From contig JAJQEA010000194.1 in assembly GCA_021201905.1 (NCBI GenBank), positions 1 to 43,957 of the forward strand: a stretch of DNA of 43,957 nt, given 5' to 3'. The notes beneath the pieces were generated by a model. It worked only from the letters and a program-made list of their open reading frames with translations, was not told the DNA's origin and did not search any database. Shown here piece after piece: positions 1-43,957 of the stretch (positions are counted from its first letter, which is position 1; every line of letters starts with the position of its first letter). Origin of the DNA: Clostridia bacterium (GTDB taxonomy: Bacteria; Bacillota; Clostridia; Lachnospirales; Lachnospiraceae). Both the position numbers and the translations under genes were made by a program.

Positions 1-452
1 GGATTGCACACCCAATCCGGCCGCCCCCCCCCCCCCCTCCTCCCTCGGCCCGCACTCAGGAGCTCCATAAAATCCTTCGGATTGGCCTCCTCTATGCCAT
101 TTACATAGAAAAACTCACCTAATCCGTTAAAGTATAAGTCTTTCCACCAATCCACCTGCTCCCGGCTCAGGCATCCGGCTTCCACTGTCACGGCGGGAGG
201 GCAGGCAATCTTCCAGTAGCTTACCAGCTCCACCATACCCAGAGAGAATATCATATCCTGCATGAGCCTGTCCTTTGACCAGCAGCAGTCCACGCCCTCT
301 GCCTTTGGAAATGTCCAGGTGGGCGCGAAGGAGGAAAGCCCTTCCGTCTCAAACCGATATGTAATCTTCATCCGGCAGTCATCTTCCTCTATGTCATATC
401 CTCTGTAAACGAACCGGGGATATTTCTCCCTAAGGCCCAGATATTGTTCCAT
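1..452 (-). CDS. N-terminal part of a MurL-like (UDP-MurNAc-L-Ala-L-Glu epimerase-like) protein, truncated by the window edge
   Basis: Manual reverse-strand translation from ATG at 452: MEQYLGLREKYPRFVYRGYDIEEDDCRMKITYRFETEGLSSFAPTWTF...LGMVELVSYWKIACPPAVTVEAGCLSREQVDWWKDLYFNGLGEFFYVNGIEEANPKDFMELLSAG; the SYWK...FYVNG stretch resembles the MurL family. Family call is from memory. Confidence 0.5.
   Translation of the reverse strand, partial: MEQYLGLREKYPRFVYRGYDIEEDDCRMKITYRFETEGLSSFAPTWTFPKAEGVDCCWSKDRLMQDMIFSLGMVELVSYWKIACPPAVTVEAGCLSREQVDWWKDLYFNGLGEFFYVNGIEEANPKDFMELLSAGRGRRGGGGRPDWVCN
24..37. repeat. 14-base C homopolymer inside the partial CDS (poly-G on the coding strand)
   Basis: Direct reading: ccg CCCCCCCCCCCCCC tcc at the left edge. 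Confidence 0.85.
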
Positions 453-581
453 CCCTTACTCCTCTTCTCTCCACAACATAAACCCGCTGTATGCAAGGCG
501 CATACAACGGATTCCCTTTTTCTATGGCTATTATAGTCAATAACCCTTGATATTGCAATGTTTTTTTTGCGATTCCCGGAC

Positions 582-1130
582 TCATCTCACGGCTCCGGCC
601 AGCACCACGCTGGCTGCCACCCCTGCCGCCGTGGCAATCAGGCCGCCGGCCAGGGTGTACCTGGCCCTGGTAATGCCCACGCTGCCAAAATATACACTGA
701 GGCAATAGAGCACAGTCTCCGTACTGCTCATCAGCACAGACGCAATGAGGCCCAGGGATGAGTCTGTTCCGTATTCCTTAAATATATCCAGGACCAGACC
801 AGTAGCAGCTGAATTGGATACCAGGCGTACCAAAACTACAGGTACAATCTGAGAGGGTATGTGAAGAATGGCCGCCGGCATCTTTAGCAGCCCGCCCAGA
901 AAATCCAGGAAACCGGATGCTCTCAGCACTCCTACTGACACCATGAGGCCCACCAGGGTGGGCAATATTCCCGCCACTGTCTTCATTCCGTCCTTTGCCC
1001 CGTCTATGAAATCATCCAGCACCGGACGGCCTGACAGCAGGCCAAAGCCTACAATATAAAAAATCATCAGAGGTACCATTGCCTCTGACAGGAAAATCAA
1101 AAATTTCATGATTTGTTTCCAGGCCAGCAT
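582..1130 (-). CDS. spmB: Spore maturation protein SpmB (nucleoside-recognition/gate domain)
   Basis: ORF 182 aa; GAKDGMKTVAGILPTLVGLMVSVGVLRASGFLDFL...SNSAATGLVLDIFKEYGTDSSLGLIASVLMSSTETVLYCLSVYFGSVGITRARYTL typical of SpmB. Start may be the internal ATG at 1109. Confidence 0.88.
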   Translation of the reverse strand: MLAWKQIMKFLIFLSEAMVPLMIFYIVGFGLLSGRPVLDDFIDGAKDGMKTVAGILPTLVGLMVSVGVLRASGFLDFLGGLLKMPAAILHIPSQIVPVVLVRLVSNSAATGLVLDIFKEYGTDSSLGLIASVLMSSTETVLYCLSVYFGSVGITRARYTLAGGLIATAAGVAASVVLAGAVR

Positions 1131-1204
1131 ATTTATTACATCTTATTCCGTTGGTTTATGTTTCATGACGGGAAAAGAGACGGACTTCCCGTCTCCCTCA
1201 TACA

Positions 1205-1240
1205 ACAGGACTGCCGTCCACAACGCAACGGCAGTCCTGT
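1205..1240. terminator. 13-bp stem hairpin between the adhesin 3' end and spmB
   Basis: acaggactgccgt ccacaacgca acggcagtcctgt; perfect stem, no strong T-run on the minus-strand side, so intrinsic termination is uncertain. Confidence 0.5.
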
Positions 1241-1277
1241 CATTTCTTCATACCGGTAATGCCCCTATTGCCCTACA

Positions 1278-4200
1278 TCATACTTCCTTTTTCCTGTGGC
1301 TGAAGGCAATATATAGTCCTGTCACCAGTGAGGAAATCATGGCTATCAGATAATAGCTGCGCGGGCCTTCCCCTGTCTTTGGCAGCGGAGCCAGCGGAAC
1401 ATCCTCGTCTAAAATTGTCATAAGGTCTGAATCGTCCGGCCATTGCGCCACGGGCACCTGATCCGGTTCTATACTTACGGTTGTTCCCGGTCCGCCCGAA
1501 GGATCATATCTGTTTGAACCTCCTCCGGACCCGCCAGTTCCGCCCGAACCGCCGGAGCCTCCCCCCAGGCGTTTCCGTACCACCTCCGGGTGTTTCCGTA
1601 CTGCCTCCGGACGGCGGGCCAGCAGGCTCGTGATTATCATACAAAACATCTGTCTGTTGTCCCGAAGAAACAGATACTGACACCGTATCGCCTTCCTTGC
1701 CGTTTACCCGCACTTCATAGCTGAAATTGTCTCCGTTAATGGGAGTGCCCTCTGAATCCGCTACTTCCGTGACCGTATACTCTCCTACAGGAAGAGGAAT
1801 CACCACGCTGTTTTCAGTACCATCCGGTGTATAATACAGGTGGATAACCTGCGGGATTCCTTCCCAGGATTCACCCTTTTCATTATAGTACCTGCTTCCG
1901 TTCCGGACTGTAAAATAAAACTCTTCCGCACCTTGCTGGGAGACATCCCCTCCGGTCACCTCCTTTGTTATCTTCAGGCTTCCCTGGTTCTTAACATTTT
2001 CAAAGGTGAATGGGATCCCTGTGTTTTCCACAATCAGTACTCCAGCCGGTATGTTTTCAGCCCCCTTATCGCCGGGTATAATGAAATATCTTCCGTCTGC
2101 CTTTTGATACTCCTCCGGCACAGTTGTTTCATCCAGATAATAGAGCTGTCCTTTCACAAGACCCTGTATCAGGGCGCTGTATGACGTTCCCTGCTCTCCC
2201 TTCTCCGGTTTATAAGTGCCAACTGGTTCCAAATCGCCGTCTACCTGGTCCGCTTTATACAGCGTAAATTCGGCGCCATCCAAAGGCTGGCCTGACTGGT
2301 CTACCTTATAGATCCTGATCGAAAAATCACCCGTTCCGGTTGCATACGGCTTTACAATCTTGACATTCTCCTCCACCGTATCCTTGATTGACTCAGAGGA
2401 GCTGTAAAAGAGCTGCGCTGTATTCCTGGTGTTGATTGTGGTATTCACGGCTCCATTGAGCATAACCCTGTATTCAATCCTGATTGGCGTCTCATCCGGC
2501 AAATTGGAAATCTCAAACGTTCTTTCACCGATATGGATTACGGCCTCCTGAATCAAAGCCCCTGTTTTGTCATTGATGACCTTAAAGCTGTCCGGAAGAT
2601 ACATCATCTTGTCATTTCCCAGGGTATCCTTCACAGTCAGGGTAGTACTGCTTATGTCAGCCCCCGGCTTATTCACCAGTATGGTGTATACGACGGACGG
2701 AGCAGTGGAGCCACTGTATTCCATTCCCTTTTCCAGGAAGCCCTTATTGATGCTTGTTTTGGCCGAAACCTGGTAAAGTGCTGTATCATCAATGAACATC
2801 TGCGCTTTATTTTCAAAATCTTTGATGGTAAGGCTTGTTATTTTTGTAGTCACATTCAGGTTGACATGTTTATCCATGTCATACCCGGAAAAGTTTTCCG
2901 CAACTTTATTGAGGTGGATGGTCACTTTCTGGACGTCGCCATCCATTACCACCGTATAATCTCCATTTTGCTCGCTCAGGGTATAGTTCATGTTCTTGAA
3001 CTTTATGCTTTCCAGGACCATCCCCTGGGGAATGGTTTCCACAATATCAACCTTCTCGAATTTACTCAGCTTCTGAGGAGCGCTCCCGTTACCGTAACCC
3101 TTATTAATTTCCAGGGTCCATACCACCTTGCCGTTTTTATTATCGGTCTGGGCCACACTCTTGGACAGGTAATCATCAATATAATATGGCTGCGTAGACC
3201 ACCTGGTCCATGTTGAACCCTGAATGGTCAGTTTTGCCGTATTCTTGAATCGCAGATTGTCTGCCGCCACCCTGCTGAAATCAGCAAACGCACTGGCTTC
3301 CACGCGGGAATCATACTCTATGGTGACAGGTCCTTTCACTGCCTGGTTGAATGTCACGGTAAACCCGCGTTTTCCAAGGGTATTGTCAAGAGCCAGCTCA
3401 TAGACCCCCTCAGCCGGACTTATCTCCTTTCCATTTCCATCCTTAAGTACAAAACTGCTTTTGAGTGTATCCAGGCTGCCAAAAGTATGCTTATTCAGAT
3501 ACTTATTCACTTCCCCAGCATTCCATTGGAGGACTGTCAGTTCATCACTATATACGGCGTCTTTAGGTATCACCGCAGTTTCTGAATCTGTAACCCCGTT
3601 TGAATAAGGCGTAAGGACGGACTGCCAGCGGATGGTGCCAAATTCCTCTCCCCATCCAATGACACCAGGTATGTTCTGGTTCGTCGGCTCCTGACTGTTT
3701 TCTTTCATATCACTGCTGAGGTTCTTTTTAGCCAGTGTATAAGTATTATAGAGAAAGCCTATCTGAGTACCTCCTCCTACACCCGGATAGCCGCTTCCCT
3801 CCGGTGCAATCATCTGGATTTCATTGTTCAGGTTACTGCCCTTGGGCTCATTGACTGTAGTATAATATTTAAAGTCATAGAAATAATTACCCGGTTCAGG
3901 TATCTTCCACTCCCAGGTTTTCGCTTTCTGGGATCCGGATTCTTTATCTGTTTCTATTGTCCAGGCGTTTATTTCTTGGCCGCCGTTGCCACTTTTATCA
4001 TAAGCAGTCACTGATACCTGTCCCAAATACTCCTGTCCATCCTGTCCGGAACTGTTGAGATCCAGTGTATCTTTTACCGTCCATCCGGTAAGGTTAAGCA
4101 AATTAGGGTTCACGTATACATGATATTCTATGAAAACCGGTATTACTTTCCCGCCTTCGTCTATCTGCTCATTATAGTGTGTAATACCGCTTTTGGTGAC

Positions 4201-7200
4201 AATGGAGACCGTATGGCTAAAGGATGAATCCGCGCTCCCGGAAGCCCCTTCGGTGCTTGTGACGGTAACCTTATTGCTGAAGCTGAGATTCAGGGATGCG
4301 CTTACGTTCGTGCCATCTTTATCAGCCTCCTTGGTTTTTCCCCATGCTCCCGGTTCGATGTTCATCCAGTAGTTAAGCACCACTTTCTCACCGGTTTTCA
4401 TGCTGGCAGGATTGCCGCTCGCATCCAGCAGCTTAATAAACATCTTTGTTCCATTTCCACCTTCAGGCGTTTCAAACTCGGCCTTTGCTATGGCGCTCTC
4501 TTGGGATACCGATTCCAACGTGATGCCGGTTTTCGTATCAAACGATATAACATCCTTCTTATTATCGTTGAACTTATCCGAAATCTGTATACCAGTCAGG
4601 TCCATGGTGTTATCTTTTCCAGCCTCGATTGTCACATGGAAGCGCACTGCCTCAGGTATGCCCATTGGTGAATAGCGTACATCCCCGCTCTTTTCCTGGT
4701 CAGAATCAGCCCATTTGTTGTTATTATGGCTTTTCTTCACAGAAACGGAATGTTTCTGCACAACAGGAACCTTGTCAAATACTAGTGTCTTATCAAGCTC
4801 TCCCTGATGGATTACAATTTCTGTCTTATCTTTATTTTCACCGGTAAAATCCACGCTTCCTCTTACTCCGGCTGTTCCTTTAAACTTCTGCCCCACCTGT
4901 GACTGGGTAATACTTATCTTGATGGTGCCGTCTTTTGCAATACTGGCGTTTCCGATGATTCCGCCTGACGCGTCCTTTACCTCAAAGCCCGCCGCATCGT
5001 ACAGTATATTGACAGGAAACTTGTATACAAAGCAGTCACCCGCCTTCACAATATAGTCCTTCAGATTTGGATCCGCGCCATTTTCCATTGCATAGGATAT
5101 TTCAAACCATGTCCTTATATCCCTCGGAAGCGGTTTTCCATCTGCAAGCGTAATCCTGGTCACACCATTTTCGTCCGTTGTCTCCAGGATATCCAACTCC
5201 TGGTTATTCTTATCGCATACGGTAAGAATGGGATATCCGGCATCCATCAGCCCCTCTTTCTCAATATCAAATTCCCTGGCAGCATCCCCGGTTTCTCCAA
5301 AAAATACCGGTGAGAATGTGGTAAAATGGCTGGTAACACAGCTCAGCTCATCGATTGCCTGACCTGCCGGAATCTCCCTATGGCTGTCCTGCATAATCTC
5401 CACTGATTCATCCTGGTCCTTAACCCACAGAACCTGGGCCGCTTCGGACTGCTGGCTCAGCTTCTCCATAAGACTTCCTGAAAAGCTCACCTTTACCTGA
5501 CCGTTTCGGTTCCATTCCTCACTGTCCAGCTTCTCATTCCCCTGCCAAAGATTAATGTCGTATGCAGGCGCCGCTATGATTGCCTGGCCCTGCTCCCCGA
5601 CCTTCTCCTTGATGACATCCTCTACCTGGTTTGTGACGATTTCTACTGTGGCATACATCCCCCACGGAAGGACGCCCGAATCGGCTGATATGGTGATGTC
5701 CATTCCATCGCTCATTTGAAATGTCTTAAAAAACTCCGGCGGCTCCCCCAACTCTGCCATGGTAATTTCTATCTTCTGGTCCTCCTCAATATTCTCAAGG
5801 ACGTACCATGTGATACCATTTTCCACGCTCTCTGACTCCAGCTCACTGCCATTTGCCGCTGCTGACTCCACCATGTATCCTTCTTCTGCTTTGACTCCGA
5901 AGGTTATGCTTTCCCCCTCAGCCACACTGCGTGGGCCCTTCTGCACGGTTCCTTCTGACTCAGGCGAAATCTCATATGTTATCTTATAGCCTTCCACATC
6001 TTCCAGCACCTTCAATTTGCCGAGTGTGGTGATATAGGCTTTCGCCGTACTGCATCCGCCTATTCCCACCAAATCCCCATAACCTATGCTGGGCGTGGTG
6101 TCCTCCTGGTGTTCCGGTTCAGATGGAGTAGCCGTCATCTCCTCTGATGAGGATGGCGTCTCCGCCGGTGTTTCCGGTACAGTGGTTTCAGGCACCGTTG
6201 TCTCAGGCATGGTTGTCTCAGGCATCGAAGCATCCGGCATAGTAGTATCCGGCATCGAAGCATCCGGTGCAGACGTATCCGGCATGTTATCCCCAGAAGT
6301 ACTATCCTGGGGAGAGCTCTCCTGGGAAGAACTCTCCTGGGCAGCGCCATCCTCGCTTTCAGGAACAGAGGATTCCGGCTCGTCTGAAGGCAGGGCATCC
6401 TCCGTACCGGATTCCTGATCCGCCGCGGACTGTCCGTTATAGCCGGATTCCTCCCTTGATAATGTCATATCGTTATCAGCCAGCATCCCCTCTGCCGCCC
6501 CTTCAGTCGATGTGATATCAGCTGTCACTTTGTTATCTGCATTTGCAGAATGGGTATTATCCTTCCCGGCAGCTTCCGCGTCCTCCTGGTTTACAGCCAC
6601 CCTTGGCGCTTCATGCGCGGAACGCGCGGCTACCGGTTCTGAGATCTGCACTTCGCTGTCATTTTCGCGGTCTGAATCCGGAGTATCCTGTTCTGCCTCT
6701 GGTGCATCTGCTTTTTCTGGTGCATCCTCGTTTTCTGGTGTATCGGCTGCCTCTGGTGTATCGGCGTTTTCTGGGGTATCTGCTTCCTCTGATGCATCGG
6801 TGTTTTCTGATGTATCAGCGTTTTCTGTGATATCTGTTTTTTCTGTGGTATCCGCCGCTTCTGTGCCGGACTGTACCGCATCCCCGGTCACATCCTCAAT
6901 TTCATCAGTCCCTGTACCGGAAAGCTGCGCATCCTCAGTCTCTTTTATTTCCGTTTCTTCCGCGGCCCTTGTTTCCTGCTTACTGCCAGATGATACGACA
7001 GGCGCTCCATAATCAATCCTGTTATTGCTAAATGCATGTTCATAATCCTTGACACTGACCCGCTTTGTCCGCTTTTCAGTGCCGTCCGACAGCTCAATCA
7101 CGGTCGAAAATCCCATGGTGCTGTCCCCGTTATTGATATAGAGGATTACAATTTCCTCCTCGCCGGTAAGCGTGTATCCATCGTCCGTACCCTCCGGCAG

Positions 7201-7524
7201 ACGGATAAAAGTACGGATTTCCGCTTCCATACCCAGTCCGTCAAACTCCGGATAAAATTCATACAACGGATCCTGTCCATCCAAAAAAAGCTGGTAATAT
7301 TTTTCCAGTTTTCCATCTGTAAAATTCAAATCCGCCTCTGTCACAGGTTGGGCCCCGCCTCTTATCATCTCTTCTATGGCACCTGCAAAATCAGACCCCT
7401 TTATGATAAAATCCGCATTCTCTCCACTGGCAGCATACGCAATATCCGCGCTGTTCCACACATTTGTGAGGGACAGGGCTGCTGTCAGGCAAAGCGCTAT
7501 AATTCTCTTCCCAATACTTTTCAT
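1278..7524 (-). CDS. Giant Cna_B/SpaA-type LPXTG surface protein, frameshifted near the C-terminus (ORF 1504-7524 plus anchor ORF in 1278-1649)
   Basis: Signal peptide MKSIGKRIIALCLTAALSLTNVWNSADIAYAA; low-complexity Glu/Asp/Thr/Pro repeats; isopeptide-type repeats; SpaA/Cna_B-like DFSIRIYKVDQSGQPLDGAEFTLYKA; C-terminal PLPKTGEGPRSYYLIAMISSLVTGLYIAFSHRKKEV in another frame. RBS TAGGAGG upstream of ATG 7524. Confidence 0.88.
6180..6285 (-). repeat. Degenerate 15-bp coding minisatellite (xMPxTT/VPETT units) in the adhesin
   Basis: gttgtctcaggcatg-like units; protein DASMPDTTMPDASMPETTMPETTVPETTVPETP. Confidence 0.8.
6690..6870 (-). repeat. Degenerate 18-bp coding minisatellite (ADTPEN/ADTSEN units) in the adhesin
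   Basis: tctggtgtatcggctgcc-like units; protein ENADTSENTDASEEADTPENADTPEAADTPENEDAPEKADAPEA. Confidence 0.8.
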
Positions 7525-7632
7525 ATTTATTTACCTCCTACGAATACATATGAAAGTATACATCTCCAAGGTTACTATTACAGTTACATTTTAGATGCCA
7601 TCGAAAATATGTATATTTTATAGCAGAATATG

Positions 7633-8142
7633 TCAATGTATTTCTATCATCTGCATCATCCGTATCAGCTCCATCCCACTCCTGAAGCTGACAATTTCAC
7701 CCTTGGTAAGCCTTCCCCTGATACTCCCCTGCAGGCTGGAATTCTGTCTGTACTTCACATAGACCACAAGCACTTCACGGGCTTTTAGGGCATTTTGAAA
7801 GGGTATCTCATTGATGCTGTATACCAGATTGTTCCGATCCACCTCCGGATGCTGGGAAACGGCTATTCTGTATTTTTTTTCCATTTCCGTGTTCAAAAAG
7901 CGGGGCTCGGTTGTCCGCTGGGGGGCGCCTACCCATTCGCATATATCATCCAGCTTCAGCACCATGTCCCCCACCCCGCAAAACCGCACGGAATCCTTCA
8001 GGTAGCAGTTATACATCTCACCATACAGACCGCCTTCACCAACCCCTTGTACACATACCATCACTGTACTTGCTCTGTCAGATACTACTAATTCTTCTAT
8101 GCGTTTAATGGCCTCTTTATCCTGTGTCATCATATTGCTCAT
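7633..8142 (-). CDS. Hypothetical protein, 169 aa, between the invertible segment and the adhesin gene
   Basis: ORF with RBS-like AAGGGGAAC upstream of ATG 8142; C-terminal VVYVKYRQNSSLQGSIRGRLTKGEIVSFRSGMELIRMMQ; no function recognised. Confidence 0.7.
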   Translation of the reverse strand: MSNMMTQDKEAIKRIEELVVSDRASTVMVCVQGVGEGGLYGEMYNCYLKDSVRFCGVGDMVLKLDDICEWVGAPQRTTEPRFLNTEMEKKYRIAVSQHPEVDRNNLVYSINEIPFQNALKAREVLVVYVKYRQNSSLQGSIRGRLTKGEIVSFRSGMELIRMMQMIEIH

Positions 8143-8182
8143 CTCACTGTTCCCCTTCCATTTAACTCGGTCTTTCCTTCTT

Positions 8183-8210
8183 TACAACAGAATACCTCTT
8201 TTGTTGTAAA
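8183..8210. repeat. Left 28-bp inverted repeat of the putative invertible element
   Basis: tacaacagaatacctcttttgttgtaaa; perfect reverse complement of 8431-8458; itself a dyad (tacaaca N12-14 tgttgta). Confidence 0.95.
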
Positions 8211-8430
8211 GGAACGTCTGTTTTCCCGTTGGATACAGAAAAAGTTTTGCGATTCTCCGTAAATAAACGCTTTTTAACGCGCGGCAAACAAGCTGGCAAA
8301 ATCAGGGGTTGACCAGCTTGTTTGTCATGCCTGTCCTTCTCTTAAAAGGCCTTTAAATACTGGTATCTCCACATTTTTATGGCATTTGCGTTGAATATGT
8401 AGTATAATAAATCCGAAAGTTATGCTGCTG
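8211..8430. promoter_or_regulatory. Putative invertible promoter segment (220 bp between inverted repeats)
   Basis: Flanked by perfect 28-bp inverted repeats next to a tyrosine recombinase gene; contains ATGGCA (8379-8384), 18-bp spacer, TATAAT (8403-8408) reading rightward on the plus strand. Confidence 0.8.
8285..8324. repeat. 12-bp perfect inverted repeat inside the invertible segment
   Basis: caaacaagctgg (8285-8296) / ccagcttgtttg (8313-8324), 16-nt loop. Confidence 0.85.
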
Positions 8431-8458
8431 TTTACAACAAAAGAGGTATTCTGTTGTA
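8431..8458. repeat. Right 28-bp inverted repeat; overlaps the recombinase 3' end
   Basis: tttacaacaaaagaggtattctgttgta; reverse complement of 8183-8210; recombinase stop TAA lies at 8434-8432. Confidence 0.95.
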
Positions 8459-9304
8459 TCGGCCTACCAACAAGTCCATTTTCTCTAATTGTCTGATGTG
8501 GTTTTCCCCGCTTTCCATTGTATATATCCTGGTTGTATTGACACTGCTGTGTCCAAGTATGTCCGCCAGCCTTACCAGGTCCTGTTCCTGGCTGTAATAC
8601 ACCCGCGCAAACAGATGCCGGAGGTTATGGGGAAATACTTTATCCAGATTCACACCTGCTTTTATGGCTGTTTTTTTCATCTCCCGCCATATATTGCTCC
8701 TGTCCATGGGCCTGCCGCTTCGGGTAATGAAGATCATCCCGGATTTTATGCCTTTTTCCCTGGCATATTCCCACAAAAGCCTGCATAACCCGTCTGTCAG
8801 GTAAATGGTCCTCACCTTTCCTTTACAGTCCACCTCTGCCACCTGCCGTTCTACCGCGGATACGGTAATATAGTTGAGTTCAGATATACGGATTCCCGTA
8901 GCACAGACCGTCTGAAGCAGCAGGCACAGCCGTTCATTGCCTTCCTTCCTGGCCGCCGCCACAAGTCTTGTATAATCTTCCCGTGACAGTTCCCTCTGCT
9001 TTGGGCAGAATACCCTCTGCTTTACTTTTATATATCTGGCTGTACACTCATCCCATCCACAGTGCCGGAAGAACCCGTTCAGGGCTGCCAAAGCGCCATT
9101 GGCTGTGACAGGTGACAAGCTTTTTCTCAGTTCTTCTTTCCACAGGATTACCATTTCCTTGGTTACTGCGCTTCCTCTCAGGTACTCCTTAAAAAGGTTC
9201 AGATAGTAATTGTATTTTTTTATGGTTCCTGCGCTCAATTCATTTTGGTACAGAAAACGGCAGTAGTCCTCAATCAGTACACATGAAATAACTTTTTTTT
9301 GCAT
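8432..9304 (-). CDS. Tyrosine recombinase/integrase (XerC/D-like, site-specific invertase candidate)
   Basis: Starts MQKKVISCVLIEDYCRFLYQNELSAGTIKKYNYYLNLFKEYL (core-binding domain); ATGIRISELNYI...HNLRHLFARVYY...LADILGHSSVNTTRIYTM catalytic R...HxxR...H...Y motifs. Longer ORF extends to 9424. Confidence 0.9.
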   Translation of the reverse strand: MQKKVISCVLIEDYCRFLYQNELSAGTIKKYNYYLNLFKEYLRGSAVTKEMVILWKEELRKSLSPVTANGALAALNGFFRHCGWDECTARYIKVKQRVFCPKQRELSREDYTRLVAAARKEGNERLCLLLQTVCATGIRISELNYITVSAVERQVAEVDCKGKVRTIYLTDGLCRLLWEYAREKGIKSGMIFITRSGRPMDRSNIWREMKKTAIKAGVNLDKVFPHNLRHLFARVYYSQEQDLVRLADILGHSSVNTTRIYTMESGENHIRQLEKMDLLVGRYNRIPLLL

Positions 9305-9584
9305 ATCATTCCTCCTGGTTATAAGCGCGGAAGCGGGCGTCCTCTGACTGCTTCCGTGCAGCGGCTTGTTTTGACCTGTGTCGGACAGGCGGATACATGA
9401 AGCGGATACATAAAGCAGATACATAAAAAGGAAGCCCTACCGAGCCTCCTTCGTGCGATTGCTTGTATATGAGCCATGATGCAATGTGTCTATAACAGAC
9501 ATATATTCCCATTACTATCGTACCCCATTTTACCATGTGCCATTCATCCTAAAAAGTGAGGGGGCATCATAAGATGCATTTTAA

Positions 9585-9642
9585 ACATAAAAAACAAATA
9601 AGCACCCGGATACCGCCGCAGCGGATGATCCGAATGCTTATT
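9585..9642 (-). terminator. Intrinsic terminator downstream of cysK
   Basis: Minus strand: AATAAGCATTCGGAT...ATCCGGGTGCTTATT TGTTTTTT hairpin with T-rich tail. Confidence 0.75.
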
Positions 9643-9700
9643 TTCATTATATCCAAACCTGTTTCCGTCTTCCTGATTTGTGGATAAAAAGATATTCAGG

Positions 9701-10633
9701 TTATTCCACAAACAGCGCCGTGGAATAGTACCTGTCCCCGCTGTCAGGAAGCAGCGCCACAATAGTCTTGCCCTCATTCTCAGGCCGTCTGGCAACCTCA
9801 ATGGCTGCGTGCAGGGCTGCTCCCGATGAAATTCCGGTCAGAAGTCCCTCTGTCCTGGCCAGCATCTTGGCAGCGGCAAAGGGTGCCTCATTGTCAACAG
9901 TTATGATTTCATCATATATATGGGTATCCAGCACCTTGGGAATGAACCCTGCTCCGATTCCCTGGATCTTGTGGGGACCGGCGCTTCCACCGGAAAGAAC
10001 CGGTGATGTGGACGGCTCCACCGCTATAACCTTGATATTTGGATTCTTTTCCTTCAAATATGTACCGGTGCCTGTGAGAGTGCCTCCTGTTCCCACAGAC
10101 GCCACAAATATATCCACCTGCCCGTCCGTATCCTGCCAGATTTCCGGTCCCGTGCTCTCCATATGCGCCCGCGGGTTCACCGGATTGTCAAACTGTCCCG
10201 GTATAAAGCTGTCCGGTATCTCCTTTGCCAGCTCCTCCGCCTTTTCAATGGCCCCGCTCATTCCCTTCTCACCGGGCGTCAGAACGATTTCGGCTCCGTA
10301 TGCCTTCAGTATATTGCGGCGCTCCACGCTCATGGTATCGGGCATGGTAAGTATCATCCTGTAGCCCTTGACCGCAGATACGGCGGCCAGTCCAACGCCT
10401 GTATTGCCTGACGTGGGCTCGATGATGATAGAACCGGGTTTCAGCTTGCCGGTGCATTCCGCATCCTCAATCATGGCCTTCCCCACTCTGTCCTTAACAC
10501 TCCCGGCCGGGTTAAAGTATTCCAGCTTCACCAGAAGACGCGCTTTCAGCTGCTCCTTCTTCTCGATATTAGTCACCTCAACCAATGGGGTGTTTCCTAC
10601 CAGCTCAATGGCTCCCTTGTAAATCTTAGACAT
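9701..10633 (-). CDS. cysK: Cysteine synthase A
   Basis: MSKIYKGAIELVGNTPLVEVTNI...AGSVKDRVGKAMIEDAE...EPTSGNTGVGLA...VGTGGTLTGTGTYLKEKNP; PLP-dependent OASS motifs. Confidence 0.95.
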   Translation of the reverse strand: MSKIYKGAIELVGNTPLVEVTNIEKKEQLKARLLVKLEYFNPAGSVKDRVGKAMIEDAECTGKLKPGSIIIEPTSGNTGVGLAAVSAVKGYRMILTMPDTMSVERRNILKAYGAEIVLTPGEKGMSGAIEKAEELAKEIPDSFIPGQFDNPVNPRAHMESTGPEIWQDTDGQVDIFVASVGTGGTLTGTGTYLKEKNPNIKVIAVEPSTSPVLSGGSAGPHKIQGIGAGFIPKVLDTHIYDEIITVDNEAPFAAAKMLARTEGLLTGISSGAALHAAIEVARRPENEGKTIVALLPDSGDRYYSTALFVE

Positions 10634-10781
10634 AGCTTCCACCGTTCCCTCACAGGCGTGCAGGGCCTTTCTTTTTATTCATAGTTATTCACTAGGTTTT
10701 CTAGGATTATATGACCGGTGTAAGGATTTGTCAAGTATTTTATACTGAAGCTGTGGCGTAAACTATATTTTCATATTCTTT

Positions 10782-11849
10782 TTAACTTGCCGGTTCCACC
10801 ATAACACCCTTTGAGTCAAAGGTATAGGACACACTGTCAATATCCATCGTGGTATCATGAATCATGGCGCCATTGGGGTCAAGATAATACCAGGCGCCAT
10901 CCACCTCAACCCATCCGGTCTGCTTCACATACCCCTTCATATAGTACCATCTGCCGTCCACATGCTTCCATCCGTCGGCAGGAATCAGGGCACTGTAGTC
11001 CGTAAATGCCAGCTCGATGGTCACATTTCCGTTTATACCATTCACTGTGCCTGTATCGGTACACTGCCATATGGTGCGGTTCGGGTAGCTGTTCACGGTC
11101 CCATACCTGGCATACCATATATCATAGGGAATTTGATTGGTATCCATATTCCTGGTCAGCCATTCATTGTTCCCATATACCACCGGATGATATCCGGCAT
11201 CCGAAATGGTCTTGCAAAATGCGTTTACATTGTCCGTTATCCGCTGTCTGGTCAGTCCGTTGTCAAGAAGGTGCTGGGATTCCACATCATAGGCAATGGG
11301 GTAGGATATGGGGAAATCCTTAATTACCTTGAGCACGAAATTGGCCTCATCAATGGCAGTCTGTACGTCCAGAGCCTGGGTGTAGAAAAACACTCCGGTC
11401 TTAATGCCGTTTGCAAATGCCTCTGTGACGTTCCTGTCAAAATAAGGGTCCTTATCCTTATAGTAACCCACCCGTATCATGGCAAACGACACGCCGTCCG
11501 ATGCCACCCCGGACCAGTCTATACCGTTTTCATTGGCCCGGTTCTGGTACTTGGTTACGGTAATGCCCTTTTCCAGCGCTCCTGCTATGGGCGCTCCCGA
11601 TGCGTCCACATACTGGCCATTCTCCAATGTCCAGGGCTGGGCTCCGTAAACTGCGGCCGGCGCAATCAGCGGCGTGGCACCTATAATAGCCGCGGCCGCC
11701 CATACGACTGCCCTCTTTCCCATTGTTCCCGGCTTTACATACTTTTCGGACTTTCCAGTCTTTCCAGCTTTTCCAGTCTTTGCGGCCTCTCCAGTCTTTG
11801 CAGTATTTCCAGTCTTTCCGCTCTCTCCCAGCATCCTCATCTCATCCAC
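10782..11849 (-). CDS. GH25 family lysozyme with C-terminal cell-wall-binding repeats
   Basis: GITVTKYQNRANENGIDWSGVASDGVSFAMIRVGYYKD...GIKTGVFFYTQA...YPIAYDVE...YHPVVYGNNEWL...DIWYARYG; C-terminal GWKHVDGRWYYMKGYVKQTGWVEVDGAWYYLDPNGAM. Confidence 0.9.
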   Translation of the reverse strand: MDEMRMLGESGKTGNTAKTGEAAKTGKAGKTGKSEKYVKPGTMGKRAVVWAAAAIIGATPLIAPAAVYGAQPWTLENGQYVDASGAPIAGALEKGITVTKYQNRANENGIDWSGVASDGVSFAMIRVGYYKDKDPYFDRNVTEAFANGIKTGVFFYTQALDVQTAIDEANFVLKVIKDFPISYPIAYDVESQHLLDNGLTRQRITDNVNAFCKTISDAGYHPVVYGNNEWLTRNMDTNQIPYDIWYARYGTVNSYPNRTIWQCTDTGTVNGINGNVTIELAFTDYSALIPADGWKHVDGRWYYMKGYVKQTGWVEVDGAWYYLDPNGAMIHDTTMDIDSVSYTFDSKGVMVEPAS

Positions 11850-11979
11850 CTCATACTCTCATATTCCATATAAATCCACATGTTTTTTATTTTAGCACAA
11901 AGGAGTTTCCATCTTGTTGAGGTTTTCTTAATGTTTCCTTTCAACTTAGGAGTATTTGGTGACCTCCTGCCTAAATGTC

Positions 11980-12235
11980 AAATTTATATTTACGGCCACA
12001 GTCCGGTTTGTCCGGTTTCCTTGCCGGTTCGTGCAGTTCCACCATACTGATGAAACTGTAATAGATTTCAATGCGCTGTGTCAATACTCGTAACAAATAA
12101 GAGGTCGCCCGGTTTTAATTTTTTAATCAGCCTTTGATAAGCTGGGCGGTTGAAGTCCTTCCCTCTCACCTTATCCAGAAAGATATGGTCTTTTTGGATA
12201 CCGGCTGTCCGCCACGAATATATTAACCGTCTATG
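11980..12235 (-). pseudogene. Remnant of a serine recombinase: N-terminal catalytic fragment joined out of frame to a DUF4368-like tail
   Basis: Frame 1 IQKDHIFLDKVRGKDFNRPAYQRLIKKLKPGDLLFVTSID then stop; shifted frame LTQRIEIYYSFISMVELHEPARKPDKPDCGRKYKFDI to stop. Confidence 0.55.
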
Positions 12236-12532
12236 TAACCAGCGGTGATAGGGAACATATCCTGAAACAGCAGCGCAGTTCTCCTGTCCTGAATGACAAA
12301 TCCTGATGGAGTCAGTCGGCTTGCTCCGTTCTTTTTTCTGCGCCAAAATCCTCTCGAATTTTTCTATTTTTGAACTGCACAGAACAAGCCAGTAGAGGGA
12401 AGTTTCCGCGTCCTGAAAGGCAAAATAGTGGGGCTGTTTCGTAGTGTCATAATTGATTTTAAGATAAGGGTCGCTCACCTTTTGAAAGAAGCTGTCACTA
12501 ACAAAATAGATGTTCCCCGCAACGATTTCCAT
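12236..12532 (-). pseudogene. Type III toxin (CptN/ToxN-like) N-terminal fragment, fused in frame to the resolvase remnant
   Basis: MEIVAGNIYFVSDSFFQKVSDPYLKINYDTTKQPHYFAFQDAETSLYWLVLCSSKIEKFERILAQKKERSKPTDSI resembles the CptN endoribonuclease N-terminus; then breaks off into resolvase sequence. Confidence 0.5.
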
Positions 12533-12609
12533 AAGCGCCCTTAAAAGGGATTCACCCCCAAAATCCAGCCTGCGGAAAATATCTCTTACATAGTGATATC
12601 AAACAAACT

Positions 12610-13016
12610 TATTTACCTCTCGATGGTCTCTTCCTCCATCCGCCACGAAAAAACCGCTGCCATCTTCCACTTCATCTTGCCTCCGCCAGTAGGGATTACA
12701 TCTAGCATCTTCCAAAGGATCATATATATGCCCGCTGGTAGGTCAGGAATAGCCGAAGCTCTCTCCAATGGTTCTTTCCCTCCATGGGGCATCCCAAACA
12801 TCCTGCCCGGTAGAATCCCATATCATAAAGTGGATTAATCTCCAGGCGCTCGTTGCGTATAAATTCCCACATATCCGAGTCCCGCCAATCCATAATTGGA
12901 TTGCAGATTCTTTTCCCTTTTAATATGCAGCCCTCAAACAGCACGCGCTGCTCATCATTGTCATTATTCAGAATAATCTTCTTACTGGGATCCGAGACAA
13001 AATTTTCAAAAACGTC
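12610..13016 (-). pseudogene. PAPS-reductase-family (adenylyltransferase/DndC-like) C-terminal fragment with frameshifts
   Basis: FENFVSDPSKKIILNNDNDEQRVLFEGCILKGKRICNPIMDWRDSDMWEFIRNERLEINPLYDMGFYRAGCLGCPMEGKNHWRE then stops; continuation only in a second frame. Confidence 0.6.
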
Positions 13017-13605
13017 TCAACTATTCTTCTGCTTCACACTCTCCGCCTATCACACACCAGTGATAATGCTTCCGCACATTCATCCCTCGTAACATGCCGG
13101 CTTTCCTTTGACAATTCGATTACCGCCCCGGTCACCTTACTCGTAGCATGGTTCTCAGCCGCAGGTAAAATCTGCACCTCGCTTAATTCCAACAGCTTTT
13201 GATCCCCTTTTTGAAAACTCCTGAACAGACACTTCATAAGATGAGATATTCTTTGAGAATATTACATAATCTTTAACAGGAGATGTTTGAAACATGAGAA
13301 CTATGCCGATGTCTAACAAATGACTATTTCCGCTTCCACCCCATAAGGACCGAGGCCTACGATACACATTTTTTCTGACTGTTGATGAATCTTATAGATA
13401 AGTGTCAGCATTATGTTTTCATTCAATTTTTATTCTTTCTCCATAATTCTCCTGATTTCTGTAGGTGATGATAATGCTAGTTCTTCCTTATCTTCCGTCA
13501 TAGTCCCAGATATAATTACACTTTACGGTTTTAATATCTGCTCCTCTTCTAGATACACTCTTATATCGTTCAATCTGCGGGAAGGGAAGCGCGTGTGGTT
13601 CTTTA

Positions 13606-14015
13606 GTGACCTTCCTGTTGAGACGGACGACAGGCTGCGTGGCATCCCCCTGCGGCCGCAATATCCATGTGGGAATACACCCGTTGGAGCTGGTGCTGAG
13701 ACGTGGCAGCGGGGAGATGGAAGCCAGCTTGGCGGAAGATCTGGAATTCCATGGGAAGTGGTGGGCTGCCTGGCCTCCATTGACGTAAAACGGTATGAAC
13801 CAGCTGTTTTAAAACTGGCAGAGAGAAATGAATGGAAACTACACTTTTTCTACGCGGATGAGCTGGAACAGGTGGAAGGGGATTTTGAAAGCTCGGAATT
13901 TGTGAAACGCACAGTAAACGCAGGAAATGTGTGTGCCAAGCCGCGATGGCTGCCTCAGGCCGCGAAGAACTGCTTTTGCCGCGGCAGGCGGGGCGGGGTA
14001 TCACGGTGGCGGTGA
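13606..14015 (+). pseudogene. Cobalamin biosynthesis CbiG C-terminal domain remnant, multiply frameshifted
   Basis: GIPWEVVGCLASIDVKRYEPAVLKLAERNEWKLHFFYADELEQVEGDFESSEFVKRTVNAGNVC then (other frame) QAAMAASGREELLLPRQAGRGITVAV; matches the CobE/CbiG_C pattern. Confidence 0.6.
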
Positions 14016-14055
14016 GGCATGTGCGGCTGCTGGGAGGATGGACACGGATGTTCGT

Positions 14056-16473
14056 CTATTCATCTATTGATTGTAATTTCTCCAGATATTCTTTGACTTT
14101 CTTTGAATTATCTAGAGCTGCATAATAAACGGCCATTTTTTGATACGATTGCTTTAAGTACGGATGTTTTGAGTTTATCTTTTCTAAAATAGTGATATCC
14201 AACACCTGAAATTCAATGGCCTTTTCATAACTGGATTTACGAAAAAAGACGGTGGCGATATTATTATAAGTCTGCGATAAGTCCATATGGTTCTCATTTT
14301 CAAATTTATTACGAATATTCAGTGCTCTCAAATGGTACTCAAGGGCCGCGTCCAATTCTCCGTTGTCACATAGAATCATAGCCATATTATTATAAAGGGT
14401 GGCGAAATCCTGATGGTTATCAGGTATTCTGCCTTTATACATAGTTTCCGCCTGAAGATAGCAGTCGAAGGCCTTTTCGTGTTCTCCATTATAGTAGTGT
14501 GTCAGTCCTAAATTGTTATAGACAGAAGCCATATCCAGGAAGGATGAGTGCTGCTTATATATTTCAAGGGCCTTTTCTCCATATTGAATGGCCGAAGAAA
14601 ATTCTTCGAGATCATCATAGTTGGTGGCAATGTCACGATAGATATCTGCCATTAATGTTGTTTGGACATATTCAGAGGCTTCACACCCTTGCATAGCTTT
14701 TTTATAGAGCTGCTCGGATCTTTTGAAGTGACCAAAGCAATTTTCTATTGTTGCCTGAATACAGAAAATAGAAAATATATTTTTATTATTATTTGAATAA
14801 GTTTTTGCTAATATTTTATAAGCTTTATCCAACAAAACCATTGCTTCAGATAATTTACCGGTATAGTAATACGCTTGTCCCACAGAGATGCAAAGTAATC
14901 CTATTTTAGCGCTGGTGCTTTTTGAAAAATAATTCAGCGTAAATTCCGCAAAAGGTAACAAATTATTGTAATCCATAATGCTTGTACTTTCATTGCTTGC
15001 CAAATGCCTGATAAAATAATCAATGATATTTTTACAGTCATTTAATGTGATCCTGCAACTGCTTTTGATTACTTCTTTTATCACATGGTGCATAAAGAAA
15101 CCATTATCGGTTTTCTTTAGCCAGGCATACTTTGTTAAACGGATAAACAGATTCATATTAGACAGATTAAACCATCTATAGATATCTGCAGGGACGGGCA
15201 TATTGGGAAAAATTGATAAGACCTTTAATACCTTAAGCTCATCTTTGTCCAGGCTAGAAATATCAAAAACATATTTCAGATGATCGATAACAGTCGCTTC
15301 TCTAACCACCTCATCTCTGTGGGTAATTTGTGCCACGGCTTCTGACAAATTGAACCCGTCATTTTCCAACTTATTAAATATATCCATAGGAGATAATCCA
15401 TCCTGCAAGGAAACCTTGGCGATTGCCTCAATCGTAAGTGTATGAAATCCAGACAACTCTACAATCTTTTTTACATTTTCTCTTTCTTCGTCTGATTCTA
15501 GTTTCCGATAATAATTTTCGAACAGTTCTATACATTTAGATTCATTTAAAAAATCAAGATCATATACGCTGAATGATCCTAGCCGCCGAATTCTGGATGT
15601 GCAAATTACTTTACATCGGAAGCTGTCAAGAATGTGGAGATTCTGGTCATCCGCCTCCGTCACATTGACGTTATCCACAAATAAAAAGGCAGTTTCTTTG
15701 ATTTCTTCCCACAAAAATAATAGCAACCGGTCTAAACGTTCACTATATGGACAGTCGCTGCTGAAAATAGGAAAATAAAACTGCTCCACTAAATCATTGA
15801 GTAAATTTCCTTTGTAATTGACCCATGCCAGTTGGCTGATGATCTCCCTGTCATAGAACAACTCCCGGCACAGAGCGGTCTTTCCTATGCCGCCCATGCC
15901 GTTAACAATAACAATTTTGCTTTTTTCATTGAGCATTACAAGAATATTCTTTAAATCGTTTTCCCTCCCGACAAGTTGTTCCTGTATCTTAGGAGCATAG
16001 CGGGTTAAAATGCGGGGAGACTGTATTTTTTTTGTATTCCCGTCCTCTTGAATTAGAATGCGTTTAAGCATTTGATGGTTTTCCGACAGTTCAACATCAG
16101 CTCTCATGGAAATGATCTTTTTTGAATACTCTGCAGTTTGTAAAAGATAAAAAAATAATCGGGAAAAGAAATATGAATTTTCTTTTTCAGCCGATTCTAT
16201 ATCTGCATCCATAAGAATTTGATGCAGACTTATTTCCAATTCCCGTGCGCCCTCAGATGTGTTTAACGCATGTTTAAACGCATCTTGCAGCCGGGGCTTT
16301 TTTGAATTTACCAATTTAGCGGAGAATTCTTTGCTTATGTCTCTATTCTCTTTGCAGTCCTCTATAGCTTTTTTAAAAGCTCTGGAATATGAAAATCTTG
16401 CAGTTAAATGCCCCTTTGCTTTGACAAACAGCTCAAAAGAATCCTTTAGTATTCCATAAATATCAAATAACAT
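14056..16473 (-). CDS. STAND NTPase: NB-ARC-like domain plus C-terminal TPR repeats, unknown N-terminal domain
   Basis: Walker A VNGMGGIGKTALCRELF; Walker B-like AFLFVDNVNV; sensor-like VICTSRIRR; winged-helix-like region; TPR arrays (AIQYGEKALEIYKQHS...ASVYNNLGLTHYYNGEHEKAFDCYLQAE...ATLYNNMAMILCDNGELDAALEYHLRAL). Confidence 0.85.
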   Translation of the reverse strand: MLFDIYGILKDSFELFVKAKGHLTARFSYSRAFKKAIEDCKENRDISKEFSAKLVNSKKPRLQDAFKHALNTSEGARELEISLHQILMDADIESAEKENSYFFSRLFFYLLQTAEYSKKIISMRADVELSENHQMLKRILIQEDGNTKKIQSPRILTRYAPKIQEQLVGRENDLKNILVMLNEKSKIVIVNGMGGIGKTALCRELFYDREIISQLAWVNYKGNLLNDLVEQFYFPIFSSDCPYSERLDRLLLFLWEEIKETAFLFVDNVNVTEADDQNLHILDSFRCKVICTSRIRRLGSFSVYDLDFLNESKCIELFENYYRKLESDEERENVKKIVELSGFHTLTIEAIAKVSLQDGLSPMDIFNKLENDGFNLSEAVAQITHRDEVVREATVIDHLKYVFDISSLDKDELKVLKVLSIFPNMPVPADIYRWFNLSNMNLFIRLTKYAWLKKTDNGFFMHHVIKEVIKSSCRITLNDCKNIIDYFIRHLASNESTSIMDYNNLLPFAEFTLNYFSKSTSAKIGLLCISVGQAYYYTGKLSEAMVLLDKAYKILAKTYSNNNKNIFSIFCIQATIENCFGHFKRSEQLYKKAMQGCEASEYVQTTLMADIYRDIATNYDDLEEFSSAIQYGEKALEIYKQHSSFLDMASVYNNLGLTHYYNGEHEKAFDCYLQAETMYKGRIPDNHQDFATLYNNMAMILCDNGELDAALEYHLRALNIRNKFENENHMDLSQTYNNIATVFFRKSSYEKAIEFQVLDITILEKINSKHPYLKQSYQKMAVYYAALDNSKKVKEYLEKLQSIDE

Positions 16474-16849
16474 AGAGTTTATCCTCCTGGTATATTTTAA
16501 ATATTGGAGATCCGCCGTTTTATGTCTCTTAAATTATACCAAAACTCTAGTGAGTATGCAATCAGGGCTGTAGGCAGGTTCTGCACACCCTTACGGGACG
16601 TTTCATGTGACGGCATAAAGCGCCGTCACGTTGAGCTTCGGCAAACCAAAACAAACTTTTTTAGCCACCTGATTTCTCTGACGCCCGCAATCCAGACGTG
16701 AGCATCAAAATGCAATCCACGTTACTATCCCGATTCTTCATAATCTGGCCTTGTGGTGGCGGATAATATGACCGTCACGTTATGTCCAACATCAAAAAGC
16801 ACCTTCCAAAACCAGAATTGCATTGTGCAAATCTGATTCTCTAGACCCA

Positions 16850-17056
16850 CTATCTTTGTGGATGGTGAGCAGCCACCGGTTCACGGGTACATTTCTCTTT
16901 TTGGACGATCATAGATGACTTGATGATATAAAGGTTGCTGGTGCTGCCCCCGGCCTTGCTGGATTGATTCTGCTTTTCAATAAAGTCCAGTTCTTTCAGA
17001 TAGGTAACGGCGCGAATAACTGTACTACGGCAGCGCCCAACGGCCACCCCCCGCAT
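16850..17056 (-). pseudogene. Truncated helix-turn-helix (replication-initiator/HTH_36-like) fragment abutting the spmA stop codon
   Basis: VGRCRSTVIRAVTYLKELDFIEKQNQSSKAGGSTSNLYIIKSS; N-terminal part missing because spmA begins at 17057. Confidence 0.5.
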
Positions 17057-17689
17057 CTACCGGTCCATAACTTTACAGAATATCACCGCAACCACAGTGC
17101 TGATAAAGGTAGCCGCCAGGGCGGGACCCACTATAGCCGTGGGATTCACGCTTCCGTACTGGCTCCGGTACGCAATCATGTTCATGGGTATAAGCTGTAA
17201 GGAGGATATGTTGATAATGAGAAATGTACACATCTCATTGCTGGCCGTCCCCTCCTGTCTGGCCGCAGCGCTCCGGCCGGCTGAATCTTTTTGTCCGGCC
17301 GCGCCGCCCGTTCTGCACTCCTCCTCCACCTTTTTCAGCTCCTCCATGGCCTTTAAGCCGGCCGGTGTGGCGGCCCACCCCAGCCCCAGTATGTTGGCAA
17401 TCATATTGACGCTTATCTGCTTCCTTGCCTCTCCCTCCGGGTCCAGCTTTGGAAAAAGGAAGGTGAGTATTGGCCCCATTCTTTTTGCCAGCTGGTCCAC
17501 CAACCCGGAGCGGTGTCCGATTTCCAGTACCCCGGTCCACAGCGTCATGACGCCCAGCATGGTGATGCACAGCGTCACCGCCTCCTTTGATGCCTGGATT
17601 GCACCATCGGTCACAGCCGTCATCTGACCGTGAAGCGCCCCCCAGAGTATTCCCGTCAGTGTCATTCCTGCCCATAGATAATTCAGCAT
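17057..17689 (-). CDS. spmA: Spore maturation protein SpmA
   Basis: MLNYLWAGMTLTGILWGALHGQMTAVTDGAIQASKEAVTLCITMLGVMTLWTGVLEIGHRSGLVDQLAKRMGPILTFLFPKL...NMIANILGLGWAATPAGLKAMEEL. Confidence 0.92.
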   Translation of the reverse strand: MLNYLWAGMTLTGILWGALHGQMTAVTDGAIQASKEAVTLCITMLGVMTLWTGVLEIGHRSGLVDQLAKRMGPILTFLFPKLDPEGEARKQISVNMIANILGLGWAATPAGLKAMEELKKVEEECRTGGAAGQKDSAGRSAAARQEGTASNEMCTFLIINISSLQLIPMNMIAYRSQYGSVNPTAIVGPALAATFISTVVAVIFCKVMDR

Positions 17690-18045
17690 GTTTTTCCGCC
17701 TGTTTCATGGCATTCTTATTCCATTCTATTCCCGGCCCCGCGGAATATACCCATACAGATACCCGATACGGATCGTTTCCCCCAATCTTTCCCAAATATT
17801 CATAATTGCCCCTTCTCCGTAAGAATTATTACACCGGATTGCGTAAAATTTACGGTTCTTTACGTTTACATAACTTCTATTGACCCTGGAGCAGCTCCAT
17901 AGTATATTCTCACCATGTCAGTGATGACAACGTGCGGCGCCGGCCAGAACACCGGCGAAACGGCAGCCGCATCCCCCAAAAAGACAATTAAGGTGATAAT
18001 CCTGAAATCAATGGACTGAATGACAGACTGAAAGGAGACATGATT

Positions 18046-19470
18046 ATGAAAAGACAGGCAAAATGGTTTCTGATTCCATGTGCAGCCATGGCCCTGACCA
18101 TGGGAAGCGCACTGGTATCATTTGCAGCCACCGGATGGGCTGAGGAAAACGGCGAATGGGTCTATTATAACAACGATGGCAGCAAAGCCACCGATGTATT
18201 CAAGAAATCCGGCAACAACTGGTTCTATCTGGATTCCGACGGAAACATGGCTAAAAACCAGCTGATTGAGGACGATGACAATTATTTCTATGTCAACTCA
18301 GCAGGGGCAATGGTGACAAACCAGTGGCGTTCCATTGAAAATGAAGACTCTGGCTCAGATGAGCCGGATGAGTGGTGGTACTATTTCCAGTCCAACGGCA
18401 AGGCGGTAAAGAAATCCGGCAGCAGCGACAATGTGAAATTTGTCACCCTACCCACCTCCACCGGCCAGGTCAAGTTTACCTTTGACGACGAAGGACACAT
18501 GCTATACGGATGGATTGACGAGAGCGGGGAAATGCTGACCGATGACGACGCATGGAAAAGCAGCATGTACTATTGCAGCGATAACGGCGACGGCCGCATG
18601 GCCACAGGATGGAAGTACATTCCGGCTGTCAATGATGAGGATGATGACAGGGATGGAGACGGTTACTGGTTTTATTTTTCCACCAACGGCAAAAAGACCG
18701 TGGACAACGACTCCAAGAAAATCAACGGACGGAAATACCGTTTTGACGAAAACGGCGCAGCCCACTTTGAATGGTACAATAATCCCGGCACCGCATCCTC
18801 CTCTACTGTAAATAAATATTATAACACGGAGGAGGAGTGCTGGATGTCCACGGGCTGGTTCAAAACCGTTCCCAGCGAGGATGTGGACCCGGAGGCACAC
18901 GACGATGACGAGGCCCATTGGTTCTATGCCGAGTCAAACGGAAACCTTGTAACAGCCCAGATCAAAAAAATCAACGGGCAGTACTATGGCTTTGATGTAA
19001 ACGGAAAAATGCTTCAGGGCCTCTACCGCATTGAATTTGAGGAGAATGGAAAGACCATCCGCTCTGCCGAGGAAATCGAGGACGTAAACGAAATTCCGGA
19101 TGAGGACGAGGACGGCGTATTTGTATACTACTTCGGAGATTCCCCTAAGGAAGGAGCCATGAAAACAGGCACCATGACCATGGAAATTGACGGCGACAAA
19201 TATTACTACAGCTTTGAGAAATCCGGCAGCAAAAAGGGCGCTGGAACCGATGGCATTGACGGTGATTCCATCTATGTGAAGGGCAGAAGGCTGGAAGCCG
19301 AGGAAGGCACCAAATATCAGCCCGTAACCTATAAGGATGAAACCTACCTCATCAGCACATCCGGCAAGCTGGTAAAGAACAAGAAAAACGTAAAGGATTC
19401 CGACGATGTATATTATAAGACAGACAGCAAGGGCAGAATCGTGGATTCCGGCACGGAAAAGCTGGACTGA
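18046..19470 (+). CDS. Secreted cell-wall-binding repeat protein (CW_binding/choline-binding-like repeats)
   Basis: Signal peptide MKRQAKWFLIPCAAMALTMGSALVSFAA; repeats GWAEENGEWVYYNNDGSKATDVFKKSGNNWFYLDSDGNMAKNQ. Confidence 0.85.
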   Translation: MKRQAKWFLIPCAAMALTMGSALVSFAATGWAEENGEWVYYNNDGSKATDVFKKSGNNWFYLDSDGNMAKNQLIEDDDNYFYVNSAGAMVTNQWRSIENEDSGSDEPDEWWYYFQSNGKAVKKSGSSDNVKFVTLPTSTGQVKFTFDDEGHMLYGWIDESGEMLTDDDAWKSSMYYCSDNGDGRMATGWKYIPAVNDEDDDRDGDGYWFYFSTNGKKTVDNDSKKINGRKYRFDENGAAHFEWYNNPGTASSSTVNKYYNTEEECWMSTGWFKTVPSEDVDPEAHDDDEAHWFYAESNGNLVTAQIKKINGQYYGFDVNGKMLQGLYRIEFEENGKTIRSAEEIEDVNEIPDEDEDGVFVYYFGDSPKEGAMKTGTMTMEIDGDKYYYSFEKSGSKKGAGTDGIDGDSIYVKGRRLEAEEGTKYQPVTYKDETYLISTSGKLVKNKKNVKDSDDVYYKTDSKGRIVDSGTEKLD

Positions 19471-19578
19471 TGACTCCGGCTGATGGCTTCGATTGATGGC
19501 ATCAAATAATGGTCTGGATAAAGTCCCCACTTGACATCCCCCGGGGTACATGAGGTATACTGGTACTACAACATAACA

Positions 19579-19614
19579 GGGCGGCCCGGAATCTCTTGGA
19601 TTCCCGGACCGCCC
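19579..19614. terminator. Terminator-like hairpin between the CW-binding gene and the YitT-like gene
   Basis: gggcggcccggaat ctcttgg attcccggaccgccc; strong stem, weak T-run. Confidence 0.55.
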
Positions 19615-19656
19615 CTAACCGGTTTTATAACCCATTTACAGAAAGGACGTTTTATT

Positions 19657-20340
19657 ATGAAGCAGCTGAAGAAGCTGGCTTGCCGCGCTGTACAGGAATT
19701 ATCCTTAACCTTTCCCCCAAGGACTGTGTTATCCATTATCCTCGGTACAGCCATTACCACCTTTGGTATCTACAATATCCACCAGCAGGCGGATATAACG
19801 GAGGGAGGTATTCTGGGACTGATACTGCTCTTTCATTTCTGGTTTGGCATGTCATCTTCCATACTGTCACCTGTGCTGGACGCCTTAAGCTATGCCCTGG
19901 GCTTTCGTTTCCTGGGCAAGGATTTCCTTAAGACCTCCATCTTTGCAACCATATGTATGGCCGGATTCTTCCGGCTCTGGGAACTGTTTCCCCCGGTACT
20001 TCCGAGTCTGGCTGATTACCCCCTTCTGGCGGCTCTGGCAGGCGGATGCTTCATCGGTACCGGCTGCAGCCTTGTGGTCCGCCAGGGAGCTTCCTGCGCC
20101 GGGGACGACGCCCTGGCCCTGGTCATCTCCAAGGTTACGGGCTGCCGTATATCCAGGGCATACCTGCTGACGGACATATCCGTGCTGGTGCTGTCCCTGT
20201 CGTATATCCCGGCAGGACGCATCGTATATTCACTTATAACAGTGACCGTATCCTCTTTTATGATTGACTTTATACAGAACTTCGGCAATCCCAAGGAGGA
20301 CGGGGACAGCAACAAGGAAACACTGGCGGATAACGGGTAG
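19657..20340 (+). CDS. YitT-family/DUF161-like membrane protein
   Basis: RTVLSIILGTAITTFGIYNIHQQADITEGGILGLILLFHFWFGMSSSILSPVLDALSYALG; multiple TM segments. Confidence 0.75.
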   Translation: MKQLKKLACRAVQELSLTFPPRTVLSIILGTAITTFGIYNIHQQADITEGGILGLILLFHFWFGMSSSILSPVLDALSYALGFRFLGKDFLKTSIFATICMAGFFRLWELFPPVLPSLADYPLLAALAGGCFIGTGCSLVVRQGASCAGDDALALVISKVTGCRISRAYLLTDISVLVLSLSYIPAGRIVYSLITVTVSSFMIDFIQNFGNPKEDGDSNKETLADNG

Positions 20341-20395
20341 GGATAAAGATACGGGCTATACCACCACCCAACAACCATCCCCAAGCTCTCCCATA

Positions 20396-21265
20396 TCATA
20401 CCGGGGACGCTATCCTCTTAAAAGGCATATAGATTTCCAGGCAATATGTAGTCCTGTCCTTTGCAAAAAAGGACGTCATATCATTGGCATAGACGCGCTC
20501 CGTGGGCTCCAGACCATGTTTATGGGCCCAGTGGACCATCTTGTGAATCATGTCAAAATCCGGAAGAGTATATTCTGATTCTATAATGGTATAGATACAT
20601 TCCGGTTCCTCGGTCATCGAATACAGACTCCGGTCAAACTCCTGGCCCAGCCCCTTCTCCAATTCCTCATAGAGCAGGAGCTGGGTTCCTTTTTCCTCCA
20701 GCTCCTGTCCCGTGTAGGTGAGTACATTATAAAAATAGGCCATATCCAGTCCCGCAATGGTGGAGGACAGCTTAAACCACGTTCTTAATCCCTCCTGCAG
20801 GTCCGAACAGTTGGCCATCACATATGCCTTGGGGAATTTCCTTATGGAGTACCTGCCCATGCACGCCTCTATGCGGCTTATATCCTTTTCCACCAGCTTA
20901 AGCCTCATAATTGCCTGGTTGTGCCGTCTGAGGGCTTCCTCCTCCTCAGCCATGCGCTGCCTGACATGCTGCCTCATAACGGATGTGGAGTTCTGTCCGC
21001 TCATCAGGCCCCCAATCTCTTCCAGGCTGGTATTCATCTTTCTGTGGTAAAGTATGTACATCAATCTGTAGATATCATCCTCCGAATAGTATCTGTATCC
21101 GTTTTCCTTCTTATCCGCGCGGATAATCCCTTTTTTTTCATAAAAACGCAGGGCATCCCTGCTGAGGCCGACCATCTGGGCCACGTCGCCTATGAGATAT
21201 CCCCCTGTTTTCTCCTCCAACGCTTTTTCCATCTTCACACCCTCTGTTTCATTCAGTTTTTTCAT
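20396..21265 (-). CDS. MerR-family transcriptional regulator with C-terminal effector-type domain
   Basis: GYLIGDVAQMVGLSRDALRFYEKKGIIRADKKENGYRYYSEDDIYRLMYI typical MerR HTH. Confidence 0.9.
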   Translation of the reverse strand: MKKLNETEGVKMEKALEEKTGGYLIGDVAQMVGLSRDALRFYEKKGIIRADKKENGYRYYSEDDIYRLMYILYHRKMNTSLEEIGGLMSGQNSTSVMRQHVRQRMAEEEEALRRHNQAIMRLKLVEKDISRIEACMGRYSIRKFPKAYVMANCSDLQEGLRTWFKLSSTIAGLDMAYFYNVLTYTGQELEEKGTQLLLYEELEKGLGQEFDRSLYSMTEEPECIYTIIESEYTLPDFDMIHKMVHWAHKHGLEPTERVYANDMTSFFAKDRTTYCLEIYMPFKRIASPV

Positions 21266-21492
21266 AGCTACATTTTAAAACCTTCCCATTTGAGGGTCAA
21301 TGGGCAGGTTGAAAATGAAAGAGAACCGTAATAAAAATGACAGATAGAATGGTCATGGCACAGCTTTGGATATCCGATGGTGGATAATGTGGATAACTTG
21401 TGAATATCTTTGTTAATTATCTGGGGATAAGGCTTGTCCATCTGTTCCTTACAACTAAAATTCCTTGTAAAATAAAGAAAAAAGAGCCGGCA

Positions 21493-22626
21493 TTAAGCCA
21501 GCTCTCCTGTTAATTCTTTCATCACGTTATCCACAGTATCAATTTTTTTTGCGCGGTAAGCATTGCTTCCGCAGAATAAAAGACCGTGGTCTGTATCCCC
21601 CTCTGCCGCATTTACCAGCGCCATGGTAATGCAGTAGGGAATGGTCCTGATGTCACAGTGCTCCAGGCACTGGAAGCAGGACTTGATGGCCGGCCTGCTG
21701 CCGCCCTTGATCCGGCTTAAGAACGGATTTAAGATTGCCCTTCCCGGCATGCCCACAGGGCTCTGGGTGATGACAATATCTTCCTTGCCGGCATTTATAT
21801 AAGCCTGCTTATAGGCGTCGGAGGCATCGCACTCCTCGGTCGTCACAAACCTGGTGGCAACCTGGACGCCGTCAGCTCCCAGCTCCAGCTGGTGCATCAC
21901 GTCCTCATGGGTATAGATGCCCCCTGCCGTGACCACAGGTATATGCCTGCCGTACTTGGCACCATATTCCTCCACCACCTTCATGACAGCCTTTACTTCC
22001 CTGTCATAGGCATCCTGGTCATAAGTGACTGGCACATCGGCGGTGTCTGCTCCATAGGCGGACAGCTGGTCCAGTGAGAATCCCAGATGGCCTCCGGCTA
22101 ACGATCCCTCCACCACAACCAGATCCGGGGCAATGTGGCATTTCCTGTCCCACATCTTACAGATGACCATGACTGACTTGGCAGATGACACAATGGGCGC
22201 CAGCTTAATCCTGCGGGCCGGCTTTTCCTCCATCTCGGCATAGGCGGCTTCCACATATTCAGGCAGGGATACAGGGAGTCCGGCGCCTGATATGATGATG
22301 TCGGCGCCTGCCTTCACAGCCTCCTTAACCCACATGTCATAGTGCTTGGTAGCCACCATGATATTGAAACCAATCGCGCCCTGGGGTACGATTTCCCTGG
22401 CCAGCTTCATCTCCCTGTGGATGGATCTTACGTTTACTTCCACGAAATTGGTGGTGAAATCCGGCTCCCTGAAGCCAATCTGGGCAGCTGATATGATGCC
22501 CATGCCGCCGGCCTTGGCCACGGCTCCGGCCAGCTTGTGCAGGCTGATACCTACTCCCATTCCTCCCTGGATGATTGGCTTTTCAACTACTAAATCCCCG
22601 ATTACCAATGGTTTTAAATCACTCAT
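21493..22626 (-). CDS. NAD(P)H-dependent flavin oxidoreductase (nitronate monooxygenase/FabK-like)
   Basis: LVVEKPIIQGGMGVGISLHKLAGAVAKAGGMGIISAAQIG...AGADIIISGAGLP...VTAGGIYTHEDVMHQLELGADGVQVATRFVTTEE. Confidence 0.85.
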   Translation of the reverse strand: MSDLKPLVIGDLVVEKPIIQGGMGVGISLHKLAGAVAKAGGMGIISAAQIGFREPDFTTNFVEVNVRSIHREMKLAREIVPQGAIGFNIMVATKHYDMWVKEAVKAGADIIISGAGLPVSLPEYVEAAYAEMEEKPARRIKLAPIVSSAKSVMVICKMWDRKCHIAPDLVVVEGSLAGGHLGFSLDQLSAYGADTADVPVTYDQDAYDREVKAVMKVVEEYGAKYGRHIPVVTAGGIYTHEDVMHQLELGADGVQVATRFVTTEECDASDAYKQAYINAGKEDIVITQSPVGMPGRAILNPFLSRIKGGSRPAIKSCFQCLEHCDIRTIPYCITMALVNAAEGDTDHGLLFCGSNAYRAKKIDTVDNVMKELTGELA

Positions 22627-24470
22627 TACATTCTCCTAAATCTCTGGTACCTGTGTTCCCTAAGCTCCTCATCGCTCATGGCGAGATACGTTTTAAAGAA
22701 CTCTGCCATGGCGCTGTCCATATATTCAGCGAGACGGTAGAGATTGTCCGTGCATGCTGGCTGTTCCTCAGGCACGATGCGTTCAATCAGCGTAAGCTGT
22801 AAAAGGTCCTTAGCCGTCACCTTCATAACCTTGGCGGCATCCGGCGCCTTCTTGCTGTCCTTATACAGAATGGAGGCAAAGCCCTCCGGTGAAAGGATGG
22901 AGTAAATGGCATTTTCCAGCATCCACACCTCGTCGGCCACAGCCATGGCCAGCGCACCGCCGCTTCCGCCCTCTCCGATTACAATGGAGAGCACCGGCAC
23001 CTTGAGGTCAGATATCTCAAACAGGTTTCTGGCAATGGCCTCTCCCTGTCCCCTCTCCTCTGCCTCCAGTCCGCAAAAAACTCCCGGCATATCCACAAAG
23101 CAGACTACCGGACGTCCGAAGGTCTCTGCCTGCTTCATCAGGCGCAGCGCCTTGCGGTAGCCGTCAGGGGAGGGCATTCCGAAGTTGCGGGTGATGTTGT
23201 CCTTGGTGTTCTTGCCCTTCTGCTGTCCGATGACCGTTACGGGCATACCGTGGAACATGGCAACGCCGCCCACAATGGCCCCGTCATCCTTAAAATACCG
23301 GTCCCCGTGGAATTCAATGAATTCATCAAACAGGGCGTTGATATAATCCGTGGCAACGGGACGGTCGGACTTCCTGGAGAGAAGCACCGTATCCCAGGCT
23401 GTTTTTCCACCGTCTGGCTGTAATTTAGATGGTTTATCCACAAACGTCCTGGCTGTCTCCACCGGATTCTTTAATTCTATATTCATCTTGTGGCTGCGGT
23501 GCATATACAGAATCTGGCCAATGACCCTTTTCTGCTCCTTCCGCTCCACAATCTTATCCACAAATCCATGTTCCAGCAGGAATTCAGAGCGCTGGAACCC
23601 TTCCGGCAGCTTCTGTCCAATGGTCTGCTCAATGACCCTGGGACCCGCAAATCCTATCAGCGCGTGGGGCTCTGCCAGGATGATGTCGCCCAGCATGGCA
23701 AAGCTGGCTGTGACGCCTCCCGTGGTAGGGTCCGTGAGCACGCTGATAAACAGCTGCCCTGCCTCATGATGACGCTTTAAGGCAGCGGAGGTCTTGGCCA
23801 TCTGCATCAGGGATACGATGCCCTCCTGCATCCTGGCTCCGCCTGAGCAGGCAAAGAGGATAACCGGCAGTTTTTCCCTGGTGGCGCGCTCTATAGCGTC
23901 GGTGATTTTTTCACTCACCACATGGCCCATGCTGCTCATGATAAAACGGGCATCGCAGACGCCCACGACAGCGGGATTTCCGTCAACTTTGCATTTGCCT
24001 GTGACAATGGCTTCGTTGAGGCGGCTCTTTTCCCTGGCAGCCAGGACCTTTTTCTCGTATCCCGGAAAATTCAGGGGGTTGGAAAAAGGCATTTCCTTGT
24101 TCCACTCCTCAAAGGTTCCCTCATCCGCCAGCATCTCGATACGGCGGTATGCATGAACACGGAAATAGCCGTTGCACTTGGGACATACGTAGTAATTGTT
24201 CTTTACGTCTTCCACATAGATTGGCTGCCCGCACTTGTTACATTTGCGCCATAATCCTTCCGGGATCACCGGCTCCTGGTCGGAACCGGCCTGGGGCTTA
24301 TATTTCGTATCTATTTTCGTATACGTTTTTTTTGAACATGTTCCGCAACATAGCAATTTCCTTTCTGCATTGAGCACTTGCTTTGAGCACTTCGCGATAC
24401 TTAGCGGGGTCTTTCCCAGCTTAGTATCGTCGAAGTTTCCTTCCCCGGAGTAAGCAAAATCACCGCACAT
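22626..24470 (-). CDS. accDA: Acetyl-CoA carboxylase carboxyltransferase, fused beta+alpha subunits
   Basis: AccD zinc motif CNKCGQPIYVEDVKNNYYVCPKCNGYFRVHAYRRIEML followed in one frame by AccA domain GKTAWDTVLLSRKSDRPVATDYINALFDEFIEFHGDRYFKDDGAIVGGVAMF. Confidence 0.93.
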   Translation of the reverse strand: MCGDFAYSGEGNFDDTKLGKTPLSIAKCSKQVLNAERKLLCCGTCSKKTYTKIDTKYKPQAGSDQEPVIPEGLWRKCNKCGQPIYVEDVKNNYYVCPKCNGYFRVHAYRRIEMLADEGTFEEWNKEMPFSNPLNFPGYEKKVLAAREKSRLNEAIVTGKCKVDGNPAVVGVCDARFIMSSMGHVVSEKITDAIERATREKLPVILFACSGGARMQEGIVSLMQMAKTSAALKRHHEAGQLFISVLTDPTTGGVTASFAMLGDIILAEPHALIGFAGPRVIEQTIGQKLPEGFQRSEFLLEHGFVDKIVERKEQKRVIGQILYMHRSHKMNIELKNPVETARTFVDKPSKLQPDGGKTAWDTVLLSRKSDRPVATDYINALFDEFIEFHGDRYFKDDGAIVGGVAMFHGMPVTVIGQQKGKNTKDNITRNFGMPSPDGYRKALRLMKQAETFGRPVVCFVDMPGVFCGLEAEERGQGEAIARNLFEISDLKVPVLSIVIGEGGSGGALAMAVADEVWMLENAIYSILSPEGFASILYKDSKKAPDAAKVMKVTAKDLLQLTLIERIVPEEQPACTDNLYRLAEYMDSAMAEFFKTYLAMSDEELREHRYQRFRRM

Positions 24471-25812
24471 AGTCCGGGAAATGCTTCTCAATAAAGCTGG
24501 TATCCGTATCTCCCTGCTGGAATGCGTCATTTTCCAGGATTTCGTACTGGAAGTTGATATTTGTCTCAATTCCCTCAATGATTACCTCGCCCAGTGCGCT
24601 GCGCATCTTGGAGATGGCCGCCTCCCGGTCCTTGTCATACACGATCAGCTTCATCAGCATGGAGTCATAGTTTGCAGGCACCTTGTAATCATTGTAAATA
24701 TGGGTGTCCACACGGACTCCGTTGCCTCCGGGGATGTGCACATTGGTGATGCGTCCCGGACAGGGCATGAAGTTTTTAGATGGATTCTCGGCATTGATAC
24801 GGCACTCAATGGCATGGCCTTCAATCCTCACATCCTCCTGGCTGACGCTTAAGGTTTCCCCTGCCGCCACCCGGATCTGCTCCTTAATCAGGTCCATTCC
24901 CGTGACCATCTCAGTAACAGGATGCTCCACCTGAATCCTGGTATTCATCTCCATGAAGTAAAAGTTCTTATCCTTATCTAAAAGGAATTCAATGGTTCCC
25001 GCGTTCTCATACCCCACTGCCTTGGCTGCCTTTACAGCGGTGTCGCCCATGGCTTTTCGCAGGCCGGGGGAAATTACATCACAGGGGGCTTCCTCCAGCA
25101 CCTTCTGGTGGCGTCTCTGGATGGAGCAGTCGCGCTCTCCCAGATGGACCACATTGCCGTGCTTGTCGGCCATGATTTGGAATTCCACATGCCTTGGCTT
25201 TTCAATGTATTTCTCAATATACATGGTGTCGTCGGAAAATCCCTTCACCGACTCCATCTGAGCCGCGTTAAACAGCTCTGTAAAGTCCTCCTGGCTCCTG
25301 GAAATCCTCATGCCCTTACCGCCGCCGCCTGATGATGCCTTAATCATCACCGGGAAGCCGATTTCTTTTGCCATGGCCAGACCGTCCTCCGCCGTGTGCA
25401 CCGGTTCCTTGCTGCCGGGCACCACAGGCACCCCTGCTTCCATCATGGTCTTTCGGGCTTCGGATTTATTGCCCATCTTATTGATGATTTCCGCGCTGGG
25501 TCCGATAAACGCAATATTGCACTCGGCGCACAGCTTGGCAAACCTGGCATTCTCAGACAGGAAGCCGAATCCCGGATGGATGGCGTCCGCCTTCATGGCC
25601 ACCGTGGCAGCCAGAATCCTCTCAATATTCAGATAGCTGTCCGTGGACGGCGCCGGCCCGATACAGATGGCCTCGTCAGCCAGCATAGTGTGAAGACAGT
25701 CCCTGTCAGCCTCGGAATATACGGCCACGGTCTGAATCCCCATCTCACGGCAGGCCCGGATAACGCGGACCGCAATCTCACCTCTATTGGCAATCAAAAT
25801 CTTGTTAAACAT
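24460..25812 (-). CDS. accC: Biotin carboxylase subunit of acetyl-CoA carboxylase
   Basis: MFNKILIANRGEIAVRVIRACREMGIQTVAVYSEAD...SSGGGGKGMRI...FYFMEMNTRIQVEHPVTEMVTG. Confidence 0.97.
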   Translation of the reverse strand: MFNKILIANRGEIAVRVIRACREMGIQTVAVYSEADRDCLHTMLADEAICIGPAPSTDSYLNIERILAATVAMKADAIHPGFGFLSENARFAKLCAECNIAFIGPSAEIINKMGNKSEARKTMMEAGVPVVPGSKEPVHTAEDGLAMAKEIGFPVMIKASSGGGGKGMRISRSQEDFTELFNAAQMESVKGFSDDTMYIEKYIEKPRHVEFQIMADKHGNVVHLGERDCSIQRRHQKVLEEAPCDVISPGLRKAMGDTAVKAAKAVGYENAGTIEFLLDKDKNFYFMEMNTRIQVEHPVTEMVTGMDLIKEQIRVAAGETLSVSQEDVRIEGHAIECRINAENPSKNFMPCPGRITNVHIPGGNGVRVDTHIYNDYKVPANYDSMLMKLIVYDKDREAAISKMRSALGEVIIEGIETNINFQYEILENDAFQQGDTDTSFIEKHFPDYVR

Positions 25813-25832
25813 CGGCATTCTCCCTCGATTCC

Positions 25833-26258
25833 CTAACCTACCATGAATGTAAGCTCTGCGCTCACCGCCAGCTTTCCGTCAACCGTTGCAGTAGCTTTTC
25901 CCACTCCCACAGGTCCCTTCTGCTTGATGATTTCGCATTCCAGCTTTACCTTGTCGCCCGGCACTACCTTGCGTTTGAACTTGGCCTTTTCAATGCCTCC
26001 AAAGTAAGCCACCTTTCCCCTGAACCCTTCCTGGGACAGAATGGCAACAGCCCCTGTCTGGGCCAGGGCCTCAACCAGCAGCACGCCCGGCATAACCGGC
26101 TCCTGGGGAAAGTGTCCCTTGAAAAATGACTCATCATAGGTCACGCATTTATAGCCAACGGCGCGCACGCCCGGTTCCAGCTCCTCGATACAGTCCACCA
26201 GCAGGAAAGGATGCCTGTGCGGTATGATTTCCTGGATTTCTTTAACTCCCATCAACAT
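25833..26258 (-). CDS. fabZ: 3-hydroxyacyl-ACP dehydratase
   Basis: [26 protein letters not shown]...[24 protein letters not shown]. Confidence 0.96.
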
Positions 26259-26284
26259 ATCCTTAAATCCCTCCGTCTTTGATG

Positions 26285-26800
26285 TTATTTGATGCGGAAC
26301 AATGGCTGGCCGTATTCCACCACTTCCTCGTTGTTCACAAGGACAGCTTCCACTACGCCGTCGTATTCGCTCTCAATCTCATTCATCAGCTTCATGGCTT
26401 CGATAATTCCCAGTACCTGGCCCTTTTTCACGGTATCTCCCGCCTGTACAAAGGGAGCTGCGTCCGGTGAGGAGGCATTGTAGAAGGTTCCCACCAAGGG
26501 GGAGGTAACTACCTTGTCTGAACCGATATCAGCGCCGGCAGCCGTGTCCTGGGCTGCCTGAGGCATCACGCCCTGGGGCATCATGGCAGGAGACATCATG
26601 GACGGGGCTGCCAGGCCGCTTTGCACAGCTGCCATCTGCATGGACGCTGCGTCTGCAGACGGAGCGCTTACCGTCACAATCTGAGGCATCTCCTTTTCAC
26701 GTTTCAGTGAAAGCTTAAGCTCCCCTTCCTTTAACTCCAGGCTGGTCAGCCCGTTGTCGGAAACTGCCTGCATCAATTTTATGATTTCATCTACGTTCAT
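26285..26800 (-). CDS. accB: Biotin carboxyl carrier protein
   Basis: C-terminal biotinyl site [24 protein letters not shown]-terminal domain and Ala/Met/Pro linker. Confidence 0.96.
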
Positions 26801-26816
26801 AGCTCATGGCCTCCTA

Positions 26817-28055
26817 TTATTCGCTGAACTTTTTCACAATCAGGCTGGCATTATGTCCGCCAAATCCCAGGGAATTGCTGATGGCCACATCCACGTTCAT
26901 GGATACGCCGTCACCCATGGTGTAATCCAGGTCGCAGCCCTCTCCCGGCTTCTCAAGTCCCACTGTGGCATGGACGAATCCGTCCTGGATGGACTTCACA
27001 CAGGTGATAAACTCCACGCCGCCTGCCGCTCCCAGGAGATGGCCAATCATGGATTTGGTGGAGTTGATTTTCACCTTTCCCGCATGGTCTCCCAAAGCCA
27101 GCTTAATGGCCTTTGTCTCAAACAAATCATTGTGATGGGTGCTGGTGCCGTGGGCATTGACATAGTCAATATCCTCTGCCGTGATGTCTGCATCCTTCAT
27201 GGCATTCTCCATGGCACGGGCTGCGCCGCTTCCGTCCTCTGCCGGGGAAGTGATGTGGAATGCGTCACAGGTGGCGCCGTATCCCACTACCTCTGCCAGG
27301 ATATTGGCTCCTCTGGCCTTTGCGTGTTCCAGGGATTCCAGCACTACCACGCCGGCTCCCTCGCCCATAACAAAACCATTTCTGTCCTCGTCAAAGGGGA
27401 TGGATGCCCTGGAAACGTCCTCTGTGGTGTTCAGGGCTGTAAGGGAGGTAAATCCCGCAATGCCGATTGGCGTAATGCTGGCCTCTGCTCCGCCGGCCAC
27501 CATCACATCCGCCTCGCCGTACTGAATGGAACGGAATGCCTCACCGATGGAATGGGTTCCGGTTGCACATGCAGTTACCACGTTAAAGCATTTTCCCTTA
27601 AGTCCGAACTGGATGGCAACATTGCCTGCCGCCATGTTGCTTATCATGAGGGGAACCAAAAGGGGATTCACACGGCTGGGGCCCTTCTCGTTCAGCTTCT
27701 TTATATCCTTTTCCATGGCCTGGAGAGAGCCGATGCCGGATCCCACGCACACGCCTACGCGGTAGGGATCCTCCTTCTCCATATCAATGCCGGACTGCTC
27801 CAGGGCTTCCTTGGACGCAGCCACTGCAAACTGTGAAAATGCCTCCATACGGCGGGCTGCCTTGGCATCCATGTACTGTTTGGGGTCAAATCCCTTTACC
27901 TCCGCGGCCAGCTTGCACTTGTATTCGGTTGTGTCAAAATAAGTAATGGGGCCGATTCCGACTGTCTTATCCTTAAGCCCCTGCCAGAAGCTCTCCACAT
28001 CATTTCCAATGGGAGTAATGGCACCCATGCCGGTTACTACTACTCTTGTTTTCAT
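26817..28055 (-). CDS. fabF: Beta-ketoacyl-ACP synthase II
   Basis: RVVVTGMGAITPIGNDVESFW...NVVTACATGTHSIGEAFR...NAHGTSTHHNDLFETKAIK...NSTKSMIGHLLGAAGGVE. Confidence 0.97.
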   Translation of the reverse strand: MKTRVVVTGMGAITPIGNDVESFWQGLKDKTVGIGPITYFDTTEYKCKLAAEVKGFDPKQYMDAKAARRMEAFSQFAVAASKEALEQSGIDMEKEDPYRVGVCVGSGIGSLQAMEKDIKKLNEKGPSRVNPLLVPLMISNMAAGNVAIQFGLKGKCFNVVTACATGTHSIGEAFRSIQYGEADVMVAGGAEASITPIGIAGFTSLTALNTTEDVSRASIPFDEDRNGFVMGEGAGVVVLESLEHAKARGANILAEVVGYGATCDAFHITSPAEDGSGAARAMENAMKDADITAEDIDYVNAHGTSTHHNDLFETKAIKLALGDHAGKVKINSTKSMIGHLLGAAGGVEFITCVKSIQDGFVHATVGLEKPGEGCDLDYTMGDGVSMNVDVAISNSLGFGGHNASLIVKKFSE

Positions 28056-28105
28056 ACTAATCTCACTCCTGTTCTTTTACAGCCCGGAACGTATTCCAGG
28101 TCATC

Positions 28106-28846
28106 CTACATGGCCATTCCGCCGTCTACGCTTAAGACCTGGCCTGTGATATATCCTGCCTTATCGGAAGCCAGGAAAGCAACTGTCTCTGCAATATCCT
28201 CCGTGCTTCCGAAATGTTTCATTGGAATCTGCTCCGTGGCAGCTGCCTTTACGCTGTCACTGAGAACATCGGTCATCTCCGTGGCAATGAAACCGGGAGC
28301 CACCGCATTCACCGTAATTCCCCTGCTGGCCAGCTCCCTGGCAGCTGATTTGGTGATGCCGATAACGCCGGCCTTGGCTGCGCAGTAATTGGCCTGGCCC
28401 GCATTGCCCAGAACTCCTGATACGGAGGAGATGTTGATGATTCTTCCTGCCTTCTGCTTTAACATCTGGCGGGAAATGTGCTTGATGCAGTTAAATACGC
28501 CCTTCAGGTTCGTGCTTATGACAGCGTCGAAATCTTCCTCCGACATCTTCATCAGCAGGTTGTCCCTGGTGATTCCCGCATTGTTTACCAGGATATCCAG
28601 ACGGCCATACCTGGAAACCACGTCCGCCATCATCCTGCCGCAGCTCTCAAAATCGGAAACATTGCACTGAACTGCCTCAGCCCTGCCTCCTGCTGCTTCG
28701 ATTTCCTTAACTACTTCCTCTGCCTTTGCCGCAGAGCCATTATAATTCACGATTACGGCTGCGCCTTCCCGGCCCAGTGTAAGGGCAATCTGACGGCCGA
28801 TTCCGCGGCTTGCGCCTGTTACCAGTGCAATCTTTCCTTCCAGCAT
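28106..28846 (-). CDS. fabG: 3-oxoacyl-ACP reductase
   Basis: [25 protein letters not shown]...[14 protein letters not shown]...[13 protein letters not shown] motifs. Confidence 0.96.
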
Positions 28847-28863
28847 ATGGTCTCTCCTCCTGC

Positions 28864-29787
28864 TTATGATTTAAGTGCTTCCACTACTTTTGCGATATCT
28901 TCTAATTTTTCCACATTGAGGGTCTTCACGTCCCGGCTTATCTTCTTCATAAAACCGGCCAGGGTCTTACCGGGGCCAATCTCGATGAAGGTGTCCACGC
29001 CGTCCCCGATCATGGCCTCCACGCTCTGCTGCCATCTGACTGAGGATGAAACCTGCCTTGTGAGCAGTTCCTTTACCTCTGCGGCGCTCTTTACATACTG
29101 TGCCGTCACATTGGCCACATAAGGAATCCGCGGCTCATGAAGCTCCACCTGGGAAAGGATCTGGCCCAGCTTTTCGCCAGCGGCTGTCAGCATACTGGAA
29201 TGGAAGGGTCCGCTGACATTCAGCATTACCGCCCTCTTTGCCCCGGCTGCCTTTAACTTCTCACAGGCTTCTTCCACTGCTGCCTTCTCACCGGAAATTA
29301 CAATCTGTCCCGGACAGTTATAATTAGCAATCCACACGCCTTCCATGGCTCCTGTCACTTCCTCGATGGCTGCCGCGTCCAGGGCCAGGATGGCTGCCAT
29401 GGCGCCCTCGCCCACAGGTACGGCCTCCTGCATGAGGATTCCCCTCTGGCGGACCGTCCGGATGGCATCCTCATCACTCATGACTCCTGCCGCTGCCAGG
29501 GCGCAGTATTCTCCAAGGCTGAGTCCCGCCGCCACATCCGGCTTGATTCCATTTTCTTCCAGAACACGCATCATGGCGATGCTGGCGGTTACCATGGCTG
29601 CCTGGGTGTATTCCGTGATATCCAGCCTGTCATTTTCCTCAAAGCACAGCTCCGGCATGGAAAATCCCATTAACTGCGTTGCCTTGTCAAAGATTCTTTT
29701 TCCGGTCTCAGTCTGCTCATAGAAATCCTTACCCATTCCGCAGGCCTGGGCTCCCTGTCCAGGGAAAATAAATGCAATCTTGCTCAT
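28864..29787 (-). CDS. fabD: Malonyl-CoA:ACP transacylase
   Basis: [23 protein letters not shown]...[16 protein letters not shown]...GPFHSSML. Confidence 0.96.
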
Positions 29788-29853
29788 ACCTGTAATCTCC
29801 TTATCCTAAATCCTGTCTGTTTCCATCCAATCCGGCGCCTGCGTCCCAGGTCC

Positions 29854-30780
29854 CTAATTCCAATGCATCAGTTTTCCTGCCTGAGCCATGATTTCCTCCA
29901 TCATCTCCTTACAGGTCTGCTCCTTGGATATCATGCCTGCAATCTGTCCGGCCATAACGGTTCCGCCGTTTACATCGCCTTCCATGACTGCCTTGCGCAG
30001 GGTTCCCAGAGTCAGGTACTCCAGTTCCTCAAAGGATTTGCCCTCCTGCTCCAGCTTGATGTATTCTCTGGTCATCTGGTTCCTGAGTCCTCTTACAGGA
30101 TGGCCGTGGCTGCGTCCTGTAACCGTGGAATCGATGTCCTTGGCCTTGATAATGCGCTGCTTATAATTTTCATGTACAATGGATTCTTTGGCAACCACAA
30201 ACCTGGTTCCCATCTGGACTGCCTCAGCGCCCAGCATAAAGGCTGCGGCCATCCCTCTTCCGTCTCCGATACCGCCTGCCGCGATAACTGGGATGAAAAC
30301 AGCGTCCGCCACCTGTGGAACCAGAGTCATGGTGGTCTGCTCTCCTATATGGCCGCCGGACTCCATGCCCTCAGCCACCACTGCGTCCGCCCCGTATTTC
30401 TCCATACGGCGGGCCAGGGCCACGCTTGCAACCACGGGAATCACCTTGATGCCTGCTGCCTTCCACATTTCCATATATTTTTCGGGGTTTCCGGCGCCGG
30501 TGGTAACCACCTTGATGCCTTCCTCCACAACCACCTTAGCCACATCCTCCGCATGGGGGCTCAGCAGCATGACATTGACGCCAAAAGGCTTACTCGTCAG
30601 CTCCCTGGCCTTGTGAATCTCGTCCCGCACCACTTCCCCTGGTGCGTTGGCGCCGCCGATCAGTCCGAAACCGCCTGCCTCGGATACGGCTGCCGCCAGG
30701 TTGTGTTCTGCTACCCAGGCCATGCCGCCCTGAATAATAGGATATTCAATTCCTAACATTTCTGTAATTCTTGTTTTCAT
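29854..30780 (-). CDS. fabK: Enoyl-ACP reductase II (FMN-dependent)
   Basis: TRITEMLGIEYPIIQGGMAWVAEHNLAAAVSEAGGFGLIGGANAP; location in fab operon. Confidence 0.94.
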   Translation of the reverse strand: MKTRITEMLGIEYPIIQGGMAWVAEHNLAAAVSEAGGFGLIGGANAPGEVVRDEIHKARELTSKPFGVNVMLLSPHAEDVAKVVVEEGIKVVTTGAGNPEKYMEMWKAAGIKVIPVVASVALARRMEKYGADAVVAEGMESGGHIGEQTTMTLVPQVADAVFIPVIAAGGIGDGRGMAAAFMLGAEAVQMGTRFVVAKESIVHENYKQRIIKAKDIDSTVTGRSHGHPVRGLRNQMTREYIKLEQEGKSFEELEYLTLGTLRKAVMEGDVNGGTVMAGQIAGMISKEQTCKEMMEEIMAQAGKLMHWN

Positions 30781-30878
30781 TGTTCTACCTCCAGTTCTAC
30801 ATTTCCTGGGCTCTCCCCTATTAAAGTAACAGCGTGCTTCAATTCATCCACACGCCGTTGTCAAACCCTATCTGCTAT

Positions 30879-31112
30879 TTATGCCTCTACACCCTTGGCT
30901 TTTAAGTAGTTCATAACCTCTCCGACTGTGGTTAACTGCTCTAAGTCCTCAGCAGGAATCTCCACGGAGTACTCATCCTCCAGAGCCATAACCAGCTCGA
31001 ACAGGTCTAAGGAATCAGCTCCTAAATCTTCCTTGAAGGAGGAAGCCTCTGTAACGGTGTCTGCCTCTACGCTTAACTGCTCTGCAATAATTTCTTTCAT
31101 CTTCTCTAACAT
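30879..31112 (-). CDS. acpP: Acyl carrier protein
   Basis: 77 aa; FKEDLGADSLDLFELVMALEDEYSVEIP phosphopantetheine site DSL. Confidence 0.97.
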   Translation of the reverse strand: MLEKMKEIIAEQLSVEADTVTEASSFKEDLGADSLDLFELVMALEDEYSVEIPAEDLEQLTTVGEVMNYLKAKGVEA

Positions 31113-31162
31113 GGTTGTTGTTCTCCTTTTACATTTTCTTAATTTATATTATAATTTTATTT

Positions 31163-32125
31163 TTACCACTCTAACAGCGCCGCGCCCCAGGTAAGGCCTG
31201 CGCCGAATCCTGACAGCACCACTTTATCACCGGCTGACAGCATTCCCTTCCGGTTCATCTCATCCAACAGGATGGGAACCGATGCCCCTGACGTATTGCC
31301 ATAGTGTTCCATGTTGACCGGGAAACGGTCTATATTTACCTTCAGGCGTTTTGCTATGGATTCAATGATCCTGTAATTGGCCTGGTGGATGGCAAAATAC
31401 CTGACATCCTCGGCCTTCACTCCTGTATCTTCCAGCACCTCGGTGATACACTGGGGTACCTTTTTTACCGCAAATTTGAATACCTCCTGGCCGTCCATGG
31501 TCATATATCCCAGCTCCGGCTTCTTGCCCAGGAGGAAATTTCCATTGGTCCTGGAACCGCAGGTCAGCACTCCGCCTTTTGTTCCGTCTGAGTGCATGTT
31601 CATCCCCAGAATACCGGTTTCATCGGCCTTTACCACCACTGCGCCCGCGCCGTCTCCAAATAACACACAGGTTCCCCGGTCCGTCCAGTCAATCAGCTTG
31701 CTGAGCACATCCGCGCCAATCACCAGGGCCGTCTTATAGATGCCGCTGCTTATAAACGCATGGGCTGTGTTCAGCGCGTACACAAAACCGGTGCAGGCCA
31801 CGCTAACGTCAAAGCAGGCCGCGTTTGTCGCGCCTATCCTGCCCTGTACCTCACATGCCCCATTGGGAAAACAGTAATCCGGCGATGAGGTGGCCAGCAG
31901 TATAAGGTCTATTTCCTCAGGCTTTACACCTGCATTCTCCAGCGCATTGACGGATGCTTCAGCCGCCATATAGGAGGTACTTTCGTTGGTGGCGATTCTT
32001 CTCGCCCCTATCCCCGTCCGGCTGCGGATCCACTCGTCGTTGGTCTCCACAATCTTTGCAAGGTCGTCATTGGTCACAATCTGCTCCGGTACATATGAGC
32101 CGGTTCCTACGATTCTTGTTGTCAT
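31163..32125 (-). CDS. fabH: Beta-ketoacyl-ACP synthase III
   Basis: MTTRIVGTGSYVPEQIVTNDDLAKIVETNDEWIRSRTGIGARRIA...FDVSVACTGFVYAL...HQANYRIIESIAKRL...YGNTSGASVPI. Confidence 0.97.
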   Translation of the reverse strand: MTTRIVGTGSYVPEQIVTNDDLAKIVETNDEWIRSRTGIGARRIATNESTSYMAAEASVNALENAGVKPEEIDLILLATSSPDYCFPNGACEVQGRIGATNAACFDVSVACTGFVYALNTAHAFISSGIYKTALVIGADVLSKLIDWTDRGTCVLFGDGAGAVVVKADETGILGMNMHSDGTKGGVLTCGSRTNGNFLLGKKPELGYMTMDGQEVFKFAVKKVPQCITEVLEDTGVKAEDVRYFAIHQANYRIIESIAKRLKVNIDRFPVNMEHYGNTSGASVPILLDEMNRKGMLSAGDKVVLSGFGAGLTWGAALLEW

Positions 32126-32198
32126 TCTTCTTACCCATCCCGAATCCATCAGCAATCAGCGGACTCATGCCTTCCTTCTTTTGCTTGCTCAGAGGAAA

Positions 32199-32246
32199 TA
32201 CTTTGAACATCAAAGTAATACTACAGGAAACGTAAGAATTTGTCAA
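32199..32246 (-). promoter_or_regulatory. fab operon promoter with FabT-like palindromic operator
   Basis: Minus strand TTGACA (32246-32241), 17-bp spacer, TAGTAT (32223-32218), immediately followed by 19-bp palindrome TACTTTGA-TGT-TCAAAGTA (32217-32199). Confidence 0.8.
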
Positions 32247-32396
32247 GAAATATTTTTTGTCGCTTTTTGCTAACTTTACTGTTCTCTTACATTTCTTACC
32301 AATTCTGACATTTACATATATTGACTTTGCTCCCTGAATTTGGTAAGTTAAATTTGTACAAATGGGGCGAATACATTACACAAGGGGGTATTAACC

Positions 32397-32660
32397 ATGA
32401 AAACTACAGGTGTTATCCGTAAATTGGATGAACTCGGCAGAATCACCCTTCCCATCGAATTAAGAAGAAGCCTTGATTTGGATGTGAAAGATGGTCTTGA
32501 AATTACGGTTCAGGATGACTGTATTATCCTGAAGAAGGCAGAATGTGCCGACATCTTCACCGGAAGTACTGACGATTTGCTGGAATATGAAGGCAAGAAA
32601 GTATCCCGTCAGTCCGTTGTTGCGCTGGCTAAGTTAGCCGGCCTTAATGTCACCGAGTAA
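32397..32660 (+). CDS. AbrB/MazE-SpoVT-type transition-state regulator
   Basis: MKTTGVIRKLDELGRITLPIELRRSLDLDVKDGLEITVQDDCIILKK. Confidence 0.93.
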   Translation: MKTTGVIRKLDELGRITLPIELRRSLDLDVKDGLEITVQDDCIILKKAECADIFTGSTDDLLEYEGKKVSRQSVVALAKLAGLNVTE

Positions 32661-32679
32661 TCAAAACACGTACATAGAG

Positions 32680-32733
32680 AGAACCTGCGGCTCCTTCTCA
32701 ACATCAGAAGGCACATAAGCCGCAGGTTCTTTC
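32680..32733. terminator. Bidirectional intrinsic terminator between abrB-like gene and rsmI
   Basis: agaacctgcggct ... agccgcaggttctttct inverted repeat. Confidence 0.8.
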
Positions 32734-32750
32734 TATCTCTTATGGGTCTT

Positions 32751-33596
32751 TTACAGAAGTTTCTGGTACACATCCCGCTTTGTGATTCCCCGGTCCTTTG
32801 CCACGGCCTTCATGGCTTCCTTTTTATCCATGCCCTGGTCCGTATAGTAGGCCAGATGCTCTCCAATTTCCATCTCTTCCCAGCGGCTTATCTGCTCCCT
32901 TCGCAGCTTCTCCAGAGGCTTTCCTTCTATTACTATGACACACTCACCTTTGGGCTCCTCCTCACGGCAATGTTCCAGGGCTTCCAAGAACGTGGTCCTG
33001 GAGGCTGTCTCATATTTTTTCGTAAGCTCCCTGCATATGGTTATGTTCCTGTCCCCAAGGACTTCATATAAATCTTCAAGTGTTTTCACCAGATGGTGGG
33101 GCGCCTCATACACGATAATGGTCCTGGTCTCCTGCCTAAGCTCCTCCAAGATTCTAGCCCTCTCCTTTTTATCCCCCTTCTCAGAGGGAAGAAAGGCCTC
33201 AAAGCAGAATCTCCTGGTGGAAAGCCCCGACATGGTGAGGGCCGTGATACACGCTGCGGGGCCGGGAAGGGATGTGACCTGGATTCCCGCCTCATAGCAC
33301 TGCCTTACCAGCTCCTCCCCCGGATCCGATATACCAGGAGTGCCCGCGTCCGTAATCAGGGCTATGTTCACCCCTTCCTCCAGCCGGCTCACCAGGTATC
33401 TGGCCTTGTCCACCTTGTTATATTCATGGTAGCTGGTCATGGGCGTTTTTATATCAAAATGATTCAGAAGCTTGATGCTGTGGCGTGTATCCTCTGCCGC
33501 AATCAAATCCACTTCCTTTAATGTCCTGAGTACCCTGAAGGTGATATCCTCCAGATTGCCGATTGGCGTTGCGCAGAGATAAAGTATTCCTGCCAT
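32751..33596 (-). CDS. rsmI: 16S rRNA (cytidine1402-2'-O)-methyltransferase
   Basis: MAGILYLCATPIGNLEDITFRVLRTLKEVDLIAAEDTRHSIKLLNHF...LITDAGTPGISDPGEELV. Confidence 0.95.
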   Translation of the reverse strand: MAGILYLCATPIGNLEDITFRVLRTLKEVDLIAAEDTRHSIKLLNHFDIKTPMTSYHEYNKVDKARYLVSRLEEGVNIALITDAGTPGISDPGEELVRQCYEAGIQVTSLPGPAACITALTMSGLSTRRFCFEAFLPSEKGDKKERARILEELRQETRTIIVYEAPHHLVKTLEDLYEVLGDRNITICRELTKKYETASRTTFLEALEHCREEEPKGECVIVIEGKPLEKLRREQISRWEEMEIGEHLAYYTDQGMDKKEAMKAVAKDRGITKRDVYQKLL

Positions 33597-33637
33597 GAGC
33601 CTCTCCCTTCTATCCGTTGGACGCTTTGCGTCTGTTG

Positions 33638-34420
33638 TCAATATCCGTAGGTGGTCCGTATCTCCCGGGAATACTCCCCGTTCTCATCAAAGACAATGAC
33701 CGGGGCTTCCATCTTAAGGAGGGGACCGCCGCCCCTCACAGCCTCTATGAGCACCATGTTGGCCTCCCGGTCCGCATAAGGGTGGACCATCTTCATGCGC
33801 TTTGGCTCCAGGCCATGGCCCTTCATGACAGTGATAATTTCAATCAGCCGCCTGGGCCTGTGGACCATGCAGAAACGGCCTCCCGGTTTCAGTAACCGGG
33901 TGCCCTCCCGCACCACATCCTCCAGCGTACACTTCACCTCATGGCGGGCAATGGCCTTGGCATCCCCCGGATTCTTAAGCCCATGGGATTCATTCATATA
34001 AGGGGGATTGGAGGTTACCACATCAAAAGAAGCCAGTGCAAATAACCTGCTGGCCTCCACGATATCTCCGGTGACAATGTCCACCTTGTCTTCCAGATGA
34101 TTATATGCCACGCTCCGCCTGGCCATGTCCGCTGACTCTTCCTGTATCTCCAGGCCGGTAAAGTGGCTTCCCTCCGTCTTAGCCGTCAGGAGAATGGGGA
34201 TAATGCCCGTGCCTGTTCCCAGGTCCAGCACCTTTTCCCCCTTCTTCACAACGGCAAAGCCGGACAGAAGGACGGCGTCCATGCCAAAGCAGAACGCGCC
34301 CTTCCTCTGGATAATTCCATAATGGTTGCGCTGCAAATCATCGATCCGCTCGTCGTCCCGCAGCATGACGGCACCTTCCTGACGCCAAGTGTGTTTCACT
34401 GTAACTGTATCAGTTGTCAT
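33638..34420 (-). CDS. tRNA1(Val) adenine-N6-methyltransferase-like (TrmN6/YfiC family)
   Basis: ERIDDLQRNHYGIIQRKGAFCFGMDAVLLSGFAVVKKGEKVLDLGTGTGIIPILL...VTSNPPYM. Confidence 0.88.
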   Translation of the reverse strand: MTTDTVTVKHTWRQEGAVMLRDDERIDDLQRNHYGIIQRKGAFCFGMDAVLLSGFAVVKKGEKVLDLGTGTGIIPILLTAKTEGSHFTGLEIQEESADMARRSVAYNHLEDKVDIVTGDIVEASRLFALASFDVVTSNPPYMNESHGLKNPGDAKAIARHEVKCTLEDVVREGTRLLKPGGRFCMVHRPRRLIEIITVMKGHGLEPKRMKMVHPYADREANMVLIEAVRGGGPLLKMEAPVIVFDENGEYSREIRTTYGY

Positions 34421-35342
34421 CCAGCTTCGACTTTCCTTCCTTCTTCTCAAGGGCTTCCAGCTGCTTCAGCTCTGCGTCCGGCGTGTCGCCCCCGTGCTTT
34501 TCACCGCCGCCCTTGCCCTTCTTTTTCCTGGGCTTGAACTTGAGCTGGTCCACCTTGTACTCCCTGATTTCTTTCTCGTCCCGTTCCACGGTCACAATGA
34601 CCTTCACCTGCTGGCGCAGCACGTTGACGCTGTGTACCTCGCCCTTTAACCCGTCACTTGTGGTCACATAGTCTCCCGGATTGGGAAGCTTGCTGTTTAA
34701 CACCTCGTATGTTTCCTCTTCATTTTTAAGGCAGCACATAAGACGTCCGCACACACCTGATATCTTGGTGGGATTCAGGGACAGGTTCTGCTCCTTTGCC
34801 ATCTTGATGGACACAGGAATAAATTCAGACAGATAGGAATGGCAGCAAAGGGCCCTTCCGCAGATGCCGATGCCTCCCATAATTTTAGTCTCGTCCCTGA
34901 CTCCTACCTGGCGCAGCTCAATCCTGGTCTTAAACACACTGGCCAGGTCCTTCACCAGCTCCCTGAAATCGATTCTGCCGTCCGCAGTAAAATAAAACAG
35001 CACCTTGTTGTTGTCAAAGGTGTATTCGGCGTCAATGAGCTTCATCTCCAGGTGATGCTTCTTGATTTTTTCCTGGCAGATTTTAAAGGCATCCCTTTCC
35101 TTCTGCTTGTTCCTGGCCTCTGCCGCCTCATCCTCATCCGTGGCCATACGGATAACTGATTTTAAGGGCGGGACCACCTTAGACTCATCCACTTCCCGGT
35201 TTCCCAGGACCACATACCCGTACTCAATGCCCCTGGCCGTCTCCACGATGACGTGGTCGCCTGTTTTAATCTGGCGACCTGCTGGGTCAAAATAATATAT
35301 TTTTCCTGCGGTGCGAAAGCGCACCCCGATTACTGTAATCAT
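34410..35342 (-). CDS. PSP1-domain protein (RicT/YaaT-like)
   Basis: VIVETARGIEYGYVV...VLFYFTADGRIDFRELVKDLASVFKTRIELRQVGVRDETKIMGGIGICGRALCCHSYL. Confidence 0.9.
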   Translation of the reverse strand: MITVIGVRFRTAGKIYYFDPAGRQIKTGDHVIVETARGIEYGYVVLGNREVDESKVVPPLKSVIRMATDEDEAAEARNKQKERDAFKICQEKIKKHHLEMKLIDAEYTFDNNKVLFYFTADGRIDFRELVKDLASVFKTRIELRQVGVRDETKIMGGIGICGRALCCHSYLSEFIPVSIKMAKEQNLSLNPTKISGVCGRLMCCLKNEEETYEVLNSKLPNPGDYVTTSDGLKGEVHSVNVLRQQVKVIVTVERDEKEIREYKVDQLKFKPRKKKGKGGGEKHGGDTPDAELKQLEALEKKEGKSKLDDN

Positions 35343-35377
35343 TCTGTGTTCTCCTTCTCTTGCAGCCCTGACACGTC

Positions 35378-36367
35378 CTAATTCTCCTTCATGGTAAGAA
35401 GCATCAGCTCCATGACCAGTTCGGTGTTCACGTTGGCGTCCAGCCTGATTCTGGCCTTGTCAATGGCTTCCAGAATTTTCTCCAGACCGTCATAGCCGCT
35501 TGTGGTGCTGACACTCTTGACAGCGGAGAATTCATCCTTGAATATCAGCAGGTTAATATCCTTTGTGGTTTTATACATCAGGATATCCCGGTACCACATC
35601 TGCATAAAGTCCAGGCACTCCCGGATATCCAGGTTCTCCTCCTTGACCTTGTGGATGTAGTCCAAAAGCCCGGATATATCCGTATCCTTGATGTGCTTCA
35701 GGAGATGGAGCATCTCCCTGTACATCACCCCAAACTCCTCTGACTGGGCCAGATGGATGGCCTTGCCCAGATTGCCCCTGGCAAAAGCGGCATAAATATC
35801 AGCCTCGCTCTCATTTTCTCCCAGAGACTGCACCAGGTATTCCTTTACCACGGAATCCTTTAAGGGCTTCAGCTTAAGCTGCACACACCTTGACAGGATG
35901 GTGGGCAGGAATGCGTCCTGGTTGGTGGTCAAAAGCAGGATAACCGCATAGGCAGGGGGCTCTTCAATGGTCTTAAGAAGGGCGTTCTGTGCCTGTACGG
36001 TCATCTTCTCCGCCTCATCCATTATATATATCTTATAATAACTGCTGTAGGGACGTACCTGGATGGTATCGTTAATCTGCTCCCTTATATCATCCACGCC
36101 GATGCTGGCGGGCTTTTCATGTGTCACGTAAATAAGATCCGGGTGATTCCCGGAAAGTACCTGCTTGCAGGCATGGCACTGCATATAGGGCTCCTCCATC
36201 CCCTTCTCGCAAAGCAGGCTGAGGGCAAATGCGTTGGCCAGGGATTTTCTTCCCATTCCCGCCTCGCCGCTCAGTATATAAGCATGGGAAACCTTCCCTG
36301 TCTGCACTGCGTTGCGGAAATGATCCTTTATCTGTTCATGTCCTAATATATCGTTAAATCCCAACAT
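35378..36367 (-). CDS. holB: DNA polymerase III subunit delta'
   Basis: MLGFNDILGHEQIKDHFRNAVQTGKVSHAYILSGEAGMGRKSLANAFA...MDEAEKMTVQAQNALLKTIEEPP. Confidence 0.92.
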   Translation of the reverse strand: MLGFNDILGHEQIKDHFRNAVQTGKVSHAYILSGEAGMGRKSLANAFALSLLCEKGMEEPYMQCHACKQVLSGNHPDLIYVTHEKPASIGVDDIREQINDTIQVRPYSSYYKIYIMDEAEKMTVQAQNALLKTIEEPPAYAVILLLTTNQDAFLPTILSRCVQLKLKPLKDSVVKEYLVQSLGENESEADIYAAFARGNLGKAIHLAQSEEFGVMYREMLHLLKHIKDTDISGLLDYIHKVKEENLDIRECLDFMQMWYRDILMYKTTKDINLLIFKDEFSAVKSVSTTSGYDGLEKILEAIDKARIRLDANVNTELVMELMLLTMKEN

Positions 36368-36559
36368 AGTGATTGGTTCCCCCTTGCGCTGCCGGCCTGG
36401 TCTCCAAAACCCTGAGAATGCCCTAAACCGGTATATCCGGACTTCTGTCCTGACGGGGACGGACATCCTCAATAAGTATAGCATAAGAATTTTTCAATGT
36501 ATAGTACTACATTTTTCCCTGTTTTCCCTATTTATTATAACCTGTCCGGACGGTTTCAG

Positions 36560-37321
36560 CTATCTGCACCTGTCCTGATACTCCGACGGCGACACCCCCA
36601 GTATCTTCTTAAACTGCGCGCTGAAATACGCTGTGTCTGAATATCCCACCTGGTCCGCCATCTCGTACACCTTTACCCGGCAGTCCTTTAACAGGTTCAT
36701 GGCCATCTGCATCCGGTAATAGGCCAGATAGTTGGTAAAGGTGTAGTCAGTTTCCTTCTTAAAGACTCTGCTTAAGTATCCCTCGCTGATTTCCAGAAAA
36801 GAGGCTACGGTACTGATGGTGATATCCTCCCGGTAATACTCCCTGATATACTGGGTGGCCGCCTCCACATACTTGTTCTTAGATTTTTTATCGGAATGAA
36901 AGCACAGGACCGGGGCAGCGTCTGTTTCCTCCCCCTTTGCCGGACGTTCTTCCATCTGCTCCCTGATATGCCCCACCGCATGTTCCAAATCCCCATCCCT
37001 CAAAGGCTTCAGGAGATAATCGCTGACTCCCAGCCGCAGGGCGCTCTGGGCGTATTTAAAATCGCTGTAGGCGGTCAGGATAATGAATTTGGCGCGGCAG
37101 CCCTGTTCCCGCAGTTTTGTTATCATCTCCACTCCGTCCATTCTGGGCATCTTCACATCCGTCACAATAATATCCGGGGACAGGCGGACCGCCAGCTCTG
37201 CCCCTTCCTCCCCGTTGGCAGCCTCCCCTGCAATCACACAGTCCAGGGCCGCCCAGTCAATGGTCAGGATAATCCCGCGCCTGACCATTGTCTCGTCTTC
37301 CACCACAATGACTTTATACAT
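36560..37321 (-). CDS. YesN-type response regulator (receiver + AraC HTH)
   Basis: MYKVIVVEDETMVRRGIILTIDWAALDCVIAGEAANGEEG...PDIIVTDVKMPRMDGVEMI; AraC C-terminus GYSDTAYFSAQFKKILGVSPSEYQ. Confidence 0.95.
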   Translation of the reverse strand: MYKVIVVEDETMVRRGIILTIDWAALDCVIAGEAANGEEGAELAVRLSPDIIVTDVKMPRMDGVEMITKLREQGCRAKFIILTAYSDFKYAQSALRLGVSDYLLKPLRDGDLEHAVGHIREQMEERPAKGEETDAAPVLCFHSDKKSKNKYVEAATQYIREYYREDITISTVASFLEISEGYLSRVFKKETDYTFTNYLAYYRMQMAMNLLKDCRVKVYEMADQVGYSDTAYFSAQFKKILGVSPSEYQDRCR

Positions 37322-39033
37322 CCGGTACTTCCTTCTGAACCGGCAGCCTGAGCATGACGGTAGTCCCATCCTCCACCACAGCTGCCTTCATACCATACTC
37401 CTGTCCATAATATATTTTCAATATGTTGATCACATTGTATAATCCCAGATGGCCGTCCCTCTTTGCCGGATTATCGCTGTTAATCCAGTCCGCCATCTCC
37501 CGGCTCATGCCGCATCCGTCGTCAGTCACCGATATGTTCAGTATTCCCTCCTTCTGGAACGCGTAAATACAGATGTAGCCGTGCTCGCATCCGTCCAGCC
37601 CATGGATGATGGCGTTCTCAACCAGGGGCTGCAATATCATCTTGGGCACCATGCAGTCCTCCAGCTGGTCCGGTATCTCTGTCTCATACAGAAACCGTCC
37701 TGTAAAACGTATTTTCTGTATCTCCACATAGCTCTCAATGGTCTCCAACTCCTCCCTCAGAGTGATGAAGGGCCGGCTGGATATGCTCTTTCTCAGGATA
37801 ACAGCCAGGTTTTCCGCCAGCACCGCAACCTCAGGCACCTGGTTGATCCTGGCACTCCATTTGATGGAATCCAGGGTATTATAGAGGAAATGGGGATTCA
37901 GCTGAGTCTGGTACAGCCTGAGGGTGGTCTTATTTAAATCCTTCTGCTTCTGCACCGTGTCATCCAGATACTTCTGAAGGTCCCCGGTCATCTGGTTAAA
38001 GCTCTCTGTCAGCCTGCCCAGCTCATCCTGGCGGTTGGTGCGGATGCGGATGGACAAATCCCCCTTCTTCACCTTTGCCATGGCCTTGTCCAACAGGCTC
38101 ACCGGCTGGCCGATGCTCCGGGACAACGCGCCTGCTATGAGGAGACAGAGCACCAGTCCCAGGCCGGACAGCGCAAGGCTCACCGTACCCATGGTGCGCA
38201 CAGCCGGGGCGCTGATGGGCGCCGAACAGCGCAGCAGGATGTAAAAGCCCTGGGAGGGTTCCCTGGTCCACAGATATTTGGTATAAACCCCCTTTTTTCT
38301 CCGTCCCGCCCTGGCCTGATATGGTGTGCTCTATAATATCACTGATTTCACGTTCCCCGTATTCCGGCCTGGAACAGTAAAGAGGCTTCTGGTGGGAATC
38401 CAGTACCAGCAGCGTATCGCCGGACGAATAAAAACCGTTCAGCAGGTTGTCGAAATTTTCCCTGGTAAAGTCCAGCACCACATACCCGGTTCTGGCGCCG
38501 TGGGTGCTCTCCAGGGAGAATGCCCCCTGCATCAGAACATCGCTGCCGGATGACGGCAGGTAAGGGTCTGTCCTGTAATAGGTGATTCCCTGTTCCTCCG
38601 ACGCCTTTTTGAGCAGCCCCCAACGCACAGGCAGACGGCTGCTCTTAGGCGCTGTATCCGTGGTAAAACGCAGTTTTCCGCCCGCGTCGTAGATGCAAAA
38701 CTGCGCATGGCTGTAAACCTCCTGAACCACCTGGTACATGGACAAATACAAATCCTTCTGGAACTCTATGGTCTTATTGTCAATCATGACCCAGGCCGCG
38801 GAACCGTCCTCTGTCAGCGTTTCACAGGCTTTCTGGCAATTCTCTAACAGCTGGGTAAACCGTTCCCTGACTTCTTCCAGCTGCTGGTTTCCGTCCACAG
38901 TTATCTGGCGGTTGATTGAGGCGGTAAACAGACGCATCATCACAACACTTGAAAATGTAAGGGGCACCAGAGCCACCAATAGGCAGCCCAGGAATACCCT
39001 GGCCTTAAAAGAAAGTCTCCTGTACCATTTCAT
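37314..39033 (-). pseudogene. YesM-type sensor histidine kinase split by a frameshift near 38290-38303
   Basis: N-terminal sensor in ORF 38023-39075 (MKWYRRLSFKARVFLGCLLVALVPLTFSS...); HAMP/His_kinase in ORF 37314-38201 (NPHFLYNTLDSIKWSARI...). Frames change at GAGAAAAAAGGGGGTTT. Confidence 0.85.
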
Positions 39034-40229
39034 TCCACAGGCCTCCCTTCCCGCCGGGACAGGATGCCGTTCCACCTGGCCAGTACGTCCTTCTTTTCCC
39101 TGGAAAGCTCCTCTAGGTCCATCTCAATCAACGGCAGCCGGCCAATGGGAGAAAGTCCCGGAAGCGGCGGCACATCGCTTCTCACAGAACGGCGGTTTAA
39201 GTCAGACACCAGAATCCTCTGGGTGTCCCTGCTCACCGTAAAATCCAGAAACTGTCTGGCAGCGTCAGGATTCCTACATCCCTTTACAATGGCCGTACCG
39301 TCCGGCAGGGCCGTGGTCCCCTCCTGGGGATAGATATAATCCACGTCAGCCCCCTCTGACAACAGGGCCTGGGCGGACTCCTCCATGGTGACTCCAAGGG
39401 AATACCGCCCATCCAGGATACCGGTATTTACCTCCTGCATGCTGTTCAGGGTGCCGTATTCCAGATTTTCCATAAACTGTGCCAGGTAATCCCCCTTTTT
39501 CTCCCATGTATGGACAGCCGTCACAAGGGCAGCCGAATACACATCGGACCTGCGAGGGTCCACAAAGGCAATCCTTCCCTTCCACCTGGGCTCCAGAAGG
39601 CTGTTCCATCCCACCGGCAGTTCGCGGTAGGTCACCACATTTGTATTGTACATGATGACCAGGGGCAGGGCGGAGAAGCTGGTCCACCGGTGATCCTCAC
39701 ATTGGAAGCTCTCTGTTATAAAGGCTGCTTCCGGACTTTTATATACCTGCCAATGTTCCTTAGACTGTTCCAGTGTCTCTATGCCCACGCCGAACACCAC
39801 ATCCCAATCCGGCCTTTCCTCATCCGCCTCCAGCCTGCCCGTCATTTCCTCGGAGGACCCCCGCTCCACCTTCACCATCAGATTGGTGCGCTCCTCAAAT
39901 TCCTTGATGATGGGTTCGTATATCTCTTCCTCCTGGGCCGTATAGAGAACCAGGTCCGGCACAGAAGGCATGGGAGCCGTCTCCGGCCCTGACTGGCAGG
40001 AAGAAAGAACTGCCGTGCAGAAAAGGCACAGGATGGAGCATGTGAAATTTCGTTTTCCTGCGGCAGACCTGCCTGGGCGGGCGGCAGGCGCTTTTATGCC
40101 CTTCGCAGTTGCTTTTGTACCCCAGGCAACCGCTTTTATGCCCCTCACAGCCTCCTTCATATCCCTCACATCTGCCTTCATCCCCATGACATTCTCTTTC
40201 CTCTTCATGTCCGTTCCTCCCCCTGGCAT
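39030..40229 (-). CDS. Extracellular solute-binding lipoprotein (Fe3+/HptA-like family 1 SBP)
   Basis: LCLFCTAVLSSCQSGPETAPMPSVPDLVLYTAQEEEIYEPIIKEFEERTNLMVKVERGSSEEMTGRLEADEERPDWDVVFG; lipobox LSSC. Confidence 0.85.
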   Translation of the reverse strand: MPGGGTDMKRKENVMGMKADVRDMKEAVRGIKAVAWGTKATAKGIKAPAARPGRSAAGKRNFTCSILCLFCTAVLSSCQSGPETAPMPSVPDLVLYTAQEEEIYEPIIKEFEERTNLMVKVERGSSEEMTGRLEADEERPDWDVVFGVGIETLEQSKEHWQVYKSPEAAFITESFQCEDHRWTSFSALPLVIMYNTNVVTYRELPVGWNSLLEPRWKGRIAFVDPRRSDVYSAALVTAVHTWEKKGDYLAQFMENLEYGTLNSMQEVNTGILDGRYSLGVTMEESAQALLSEGADVDYIYPQEGTTALPDGTAIVKGCRNPDAARQFLDFTVSRDTQRILVSDLNRRSVRSDVPPLPGLSPIGRLPLIEMDLEELSREKKDVLARWNGILSRREGRPVE

Positions 40230-40376
40230 TGGCGCCTCAATGCCAATCAGTCCCGTTTGCTACATTATACCAGAGAAAAAACCATTTTTCCATTGACGAT
40301 GCCATTGAAATCATTCCCTCCCCGTGTTACCCTTAAGACAGAACACTGGAATTATCGTTAAAGGGAGGCAAACAAT

Positions 40377-41231
40377 ATGGGGGTTCAAATCATTGAACAA
40401 TTTATCTGCTCCAAATATCCGGACCAGCAGGCGTGCGAGGACGGCCTTTTTATCAGCAGTGACTTTATCGCTGTCATAGACGGTGTCACCAGCAAGGGAG
40501 AGCTTACATGGCCGGAGCCGTCAGAGGGCGGAGCCGGTTTTCGTCCTCCTATGACTAGCGGGCGCTATGCCAGGGAAATACTGGCACAGGCTCTTAAAAC
40601 CTTGGATCCCGGCATTGACGCCGCCTCTGCAATGGAATATTTAAACCAGGCCCTGGCAACAGCCGCAGCCGGCCGCCTCGAATTTCTGAGGGACCACCCT
40701 GAGGAACGGCTCCAGGCCGTAGTTATCCTGTATAGCTGTCAGAAAAAGGAGGTGTGGGCCTTTGGGGACTGTCAATGCCTTATAGGAGATACCCTTCACT
40801 CCCACAGCAAGGAAATTGACGGCCTCATGGCAGAAATCCGCTGCCTCTATAACCAGGCGGAACTGATTTTAGGAAAATCCGAGGATGAGTTAGCCCGCCA
40901 TGACCCGGGCCGGGCCTGCATCCTTCCTCTGATGCGCCGTCAGTTCCTGCTGGCCAACCAGGACCGGCCCTATGGTTATGATGTGCTTGACGGTTTTGCC
41001 ATCCAGCCTCACCATGTATCCATCTATCCGGTGCCGCCCCAAACCCAGGTCGTGCTGGCCAGCGACGGCTACCCCGTATTAAAGGACACCCTGGCTGAAA
41101 GCGAGAAGGTCCTGGATGAGCTGCTGCAAAAAGACCCTCAGTGCCTCCGGGAAAACAGGGGAACAAAAGGGCTTGTAAAAGGAAACCGGAGTTTTGATGA
41201 CCGGACCTATGTGCGGTTTGTGGTTTTGTAA
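40377..41231 (+). CDS. PP2C-like phosphatase-domain protein
   Basis: DQQACEDGLFISSDFIAVIDGVTSKG...VWAFGDCQCLIGD...QVVLASDGYPVL pattern of PP2C-like proteins. Confidence 0.65.
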   Translation: MGVQIIEQFICSKYPDQQACEDGLFISSDFIAVIDGVTSKGELTWPEPSEGGAGFRPPMTSGRYAREILAQALKTLDPGIDAASAMEYLNQALATAAAGRLEFLRDHPEERLQAVVILYSCQKKEVWAFGDCQCLIGDTLHSHSKEIDGLMAEIRCLYNQAELILGKSEDELARHDPGRACILPLMRRQFLLANQDRPYGYDVLDGFAIQPHHVSIYPVPPQTQVVLASDGYPVLKDTLAESEKVLDELLQKDPQCLRENRGTKGLVKGNRSFDDRTYVRFVVL

Positions 41232-41298
41232 CCAGCTCCTGATATATGCCTGAGGGCGCCCCCTGTCTGAACAGAGAGCGCCCTTATGGTTTCTATCC

Positions 41299-42432
41299 TT
41301 ATTCACCTACATAAAAATCTTTAATCTCATATTCCTTCAGAGCTTCCTCATCCGGTTCAAATCCAAGTCCCGGTTTCTGCGGAACATGCATGTAGCCGTC
41401 CTTGTCAACCAAGACTCTGTCCTCTTCCTTAAGGATGTAATCCCTCCGGTCAACCGTCCATACAGGCGGATCAAAGGGGTATTCCAGATACTCTGCGTCA
41501 CTGACGGCACAGGCCATATGAAGGTTAGCCAGAAGGCCAACGCCGTTAGACCAGGTGTGAGGACAGAACACAGCTCCCTTGGACTGCACATAGTCGGCAA
41601 TCTTCTTGGTGCGTGTAAAGCCTCCGCACAGCACTGTATCAGGCTGATATACATCATAGCTTCCCTTATCCGCCAAATCTCTGAAATCATGCCACCTGCG
41701 GTTCATTTCTCCGCCTGCAATCCGGATATCCGTCATCTCCCTTAAGCGGGCCAGATTGTCGTAATCTGCATGGTGAAGGGGCTCCTCCAGCCAGTATACT
41801 CCCAGCTTCTCCAGTTCCCTGGCCACCTTCACCGCCTTCTTCAAATCCCAGATACGCTCCACATCCCACGGCATTTTCCACGCCTGGTTGCCGTCCACCA
41901 TTATCTCCATCTTATCGCCAATGGCCTTGCGCACAGCCTCGATGACCTTGATATCTTCCCTTACATCCTCATGATGGAAACGGATTTTCATTGCCTTAAA
42001 TCCCATCTCCACATATTCCTTGGCCTTTTCAGCCCTTTCCTCTGCCGGAATCCTGGCCCCGCAGGAGCAGTATGCCTTTATCTTATCCTGCTTCCCGCCC
42101 AGAAGCTTATATATGGGCTGTCCGCATTTCTTTCCGATGATATCCCAGAGAGCAATGTCTAAAGGCCAGCACCTTCCGTAATGGAAGTCAATATTGTCAA
42201 TGACCTTGTTATGGTTTTCCATCTCAAACGGGTCCTTGCCGATAAAGAATTTCTCATGGCCCGCAAAGCCTGTCATCAGATCGCCGGATCCGATTCCCGT
42301 GATTCCCTCATCTGTGTATACATAAACAATGGTGGACGCGAATTTCACACGGGGGTTGGGATCCCATGATGCCAGGAATGGCGGGTCCAATGGCTTTGCA
42401 TACTGTTTGATTTCAATACCTGTGATTTTCAT
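41299..42432 (-). CDS. Mandelate racemase/muconate lactonizing (enolase superfamily) sugar-acid dehydratase-like
   Basis: MKITGIEIKQYAKPLDPPF...ALWDIIGKKCGQPIYKLLGG...MVDGNQAWKMPWDVERIWD...YWLEEPLHHADYDNLARL...AGGEMNRRW. Confidence 0.9.
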   Translation of the reverse strand: MKITGIEIKQYAKPLDPPFLASWDPNPRVKFASTIVYVYTDEGITGIGSGDLMTGFAGHEKFFIGKDPFEMENHNKVIDNIDFHYGRCWPLDIALWDIIGKKCGQPIYKLLGGKQDKIKAYCSCGARIPAEERAEKAKEYVEMGFKAMKIRFHHEDVREDIKVIEAVRKAIGDKMEIMVDGNQAWKMPWDVERIWDLKKAVKVARELEKLGVYWLEEPLHHADYDNLARLREMTDIRIAGGEMNRRWHDFRDLADKGSYDVYQPDTVLCGGFTRTKKIADYVQSKGAVFCPHTWSNGVGLLANLHMACAVSDAEYLEYPFDPPVWTVDRRDYILKEEDRVLVDKDGYMHVPQKPGLGFEPDEEALKEYEIKDFYVGE

Positions 42433-42505
42433 AAAATACCTCCATACTTATATTTAATTTTAATTAATTTCCATTTTCAGTTGAAAGGTTCCCCTGTTCA
42501 TTCAC

Positions 42506-43807
42506 TTAACCCTTAGCAGGGATTTTCCTGATACTCTTAATAAGGATGACCGCCACCGCAGCGCCTACGATACATGTTCCGATGCCGTACAGGAACATGG
42601 AACGGTACCCCTGTACTCCCTGGTCAATCCAGCGCCCAATCATGGTATACAAAAACACGTCCGGAAGATAACCAATGCAGGACGCCATACCGGAAACCGC
42701 GCCTGTGACAGAACGGTCAATCTGCGCCTCGTCAATAACTGCAAAGTAAATCCCCCTCACCGCATACACGGTAACGTTTAACAGGATGAAATCAAAAACG
42801 CAGAGCATGGCCAGTGAAGGCTGCTGTGGCGTAAGCAGGAACACAATCAGAAATGCGATAATGGCCGTATACCCCAACAGAACCGTCTTTATCCTGGAAC
42901 CAATCTTATCAGCCAGGAAACCGCCTGTGATCCCTCCTGCAAACTGTATGATGTAACGGATACCTCCAATCTGGACACTGAAATTCTTGAACATGCCGTA
43001 TACGGATACCATGTAAGGCGGCAGGAAGCTGAGGATTGCATAGATGGAATAGGCTGTAAAAATAATCAGACATATCATCCACATCTTCGGCATCAGGAGT
43101 ACGCTCTTAATCTGCTGCACCAGGCTTGTACCGCTTGCCACATCTTCCTTTTTATCCTTAATCAGGAACCAAAGGGCAATACCGACTATAATGGCCAAAA
43201 GGGCATAGGAGCGAATCACCCAGCTCAATCCGAACTTTCCGCCTCCCAGGCTGTTAAAAAGACTCAGAAGCACAAACACTGCCGTGGCCGACACAACGCC
43301 TCTTCCGCCCTCCAGGATACCGAACAGGCGGCCCTGTTCATTGCTGTCCCCCAGACACCGCACTGCCTTGATAAGGGCCGACCAATATGTAAGTACGGTG
43401 GTTACGCCAAAGGCAGCGAATATCAGTCTCATGGTGCCATAGCTTGGGAAGGTGGAGAACAGAAGCCCCACCAGGCCCGTGGATATGAAGGAGATGGTCA
43501 GCAGCTTCCTTGGGGATACGCGGTCCGCAATCCACCCGCCGAAGAAATAGCATATCATGGAAATGGTTGCATAGGATGTGGACAGCGCTCCGAACTCCTC
43601 ATTGCTTAAATTAAGGGCCTCCACCAGAGGAATGTAAAATGTATTCCGGATATAGGGAAGCTGGAAAATGACACCTGTACCGCAGCAGAGCACCAGCAGG
43701 GATGTCCACTTCTTCACATCAAATTTTTTATTACTGTTCACTATAAAACCCCCTTTGTACAGTCTTTTCTTGATTTTTGTTGATACGCGTCTCAACTTGT
43801 CTCTCAT
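42506..43807 (-). CDS. MFS transporter
   Basis: 12-TM-like ORF: TSLLVLCCGTGVIFQLPYIRNTFYIPLVEALNLSNEEFGALSTSYATISMICYFFGGWIADRVSPRKLLTISF. Confidence 0.92.
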   Translation of the reverse strand: MRDKLRRVSTKIKKRLYKGGFIVNSNKKFDVKKWTSLLVLCCGTGVIFQLPYIRNTFYIPLVEALNLSNEEFGALSTSYATISMICYFFGGWIADRVSPRKLLTISFISTGLVGLLFSTFPSYGTMRLIFAAFGVTTVLTYWSALIKAVRCLGDSNEQGRLFGILEGGRGVVSATAVFVLLSLFNSLGGGKFGLSWVIRSYALLAIIVGIALWFLIKDKKEDVASGTSLVQQIKSVLLMPKMWMICLIIFTAYSIYAILSFLPPYMVSVYGMFKNFSVQIGGIRYIIQFAGGITGGFLADKIGSRIKTVLLGYTAIIAFLIVFLLTPQQPSLAMLCVFDFILLNVTVYAVRGIYFAVIDEAQIDRSVTGAVSGMASCIGYLPDVFLYTMIGRWIDQGVQGYRSMFLYGIGTCIVGAAVAVILIKSIRKIPAKG

Positions 43808-43957
43808 TATACCGTATAAAAATCAAACTGCCGTCTTCTTGTTCAAAAGACAACAGTTTGGTTACAGCTTTGATACAATCCGTCTGAATATTCTTGTCAT
43901 CAGAGTAAATATAGTATGGAATTTCTTTTGATAACACAAGATATAGTGTGTAGAGTT

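Follow-up and report, generated by a model that had tools for sequence, protein, structure and literature searches.

We report a 220-bp DNA segment that is very probably an ON/OFF invertible-promoter switch, captured in its OFF orientation in the assembly at hand. The segment is bounded by two 28-bp inverted-repeat arms and sits between a tyrosine recombinase gene and a 169-aa ORF, which is itself followed by the gene for a giant surface protein (Table 1). The window, that is, the whole stretch of DNA analysed (43,957 nt, contig JAJQEA010000194.1), comes from a gut Enterocloster-type bacterium, in which the switch is probably flipped by the neighbouring recombinase. The initial annotation had proposed an ON/OFF phase-variation cassette at this place, and the proposal has now gained comparative support from opposite orientations, a conserved promoter, the patterns of the arms, and an arm type that follows the recombinase tree.

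In the mechanism that we favor, the recombinase would recombine the two arms and thereby flip the segment between them. In the OFF orientation, the promoter would fire rightwards, antisense into the recombinase 3′ end. Neither the 169-aa ORF nor the giant gene would then be served by it. In the ON orientation, the inverted promoter would read leftwards into the 169-aa ORF and probably also into the giant gene 108 bp further on, while a hairpin in the center of the segment would probably block read-through both ways. We infer that it is this recombinase that does the flipping and that the 169-aa ORF and the giant gene lie on a shared transcript; the promoter and the hairpin are predictions, which presumably act as proposed.

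Table 1. Features of the putative switch locus and of the genes around it (positions in the window)
Feature	Positions	Strand	Description and evidence
Out-of-frame 3′ end of giant gene	1278..1649	-	LPKTG sorting signal and membrane anchor; frame check; in frame in L063
Giant secreted surface protein, SpaA domain	1504..7524	-	2006 codons open; Pfam SpaA 1.4e-09; frame broken near 3′ end
169-aa ORF, first gene past the switch	7633..8142	-	Unnamed two-repeat domain family; homologues, neighbours, fusions
Left inverted-repeat arm, presumed crossover site	8183..8210	.	TACAACAGAATACCTCTTTTGTTGTAAA; 28/28 to right arm; homologous pairs at sister loci
Presumed invertible segment, 220 bp	8211..8430	.	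Opposite orientation in [Clostridium] clostridioforme AGR2157; segment comparison and six-locus alignment
Central hairpin, nearly symmetrical on both strands	8279..8330	.	RNA fold -23.9 and -28.0 kcal/mol
Promoter-like ATGGCA-N18-TATAAT	8379..8408	+	Sequence scan, 10/12 consensus bases
Right inverted-repeat arm	8431..8458	.	Contains final recombinase codons and stop codon 8432-8434
Tyrosine recombinase, presumed invertase	8432..9304	-	290 aa from ATG 9304; Pfam Phage_integrase 2.7e-26 and SAM-like domain

Repeat arms and the adjacent recombinase gene

As initially annotated, the two arms are exact reverse complements of each other over their full length. They form the sole strong inverted repeat of such kind in the window, and when the window was simulated 60 times with a first-order Markov model, the longest perfect inverted repeat at such spacing measured 13 bp. 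The dyad symmetry ascribed to each arm is also present, in imperfect form, with TACAACA and TGTTGTA flanking an asymmetric core. At sister loci, the two arms of a pair are identical or nearly so inside each locus, whereas the cores vary among loci (variants include AATACCTC, AATCCCTC and AATTCCTC, among others), a pattern to be expected where the two copies are homogenized by recombination.

The tyrosine recombinase that had been recognized next to the repeats is complete. Its likely start is the ATG given in Table 1, the listed 330-aa ORF beginning upstream of it; the expected active-site residues R139, K163, H226, R229, H252 and Y261, assigned from motif positions, are all present, and the nearest solved structures are XerC/XerD/XerA-like. 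The stop codon of the gene falls inside the right arm, a feature missed in the initial annotation, and because the arm thus lies within the coding end, inversion would leave the recombinase protein unchanged at this locus. At most loci, the arm either overlaps the end of the recombinase reading frame or follows shortly after it; at several, the stop codon lies inside the segment, so that the tail of the recombinase would change with orientation.

The tie between arms and recombinase extends well beyond the window. Within the genus, an arm pair was found near the recombinase 3′ end in 26 of 31 related loci, and none elsewhere in the 102 kb of these loci. Family-wide, a pair lies at the recombinase 3′ end in 19 of 28 loci and nowhere else in their 88 kb, at least three of the loci lacking a pair being truncated by contig ends. 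Three arm types could be distinguished (TACAAC, ACCACAGAAT and CATAAT), and their distribution follows the recombinase tree, requiring 3 changes where shuffles require 12.4. One genome of the same family (G142) encodes 12 related recombinases at several places, which suggests that many such switches may coexist in one cell.

One may ask whether the arms take part in any inversion at all: they could be stems of terminators, ends of a miniature transposon or remnants of an attachment site. Both arms are dyads with a terminator-like score, and arms at the 3′ end of an integrase gene resemble phage attachment sites. However, the asymmetric cores agree within pairs and differ among loci, orientation differs among sister species (see below), and the pair is associated with the 3′ end of the recombinase gene, with no target duplication evident in the arm flanks in the window, so that we regard a locus without inversion as extremely improbable. 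A miniature transposon or an attachment remnant in particular was rejected on the grounds of segment divergence, placement and lack of target duplication.

Promoter, hairpin and orientation of the segment

The ATGGCA-18-TATAAT element reported earlier is present within the segment, but it lies on the plus strand and faces the recombinase 3′ end. Since it is thus directed away from the 169-aa ORF and the adhesin gene, both on the minus strand, this assembly would represent the OFF orientation, a state that follows from the strand of the promoter and that the initial annotation did not state. By coordinate arithmetic, inversion would move the promoter to minus-strand positions 8262-8233, some 85 nt ahead of the 169-aa ORF, with its -10 element at 8238-8233 and a 5′ leader of about 85 nt. 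When six segments are aligned in one sense, TGGCA and ATATGTAGTATAATA are invariant, and the predicted promoter is among the best conserved parts of the segment in these six loci.

That the OFF promoter points into the recombinase 3′ end could also mean that the recombinase is the main output of the switch, the OFF promoter making antisense RNA against it and the effects on the adhesin being secondary. The loci at which the recombinase tail would vary with orientation fit such a scheme, as does the fimE mRNA of E. coli, which is affected by the orientation of the fim switch (discussed in PMC2784873). Nevertheless, the position of the stop codon within the arm leaves the protein unaltered here, and the genes downstream of the cassettes are repeatedly surface, capsule or signalling genes; we therefore hold this explanation to be very unlikely.

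The central hairpin has a z-score of about -3 in the window and is stronger in two sister loci (L063 and L065, z -6.5 and -8.2). It may be a two-way terminator or an insulator, the terminator role being uncertain because the copy in the window is without a strong U-tract; a search of the window against Rfam returned nothing. Another possibility is that inversion is real and that transcription comes from outside the segment, for instance by read-through from the recombinase gene, orientation serving mainly to make or break a terminator. The cwpV switch of C. difficile, whose arms measure 21 bp and whose segment measures 195 bp, operates on this principle (PMC2784873), and in the window, too, a strong hairpin lies inside the segment and a recombinase transcript must run into it. 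However, since the hairpin is nearly symmetrical and central, inversion would change it little, and a conserved promoter-like element is found inside the segment, whereas that of cwpV has none. Judged by sequence, the segment neither lacks an internal promoter nor carries a terminator confined to the OFF orientation, and we consider a switch of the cwpV kind unlikely.

For an invertible promoter, one would look for both orientations among relatives, as the initial annotation had suggested, and opposite orientations were indeed found, between species or loci. The cassette, consisting of the recombinase, the arms and usually the 169-aa ORF, recurs in several sister genomes. In [Clostridium] clostridioforme AGR2157, a genome of the same genus, the segment (L065, L124) runs opposite to those of L063, L064, L066, L067 and the window, its match to the L063 segment being an inverted one of 142 bp at 80%, and the promoter faces the 169-aa ORF. 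Likewise, the segment of L144 matches those of L131 and L145 in the opposite orientation, and TTGATT-17-TATAAT occurs in opposite sense in L134 and L147, a match of the promoter only. An opposite-sense match between L007 and L008 covers 48 bp of the hairpin region and is weak evidence, since this region is near-palindromic. A scan of IMG/VR with the arm pattern, seeking other orientations, gave no match. From the sister genomes, both states appear to exist in nature, between species or loci.

The 169-aa ORF and the genes controlled by the switch

The first gene past the switch, the 169-aa ORF, has a plausible ribosome-binding site ahead of its start at 8142. The cassette with this ORF had been thought possibly undescribed, and the domain family of the ORF is indeed so: nothing significant was found in Pfam, NCBIfam, PHROGs, PADLOC or PDB sequence searches, and IMG/VR yielded one 12-residue match only. 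However, the ORF is no orphan, for the family is widespread and linked to adhesin genes, BTAD regulators and EAL proteins. A profile search over 292 good-quality genomes of the bacterial family found a member in 45. Giant surface proteins and BTAD regulators recur next to the domain (L061, L110, L115, L120, L113, L031). At L109:7281-9098 (minus strand), upstream of an LPXTG giant protein, a single polypeptide joins the domain to a BTAD regulator that also gives a weak GGDEF match; in two other loci (L071 and L072), a family member adjoins GGDEF-EAL proteins. In another genus, a fusion of the 169-aa domain with EAL (L105:6905-9346) is the first gene after a recombinase-arm cassette, and this fusion is a candidate phase-variable c-di-GMP phosphodiesterase.

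Two AlphaFold2 models of the 169-aa ORF reached pLDDT 75.5 and 81.6, the latter consisting of two similar hairpin-strand-helix units, and fold comparisons of the models gave no convincing match (best Z 3.5, Foldseek E above 0.2). A reading of the ORF as a PilZ domain, from an NxSxxG-like motif, was rejected because the stretch beyond the motif is too short and no family matched. From its neighbours and fusions, the 169-aa ORF may be a regulator or a signalling partner. Going further, and only tentatively, it is possible that the ORF exemplifies a signalling domain not described before, through which c-di-GMP or BTAD-type regulation is coupled to the giant surface proteins of Lachnospiraceae; the switch would then make a regulator, and not the adhesin alone, phase-variable, and cassettes of this one family would govern modules for capsule, adhesin and c-di-GMP, each genome having several separate switches.

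The next gene along was described as encoding a giant adhesin, and a large secreted protein with a SpaA domain is indeed encoded there, but this assembly shows a break of its frame close to the 3′ end. The LPKTG signal, which in one frame with the SpaA domain would mark an LPXTG-anchored SpaA/Cna_B-type surface protein, lies in another frame. The break falls in a G-run within a Gly-rich stretch and is either an assembly error or real, possibly reflecting slippage; the copy in a sister species (L063) is intact. The distance of 108 bp between the 169-aa ORF and the giant gene is conserved with L063, and this gap could hold a promoter of the giant gene's own.

What follows the switch differs among loci, some of the assignments resting on sequence likeness among loci rather than on a separate scan of each. 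C. clostridioforme has no giant gene after the 169-aa ORF. The cassettes of L064, L066 and L067 precede Cna_B giant proteins with a BTAD regulator, and those of L068, L069, L073 and L025 precede repeat-rich giants of the choline-binding type. On another contig of the same assembly (C369, locus L028), a related arm pair lies ahead of Wzz/Wze-like capsule genes; an in-frame TAG occurs within the matched part of the recombinase of this locus, whose N-terminus may be defective. Two further genes of the window may be mentioned, both on the minus strand. The protein encoded at 12068-12532 resembles the CptIN type III toxin family at a level below the cut-off (NCBIfam 1.5e-22), and no direct-repeat antitoxin RNA was found near it. 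At 14056-16473 lies the gene for a NB-ARC/STAND-type ATPase with TPR repeats, which may function in signalling or defence.

Relation to known switches and significance

Invertible promoters flipped by tyrosine recombinases are well established, fimS being an example, and the general kind of switch is already known, Clostridia included. The locus very probably belongs among them, of the fimS or inverton type, by its repeats, its internal promoter (as read from sequence), its complete recombinase and the occurrence of both orientations between species or loci. It resembles fimS of E. coli with FimB/FimE in having short inverted repeats, an internal promoter, a nearby tyrosine recombinase and an adhesin presumably under control; here, however, there is one recombinase and not two, the arm overlaps the recombinase coding end, and a regulator-like gene comes first. 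With cwpV/RecV of C. difficile (PMC2784873) it shares a clostridial host, a short segment, a giant cell-wall protein and a XerC/D-type recombinase, but the cwpV segment is without a promoter and its recombinase is encoded elsewhere. The pdcB switch of C. difficile (PMC9286219) is an invertible promoter before a c-di-GMP phosphodiesterase, to be compared with the L105 cassette, which precedes the EAL fusion described above.

Closest in kind may be the invertons of group 139 in a survey of a defined gut community (Microbiome 2025, PMC11892184), whose passages on this group give 32 of 33 members as coming from Clostridia and tie them to invertase group 35. One of them, from Clostridium sp. D5, has 26-bp arms and a 205-bp spacer, and reads show it to flip, with shifts in orientation over passages. 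Our cassettes are likewise clostridial and adjacent to a tyrosine recombinase, and the D5 geometry is that of locus L070; an arm inside the recombinase gene and the 169-aa domain family are both absent from the passages on group 139 in that survey. A search for Enterocloster together with invertons found no paper in the literature collection covered. A cassette family built into the end of a recombinase gene and tied to a signalling-linked domain is largely undescribed, the less expected features being the arm within the gene end and an undescribed domain family standing first under the control of the switch.

Taken as a whole, the comparisons are evidence that gut Lachnospiraceae carry a family of self-contained promoter switches, present in several copies in a genome, which differ in arm type and stand ahead of surface, capsule or signalling genes. 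The unnamed 169-aa domain, repeatedly found beside giant surface proteins and fused to regulatory domains, merits functional study. Cell-to-cell variation of the surface in these little-studied commensals becomes testable, each locus requiring a single recombinase and a single 276-bp fragment.

Follow-up and report, generated by a model that had tools for sequence, protein, structure and literature searches.

A putative invertible-promoter phase-variation switch between a tyrosine recombinase gene and a surface-protein operon in a Clostridia bacterium

The window (the whole 43,957-nt stretch of Clostridia DNA that was analysed) encodes a tyrosine recombinase, a protein of 169 aa and a large surface adhesin, all on the minus strand, and a short segment bounded by inverted repeats lies between the recombinase and the 169-aa gene (Table 1). 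The recombinase gene is intact and its product returned a Phage_integrase hit (PF00589, E=2.1e-26), while alignment revealed conservation of the catalytic residues R139, K161, H226, R229, H252 and Y261, i.e. the R-K-H-R-H-Y active site looked for in a tyrosine recombinase near an inverton; the related solved structures are of the XerA/XerD type. A serine invertase (Hin/Gin-type) was rejected, since the enzyme next to the segment belongs to the tyrosine recombinases. Neither the promoter region described below nor close relatives of the recombinase were found in viral contigs, and that collection thus gives no hint of a phage origin.

Table 1. Coordinates of the features at the putative switch and its flanks
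Feature	Position	Strand	Evidence
Large SpaA-domain surface adhesin, 2006-aa ORF	1504..7524	-	PF17802, E=1.4e-9
Gap before the adhesin, 108 nt, possible separate adhesin promoter	7525..7632	-	Conserved repeats, box
169-aa protein of an unannotated family; first gene the promoter would reach when ON	7633..8142	-	ORF, family alignment
Left inverted repeat, 28 nt, holds the putative recombination site	8183..8210	+	Repeat search, chance expectation, homologues
Putative invertible segment between the repeats, 220 nt	8211..8430	.	Repeat search; homologous segment inverted in L049 versus L052
Central hairpin, arms CAAACAAGCTGG / CCAGCTTGTTTG	8280..8332	.	Repeat search, homologue alignment, covariation
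Promoter, -35 ATGGCA 8379-8384, spacer 18, -10 TATAAT 8403-8408	8379..8408	+	Promoter scan, conservation
Right inverted repeat, 28 nt, perfect complement of the left arm	8431..8458	-	Repeat search
Tyrosine recombinase, 290 aa from ATG 9304, presumed invertase	8432..9304	-	Phage_integrase, alignment, solved relatives

The 169-aa gene has an SD-like AAGGGGA ahead of its ATG at 8142. Its product matched nothing in Pfam or NCBIfam and has no recognisable DNA-binding domain; a comparison with PDB sequences returned nothing beyond a weak match to a designed helical repeat protein, and the structural model (pLDDT 62) is of low confidence and found no fold match in the PDB, although it suggests two beta-beta-beta-alpha halves. 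Members of the family (L023-L048) share the conserved sequence YRQxSSxQG...FRSALELMRM, occur as several paralogues per genome and often stand first, ahead of surface or polysaccharide genes. The gap that follows holds GTAAC direct repeats (within 7570-7588) and a TGTATAYT box, both conserved in the window and in L025/L049, which possibly constitute the adhesin's own, perhaps regulated, promoter. The adhesin ORF itself ends early (1290-1570, minus strand), with its LPKTG anchor and tail in another frame after six G residues; this break represents either an assembly or sequencing error or slipped-strand variation.

Elsewhere in the window, no match to Rfam families was obtained. A stretch on the minus strand (12068-12532) scored 80 bits against the CptIN type III toxin family, short of the cut-off of 90, and its vicinity showed no long tandem-repeat antitoxin array. 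Also on the minus strand, 14056-16473 encodes a STAND-type signalling protein of 805 aa that carries NB-ARC and TPR domains.

The two repeat arms are 100 % complementary over all 28 nt, and the right arm contains the recombinase stop codon. Their 24-nt core is present in the window at these two arms only, with 0.00 occurrences expected by chance, and the inner core of the left repeat, ACAACAGAATACCTCTTTTGTTGT, is an imperfect palindrome with an asymmetric centre. The recombination site of the left repeat also occurs in eight homologous switches, which together with the window give nine in the genus, every one beside this recombinase; it is on these 28-bp repeats that the enzyme would be expected to act. 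A search of 397 family genomes with the exact repeat-to-repeat pattern matched one further genome; the pattern was too strict, failing even on the copy in the window, and nothing can be concluded from its negative outcome.

Within the segment, a sequence-only reading had placed a rightward sigma-A-like promoter, and our scan recovered both hexamers at exactly the same positions, with 10/12 consensus matches and a poor -35; this is the sole promoter-like match in the segment. The description of it as a good promoter did not hold up, however: a scan over 2 kb returned 4 matches against 3.7 expected by chance, and the positional promoter score was equalled by 8 % of shuffles (p about 0.08). Taken as a lone sequence, the match is within chance and not significant. 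What makes the promoter convincing is its conservation among homologous switches. When 15 of these were aligned in promoter orientation (nine in the genus, namely the window and L049-L056, plus six further relatives), ATGTAGTA, which overlaps the -10, was invariant, TATAAT or a near variant overlapped it, and a AAATATGTAGTATAAT-type sequence occupied the same place throughout. Sequence and conservation together point to an outward promoter inside the segment, so that what had been a guess from one sequence becomes a comparative result, and the orientation of a switch can be read from its sequence.

Behind the promoter sits the central hairpin, which the sequence-only reading lacked (arms around 8285-8296 and 8313-8324). 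The hairpin is also present in homologues, with compensatory changes at 11 of 15 consensus pairs across 12 switches. In several relatives, T-rich sequence follows the GC-rich stem on both strands, suggesting that the hairpin is probably a bidirectional terminator or insulator; in the window, the T run is weak, with few T residues after the hairpin; termination there may be partial, and this step is an inferred one. Such an element would keep recombinase readthrough off the target operon in either orientation, and would explain why recombinase transcripts should not activate that operon.

In the window, the promoter faces the recombinase and points away from the 169-aa gene. No copy in the alternate orientation was seen within this assembly; in another species of the genus (L052, genome G005), the same promoter is turned toward the homologue of that gene. 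We compared L052 with L049, whose promoter faces the recombinase. Their recombinase-side flanks are 88 % identical and their operon-side flanks 80 % identical, both collinear, whereas the interiors align with a score of 97 (79.5 % identity) when one is inverted against 27 as found (best of 200 shuffles, 18.5). By this sequence comparison, the difference is a natural inversion between the repeats. Since the interiors align only after inversion and the window's promoter faces the recombinase, the comparison supports an OFF state of the sequenced copy for the 169-aa gene, as had been proposed from the letters alone, and both states as natural ones. A leftward start site had been named in advance as evidence against that proposal, and a sequence scan of 8143-8430 found no leftward promoter-like site. 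Inversion in silico places the end of the -10 at 90 nt from ATG 8142, in keeping with the earlier estimate of about 100 bp.

Together, these observations indicate that 8183-8458 is very probably an invertible-promoter phase-variation switch. The recombinase would recombine the two 28-bp inverted repeats and flip the 220-nt interior, which comprises one outward sigma-A-type promoter near one end and, behind it, the terminator-like hairpin. In the ON orientation, transcription from the promoter would cross the repeat in the leftward direction and enter the 169-aa gene, perhaps continuing into the adhesin. In the sequenced OFF orientation, the promoter would be aimed at the recombinase 3′ end, leaving the operon without a promoter, and leftward recombinase transcripts would be halted at the hairpin. 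The repeats, the conserved recombinase and promoter, the covarying hairpin and the occurrence of both orientations among relatives are features of the sequences themselves; the transcripts, termination at the hairpin, recombinase activity on the repeats and any effect on surface phenotype are predicted from them.

A recombinase profile search of Clostridia genomes yielded 80 related loci. In 71 of these, an exact inverted repeat 14 nt or more in length lies downstream of the recombinase, nearly always at its 3′ end or just after, and upstream repeats were found in only 3 of the 80. The sigma-A promoter of the related switches typically lies 45-65 nt from one end and points outward; it exceeded the 95 % shuffle level in 56 of 79. 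With near-duplicates removed, 58 switches were OFF (promoter toward the recombinase), 9 were ON (away from it) and 10 were unclear, and a stricter promoter cut gave 43 OFF and 7 ON. OFF copies thus account for 58 of the 67 clear nonredundant switches (about 87 %; binomial p = 7e-10), although the test treats related loci as independent and the p-value is only a guide. The tendency is the same in the few isolates as in MAGs. The first downstream ORF is codirectional in 61/67 loci, at a median distance of 38 nt, and the downstream genes include those for GGDEF/EAL, leucine-rich and InlB-like repeat, SLH, SpaA and capsule proteins. One switch (L078) has strong promoters leading out of both ends, and its target may be transcribed in either orientation.

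The window's own genome carries five switch loci, each beside a relative of the recombinase. Judged by best promoter score, the window and the loci on contigs C369 and, weakly, C313 are OFF, that on C18 is ON and that on C339 is unclear. The recombinases beside the C369 and C339 switches (L147 and L149) are interrupted by stop codons; these switches may no longer invert, or a different recombinase may act on them.

The main switch may have a further property, which we put forward as a tentative extension of doubtful standing: the OFF-facing promoter could repress the recombinase through antisense RNA or head-on transcription, in which case OFF would be self-stabilising and ON would tend to decay to OFF. 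The promoter and the recombinase are convergent, with the recombinase stop inside the repeat; this placement of the switch recurs in nearly all of the 80 relatives, upstream repeats being confined to 3; and the excess of OFF copies (58/67, p = 7e-10) is in the direction expected. A precedent exists in the fim system, where the orientation of fimS is known to control fimE by way of a terminator (PMC9993118). The shared arrangement may, however, be simple inheritance, and the bias, besides being tested with related loci taken as independent, may equally reflect a preference of the recombinase, as with FimE, or selection against costly surface proteins. A broader version, in which Clostridia at large carry self-contained switches (recombinase, 3′-end repeat, central hairpin and outward promoter) in which convergent or antisense transcription from the OFF promoter shuts down the recombinase, is a shade more speculative. 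If true, silencing by the OFF promoter would make OFF stable and would explain why about 87 % of the oriented copies are OFF; the convergent recombinase-promoter layout is a simple, testable model for a stable OFF state.

The remaining readings concern what the switch controls and whether it works at all. After inversion, the promoter had been proposed to read into both the 169-aa gene and the adhesin; the first part stands, and control of the adhesin is less sure because of the conserved GTAAC repeats and TGTATAYT box in the gap before it. The same elements, and the quite different genes that follow the 169-aa family in other species, would fit a switch that governs the 169-aa protein only, with the adhesin driven from the gap and the 169-aa protein perhaps a regulator. 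We find this conceivable but on the unlikely side, given that the two genes share one direction, that the 108 nt separating them yielded no terminator-like site, and that the protein is without a recognisable DNA-binding domain and no PDB entry matched its low-confidence model. It is very unlikely that the repeats are a relic on which the recombinase is inactive, with the segment locked as it stands: the single orientation in this assembly and the internal stop codons in two other recombinase copies of the genome would agree with that, but here the recombinase is intact with its active site, the repeats are still identical at 28/28 positions and the homologous copy is flipped in another species (L052). 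Least probable by our estimate, and hardly to be expected, is a chance promoter match in a switch that works through a terminator or an outside promoter, as in Clostridioides difficile cwpV. Such a match would account for the weak single-sequence significance; it is at odds with the strong conservation in homologues and the consistent placement of outward promoters across the wider class, and it was on these two points that a cwpV-like external promoter was rejected.

If the invertible-promoter reading is right, surface, c-di-GMP and capsule genes of gut Clostridia would be represented mainly in their OFF state in reference genomes and MAGs. With sequenced copies mostly OFF, expression studies of single isolates could miss the genes under switch control.

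In the fim system of Escherichia coli, the tyrosine recombinase gene fimE lies immediately beside the switch and reads toward it, with the surface operon on the other side, and the inverted repeats are about 9 bp long. The window resembles this fimE-fimS-fimA arrangement in having a putative invertible promoter between a tyrosine recombinase and a target surface operon. It differs in the length of its repeats (28 bp), in its Xer-like recombinase and in its covarying hairpin, the fim terminator being Rho-dependent. Nor was a FimB/FimE-type recombinase pair found, as there is one recombinase (8432-9304) and the scanned neighbours are not related to it. The fim switch itself is an invertible element of about 300 bp with promoter and terminator function (PMC9993118).

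Closer to the present host, the pdcB/Cdi2, flagellar and cwpV switches of C. difficile are likewise short segments inverted by tyrosine recombinases in Clostridia, and the C. difficile reference genome, too, has the pdcB switch in the OFF state (PMC9286219). RecV of C. difficile serves several switches; here, every switch adjoins its own recombinase gene. A literature search of incomplete coverage returned no description of exactly such a switch class, and the OFF bias, the central hairpin and the overlap of repeat and recombinase stop were not found in the available part of an inverton survey (PMC11892184). That part does describe gut invertons of the PhaseFinder type, which, like the putative switch in the window, are invertible promoters near surface genes and beside tyrosine recombinase genes, and it includes invertible promoters beside tyrosine recombinases in Firmicutes_A (inverton groups 139 and 145). 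The kind of system is therefore already known, namely invertible-promoter phase variation beside a tyrosine recombinase, to which the window adds one more case.
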